This document shows, in pieces, positions 1-17,256 of a stretch of 17,256 bases of DNA (the stretch's first letter is position 1; every line of letters starts with the position of its first letter). The notes below the pieces were generated by a model. That model was not told the origin of the DNA. It did no database searches and saw nothing but the letters and a program-made list of their open reading frames with translations. The DNA is taken from the NCBI GenBank assembly GCA_030615865.1, contig JAUWYK010000041.1, positions 1 through 17,256 of the forward strand. Direction: 5' to 3'. The DNA is from Dehalococcoidia bacterium (lineage in GTDB: Bacteria; Chloroflexota; Dehalococcoidia; Dehalococcoidales; JAUWYK01). The translations under genes were made by a program, and so were the position numbers.

Positions 1-156
1 GGCAGCTACCCCAAGGATCATCCTTTGCCATAAGGGATAAGCCTCAGGGAACTGAGTCACCACGATTGCTATTATCAAGGGAATAGCAATAGCCCAGGTA
101 GGATGTAACCGTAGGCGAATGCCCAAAACCCGACCCAGATGGGGGACAATCCTCAT
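1..156 (-). CDS. Site-2 protease family (M50) membrane metalloprotease, N-terminal part only
   Basis: The minus strand encodes 52 codons running off the left edge. The protein begins MRIVPHLGRVLGIRLRLHP followed by a hydrophobic membrane segment (TWAIAIPLIIAIVV). The pattern GRVLGIxLRLHPTW is typical of the N terminus of bacterial site-2 protease-like zinc metalloproteases, which cleave substrates within the membrane. The zinc-binding HExxH motif would lie beyond the edge, so the enzyme class cannot be confirmed. An upstream in-frame ATG exists at 168, but the sequence GGAGGGG lies 4 nt before the ATG at 156, so 156 is the better start. It is transcribed away from the tRNA-Arg. Confidence 0.7.
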   Translation of the reverse strand, partial: MRIVPHLGRVLGIRLRLHPTWAIAIPLIIAIVVTQFPEAYPLWQRMILGVAA

Positions 157-258
157 TTTCCCCTCCATACAAATGTGACTGCTGAATTCACATCACAAGG
201 TGGTACTGGCATTTTGAGCAGGTAGCTTGTCTTTGTCAAGCTCGGTAAACCGCTCAAC

Positions 259-287
259 TTGAAAGCATCTGGGGAAGAGTGTAATAT
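259..287 (+). promoter_or_regulatory. Promoter of tRNA-Arg
   Basis: TTGAAA at 259-264 and TAATAT at 282-287 are separated by exactly 17 bp, a good sigma-70-type match. The predicted start is near 294, about 28 nt before tRNA-Arg. It probably also drove the tRNA-Trp half gene at 441 before that gene was interrupted. Confidence 0.6.
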
Positions 288-321
288 GATGGAGCGCAGG
301 GCTTTTTTGAATGATTAATAT

Positions 322-398
322 GCCCCTGTAGCTCAGATGGATAGAGCAGCGGTTTCCTAAACCGCGTGTCGGGCGTTCGAGTCGCCCCAGGGGTACCA
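322..398 (+). tRNA. tRNA-Arg (CCU anticodon)
   Basis: A complete cloverleaf can be drawn. The acceptor is GCCCCTG with CAGGGGT (a G-U at the first pair), the anticodon stem is GCGGT/ACCGC around loop TTCCTAA giving anticodon CCU, and the T-arm contains GTTCGAG. CCA is encoded at 396-398. A tRNA-Trp half gene follows 43 nt downstream, suggesting an original tRNA-Arg/tRNA-Trp unit. Confidence 0.93.
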
Positions 399-439
399 GT
401 TAATTTCTATCAAAATTTATGATAATATAAGCTGTAGGT

Positions 440-478
440 TAGGAGTGTAGCTCAGTTGGGAGAGCAGCGGTCTCCAAA
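440..478 (+). repeat. Left copy of 39-bp direct repeat: truncated tRNA-Trp 5' half (attL-like)
   Basis: Positions 441-478 are the first 38 nt of tRNA-Trp, ending inside the anticodon loop at CTCCAAA. The sequence then diverges into unrelated DNA, with no 3' half following. The stretch 440-478 is identical to 9811-9849, where the tRNA continues to its end. This is the pattern left by site-specific integration into a tRNA gene with the crossover at or before the anticodon loop. The half gene cannot make a functional tRNA. Confidence 0.85.
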
Positions 479-842
479 TTCTAAGCTAAAATGTCAAACA
501 GTCATTTTACGTTCAATTTAGAACGTTTGTGTTTATCGGTAAAAAGCCGTTTTGAAGCTAGAGTAATGTCTGGTGACAACCAGTTCTTTTTAATTTAACG
601 CCAATTTAACGCCAAATTTCTAGCTTCAGTTTGTGCGTGAGCCCATGAAGCGTTTAGCTTTTGCCGACTACACGTAACAAGATGGCTAAATGTTACATAC
701 TTTCTGACTGTTCACAGCCTGATGACACCGGGCGTTGGCAGAGAGATTGTACGACGTTGCGACCGAAGGAGCAATGTTCTGAAGGGCGAAGACGTTAGCT
801 AGCAGCGTATTTAAGACGTTAGGCGATCTGGCCAGGCTGTTC
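479..842. other. Gene-free left end of the tRNA-Trp-bounded block (attP-arm-like)
   Basis: No convincing gene is present. The left part is rich in small repeats: AAGCTAAA at 483-490, mirrored by TTTAGCTT at 9801-9808 beside the other repeat copy; the inverted repeat ACGTTC-N6-GAACGT at 509-526; TGAAGCTAGA at 553-562 with its exact inverse at 619-628; and a tandem TTTAACGCCAA at 594-615. A weaker inverted repeat, GTAACA/TGTTAC, lies at 674-696. The right part (700-842) shows nothing I can name. This density of short repeats is what integrase and accessory-factor binding arms look like. Confidence 0.55.
594..615 (+). repeat. Tandem TTTAACGCCAA x2, putative integrase arm-type sites (left)
   Basis: Two head-to-tail 11-nt copies of TTTAACGCCAA. 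The 20 nt at 596-615 recur exactly at 9750-9769, near the opposite end of the repeat-bounded block and in the same orientation. Paired motifs on both sides of an attachment core fit arm-type binding sites of a tyrosine recombinase. The assignment is inferred. Confidence 0.6.
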
Positions 843-1076
843 TCAATTACCTACTTCTTCTTTGGAGCTTTCGTACAGTCTTCTTGTATGATCCAAATAA
901 TGGTCTAAAAGGTGGATTTCCTTTTCTATTTCGGCCCCATGAGAAAGTAGTTCTATATGTGCAAGAATCTTCGAAGCATCATTCATAAGACTTTCTACGA
1001 CCGCCTTAAAGTATTTGAGTTCCTCTTCAGCTGGTAATCCCCGACTCTTGGCCAAAGAGTCATCTGACTCTTTCAT
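843..1076 (-). CDS. Small acidic protein of unknown function, last gene of the nrpR operon
   Basis: A 77-residue protein rich in Glu, Lys, His and Leu, beginning MKESDDSLAKS and probably largely helical (for example the stretch around FKAVVESLMNDASKILAHIELL). No Cys pairs, signal peptide or membrane segment are visible. An ATG two codons upstream (1082) is possible, but GGAGGT sits directly against it and is well spaced (7 nt) from the ATG at 1076, so the latter was chosen. It lies 84 nt downstream of the glutamate-synthase-like gene on the same strand and is probably co-transcribed. I do not recognise the family; an accessory or assembly role is only a guess from position. Confidence 0.55.
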   Translation of the reverse strand: MKESDDSLAKSRGLPAEEELKYFKAVVESLMNDASKILAHIELLSHGAEIEKEIHLLDHYLDHTRRLYESSKEEVGN

Positions 1077-1160
1077 AATCATACCTCCACACTTTTCAGG
1101 GACAAATCAAAGCCAACCACAGAGTTTCATTGCTTCAACCGCCTGCCGTCTGAGTAGATA

Positions 1161-2738
1161 CTACCCCAAGATTCTATCCACCTCTTCTGTGTCCATATCT
1201 GATACAAGTGGAATACCGCTAACTCTGGAGGCTTCGGGAGTCAGCGCAGCGATGTCATTACGAGCTATGTGCTCAGGGGCGAACTTGCGACTTCCGGCCA
1301 TGAACTGGCGTAGGCCCTGGGCAAGCCGCTCGTAATAAGTGTAGAGCCCAATAGCCGAAGTCGGAATCTTCTCATAATCTTTGCCATACTCCCTTTTCAG
1401 CTCCTCAGCAGTAATAAAGACAGCTTCCCTCGTGTTACCAAATCGCTGCAGGTAAACAGGAAGTTCGCCATTATCTAGCGATTCACCGATAGTCTTACCC
1501 ACCATAGCCGCAGCGAGAGGTGCTCTTGCCATGCCGATGGCTTTCGCATAGGGAGAACATAGCGCCAAGCCCTTAAATATCTGGTCTTCCAGAACGAATC
1601 CACCAGCAAGTATAATGTCAGGCACGTATTCGCCCTTCTTGGCCAGACGAGTACAGTATTTATGGGCCAATGACCATAGTTCAATGCCAGGTACTCCCCA
1701 CTCGTTCATCATGCGCCACGGGCTCATGCCAGTGCCACCGCCGGCAGCATCGAGGGTAAGGTAGTCGATTTTTGCCAGGGAGGAGAACTTGACGGCGCGG
1801 GCAAGGTCTGCAGGCCTATAAGCACCGGTCTTAAGCGATATATGCTTGGCGCCAGCCTTCCGCAATTGGCTGACGGTCTCAATAAAGCCCTCTTTGGTAA
1901 CCATACCAACACGTGAGTGTCTCTCAAACTCAGTAAAGGCACCCTTTTTGAACACAGCTATCACGGCAGGGTCAAGCGGGTCAGGAAGGACAATATAGCC
2001 TCGTTGCTTGAGGAGTTGTGCCTTCTCAAGGCTCTTAATTTTGACCTCACCCCCTATATCCTTAGCTCCCTGTCCCCATTTCAGCTCCACCACATCAGCC
2101 CCGAGTTTCTCTATGGCATACTCCAGCACACCGAGACGGCTATCTTCAACATTTGCTTGTACGATAATGGCACCATAACCATCACGTTGCCATTCCTGAT
2201 AAAGTTTGACGCGCCACTCAAGCTCAGGTGAGTGGATCAATCTTTCCTTCCCTATCTTTGAGTCGACATCCATTCCGCACACATTCTCACCGATGGTAAG
2301 TGGTATCCCGGTCAGTGCAGCGCCGATGGCTAAACCCTCCCAGTTCTGCTTGGCGACATTGGTAGAACCCAGACCAGGAATAACGAAAGGTAATTTCAAC
2401 TTGATTCCGTTATCGTAGCCTAGCCTTGTCTCAAGATTGACGTTGGGAAAGATAGCCTTATCGGAGTCTTCCTCGATTCCAACAGCACCAACGGCCGTTC
2501 CCATAATATTGAAGTGGGACAAGTCAATCGGGTAGGCCTTTTGTGATGCAGTGGTAATGATACCGAATGGCTGCGGATATATAACCTCATGACCGCGGTA
2601 GGCACTCTTGCCAATTTCACACATACCGATGCAGCCTTCCACGCAAGTAACACACATTCCGCTTATCGGGCACCAGTCACTGCCTGTCCGGTTCTTGGTC
2701 AATGTCGAGGCTGTTGCATTTAACCTTGTCAGTGTCAT
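1161..2738 (-). CDS. FMN-binding glutamate synthase-like protein (GltB central-domain family)
   Basis: A 525-residue protein. Residues 20-40 hold five cysteines (23, 29, 32, 36, 40) in a pattern suited to an iron-sulfur cluster. The rest resembles the FMN TIM barrel of the glutamate synthase large subunit, with ELKWGQGAKDIGGEVKI (compare KxGQGAKPGxGG in GltB), LKTGAYRPADLARA and DAAGGGTGMSP. The glutaminase (GATase II) domain and the C-terminal GXGXG domain of full GltB are absent, so it cannot by itself take ammonia from glutamine. The start has an excellent site, AGGAGGTGA, 4 nt before the ATG. It follows NuoE-, NuoF- and ferredoxin-like genes that could feed it electrons from NADH. Glutamate formation is one option; another amination or redox reaction is equally open. 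Family firm, substrate unknown. Confidence 0.8.
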   Translation of the reverse strand: MTLTRLNATASTLTKNRTGSDWCPISGMCVTCVEGCIGMCEIGKSAYRGHEVIYPQPFGIITTASQKAYPIDLSHFNIMGTAVGAVGIEEDSDKAIFPNVNLETRLGYDNGIKLKLPFVIPGLGSTNVAKQNWEGLAIGAALTGIPLTIGENVCGMDVDSKIGKERLIHSPELEWRVKLYQEWQRDGYGAIIVQANVEDSRLGVLEYAIEKLGADVVELKWGQGAKDIGGEVKIKSLEKAQLLKQRGYIVLPDPLDPAVIAVFKKGAFTEFERHSRVGMVTKEGFIETVSQLRKAGAKHISLKTGAYRPADLARAVKFSSLAKIDYLTLDAAGGGTGMSPWRMMNEWGVPGIELWSLAHKYCTRLAKKGEYVPDIILAGGFVLEDQIFKGLALCSPYAKAIGMARAPLAAAMVGKTIGESLDNGELPVYLQRFGNTREAVFITAEELKREYGKDYEKIPTSAIGLYTYYERLAQGLRQFMAGSRKFAPEHIARNDIAALTPEASRVSGIPLVSDMDTEEVDRILG

Positions 2739-2796
2739 ATCTCACCTCCTTCTACCCTCTTCCAGGTTACTTTATTTGTTGATTACATCTCTATTA

Positions 2797-3462
2797 TTAG
2801 TAAACCTTATGGCCCCGTGGGCCGACACTATCAGAACATCCTGTGCATACAGGGCAGGTCTCGACGGGGACGAGATTCTGGCATCCTCCGCAGAGACCTT
2901 CTACGAGATTATCCGCTGTGCAGGCTCGCTCACAAACCGGGCATATCCACTCACAACCACCACAGTTGCGGCACTCCTCCGGAGTGACCTCAAACGCGGT
3001 TGCCACCCGCCGTGACGTGCCACGGCCAACGAATCCGATGCCACCAGATTTCATCTGCTCTTTGCAGTAGCGTACACAAAGTCCGCAGAGAATGCAGCCC
3101 TTGTCTTTTATCTTAAAACGAACCTTATTGATTCCTATGTTTGCCGCCATATCCTGCAGCGTTTTGGAGTTCGGGCACGAAGCAAGCAACAGTTCAACGA
3201 TCAGCTTGCGCGCTTTGCTCACCTTCTCTGAGTTCGTAAGGATCACTTGTCCCTGCTCCACTGGTAGAGTACAGGACGCTTCCAGTGATGAGCGATTGCC
3301 GTTAAGCACCTCAACTATGCAGACACGGCAGGCGCCATAAGGGCTGAGACCGGGATGATAACAGAGAGTTGGAATGATAATACCCATTTCTGTGGCTGCT
3401 TCAAGAACTGTGGTTCCCTCCACCGCTCTTGTTTTGATTCTGTCGATTGTCAGTTCAACCAC
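2797..3462 (-). CDS. 2Fe-2S/4Fe-4S electron-transfer subunit (NuoG/HoxU/HydA N-terminal type)
   Basis: A 221-residue protein. The N-terminal ubiquitin-like 2Fe-2S domain has the cysteine pattern CYHPGLSPYGACRVC plus a later Cys (about residues 33-64). Two 4Fe-4S motifs follow, CILCGLCVRYC and CRNCGGCEWIC. The cluster-N3 type motif (HPxDCxxC) usual between these domains is absent. The C-terminal 50 residues add further cysteines (GLCGGC, ETCPVCTGC), perhaps a metal site. No catalytic domain is present, so it is best read as a carrier linking the NuoEF-like pair upstream to the FMN protein downstream. The start is GTG at 3462 with AGAGGA 7 nt ahead; the gap from the NuoF-like stop is 12 nt. Confidence 0.8.
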   Translation of the reverse strand: MVELTIDRIKTRAVEGTTVLEAATEMGIIIPTLCYHPGLSPYGACRVCIVEVLNGNRSSLEASCTLPVEQGQVILTNSEKVSKARKLIVELLLASCPNSKTLQDMAANIGINKVRFKIKDKGCILCGLCVRYCKEQMKSGGIGFVGRGTSRRVATAFEVTPEECRNCGGCEWICPVCERACTADNLVEGLCGGCQNLVPVETCPVCTGCSDSVGPRGHKVY

Positions 3463-3474
3463 GCTTTTTCCTCT

Positions 3475-5334
3475 CTAGGATACCGTGATTGCATCAAACT
3501 TGCAGCTGTCACGGCAAAGCCCACACTTGATACACTTTTCTTGGTCAATCCTATGCAGCTTTTTCTTCTCGCCTGATATTGCCCCCTGCGGGCATTCCCT
3601 GACGCATACTCTGCAGCCGGTGCATTTCTCCTCGTCGACGGTGAAGATAATAAGCACCTTGCAGACGCCTGCTGGGCAGCGTTTCTCTCTTATGTGCGCC
3701 TCATATTCATCACGGAAATACCTGATAGTTGAGAGAACAGGATTGGGAGCTGTGCCACCGAGAGCACAAAGAGAGGCATCCTCGATAAGATTGCCAAGCT
3801 CTTCTAGAAGTTCGATATCTTCTTGCTTACCTCTTCCTTCCGTTATGTCGGTCAGAATATCAAGCATCCTGTCCAGTCCCTCGCGGCAGGGGACACATTT
3901 GCCGCAAGATTCCTCAGTCAGGAACTTGATGAAATATCTGGCTATATCCACCATACAGGTGCCTTCATCCATGACTATCATGCCACCTGAGCCCATCATT
4001 GACCCTGCCTCGGTAAGCCTGTCGAAGTCAACTGGCAGGTCTATCAGACTCTCGGGGAGACAACCGCCTGAAGGACCTCCTGTCTGAACAGCTTTGAATT
4101 TCTTGCCATCGGGGATTCCACCGCCAATCTCGTAGATTATCTCTCTGAGCGTAATGCCCATGGGCACCTCAACCAGCCCGGTATTATTTATCTTACCCAC
4201 CAGAGAGAATATTTTGGTACCCTTGCTCCCCTCAGTACCGATTTGCGAGTACCAGTCGGCGCCACGGTTAATTATAAGAGGCACGTTTGCCCACGTTTCG
4301 ACGTTATTGAGGTTGGTAGGCTTGCCGTTCAATCCGCTTACCACAGTGTGAATGTGCTTGGGGCGTGGCTCGCCTATCTTGCCTTCTAGGGAAGCCATGA
4401 GCGCCGTCGATTCACCGCAAATAAAGGCACCGCCACCCCGTGAAATCTTAATATCAAAGTGGAAACCAGAGCCGAGGATGTTCTCTCCAAGAAGACCGTA
4501 TTCTCTCGCCTGCTTTATCGCTATGCTCAGATTGGTCACCGCCAAGGGGTATTCATGCCGGACATAGACATACCCTTCATGCGAACCTATTGCGTAGGCG
4601 CCGATTATCATTCCATCAATGACGCTGTGGGGGTCCCCTTCAAGAAGACTCCGGTCCATGTAAGCACCAGGGTCACCCTCATCAGCGTTGCAGATAACAT
4701 AGCGTGTGCCGTCTGGTGACGAAGCATTGCGGCAGCTCTCCCACTTCCTGGCGGTAGGGAAGCCCCCACCGCCGCGCCCACGCAGCCCTGATTGCCTGAT
4801 TTCTTCGATTACCTCCTCGGGCTGCATATTGAAGAGCACCTTAGGTAGAGCTGAGTAACCACCTATAGCAAGGTAGTCCTCAATCTTATGCGGGTCTATG
4901 AGTCTGTTACTATCAAGCAAGAGCCTATTCTGTTTACCATAGAAAGGTATATCCTGCTCACGGATAATCTTTTTCCCTGTAGCGGGATCTCGGTAGAGAA
5001 GTCTTTTAATGACCTTATTCTTGATTACTGATTCCGAGATTATCTTTGTAATATCGGCAGGGGTAACTTGTTGATAGAGAATTCTTTCAGGATATATGAC
5101 AACCACAGGCTCTATTTCACAGAAGCCATGGCACCCTGTTGTTCTGACATCAATGGAATCCTTAAGACCGAGGTCACTCAGTGCCTTAGAAATAGCTTGT
5201 GCAACGTCTGTGGCACCGCGCACAAGTCCGCACGTTCCGACACTAGTAACAACACAAGTACGGTTTGGGTCGCACTGGCTCAGAATCTCATCCCGCAACT
5301 GCTTCAGTTCGTCTGCTGTCTTCAACCTCTTCAT
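3475..5334 (-). CDS. NuoF/HydB-like NADH-binding flavoprotein with C-terminal ferredoxin domain
   Basis: A 619-residue iron-sulfur flavoprotein. The N terminus (about 1-110) is a thioredoxin-like 2Fe-2S domain with four Cys (CVVTSVGTC, then GCHGFC). The NADH and FMN core follows: GRGGGGFPTARKW, VICNADEGDPGAYMDR, GGGAFICGESTAL and GGPSGGCLP. Next come the 4Fe-4S motif ESCGKCVPCREG and, in the last ~60 residues, two 4Fe-4S motifs (CTGCRVCVREC and CIKCGLCRDSC). This order is that of HydB and HndC, subunits of NAD-linked hydrogenases and flavin-based bifurcating enzymes, and is longer than respiratory NuoF. The first 47 nt overlap the NuoE-like gene, implying translational coupling. No H-cluster hydrogenase subunit lies in the window; the partners appear to be the ferredoxin and FMN proteins downstream. 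Confidence 0.88.
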   Translation of the reverse strand: MKRLKTADELKQLRDEILSQCDPNRTCVVTSVGTCGLVRGATDVAQAISKALSDLGLKDSIDVRTTGCHGFCEIEPVVVIYPERILYQQVTPADITKIISESVIKNKVIKRLLYRDPATGKKIIREQDIPFYGKQNRLLLDSNRLIDPHKIEDYLAIGGYSALPKVLFNMQPEEVIEEIRQSGLRGRGGGGFPTARKWESCRNASSPDGTRYVICNADEGDPGAYMDRSLLEGDPHSVIDGMIIGAYAIGSHEGYVYVRHEYPLAVTNLSIAIKQAREYGLLGENILGSGFHFDIKISRGGGAFICGESTALMASLEGKIGEPRPKHIHTVVSGLNGKPTNLNNVETWANVPLIINRGADWYSQIGTEGSKGTKIFSLVGKINNTGLVEVPMGITLREIIYEIGGGIPDGKKFKAVQTGGPSGGCLPESLIDLPVDFDRLTEAGSMMGSGGMIVMDEGTCMVDIARYFIKFLTEESCGKCVPCREGLDRMLDILTDITEGRGKQEDIELLEELGNLIEDASLCALGGTAPNPVLSTIRYFRDEYEAHIREKRCPAGVCKVLIIFTVDEEKCTGCRVCVRECPQGAISGEKKKLHRIDQEKCIKCGLCRDSCKFDAITVS

Positions 5335-5812
5335 ATTTCCTATCCCTCGGGATTCTCTTCTGTTGCTTAAGGACCTTCTTGACCTTGCCGGGGCTCATCT
5401 GTCCATGGTAGTTACCATCTATAACCATGATAGGCCCTAAAGCGCATGCTCCCAGGCAATTAACAGTCTCCAGTGAGAACTGCATATCTTTGGTTGTCTC
5501 ACCCGGATCAACGCCTAATTGTCTTTTCACTTCGTCGAGCACAGAAGGAGCCCCGCGCACGTGACAGGCCGTACCCAAGCAACAAGTGACTATGTGTTCA
5601 CCCCGCGGCTTTAAGCTAAATGCCTTGAAAAAGGTGGCCACACTATAAGCCTGTATCAGCGGGAGTTCCAACTGGCTCGCTACTGCTCTTAAGGCTTCTT
5701 CTGGCAGATAATGGTACTCGGATTGTATGTCCTGAAGTATTGAAACAAGACTGTCGCGGTTACCACCGCATTTACTGATTATTGCCACCACTCTTTCAGA
5801 ATTACTCTTCAC
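5288..5812 (-). CDS. NuoE/HydC-like 2Fe-2S thioredoxin-fold subunit
   Basis: A 174-residue protein. The helical N-terminal region contains SILQDIQSEYHYLPEEAL and AYSVATFFKAF, both typical of the NuoE family. The thioredoxin-like 2Fe-2S domain has its ligands in CCLGTACHVRGA (Cys78, Cys83) and VNCLGACALGPIM. It normally pairs with the NuoF-type flavoprotein to oxidise or reduce NAD(H). The charged C-terminal tail (KYEEVEDSRRTEAVAG) is encoded in the overlap with the next gene. The start is GTG at 5812 with only a weak upstream AAAGG. It follows hisF by 30 nt. Confidence 0.88.
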   Translation of the reverse strand: MKSNSERVVAIISKCGGNRDSLVSILQDIQSEYHYLPEEALRAVASQLELPLIQAYSVATFFKAFSLKPRGEHIVTCCLGTACHVRGAPSVLDEVKRQLGVDPGETTKDMQFSLETVNCLGACALGPIMVIDGNYHGQMSPGKVKKVLKQQKRIPRDRKYEEVEDSRRTEAVAG

Positions 5813-5842
5813 TACGTAAGTACCTTTGCTTACTTTTTTATT

Positions 5843-6613
5843 TTAGATTCGTACAGGTATCCCCTTCTTTTTAAGGTATTCCTTGGCTTCGGGTATAGAT
5901 ATTTCTCCAAAGTGGAAGATGGAAGCAGCCAGCACTGCTGCTGCTTTACCTATCGTTACTGCCTCATAAAGATGCTCTAGTTTGCCAGCACCGCCTGAAG
6001 CTGTAACCGGTATTGTTACCGCCTCCGCTACCGCTTTTGTCATTTCCAAATCGTAGCCTTGTTTGGTACCGTCAGCATCCTTGCTAGTGAGCAAAATCTC
6101 GCCAGCTCCCAGCTCCTCCACCCGCGTTGCCCAATCCACAATTCCTATCCCCGTAGCCTCTCCTCCGCTCCTGACTACCACTTCCAATCGGGGACGGCCA
6201 CTAACATCTGAATTCCTCTTGCCATCAATGGCAACAACAACTTTCTCCTTGCCAAACCGCTTCGAGGCTTCCTTTATGAGTTTGGGATTCTTCACAGCGG
6301 CGGTATTGATTGAGACCTTGCTCACACCAAGGTAAATCAGTGCCTTCATATCCTCGATACTACCTATGCCACCACCTACGACAAAGGGAACAGTGACTAC
6401 GTCAAAGACCCTTTTGACCCATTCCAATCTCGTTCTTCTATTCTCAACAGTAGCAAAGATGTCGAGGAAGACAAGTTCGTCTGCCCCCTCTCGACAGTAT
6501 GTTTCCGCTGCCTCCACTGGGTCACGGGCGTCCCGCAGGTTGATAAAGTTTACCCCCTTGACCACCCTCCCCGCTTTGATATCCAGACAAGGTATGATTC
6601 TAACTCTTTCCAT
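5843..6613 (-). CDS. hisF: Imidazole glycerol phosphate synthase cyclase subunit HisF
   Basis: 256 residues, the normal length of HisF, which uses ammonia delivered by HisH to convert PRFAR to imidazole glycerol phosphate and AICAR in histidine synthesis. Catalytic Asp11 is in IIPCLDIK and the second catalytic Asp is in VVVAIDGKR. The phosphate-binding parts of the (beta/alpha)8 barrel (VVGGGIGS, TASGGAG) are present. A small departure is DIFATVENRRT where DITAS is usual. The first 14 nt overlap the end of nrpR, so translation is likely coupled. No hisH or other his gene is in the window; here hisF sits in a regulated nitrogen/redox operon instead of a his operon. Confidence 0.95.
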   Translation of the reverse strand: MERVRIIPCLDIKAGRVVKGVNFINLRDARDPVEAAETYCREGADELVFLDIFATVENRRTRLEWVKRVFDVVTVPFVVGGGIGSIEDMKALIYLGVSKVSINTAAVKNPKLIKEASKRFGKEKVVVAIDGKRNSDVSGRPRLEVVVRSGGEATGIGIVDWATRVEELGAGEILLTSKDADGTKQGYDLEMTKAVAEAVTIPVTASGGAGKLEHLYEAVTIGKAAAVLAASIFHFGEISIPEAKEYLKKKGIPVRI

Positions 6614-7610
6614 TTAACAACTCTTGAAACTTGATTAAGTCCCGATATTCCAGCACAGTGCTCATGGCATGGTTCTCAGCTTCAATGCCAGCTTCCTGAG
6701 CGGCTGCCACAGGATTCAAACCGCCAAGGAGAATTACCCCTATTCGATTAAGTTCCACCGGGATTTCACACACTGGTTCACTGAGATTCCCCATTATCAA
6801 AAGGCCTTCCAGTCCAGCCTCTTTGAGCTTGGTTACTACCTCCTCAGCTATCGTCCGGCATAGGGCCGGTATCTCGCGAAAGTTGGCTAGTATTTTCCCC
6901 TCGCCTTTTCTGACTACCTCTGTCACAGAGGTCATCCCGGCTCTAATGAATACCTCTGAAGGGTCGAGGGAGGAGCCAGCATAGTGGATGAGTTCCACAA
7001 AGCGAAGTGGCCGATGGTCACGAATCTGAAGAAGGCCCCCGAATCTGGAGTCAATAGGAACTCCTGCCTTAAGCAAGGTGCCATTGACCACAATGCTGCA
7101 AACTGTAGCCAACCCCACCTTGCTCCGGGGAACGATTAACTCACCCAACCTCTCACCCTCTTCGGCTACCGCTACCAAGTGACTAACGCAAAGCCCCTTG
7201 GTAAAAGCAGGCCTCATTGCCTCGAGCGCCTCGCTGAATTGTGCCTTCGGAAAAAGGGAGACGTTGACTGGGATAGAACCAGTGCGATTCTGCGGGTCAA
7301 AACTAGTGCGGCAGGCAAGTAGCTCAATATTAGAAATAGCAAAACCAATCTTGTCCTTAACCAGAGCGTCCCTTACCTCCTCGATCCCCTGTTCGGTGAG
7401 CACCCGACCATCCCGTCGCCCCACAAGCTGGGTTAACCCACGCTGGTCCATTAGCTTGAGGTGATATCTCACGGCCCTTTCGCCCAGTTCAATCCCGTAG
7501 TCTTTTAAGCGACGAGCAATAACCCTAGCTCCCAGCGTCCCCTGAGAGTCGCTCAAAACCTTCAAAATCGCGATCACCTTTCGCTCCACATCTTGCGTTT
7601 CAAAGCCCAT
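6600..7610 (-). CDS. nrpR: NrpR-family nitrogen regulator (winged helix plus NrpR/DUF128 domain)
   Basis: About 336 residues. The N-terminal winged helix (about 8-75: IAILKVLSDSQGTLGARVIARRL, then ERAVRYHLKLMDQRGL) is followed by one NrpR effector domain containing SIVVNGTLLKAGVPIDSRFGG and a GMTSVTEVV segment. In methanogens NrpR represses nitrogen-fixation and ammonia-assimilation genes by binding GGAA-N6-TTCC and is released by 2-oxoglutarate; bacterial homologues are uncommon. It is the first gene of a minus-strand operon whose promoter carries just such a palindrome at 7647-7662, so self-regulation is likely. The start may be ATG 7610 or the adjacent GTG 7613; GGAG lies 9 and 6 nt ahead respectively. 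Confidence 0.88.
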   Translation of the reverse strand: MGFETQDVERKVIAILKVLSDSQGTLGARVIARRLKDYGIELGERAVRYHLKLMDQRGLTQLVGRRDGRVLTEQGIEEVRDALVKDKIGFAISNIELLACRTSFDPQNRTGSIPVNVSLFPKAQFSEALEAMRPAFTKGLCVSHLVAVAEEGERLGELIVPRSKVGLATVCSIVVNGTLLKAGVPIDSRFGGLLQIRDHRPLRFVELIHYAGSSLDPSEVFIRAGMTSVTEVVRKGEGKILANFREIPALCRTIAEEVVTKLKEAGLEGLLIMGNLSEPVCEIPVELNRIGVILLGGLNPVAAAQEAGIEAENHAMSTVLEYRDLIKFQELLNGKS

Positions 7611-7646
7611 CACAATACACTCCGATGACCTGTCTTGCAGGGTTAC

Positions 7647-7662
7647 AGGAAACTGTTTTCCT
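7647..7662. promoter_or_regulatory. Putative NrpR operator, AGGAAA-CTGT-TTTCCT
   Basis: A perfect palindrome with 6-bp arms and a 4-bp centre that contains GGAA-ACTGTT-TTCC, an exact match to the operator GGAA-N6-TTCC established for Methanococcus NrpR. It starts 1 bp downstream of the minus-strand -10 box (7664-7669) and covers the predicted transcription start (about 7657), an ideal position for repression of the operon that begins with nrpR. Confidence 0.72.
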
Positions 7663-7663
7663 T

Positions 7664-7692
7664 ATTTTACTCGCCCTAAAGCAGTCTGTCAA
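7664..7692 (-). promoter_or_regulatory. Promoter of the nrpR-hisF-nuoEF operon
   Basis: On the minus strand, TTGACA (7692-7687) and TAAAAT (7669-7664) are separated by exactly 17 bp. The predicted start is near 7657, giving a leader of about 45 nt before nrpR. No other good promoter was seen within the seven-gene run, so this probably transcribes all of it. Confidence 0.75.
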
Positions 7693-7708
7693 GCCCTCTA
7701 TGTAATGT

Positions 7709-7731
7709 TGAACAAATTGACGAAATGTTCA
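7709..7731. repeat. Inverted repeat TGAACA-N11-TGTTCA between divergent promoters
   Basis: Perfect 6-bp arms at 7709-7714 and 7726-7731. It lies 17 bp upstream of the -35 box of the minus-strand operon and 38 bp upstream of the plus-strand promoter, so a dimeric regulator could bind here. The protein is unknown. Confidence 0.4.
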
Positions 7732-7769
7732 CCAAGAGAAACCAGCTGATTGCGCCTGACATGACTTCA

Positions 7770-7798
7770 TTGACAACTGCATCCTTGAAGTCTAGAAT
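7770..7798 (+). promoter_or_regulatory. Promoter of the PLD/helicase gene
   Basis: TTGACA at 7770-7775, a 17-bp spacer and TAGAAT at 7793-7798. The predicted start is near 7805, about 40 nt before the start codon. Confidence 0.65.
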
Positions 7799-7844
7799 CA
7801 TACTAAAAGTGACATAAACTATTACCATCTTTAGGAGTTTGGCC

Positions 7845-9617
7845 TTGTCTGAGGATAAAAAAGGTCAAAGTGGTGACCTATTCATTGTAGACAACAGTGA
7901 CGTAGACTGGAAAGTAAAGCGTTATCTCCAAGAATGGGCTGATATTGCCCACTCTTTTGACATAGCTACTGGTTTTTTTGAGATTGGTGCGCTACTTGTA
8001 CTAGATGGCCAATGGCAGAAGCTCGAAAAACTAAGGATTCTAATGGGCAATGTAGTGTCAATGCGCACCAAGAAGGCTTTAGTAGCCGGTATTGAGGCTG
8101 CAAAAAAGACACTCGATACGAGTATTGAAAACGAAAAAGAGGAAAACGATTTTCTCATAGGCGCCCCCGCTATCGTTGAGGCCATACGAAGTAAACAGAT
8201 CCGATGTCGCATCTACACCAAAGATAAGTTCCATGCCAAAGCATACATAACACATGCAAAACAGGCCGTGGTTGGATCATCGGCACTTGTTGGCTCGAGT
8301 AATTTAACGATCCCAGGCTTGACTACAAACGTTGAGCTAAATATCCAGCTCCGACATGAAGTTGAACTGTTGCAGGACTGGTATGAGCGCCATTGGAAAG
8401 AAGCTGAGGATATCTCAGAAGAGATTCTCAAAGTCATTGAACGACATACCCGTGAATACTCACCTTTCGAGGTCTATGCCAAGTCCTTGCAGGAGTTCTT
8501 CCGAGGTCACGAGATGACCGCCGGAGAGTGGGAGCTCACCGGCCCAGAAAATGGTGGCTCCCATGTATATCGTGTCCTTGACCAGTACCAGAAAGAGGGA
8601 TATCAAGCCCTCATGAAAATTGCTCGCCAGCATAGTGGTGCTTTTCTGTGTGATGGTGTAGGGTTGGGTAAAACTTTAATTGGGCTGATGGTAATAGAAC
8701 GTCTTATCATGTACGAGAGAAAGCGTGTTGTACTTTTAGTGCCCCTAGCGGCGCGTAAACCCGTATGGGAACAACATCTTCGGCGTTATTTACCTCATAT
8801 GGGTGGCGACTTCAGCAATTTGGTCATTCTTAATCACACTGACCTACTTAGGACCGGAGAATTTCCTGCTCGTTTCCAACGGATTAAAGATATGGCCGAT
8901 GTAATTATGATAGATGAGGGGCATCACTTTCGCAATCCAGGAGTCAGAGGCAAGTCTCGATACTGGCAACTCTTCGAGATCTGTGAAGGAAAGACTGTTT
9001 TCTCTCTAACAGCGACTCCGGTTAACAACAGCTTGAGAGACCTTCAGCATATGATCGAGTTGTTCTCTCAGCGACAGTCTAACTACTTTCAAACAGCACC
9101 CTTGGGAATCCATTCCTTACCTGGTTATTTCAACAGATTGGAAAAGGAATTGGACAATATTATCGCCGGTGAAAAAAATAATGGTACAGCACCTGTGTCT
9201 GAGACAAACCAAGTGGAGGCTGAGAGTGTTCTATTAAATGACTTACTTTTCAGAGCTCTGGTAGTACAACGTAGCCGGGCATATGTTAAAAGAAGCCAGG
9301 AACAGCAAGATAGTACAAAGGCCATTTTCCCGAAGAGAGAAGACCCGAAAGTTGCCAAATATTCGATAAAACAGACCTACGGTAATCTTCTTACCATTGT
9401 GGAAACCGCTTTTGCTAAAGACAAGCCACTATTCTCATTAGCAATGTATTACCCGCTAGCCTACTATAAAGGGCCTAATACAGATATCGATCCAATGTTG
9501 GAGGGCCGCCAGAAGCAAGTTGTTGGTCTCATCCGAATATTATTTCTGAAACGATTTGAGACATACCTTTGCCAGTTTAATGTTACTACGTGGGGCCAAG
9601 CCAAAGGTTATCAGTGA
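7845..9617 (+). pseudogene. PLD-like nuclease/SNF2-type helicase, truncated and fused out of frame to integrase DNA
   Basis: The N-terminal ~200 residues resemble a phospholipase D-like nuclease domain (KFHAKAYI, then GSSNLT, as in half of an HKD motif). A superfamily 2 helicase follows: Walker A DGVGLGKT, VVLLVPLAARKPVWEQ (motif Ia region), Walker B VIMIDEGHHFRNP and motif III SLTATPVNNSLRDLQ. The reading continues to LIRILFLKRFE, after which 18 residues translate the integrase fragment in the wrong frame before a stop. The second RecA domain (motifs IV-VI) is missing, so ATP-driven activity is unlikely. Full-length relatives are roughly 1,000 residues and often sit in defence or restriction islands, so this may be a decayed anti-phage gene. 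A TTG start at 7845 is best spaced from AGGAG (7833-7837); TTG 7839 is also in frame. Confidence 0.75.
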
Positions 9618-9798
9618 AGCTCTGGGGCATAGCTCCGTAGCCTTTACAATGGACGTCTACAGCCATATAATTGAGGGGATGCAAGAGGATGCTATGGTGT
9701 TACTGGACGAAGTGTTACCGGCAGGGGTAAACGGGGTATCTCAAAAAAATAACGCCAATTTAACGCCAATTCTCCCTAAAACGGGGGTGAATAACTGA
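9550..9798 (+). pseudogene. Tyrosine recombinase (integrase), C-terminal fragment
   Basis: The reading NDLRHTFASLMLLRGAKPKVISEALGHSS, then TMDVYSHI, is the end of the catalytic domain of a phage-type integrase: box II (usually HDLRHT), LGHSS and the catalytic Tyr in DVYSH. The frame is closed by TGA at 9547-9549, so only about 82 codons remain; the N-terminal arm-binding and core-binding domains and the first catalytic Arg are lost. The box II His is replaced by Asn exactly at the junction with the helicase gene. The 3' end overlaps the arm-type repeats and stops 13 nt before tRNA-Trp, the usual place for an integrase beside its attachment site. It cannot be active alone. Confidence 0.88.
9748..9769 (+). 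repeat. Second copy of the arm-type repeats (right)
   Basis: AATAACGCCAA followed by TTTAACGCCAA. Positions 9750-9769 are identical to 596-615. They lie within the last codons of the integrase fragment, 42 nt from the 39-bp attachment repeat. Confidence 0.6.
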
Positions 9799-9810
9799 AA
9801 TTTAGCTTCG

Positions 9811-9849
9811 TAGGAGTGTAGCTCAGTTGGGAGAGCAGCGGTCTCCAAA
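9811..9849 (+). repeat. Right copy of the 39-bp direct repeat (attR-like), within tRNA-Trp
   Basis: Identical to 440-478. It supplies the whole 5' half of the intact tRNA-Trp. TTTAGCTT at 9801-9808 lies just outside it and mirrors AAGCTAAA just outside the left copy (483-490), so in a circular form the two would flank the core as an inverted repeat. Confidence 0.82.
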
Positions 9850-9884
9850 ACCGCAGGTCGCGGGTTCGAATCCTGCCACTCCTG
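9812..9884 (+). tRNA. tRNA-Trp (CCA anticodon)
   Basis: A full 73-nt cloverleaf: acceptor AGGAGTG/CACTCCT, anticodon stem GCGGT/ACCGC with loop CTCCAAA, T-arm with GGTTCGAAT, discriminator G. The terminal CCA is not encoded. Its 5' half is the duplicated segment and its 3' half is single copy here, so the working gene seems to have been rebuilt by an inserted element. No clear promoter lies directly upstream. Confidence 0.95.
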
Positions 9885-9923
9885 CTTTGTTTTTGCCAGA
9901 GAAAGTTGGTGGCTATTAGACTA

Positions 9924-9952
9924 TTGACATTATGGGAGGAACGGTTTATCCT
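9924..9952 (+). promoter_or_regulatory. Promoter of the DUF5679 gene
   Basis: TTGACA at 9924-9929, 17-bp spacer, TATCCT at 9947-9952. The predicted start near 9959 is only a few bases before the GGGAGGT ribosome site at 9965-9971. Confidence 0.55.
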
Positions 9953-9977
9953 TCATACCAAAAAGGGAGGTAGATAA

Positions 9978-10118
9978 ATGCAAGCATACTGTATGAAGTG
10001 CCGTGCCAAGAGGGAAATGAAGGACACCAAGAGCATAATCATGAAGAATGGCAAGCCGGCAACTCAAGGTGTGTGTCCTGTATGCGGGACCAAGATGTTC
10101 AGAATCGGGAAGAGCTAG
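9978..10118 (+). CDS. DUF5679-type zinc-ribbon small protein
   Basis: A 46-residue protein with two CxxC pairs, AYCMKCRAKREM near the N terminus and VCPVCGTKMF near the C terminus, forming a single zinc ribbon. The middle (KNGKPATQGVCPVCG) and ending match the DUF5679 pattern, common in Chloroflexota. Function is unknown; small zinc ribbons of this sort may bind nucleic acid or ribosomes. GGGAGGT lies 6 nt before the ATG, a promoter lies just upstream and a strong terminator just downstream, so it is a single-gene unit. Confidence 0.85.
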   Translation: MQAYCMKCRAKREMKDTKSIIMKNGKPATQGVCPVCGTKMFRIGKS

Positions 10119-10148
10119 GGCCGATAACACGGGTATCATGATTGGGGA

Positions 10149-10190
10149 GGCTGGGTGTCCTTAACTCTAGGGATACCCAGCCTTTCTGTT
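10149..10190 (+). terminator. Intrinsic terminator of the DUF5679 gene
   Basis: GGCTGGGTGTCC pairs with GGATACCCAGCC (12 bp, one G-U) around a loop of about ten bases, followed by TTTCTGTT. It lies 30 nt after the stop codon. Confidence 0.85.
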
Positions 10191-10279
10191 ACTTGTTACC
10201 CATTTTGGACAATCGTGTAATAGCGAGGGCAAAGTAGTAATCAAAAGGCGGGATGGCGTGTGCTCGATTATAGCTGAGG

Positions 10280-10558
10280 CTACCCACGACGTGCTATTTC
10301 CTCTACCAAGATAAGGTAATCCACAAATGGCCAAGACTGGCCACCATATTCCTTGGGCCAGAATAGAGATAGCCATCCCTTATTCCCCAGTTTACGTGCT
10401 ATATCTTTGAATACCTGCCAGCCATCACTACTATCGACGACATGGTCGCCGGATGTACCTCCCAAATAGCCCACCCAACCCGGTGGCAACTCGGCATCCA
10501 GAAAAGCACGAACTTCCTGCCGGAATCTCTCCTGCTCCACGGTAAATTCAAAATTCAA
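10280..10558 (-). pseudogene. Acyl-CoA dehydrogenase N-terminal fragment
   Basis: The 92-residue reading (NFEFTVEQERFRQEVRAFLD, then WLSLFWPKEYGGQSWPFVDYLILVEEIARRG) matches the N-terminal helical domain of acyl-CoA dehydrogenases, including the W/GG segment usual in this region. It stops just after EEIARRG, whereas the family runs to about 380 residues; the FAD-binding and catalytic parts are absent, and I see no continuation downstream (10191-10279). The apparent start is TTG with no spaced ribosome site. This is a remnant. Confidence 0.75.
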
Positions 10559-10651
10559 CCTTCTTTACCCCTCTTGGTCTTATCGTGGAACATATCAGCG
10601 GTTCAAGCCTTTGTCAAGCCTTTGCCGAGGGCACCGGATACAAACTCTGGC

Positions 10652-10681
10652 TTGACGCCAGACCAGAGGGGACATTATACT
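10652..10681 (+). promoter_or_regulatory. Promoter ahead of the tRNA-like sequence, DUF5668 gene and tRNA cluster
   Basis: TTGACG at 10652-10657, 18-bp spacer, TATACT at 10676-10681. The predicted start near 10688 is about 8 nt before the tRNA-like sequence, the spacing typical of a tRNA promoter. It may also serve the genes to 11279, since no strong terminator intervenes. Confidence 0.6.
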
Positions 10682-10695
10682 ATCTGGTGGCACGG

Positions 10696-10757
10696 GGAGG
10701 CATTTGGTCTTCAGACTCCAAAACCGCAGGTCGGGTTCGAATCCCTCTCCTCCGCCA
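10696..10757 (+). pseudogene. tRNA-like sequence lacking a D-arm (remnant tRNA or unusual tRNA-like RNA)
   Basis: GGAGG at 10696-10700 can pair with CCTCC at 10749-10753, followed by G and an encoded CCA. Between them are a hairpin TTTGG/CCAAA (10703-10722) and a T-arm-like GGGTTCGAATCCC with only three good stem pairs. No D-arm fits in the 62 nt. CTCCAAAACCGCAGGTC at 10716-10732 is identical to the anticodon-loop-to-variable part of tRNA-Trp. CTGGTGGC upstream and GGTCTTCA recall tRNA-Sec. It is probably a degenerate or recombined tRNA, but its own promoter is intact. Confidence 0.5.
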
Positions 10758-10764
10758 AAAGATA

Positions 10765-10974
10765 ATGATGATATTTGTAAGTTTAATTCTAGTTGCCGTA
10801 GGAATTATCGCTCTTCTGATTAAACTGGGTGTGCTAAGCGGCTCTTTATGGGGTTATACCTGGCCCATCATCCTCATTATTCTAGGACTAACCTTCCTTT
10901 GGGGGAGATTTTCCGGGCGAGGGCGGGGATGGTGTAGGTGGTGCTTCCCTGGGGAAAATAAAGAAAAGCGATAA
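10765..10974 (+). CDS. Small membrane protein, DUF5668/LiaI-LiaF-like
   Basis: A 69-residue protein with two predicted membrane helices (IFVSLILVAVGIIALLIKLG and WPIILIILGLTFLW) joined by VLSGSLWGYT, then a basic Arg/Gly/Trp-rich tail with two Cys (RGWCRWCFPG). The loop-and-helix pattern GSLWGYxWPIILIILG is typical of the DUF5668 transmembrane region found in LiaF-like envelope-stress proteins. The same frame is open further upstream but would translate the tRNA-like sequence, so the ATG at 10765 (or 10768) was chosen; no strong ribosome site is visible. It ends 5 nt before tRNA-Leu and is probably co-transcribed with the tRNAs. Confidence 0.7.
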   Translation: MMIFVSLILVAVGIIALLIKLGVLSGSLWGYTWPIILIILGLTFLWGRFSGRGRGWCRWCFPGENKEKR

Positions 10975-10979
10975 AGAAG

Positions 10980-11066
10980 GCCGAGGTGGTGGAATCGGTA
11001 GACACGCCATCTTGAGGGGGTGGTGAGCGTAAGCTCGTAGGAGTTCAAATCTCCTCCTCGGCACCA
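10980..11066 (+). tRNA. tRNA-Leu (GAG anticodon)
   Basis: Acceptor GCCGAGG/CCTCGGC, anticodon stem CCATC/GGTGG with loop TTGAGGG, a long variable arm (GAGCGTAAGCTC) as in class II tRNAs, and T-arm GAGTTCAAATCTC. Discriminator A and CCA are encoded. Confidence 0.93.
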
Positions 11067-11077
11067 AGAGACGGGTC

Positions 11078-11104
11078 CCCACGAAAATCAAAAATTTTCG
11101 TGGG
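11078..11104. other. 11-bp perfect hairpin between tRNA-Leu and tRNA-Gly
   Basis: CCCACGAAAAT pairs with ATTTTCGTGGG around the loop CAAAA. There is no T-tract on the plus strand, so it is more likely a processing or pausing structure in the tRNA transcript than a terminator. Confidence 0.55.
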
Positions 11105-11111
11105 TGGTAAA

Positions 11112-11186
11112 GCGGAAGTAGTTCAGCGGTAGAACGCCTCCTTGCCAAGGAGGAGGTCGCGAGTTCGAATCTCGTCTTCCGCTCCA
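11112..11186 (+). tRNA. tRNA-Gly (GCC anticodon)
   Basis: Acceptor GCGGAAG/CTTCCGC, anticodon stem CCTCC/GGAGG with loop TTGCCAA, T-arm GAGTTCGAATCTC, discriminator T, CCA encoded at 11184-11186. Confidence 0.95.
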
Positions 11187-11203
11187 AAAGAACATTACCC
11201 AGA

Positions 11204-11279
11204 GGCGACGTAGCCAAGTGGTTAAGGCGGGGGTCTGCAAAACCCCTATTCACCGGTTCGAATCCGGTCGTCGCCTCCA
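11204..11279 (+). tRNA. tRNA-Cys (GCA anticodon)
   Basis: Acceptor GGCGACG/CGTCGCC, anticodon stem GGGGT/ACCCC with loop CTGCAAA, T-arm CCGGTTCGAATCCGG, discriminator T, CCA encoded. A run of six T follows at once (11281-11286) without an extra hairpin. Confidence 0.95.
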
Positions 11280-11392
11280 GTTTTTTGAGCGTATCGCTGG
11301 AGGCTCGTCCCAAACCTCGGTTTAACCTGTAATCAACTGTTCCTAACCAAGACTTTTCTCCCATTACTATTTACTCCTTAAATTAGCCTATT

Positions 11393-11408
11393 TGGGTGAT
11401 TACACCCA
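11393..11408. repeat. Inverted repeat TGGGTG-ATTA-CACCCA
   Basis: A perfect 6-bp inverted repeat in the otherwise featureless gap 11280-11480, about 80 bp upstream of the pilT -10 box. It could be a regulator site; no regulator is evident. Confidence 0.3.
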
Positions 11409-11486
11409 CCAGTGAAGCGTGTTAGGATAACAGTGATTTGCCAAACGGAGAAAAGTTGGACATGGGTTAATCTTTTGAGCTAGCTA

Positions 11487-11492
11487 TATAAT
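11487..11492 (+). promoter_or_regulatory. -10 box (TATAAT) for the pilT leader
   Basis: A consensus TATAAT. No good -35 lies 16-18 bp upstream; the closest, TTGGAC at 11456-11461, is 25 bp away. The start would be near 11499, giving a leader of about 130 nt. A weak -35 may mean an activator or another sigma factor. Confidence 0.45.
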
Positions 11493-11499
11493 ACTAAGT

Positions 11500-11631
11500 G
11501 TGATTGATTGAAGAATAGGGATGCGATGAACCAGAGTCTGCATGTGGTCACCTAGGCTCTGGGGAGCAAATGGTGAAACCGGCCCTAGGGGGTCGGTTTT
11601 TTTTGAGCATCACCAGGAGGAAGGAGGATGT
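11500..11631 (+). promoter_or_regulatory. Structured pilT leader, possible attenuator or riboswitch of unrecognised class
   Basis: A stem CCAGAG (11531-11536)/CTCTGG (11557-11562) closes a 20-nt loop and is followed by a terminator hairpin before the ribosome site. GGTGA at 11572-11576 can pair either with TCACC at 11548-11552 in that loop or with TCACC(A) at 11610-11615 next to the Shine-Dalgarno sequence; the two pairings exclude each other. I compared it by eye with the main riboswitch consensuses, including both c-di-GMP classes, fluoride and T-box, and none fits. Confidence 0.45.
11578..11604 (+). terminator. Intrinsic terminator in the pilT leader
   Basis: ACCGGCCC pairs with GGGTCGGT (8 bp, one G-U) around TAGG, followed by eight T (11597-11604). 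It stands 27 nt before the pilT start codon and downstream of the only visible promoter, so pilT expression must pass it. That points to conditional termination; a promoter further upstream whose transcripts end here is the alternative. Confidence 0.75.
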
Positions 11632-12780
11632 TTGTCAGTGCACAAAGTAAATGGATTCCGTGAAATTCTGGAACTGGTGGTTAAAAAGGGAGCTACTGAT
11701 TTACACGTCAAGGTGCCAAGCCCACCTGTACTCCGTATCGATAGCGTACTTGTTCCTCAAGAAGAATGGCCATCGTTTACCGCCAAAGATATCGAGGTGA
11801 TATTTGAAGAAATTACTACTCAAGAGCAGAGAGCGACTTTTAGTAGGGAATGGGAGCTAGACTTTGCCTATAGTGTGCCCGGCCTGGCTCGATTCCGAGT
11901 TAACGTACTGCAGCAGAGAGGCACAATGAGCCTTGCCTTCCGGCTGGTGCCATCTAGCGTGCCATCGATTGATGAATTAAGACTGCCCCAAATTTGTAAA
12001 GAGCTTATTCTCAAGCCAAGAGGACTCATCCTGGTCACCGGTCCTGCCGGGAGCGGCAAGTCAACCACCTTGGCAGCAATGATCAATCATCTCAACGAGA
12101 ATGAGACTCGAAGTGTGATTACCATCGAAGACCCGATTGAATATCTATTCCGCGACAAAAAATGCATCATCCGGCAACGAGACCTGAGGGATGACACCAA
12201 ATCCTTCTCCGCCGCCTTAATACACGCCCTCCGCCATGACCCGGATGTGATTGTTATCGGAGAGATGCGTGACTTAGAGACGATAAGCACAGCTATCACT
12301 GCGGCTGAGACCGGTCATCTGGTGCTGGCGACACTACACACGGTTGACGCTGCCCAGTCAATTGACCGCATAATTGATGTATTTCCCCCTGGCCAACAAC
12401 GTCAAATGAGACTACAGCTATCACAAGTAATAGAAGCAGTACTATCACAGACCCTGTTGCCTCGTAGTGGGGGAGGACGAATAGCTGCCTTTGAAATTAT
12501 GCTTGCCAATAGCGTAATCAGAAGACTTATCCGTGAAGAGAAAATACATGAAATAGCCGCTAACCTGGAGATGGGTAGATTGGAGGGAATGCAGACCCTA
12601 GACCAGGCGCTGGCTGACCTGGTCAAAAGTGGAATTGTCTCACCAGAAGAAGCCATGATGAAAACCAGCAATCCAGTAAAGTTGAATGAGTTACTGCAAG
12701 TTGAACAAGACGCCCCCACCACCTATGGAGCGGTACAACCCGTTCTGAATATTGCCAATGGAATCTCTTTTAACCGCTAG
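11632..12780 (+). CDS. pilT: Type IV pilus twitching ATPase PilT
   Basis: About 382 residues. The N-terminal PAS-like domain (ELVVKKGATDLHVKVPSPP) is followed by the secretion-ATPase core: Walker A GPAGSGKST (about residue 137), Asp box ITIEDPIEYLF, Walker B DVIVIGEMRD and His box LVLATLHT. The C terminus carries NSVIRRLIREEKIHEI, equivalent to the AIRNLIRE motif needed for retraction in PilT. PilT is the hexameric motor that pulls pili back. The frame is open upstream through the terminator hairpin, so the start was set by AGGAGG (11622-11627), giving TTG 11632 or GTG 11638. No other pilus gene is in the window; it sits alone between tRNA genes. Confidence 0.92.
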   Translation: MSVHKVNGFREILELVVKKGATDLHVKVPSPPVLRIDSVLVPQEEWPSFTAKDIEVIFEEITTQEQRATFSREWELDFAYSVPGLARFRVNVLQQRGTMSLAFRLVPSSVPSIDELRLPQICKELILKPRGLILVTGPAGSGKSTTLAAMINHLNENETRSVITIEDPIEYLFRDKKCIIRQRDLRDDTKSFSAALIHALRHDPDVIVIGEMRDLETISTAITAAETGHLVLATLHTVDAAQSIDRIIDVFPPGQQRQMRLQLSQVIEAVLSQTLLPRSGGGRIAAFEIMLANSVIRRLIREEKIHEIAANLEMGRLEGMQTLDQALADLVKSGIVSPEEAMMKTSNPVKLNELLQVEQDAPTTYGAVQPVLNIANGISFNR

Positions 12781-12855
12781 GAATATGCCCCATCACAAGT
12801 GCCGGAAGCCACTGCTAAGACCATAGCCGAACCAGCACCCATAAATTCTCAATAG
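12781..12855 (+). other. In-frame 24-codon extension after the pilT TAG stop
   Basis: Directly after TAG (12778-12780), the same frame stays open for 24 codons reading EYAPSQVPEATAKTIAEPAP, then INSQ and TAG. The Ala/Pro/Glu-rich reading looks like a protein tail. It may be the former end of PilT, cut off by a nonsense mutation. The rest of the gap to 12972 shows nothing I can identify. Confidence 0.35.
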
Positions 12856-12972
12856 AATGGGCAGAGCTCAGCATCGGCATCTTGAATGGTTGACCTTTCG
12901 CTGTAAACAACACACATTGCTATAGCACAGCAAGATTGCCACACCTTCGAAACTATTGCAAATATCATCCGC

Positions 12973-13001
12973 TTGACGCTCACATGGCTAACACTTACAA
13001 T
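12973..13001 (+). promoter_or_regulatory. Promoter of tRNA-Leu(UAA) and probably plsY
   Basis: TTGACG at 12973-12978, 17-bp spacer, TACAAT at 12996-13001. The predicted start near 13008 is immediately before the tRNA. Confidence 0.7.
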
Positions 13002-13010
13002 AACTCCAAC

Positions 13011-13095
13011 GCCGGGGTGGCGGAATTGGCAGACGCACCGGACTTAAAATCCGGCGGAGTAATCCTTGTGGGTTCGAGTCCCACCCTCGGCACCA
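13011..13095 (+). tRNA. tRNA-Leu (UAA anticodon)
   Basis: Acceptor GCCGGGG/CCTCGGC with one G-U, anticodon stem CCGGA/TCCGG with loop CTTAAAA, class II variable arm, T-arm GTGGGTTCGAGTCCCAC, discriminator A and CCA encoded. Confidence 0.95.
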
Positions 13096-13109
13096 GTTAG
13101 AGAGTAAAT

Positions 13110-13688
13110 ATGCCCTGGTTGATAGTAGTACTGGGTTACCTTCTCGGCTCCATCCCCACCGCCCATATTGCTGGACGTGTTTTGAAGAGGGTTGACATTC
13201 GTCAGGTTGGGGATGGGAATATGGGTGCTGCCAATGCCTTTCGTCAGCTAGGGGCTAAGGTGGGGGTAGCGGTTGGTATTATTGATGCCGGGAAGGGGGC
13301 ACTGGCTATTCTTATCGCCCAGGCAGCCAGTTTGCCTCTGGTGGTTGTCCTGCTTACCGGAACAGCCGCTGTCGTCGGTCATAACTGGCCAATCTTTATC
13401 CGCTTCAGGGGAGGTCGGGGGGAGAGCACCACCATCGGTGTGCTGCTGACTACCATTACTCAGCCAATGCTAATAATAGCTGGACCAGCCATAGCTGCCC
13501 ATCTTATCCTTCGGGATACAACTAAAGCCGCTGCTTTTATATTTGTCCCCCTCCCTCTGGTGTGCTGGTGGCTGGGGCTCCCGGGGGCACTCATAGCTTA
13601 CAGTATAGCTTTACCTTGTCTGGTGGGCTTTACCCATTTCCTCAGGACAAGGCAAACGGTCAATATCTCAGGGACGGAGAGCGCTTAG
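13110..13688 (+). CDS. plsY: Glycerol-3-phosphate acyltransferase PlsY
   Basis: A 192-residue polytopic membrane protein with several hydrophobic helices. PlsY moves an acyl group from acyl-phosphate to glycerol-3-phosphate, the first step of phospholipid synthesis. Motif 1 is LGSIPTAHIAGR, motif 2 GDGNMGAANAFRQLG (family form SGNxGATN) and motif 3 GHNWPIFIRFRGGRGESTT (family form GHxxPxFxxFKGGKGVAT). Length and topology are normal, but motifs 2 and 3 depart from consensus, so substrate or activity could differ. The ATG is 14 nt after tRNA-Leu with only a weak AGAGAG ahead, suggesting expression as part of the tRNA transcript. Its stop codon directly abuts the stop of the convergent transketolase gene. 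Confidence 0.87.
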   Translation: MPWLIVVLGYLLGSIPTAHIAGRVLKRVDIRQVGDGNMGAANAFRQLGAKVGVAVGIIDAGKGALAILIAQAASLPLVVVLLTGTAAVVGHNWPIFIRFRGGRGESTTIGVLLTTITQPMLIIAGPAIAAHLILRDTTKAAAFIFVPLPLVCWWLGLPGALIAYSIALPCLVGFTHFLRTRQTVNISGTESA

Positions 13689-14627
13689 TCACTTCCTTTT
13701 TATTGCTGACTTTACCGCCTGCTCAATATCCTTTGCCGTGAGACCATACCTCTGCAGAAGTTCAGCCGGTTTACCTGATTTGGCATAGGTGTCTTTGATA
13801 GCCACAAACTCCATCGGCACCGGCTGGTGTCTAGCCAGCACCTGAGCCACCATACTGCCCAAGCCACCATGCTCCAGGTGCTCCTCAGCGGTAACAATAG
13901 CCCCGGTTTCAGCGGCAGCCTTAATAGTAGCTGCCTCATCAATGGGCTTGAGGGTGGACATATTTAGCACTCGGCAGTCTATGCCCTCCCCTTCCAGATT
14001 TTGAGCAGCTTCCAGCGCCGCTTTGACCATCAAACCGATAGCTATTATGGCGGCATCCCTCCCCTGCCTCATAGTTACCGCCTTCCCCAGGTTAAAGCGG
14101 TAGTCCTCACTATAGACCAGCGGTAGCTTGAGACGGCACAGCCTGATGTAAAATGGTCCATAGTGGGCGGCAGCTGCCTCTACCGCCTGGGCGGTTTCAA
14201 TAGCATCAGCAGGAACGATAATAGTAAAGCCGGGCAGGGCACCAATCAGAGCCAGGTCTTCAATAGAGTGGTGTGAGGTGCCATCTTCACCAACACTGAT
14301 ACCACCGTGGGTTGCCACCAGCTTAACATTGAGCCCGGGCTGAGCTATAGACATGCGAATCTGGTCAAAGCAACGCCCGGGGGCAAAGACGGCAAAGGTG
14401 CTGGCAAAGGGTATCTTGCCCGAGGCAGCCAGTCCAGCGGCAATACCGACCATATTCTGCTCGGCGATACCACAGTCAAAGAAGCGCTCCGGGAACTCGC
14501 GGGCAAAGAAACTGGTCATGGTCGACCGGGACAGGTCAGCATCCAGCGCCACAATATCTTGGTTTTCCATGCCTAATTCAAGCAGAGTTTTGCCGTAGGC
14601 TTCCCTGACCGAAACTTCCTGCTCCAC
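13689..14627 (-). CDS. Transketolase, C-terminal (pyrimidine-binding) subunit
   Basis: A 312-residue protein matching the second half of transketolase. It has the pyrimidine-binding domain, with FFDCGIAEQNMVGIAAGLAASG carrying the Glu that activates thiamine diphosphate, then the HGGISVGEDGTSHHSIEDLA region, and the C-terminal transketolase domain. Together with the N-terminal subunit it makes the enzyme that swaps two-carbon units in the pentose phosphate pathway. Two-gene transketolases are usual in archaea, Thermotogae and Chloroflexota. The start is GTG 14627, 2 nt after the stop of the N-terminal gene, with AAGGAG inside that gene, so translation is coupled. Confidence 0.93.
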   Translation of the reverse strand: MEQEVSVREAYGKTLLELGMENQDIVALDADLSRSTMTSFFAREFPERFFDCGIAEQNMVGIAAGLAASGKIPFASTFAVFAPGRCFDQIRMSIAQPGLNVKLVATHGGISVGEDGTSHHSIEDLALIGALPGFTIIVPADAIETAQAVEAAAAHYGPFYIRLCRLKLPLVYSEDYRFNLGKAVTMRQGRDAAIIAIGLMVKAALEAAQNLEGEGIDCRVLNMSTLKPIDEAATIKAAAETGAIVTAEEHLEHGGLGSMVAQVLARHQPVPMEFVAIKDTYAKSGKPAELLQRYGLTAKDIEQAVKSAIKRK

Positions 14628-14629
14628 TT

Positions 14630-15514
14630 TTACTCTAGCTCCTTTAGTGCTAACTCCACCTCAATAGCGTTGGGAGCTGTGCCGTGAAAATCGGGGTTGT
14701 TCTCCATAAAGCTGACCCCTTTGCCCTTTATAGTATGGGCAATGATGACCGTTGGCTGCCCCTTAACCTGTTTTGCATGCTCGAAGGCTTGAATAAGCTC
14801 AGCCAGGTTATGGCCATCAACCTCAATAACCTGCCAGCCGAAAGCCTGCCACTTGCTGGAGAAGGGGTCAAGGTTCATAACATCGCGGTTCCAGCCGTCT
14901 ATCTGCTGGCCATTGTTGTCCACTATAGCCACCAGGTTGTTCACCTTGAAGTGAGCAGCAGCCATAGCTGCCTCCCACACCTGCCCCTCATCACACTCCC
15001 CATCCCCGAGCAGAACATATACCCGGTAATCTTGAGAATTAAGCCGACCAGCCAGAGCCACGCCAAGGGCAAAGGATAACCCCTGTCCCAGAGCGCCAGC
15101 CGACATCTCCACCCCGGAGGTAATTGTTCTATCGGTGTGACCCTGGAGGCGACTATCCATTTGCCTCAGCGTAAGTAGCTCAGCCACCGGGAAGTAGCTG
15201 CACTCAGCCAGGGTGGCATAGAGCAGAGGGGCAGCATGGCCCTTGCTCAGGATAAACCTATCCCTATCCGGCCACTGAGGGTCTAAGGGCTTATGTTGCA
15301 GCACTCTAAAATAAAGGGCGGTTAAAATCTCTACCGCGGAAAGGGAGCCACCGGGGTGTCCGCTCTCCGCCTTCCCGGTCATGGTGATGATATGGCGACG
15401 TAGCCGTTTGGCTATAGCCTTCATTTCAGCTTCCGACGCCGATGATGAAAAAACCTCAGCTTCTGCACTATCAGCCGAGGTTGACGGTGGATTGCCCTTT
15501 TCAGGTAGCGACAT
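14630..15514 (-). CDS. Transketolase, N-terminal (thiamine diphosphate-binding) subunit
   Basis: About 294 residues. Motifs of the thiamine-diphosphate domain are SGHPGGSLSAVEILTALYF, RDRFILSKGHAAPLLYA, SAGALGQGLSFALG and the cofactor/metal motif GDGECDEGQVWEAAMAA ending in VDNN. The first ~30 residues (PEKGNPPSTSADSAEAEVF onward) are a low-complexity Ser/Ala/Glu extension not needed for the fold. An upstream GTG at 15520 is in frame, but AGGGGG is spaced 5 nt from the ATG at 15514, so that start was chosen. It forms a two-gene operon with the C-terminal subunit. Confidence 0.93.
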   Translation of the reverse strand: MSLPEKGNPPSTSADSAEAEVFSSSASEAEMKAIAKRLRRHIITMTGKAESGHPGGSLSAVEILTALYFRVLQHKPLDPQWPDRDRFILSKGHAAPLLYATLAECSYFPVAELLTLRQMDSRLQGHTDRTITSGVEMSAGALGQGLSFALGVALAGRLNSQDYRVYVLLGDGECDEGQVWEAAMAAAHFKVNNLVAIVDNNGQQIDGWNRDVMNLDPFSSKWQAFGWQVIEVDGHNLAELIQAFEHAKQVKGQPTVIIAHTIKGKGVSFMENNPDFHGTAPNAIEVELALKELE

Positions 15515-15536
15515 TAGCACCCCCTGCGTATCTTTA

Positions 15537-15565
15537 ATTATACTATACTCATAGACTTAGGTCTA
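15537..15565 (-). promoter_or_regulatory. Promoter of the transketolase operon
   Basis: On the minus strand, TAGACC (15565-15560), 17-bp spacer, TATAAT (15542-15537). The inverted repeat TAGAC-TTAG-GTCTA (15552-15565) overlaps the -35 box and could be an operator. Confidence 0.55.
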
Positions 15566-15632
15566 GATTTTAAACGAGAGTGTTTATTAACTTCACTCCC
15601 TCCTCGTTTACATACCGACCCACCCCCTTAAT

Positions 15633-15656
15633 CCCCCTCCCTGGTAAGGGAGGGGG
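15633..15656. repeat. GC-rich hairpin CCCCCTCCCT/AGGGAGGGGG
   Basis: A perfect 10-bp stem with loop GGTA, in the gene-free stretch 15566-15854. With the hairpins at 15670 and 15858 it forms a repeat-rich island resembling bacterial interspersed repeats (REP-like). Confidence 0.6.
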
Positions 15657-15669
15657 AAGTATTTTATAG

Positions 15670-15690
15670 AAGAGGGGCGAAGCCCCTCTT
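15670..15690. repeat. Hairpin repeat AAGAGGGGC-GAA-GCCCCTCTT (copy 1)
   Basis: A perfect 9-bp stem with loop GAA, followed by AAA. The same unit with two extra G-C pairs occurs at 15858-15882. No T-tract worth the name follows on either strand, so copy 1 is not a clear terminator. Confidence 0.65.
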
Positions 15691-15797
15691 AAACACTCCA
15701 CTAGGTTAGTCCCTCAACCACCCCGATGAAGTGGGAGATTGGGGGCAAAGCCTTTGGGGGGTTGGGAATAGCAGGAGTTTGGGAGTAAGACCCCTGA

Positions 15798-15812
15798 GGG
15801 TGGGTGGGTGGG
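15798..15812 (+). other. G-quadruplex motif (four GGG runs with single-T loops)
   Basis: GGGTGGGTGGGTGGG, then TGG. Four GGG runs with one-base loops are the most stable class of parallel quadruplex known in vitro. A run of nine G follows at 15839-15847. It lies between the PP-loop gene and the transketolase promoter. No function is shown by the sequence. Confidence 0.6.
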
Positions 15813-15854
15813 TGGAAAAAAAGAGAACTGCTAAAAACGGGGGGGGGAGGAATG

Positions 15855-15882
15855 AAAAAGAGGGGGGCGAAGCCCCCCTCTT
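15855..15882 (-). terminator. Intrinsic terminator of the PP-loop gene (hairpin repeat copy 2)
   Basis: On the minus strand, AAGAGGGGGGC-TTC-GCCCCCCTCTT, an 11-bp perfect stem, ends in five T. It lies 46 nt after the stop codon of the PP-loop gene. It is a longer copy of the hairpin at 15670-15690, so a repeated element seems to have been used as a terminator. Confidence 0.75.
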
Positions 15883-15928
15883 AAAACTACTTCATAATTA
15901 GGTTTTCTTTGAATGGCTTTTGGTTATT

Positions 15929-17155
15929 TTACCGAGCAGACTCAAACTTACTAACCTCGGCTTGTTTAAGAGCAACAAGAGTTTTTTCCAAGTCTTCTCT
16001 ATTAAACTCACATAAAGCACATAAGGAATCCAATGATTTTTCCACATTCTTTTCCATTGGTTGATTGACTTGTATCAGTTCATTTGCCTTTTCTATGTTT
16101 ATTTTCCCGAATCTCAACATAACGGCAACATCTGGTTCTATAACATCAACCCCGTTAAGTGCCTTAAACATATATGCTGCCGCGTCATGTAGTGCACAAT
16201 CATAGTGGCCCAGTAAATTGTCATTTTCAGGCCTTCTCCAACCAAGTTCATTTTCCAAATATGACTTGACCTTCTCTTCATCGTATTCTTCGAACAGAAA
16301 ATATGCCAGGAATTCTGGAACGAATTCTGTGGTCAGTTTGCTAGAATCAACAAAGAACTCGTCTGTTATTTCTTTGGCTTCCTGTGTGCTATCTGCCAGT
16401 CTGCTGATAGCTTGCTTCACATATTCGTTAATCATACTATACACGTGACGATGAACTGCCAAACCCCCGAAACCACTGCTGCGCGCTCTCCAAATCATAC
16501 CCGGGGCTGATTTAATAGGGATACCCTTAAGGAGGGTAAAATAACCACGGATGTTTGACGCAAAAGAATGCTCCATTAAATTCAGTTTCATCATCGTCAA
16601 GAATACATCGTTGCTATTTTTGTAGAAGTTTCTATACATTTGAAAAGGTGTTCTTCCATGAACAAAGAAGGGTATCTTATTTTCATAACATGCTTTTATC
16701 GCCAGAAAATACCCTCCAATAGCACATGCTATACATGGATCAAACAATTTCTGGACAGTAGCTTTATAGAACTTCTTATGAGTATCCCAATTTGGCTTAT
16801 AATAGTAATGATCCACGCCTAGCTTATTAATAGTATTTTTGACAGATTCTTTGGCAAAGTCGGTCAAGAATCCATTATCGTAGGTGACCGCCGCTACCTT
16901 GAGCTTATATTTGTTCACCATTTGACAAAGAACATAAGTGCTATCCTTTCCACCGCTTAGACCCACGACGGCATCATATTCATATTTTCCTCTATACTTT
17001 TCAAATCTCCTTGCCAACATGTTTTCTCGATTGGTAAAGTTTAAAATAGTCTTTTTATTCTGTTCAAAATAATCGCAATAATTACAGATACCACTGGCAT
17101 TGAGCACTACGTTAAATTTTCCTTCTGGGAGCGAGCATTTTTTACATCTGTTCAT
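15929..17155 (-). CDS. PP-loop ATPase, N-acetyl sugar amidotransferase-like (WbpG/PseA-type)
   Basis: About 408 residues. The start has a zinc-ribbon-like pair, CKKC (residues 4-7) and CNYC (24-27), as in WbpG and PseA. The ATP pyrophosphatase motif SGGKDS is at 67-72, within AVVGLSGGKDSTYVL. A Cys pair, DPCIACAIGGYF, lies in the middle. The C-terminal part has LGWRRPENDNLLGHYDCALHD and VAVMLRFGKINIEKANELI, in keeping with sugar amidotransferases, which use ammonia to form an amidine or acetamidino group on surface sugars. The exact substrate cannot be read. In-frame ATG 17164 and TTG 17173 lie upstream; none has a clear ribosome site, and 17155 was chosen because the family begins close to the CKKC pair. 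The gene is markedly AT-richer than its neighbours, suggesting transfer as part of a surface-glycan cluster beyond the right edge. Confidence 0.75.
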   Translation of the reverse strand: MNRCKKCSLPEGKFNVVLNASGICNYCDYFEQNKKTILNFTNRENMLARRFEKYRGKYEYDAVVGLSGGKDSTYVLCQMVNKYKLKVAAVTYDNGFLTDFAKESVKNTINKLGVDHYYYKPNWDTHKKFYKATVQKLFDPCIACAIGGYFLAIKACYENKIPFFVHGRTPFQMYRNFYKNSNDVFLTMMKLNLMEHSFASNIRGYFTLLKGIPIKSAPGMIWRARSSGFGGLAVHRHVYSMINEYVKQAISRLADSTQEAKEITDEFFVDSSKLTTEFVPEFLAYFLFEEYDEEKVKSYLENELGWRRPENDNLLGHYDCALHDAAAYMFKALNGVDVIEPDVAVMLRFGKINIEKANELIQVNQPMEKNVEKSLDSLCALCEFNREDLEKTLVALKQAEVSKFESAR

Positions 17156-17213
17156 TGCTAACATATAGGTCAATATACAATAAATTCAGTCAACTTGGAA
17201 GTGATTCTTTTCT

Positions 17214-17226
17214 AGAACAATGTTCT
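17214..17226. repeat. Palindrome AGAACA-A-TGTTCT
   Basis: A perfect 6-bp inverted repeat with a 1-bp centre, about 60 bp upstream of the PP-loop gene. It could be an operator. The rest of 17174-17256 shows no clear promoter. Confidence 0.35.
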
Positions 17227-17256
17227 GCTTTTACATTCTTGGTTTGATTTTTAGCT

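What the first reader, a model, noticed from the sequence alone, without database searches (positions are those of the whole stretch)
7647..7692. NrpR-type operator over the start site of the operon that encodes NrpR, in a bacterium
Seen: minus-strand promoter TTGACA-17 bp-TAAAAT, then AGGAAACTGTTTTCCT, a perfect palindrome containing GGAA-N6-TTCC, placed on the predicted start. Known: archaeal (Methanococcus) NrpR binds GGAA-N6-TTCC and is released by 2-oxoglutarate. Inferred: the bacterial NrpR here keeps the archaeal operator and represses its own operon under nitrogen sufficiency. If so, protein and DNA site were kept or transferred together across domains.
Basis: partly seen in the sequence, partly recalled or inferred. 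Interest (0 to 1): 0.75.

Follow-up and report, generated by a model that had tools for sequence, protein, structure and literature searches.

The report
Bacterial NrpR nitrogen operator and regulon
A short DNA palindrome on the start site of a bacterial nitrogen-repressor gene recurs in front of the same repressor and of glutamate-making operons in many related bacteria, so it is very probably the binding site of that repressor, a relative of one studied so far mainly in methane-making archaea.

Summary
The site is real and almost certainly an NrpR operator, but its consensus is not quite the archaeal one. The window (Chloroflexota, Dehalococcoidia-like) has TTGACA-17-TAAAAT, then GGAAAACAGTTTCC over the expected start of nrpR-hisF-nuoE-nuoF-nuoG-gltB. 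It is not a perfect palindrome (6-bp arms, non-palindromic 4-bp centre) and alone could be chance (49 of 200 shuffles have one). Comparison decides: 68 of 77 nrpR upstreams among the closest relatives, from two phyla, carry it (leave-one-out matrix, 1% null). The bacterial consensus is GGNAA-N4-TTNCC (53 of 68); 11 of 68 fit archaeal GGAA-N6-TTCC. An extra CC lies 7 bp downstream in 35 of 54. The site also heads glutamate-synthase operons, several running on into amt-glnK-glnA: 11 of 13 in nrpR-bearing genomes, 0 of 6 in nrpR-less ones. In Deltaproteobacteria the gene after nrpR is a glutamate dehydrogenase (7 of 8 loci) or gltB. The 4 nifH genes found have no convincing site. Against: in a class-wide sample only 8 of 30 nrpR genes read carry their own site. 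Binding, repression and 2-oxoglutarate release are inferred. New variant of a known kind.

The parts
7648..7661 (-). NrpR operator core, GGAAAACAGTTTCC on the minus strand; fits both bacterial GGNAA-N4-TTNCC and archaeal GGAA-N6-TTCC
   Evidence: matrix score 24.8, highest in the window (the window site is one of the 54 the matrix was made from)
7641..7645 (-). third half-site TAACC, CC 7 bp beyond the core's CC (positions 20-21)
   Evidence: CC at 20-21 in 35 of 54 nrpR-upstream sites against 2.4% background; for the window
7664..7669 (-). -10 element TAAAAT
7687..7692 (-). -35 element TTGACA, 17-bp spacer
6600..7610 (-). nrpR: winged-helix HTH plus a single NRD domain
5843..6613 (-). hisF, overlaps the end of nrpR
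   Evidence: TIGR00735 331 bits, cut-off 294.55
5288..5812 (-). NuoE-like [2Fe-2S] subunit
3475..5334 (-). NuoF-like flavoprotein subunit with ferredoxin domain
2797..3462 (-). NuoG/HoxU/HydA-N-like iron-sulfur subunit
1161..2738 (-). GltB-like FMN (glutamate synthase) domain protein
   Evidence: PF01645 1e-11; its orthologues follow nrpR in many loci

Best explanation
The palindrome is the operator of the bacterial NrpR encoded just downstream. An NrpR dimer binds GGNAA-N4-TTNCC lying over the transcription start, probably helped by a second, overlapping contact at the CC 7 bp downstream, and blocks RNA polymerase. Under nitrogen limitation 2-oxoglutarate accumulates, binds the NRD domain and releases NrpR. 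This derepresses nrpR itself and the glutamate-forming module in its operon (hisF, nuoEFG-like, gltB), giving negative autoregulation. Elsewhere in relatives the same site heads Fer4-(hisH)-pyridine nucleotide oxidoreductase-gltB-module operons, several of which run on to amt-glnK-glnA. Shown here: site, placement, conservation, targets, co-occurrence with nrpR. Inferred: binding, repression, 2-oxoglutarate response, the second contact.
For: 68 of 77 nrpR upstreams (150 bp) hold the site by leave-one-out matrix above the 99% null. In a search over all words of one shape GGNAA-4-TTNCC is in 54 of 77; the best word in 20 shuffled sets reached 6. The site starts after a gap of 1-2 bp from the predicted -10 in 28 of 54. 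Targets not used to make the matrix: in the 60-genome class sample, Fer4-headed gltB-module operons carry the site in 11 of 13 nrpR+ genomes and 0 of 6 nrpR- (Fisher 0.001). Strict pattern by genome: 16 of 24 nrpR+ against 3 of 36 nrpR-, p 2.7e-6; reversed-pattern control 8 of 24 against 5 of 36, p 0.11; these tests treat related genomes as independent. The 12 of 23 strict hits that I class as heads of nitrogen operons are all in nrpR+ genomes. In 30 nrpR genomes, 30 of 37 strict hits head nrpR, gltB-module operons or a gltB-like operon that also holds nrpR. In the 8 Deltaproteobacteria loci the gene after nrpR is a glutamate dehydrogenase in 7 and gltB in 1. Archaeal NrpR controls nif and glnA, and probably glnK-amtB, through GGAAN6TTCC (PMC2723118, passages).
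Against: Only 8 of 30 nrpR genes read (of 33 found) in the class sample have a site (score 13 or more) within 220 bp; some of the rest lie inside gltB-module operons with their own head site, and by my count over, 6 of 24 nrpR+ genomes showed no nitrogen-operon site (not every nitrogen operon of theirs was read). 7 of 37 and 11 of 23 strict hits lie elsewhere and look like chance (reversed-pattern hits 13 and 15). Two nrpR+ genomes (G021, G056) lack the core site at their gltB-module operon, and one nrpR-less genome (G029) has a weak match (13.6, GG replaced by TG) 1.7 kb upstream of its diverged gltB glutaminase gene. The amt-glnK-glnA clusters of L200 (a single-contig genome), L202 and L215 have no strict site upstream as far as fetched. 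The 77 upstreams are the closest relatives (best 80 of 334). No binding, expression or ligand data exist here.
Confidence: 0.86

Rival explanations
1. The site belongs to another regulator that shares these promoters, for example a LacI/GalR-type protein (central CG, AAACGGTT) or the OmpR-type regulator encoded in the amt-glnK-glnA operon.
For: The core GG.AA.CG.TT.CC recalls LacI-family operators (recalled, not from a call); an OmpR-type C-terminal domain protein sits in many of these operons, and an OmpR-like ORF (29% identity) lies beside the site in L327.
Against: Presence of the site follows nrpR; it sits on nrpR's own promoter in two phyla; of the window operon's six proteins only NrpR has a DNA-binding domain in Pfam. 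LacI-type genes were not searched for.
Confidence: 0.08
2. NrpR binds the site, but the effector or sign differs: for instance it answers to glutamine or ADP/ATP-PII state, or does not autorepress.
For: No ligand residue could be tested; bacterial NrpR has one NRD domain and only distant identity to archaeal NRDs (27% to the Methanothermococcus protein).
Against: Site over +1 argues for repression; archaeal NrpR is released by 2-oxoglutarate (PMC4902934, passages); targets are enzymes that use 2-oxoglutarate.
Confidence: 0.2
3. Chance palindrome in an AT-rich promoter, without function.
For: One or more GGAAN6TTCC is found in about a quarter of shuffled windows.
Against: Conservation in 68 of 77 upstreams and at other operons.
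Confidence: 0.02

Closest known systems
NrpR of Methanococcus maripaludis with its nif/glnA/glnK-amtB operators (GGAAN6TTCC)
   Same: Same protein family (PF01995), 14-bp GG-N10-CC palindrome, placement at the promoter, ammonium-assimilation targets (glnA, amt, glnK).
   Different: Bacterial consensus GGNAA-N4-TTNCC with free position 3/12; third CC 7 bp downstream; sigma-70 promoters; operon targets are glutamate synthase or dehydrogenase, no convincing nif site found; nrpR itself often carries the site, whereas archaeal NrpR levels are reported not to be nitrogen-regulated (PMC9765008, passage).
Overlapping NrpR operators of the M. maripaludis glnK promoter (Lie et al. 2010; only its title was seen, in a reference list; contents recalled)
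   Same: More than one half-site pair in one promoter, overlapping.
   Different: Here the overlap is an extra CC at 20-21 (35 of 54) with GG at 8-9 (27 of 54; both in 18), inferred from conservation only.
NrpR homologues noted in Dehalococcoides as lateral transfer (PMC1852104, passages)
   Same: Same bacterial class and protein family.
   Different: The passages seen report the gene only; no operator, target or operon.

Membership tests
NrpR | NRD regulatory domain (PF01995) | tested here: met
   282.8 bits, cut-off 25; 3NEK E 1e-26
NrpR | N-terminal winged-helix DNA-binding domain | tested here: met
   HTH_12 68.4 bits, cut-off 21.4; helices and wing strands in residues 11-80 of the model, blocks at pLDDT 66-84, although the whole model is poor at 57
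NrpR | 2-oxoglutarate-reversible DNA binding | not testable with these tools
   needs protein
NrpR operator | GGAA-N6-TTCC | tested here: met
   window site fits exactly
NrpR operator | GGAA-N6-TTCC as the consensus of the whole bacterial set | tested here: not met
   11 of 68; the set's consensus is GGNAA-N4-TTNCC, 53 of 68
NrpR regulon | glnA / amt / glnK under the operator | tested here: met
   head site, then gltB modules, amt, glnK, glnA on one strand in L196, L197, L199, L206 (glnA cut by the contig end) and, with a non-strict site, L201; in L198 two opposite-strand ORFs lie between. That they are one transcript is inferred.
NrpR regulon | nif under the operator | tested here: not met
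   4 of 294 class genomes have nifH over cut-off. Within 1.5 kb of nifH (1.2 kb to the contig start in L296) three have no matrix hit of 8 or more; L296 has one weak hit (9.8) about 760 bp upstream, inside another ORF. A head site further away is not excluded.

The most novel reading that the evidence does not exclude
Bacteria of at least two phyla run an autoregulated NrpR switch with its own operator code (GGNAA-N4-TTNCC plus an overlapping half-site) whose core job is not nitrogen fixation but the 2-oxoglutarate-to-glutamate step, with glutamate synthase and two kinds of glutamate dehydrogenase exchanged behind the same operator; nif control would then be a special case within NrpR control.
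Probability: 0.5. Interest if true: 0.72.

Novelty: new variant of a known kind. Interest (0 to 1): 0.6.

Why it matters
NrpR is the textbook archaeal nitrogen repressor. Its bacterial homologues look very numerous (7,042 of 8,000 scored candidates matched the window protein) and some are named Chloroflexota, Nitrospirota or Poribacteria, yet my paper searches listed none giving them a binding site or target. A site and regulon make a functional prediction for a large group of mostly uncultured anaerobes, give a ready gel-shift probe, and let one ask how a repressor and its operator drift together between domains.

Tried and rejected
Archaeal GGAAN6TTCC as the search motif: too narrow for the bacterial set (11 of 68). 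GGMAANNNNTTKCC genome-wide: below its reversed control in 2 of 8 genomes; in four single-contig genomes GGNAANNNNTTNCC gave 56/41/69/56 hits against 49/31/46/56 reversed, so the regulon looks small and a loose motif is useless genome-wide. nif as target: no support. Viral contigs: no relative. Pattern CGGCARNNNNTTRCCG in 8 Deltaproteobacteria genomes: 45 matches, 17 reversed; of 28 loci read, 5 lie by a gene of my reference set, in all five nrpR. AlphaFold model of NrpR: mean pLDDT 57, so no fold search was made. Comparison of the archaeal recognition helix: the archaeal query found 8 proteins, and the one with an archaeal name shows no HTH at the same place; extending from its HTH-bearing hits led to proteins whose names, where given with an organism, are bacterial. 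Archaeal genomes: no handle, so transfer was not tested.

Limits of the counts. The 80 loci are the best of 334 by similarity to the window protein; 77 sequences including the window have 150 bp upstream, 4 loci were dropped for lack of it. The 30 genomes were picked from loci whose nrpR upstreams I had already seen, so the 23 nrpR-head hits are partly circular. The matrix was trained on nrpR upstreams only. In the glutamate-synthase test, one search hit 27 of 60 genomes: 21 close hits were used; 6 distant ones (34-37% identity: G016, G017, G020, G035, G052, G059, all nrpR+) were left out, of which G016 and G017 have a strict site at the head of that operon and the heads of the other four were not read. 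Of the 8 nrpR-less hits, 2 (G026, G029) are diverged and have no Fer4 match, so their operon head is unknown; one search's figure of 0 of 8 (p 0.0002) includes them and I do not rest on it. Class sample: 30 of 33 nrpR matches were read.

Full report
Observation. On the minus strand the window reads TTGACA-17-TAAAAT-AA-GGAAAACAGTTTCCTGTAACC. The promoter scores 11 of 12. The 16-mer at 7647-7662 is an interrupted, not a perfect, palindrome (12 of 16 self-complementary). GGAA-N6-TTCC occurs once in the window; 49 of 200 shuffles also have at least one, so by itself it proves nothing. The gene behind it is NrpR by Pfam and by its sole PDB match, MJ0159, and stands first in a tight run nrpR-hisF-nuoE-nuoF-nuoG-gltB. 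Two close homologues are named Chloroflexota.

Conservation. One scan of genome contigs gave 334 relatives, of which the best 80 were kept: 72 titled Dehalococcoidia, Chloroflexi or the like and 8 titled Deltaproteobacteria or Syntrophaceae. With the window, 77 have at least 150 bp upstream. A search over all words of the form XX-N-XX with any gap of 0-20 returned GGNAA-N4-TTNCC in 54 of 77; the best word in 20 shuffled sets reached 6. A matrix, refined leave-one-out, finds the site in 68 of 77 at a 1% null. Of the nine without, in six nrpR follows hisF (L037, L040) or the gltB GXGXG module (L056, L076, L077, L080), and in L026 it follows gltB; L005 falls just short (7.6 against 8.06) and L007 has none. 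Outside the site the flanks carry little information apart from the -10 region and the extra half-site.

Consensus. In the 68 sites G is kept at 1 and at 2 in 67 each, A at 4 in 68, A at 5 in 61, T at 10 in 67, T at 11 in 63, C at 13 in 68 and at 14 in 65; position 3 is A in 25, C in 35, T in 8 and position 12 T 30, G 28, A 10. The archaeal consensus (GGAAN6TTCC, PMC2723118, passages) is met by 11 of 68. The centre is ACGG or ACAG in 35 of 54. Beyond the core, CC at 20-21 appears in 35 of 54 against 2.4%, GG at 8-9 in 27 of 54, both in 18, so a second 14-bp frame shifted by 7 bp overlaps the first. I recall that the M. maripaludis glnK1 promoter has overlapping NrpR operators; that paper was not held.

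Regulon. In 30 nrpR-bearing genomes the strict word GGHAAACRGTTDCC gave 37 hits against 13 for the reversed pattern. Of the 37, 23 head nrpR, 6 head an operon Fer4-(hisH)-oxidoreductase with gltB modules behind it where the fetched stretch reaches that far, 1 heads a run with FlpD/MetV-type genes, gltB-like modules and nrpR, and 7 lie elsewhere. Several of the gltB-module runs continue into an OmpR-type regulator, amt, glnK and glnA. In two genomes nrpR and glnA diverge from one intergenic region with the site (L208, L209).

Controls. A class sample of 60 genomes, drawn evenly by the tool, gave 23 strict hits (15 reversed). 24 of the 60 have nrpR. By genome, 16 of 24 with nrpR and 3 of 36 without have a hit (p 2.7e-6; reversed pattern 8 of 24 and 5 of 36, p 0.11). 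Twelve of the 23 hits head nitrogen operons by my classing, all twelve in nrpR genomes; the four hits in nrpR-less genomes head none. The gltB glutaminase module was then sought in the same 60 and the heads of its 21 close hits read: 11 of 13 in nrpR genomes have a site (10 at score 18 or more, one at 14.8) within about 235 bp of the Fer4 match; 0 of 6 Fer4-headed ones in nrpR-less genomes do (p 0.001). What was left out of this count is told under Tried and rejected. Against: only 8 of 30 nrpR genes read in this sample have their own site at score 13 or more. By my count over, 18 of 24 nrpR genomes show at least one nitrogen-operon site and six (G035, G037, G049, G052, G055, G064) none that I found, though not every operon of theirs was read.

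Other phylum. In the 8 loci titled Deltaproteobacteria or Syntrophaceae (Desulfobacterota in newer naming, recalled) nrpR is preceded by the site (none is among the nine without); it is followed by a glutamate dehydrogenase in 7 (three closest to the archaeal-type model, below its cut-off; four NADP-type, above cut-off) and by gltB in 1 (L070). So different 2-oxoglutarate-to-glutamate enzymes stand behind one operator.

nif. Of 294 class genomes, 4 have nifH over cut-off; three have no matrix hit of 8 or more within 1.5 kb and L296 one weak hit (9.8) about 760 bp upstream, inside another ORF. All four have nrpR. Of four single-contig genomes tested, three have a site about 70 bp before nrpR (scores 15.6-19.7) and the fourth none of 11 or more. 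One of the three is 1,469,720 bases long, which I recall as the length of D. mccartyi 195.

Mechanism. Shown: site on the expected +1, conserved, tied to nrpR. Inferred: NrpR binds, represses and lets go with 2-oxoglutarate, as in M. maripaludis (PMC4902934, passages). In archaea NrpR levels are reported not to respond to nitrogen (PMC9765008, passage), so autoregulation would be a bacterial feature.

Literature. Searches for NrpR with operator (20 of 37 listed), Chloroflexi, nitrogen-regulation terms (18, 20 of 29 listed), overlapping sites, Dehalococcoid, COG1693/Syntrophus, site terms, phylum names (88, ten of 1,049 listed, none with NrpR, so weak) and regulon plus glutamate synthase listed no paper that by title or abstract start gives a bacterial NrpR site or regulon. 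PMC1852104 notes the Dehalococcoides homologues as lateral transfer and PMC2723118 mentions 'certain Bacteria'; of these papers I saw passages only. Most subscription papers are not held.

Noticed in passing
window 11510-11593 (+): c-di-GMP-II riboswitch (67 bits) overlapping the 5' end of a T2SSE/PilT-like ATPase ORF 11542-12780; a later start codon is likely and the ATPase would then be under c-di-GMP control.
   Followed up: no
window 7839-9798 (+): PLD plus SNF2-helicase ORF resembling candidate anti-phage proteins (PADLOC HKD+Snf2, 1e-30, profile 31-459 of 948), perhaps truncated, followed by an ORF with a weak phage-integrase C-terminal match (just under cut-off) and tRNA-Trp at 9812.
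   Followed up: partly
window 10280-10558 (-): Acyl-CoA dehydrogenase N-terminal domain only (PF02771) in a 92-aa ORF, probably a gene remnant beside tRNA genes.
   Followed up: no
L196 8936-9607, L197 9602-10276, L201 12847-13521: OmpR-type C-terminal regulator (Trans_reg_C, tested in L201) in the amt-glnK-glnA operon: possibly a GlnR-like second nitrogen regulator.
   Followed up: no
L196, L197, L198, L201: HisH and HisF matches inside glutamate-synthase operons, and HisF right behind nrpR in the window; the reason is unclear.
   Followed up: no
L282 5905; L281 4950: Near-palindrome GGTAAACGGTTACC in two genomes (G016, G017) upstream of FlpD/MetV-type genes (Pfam tested in G016) with distant gltB-like modules downstream.
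   Followed up: partly
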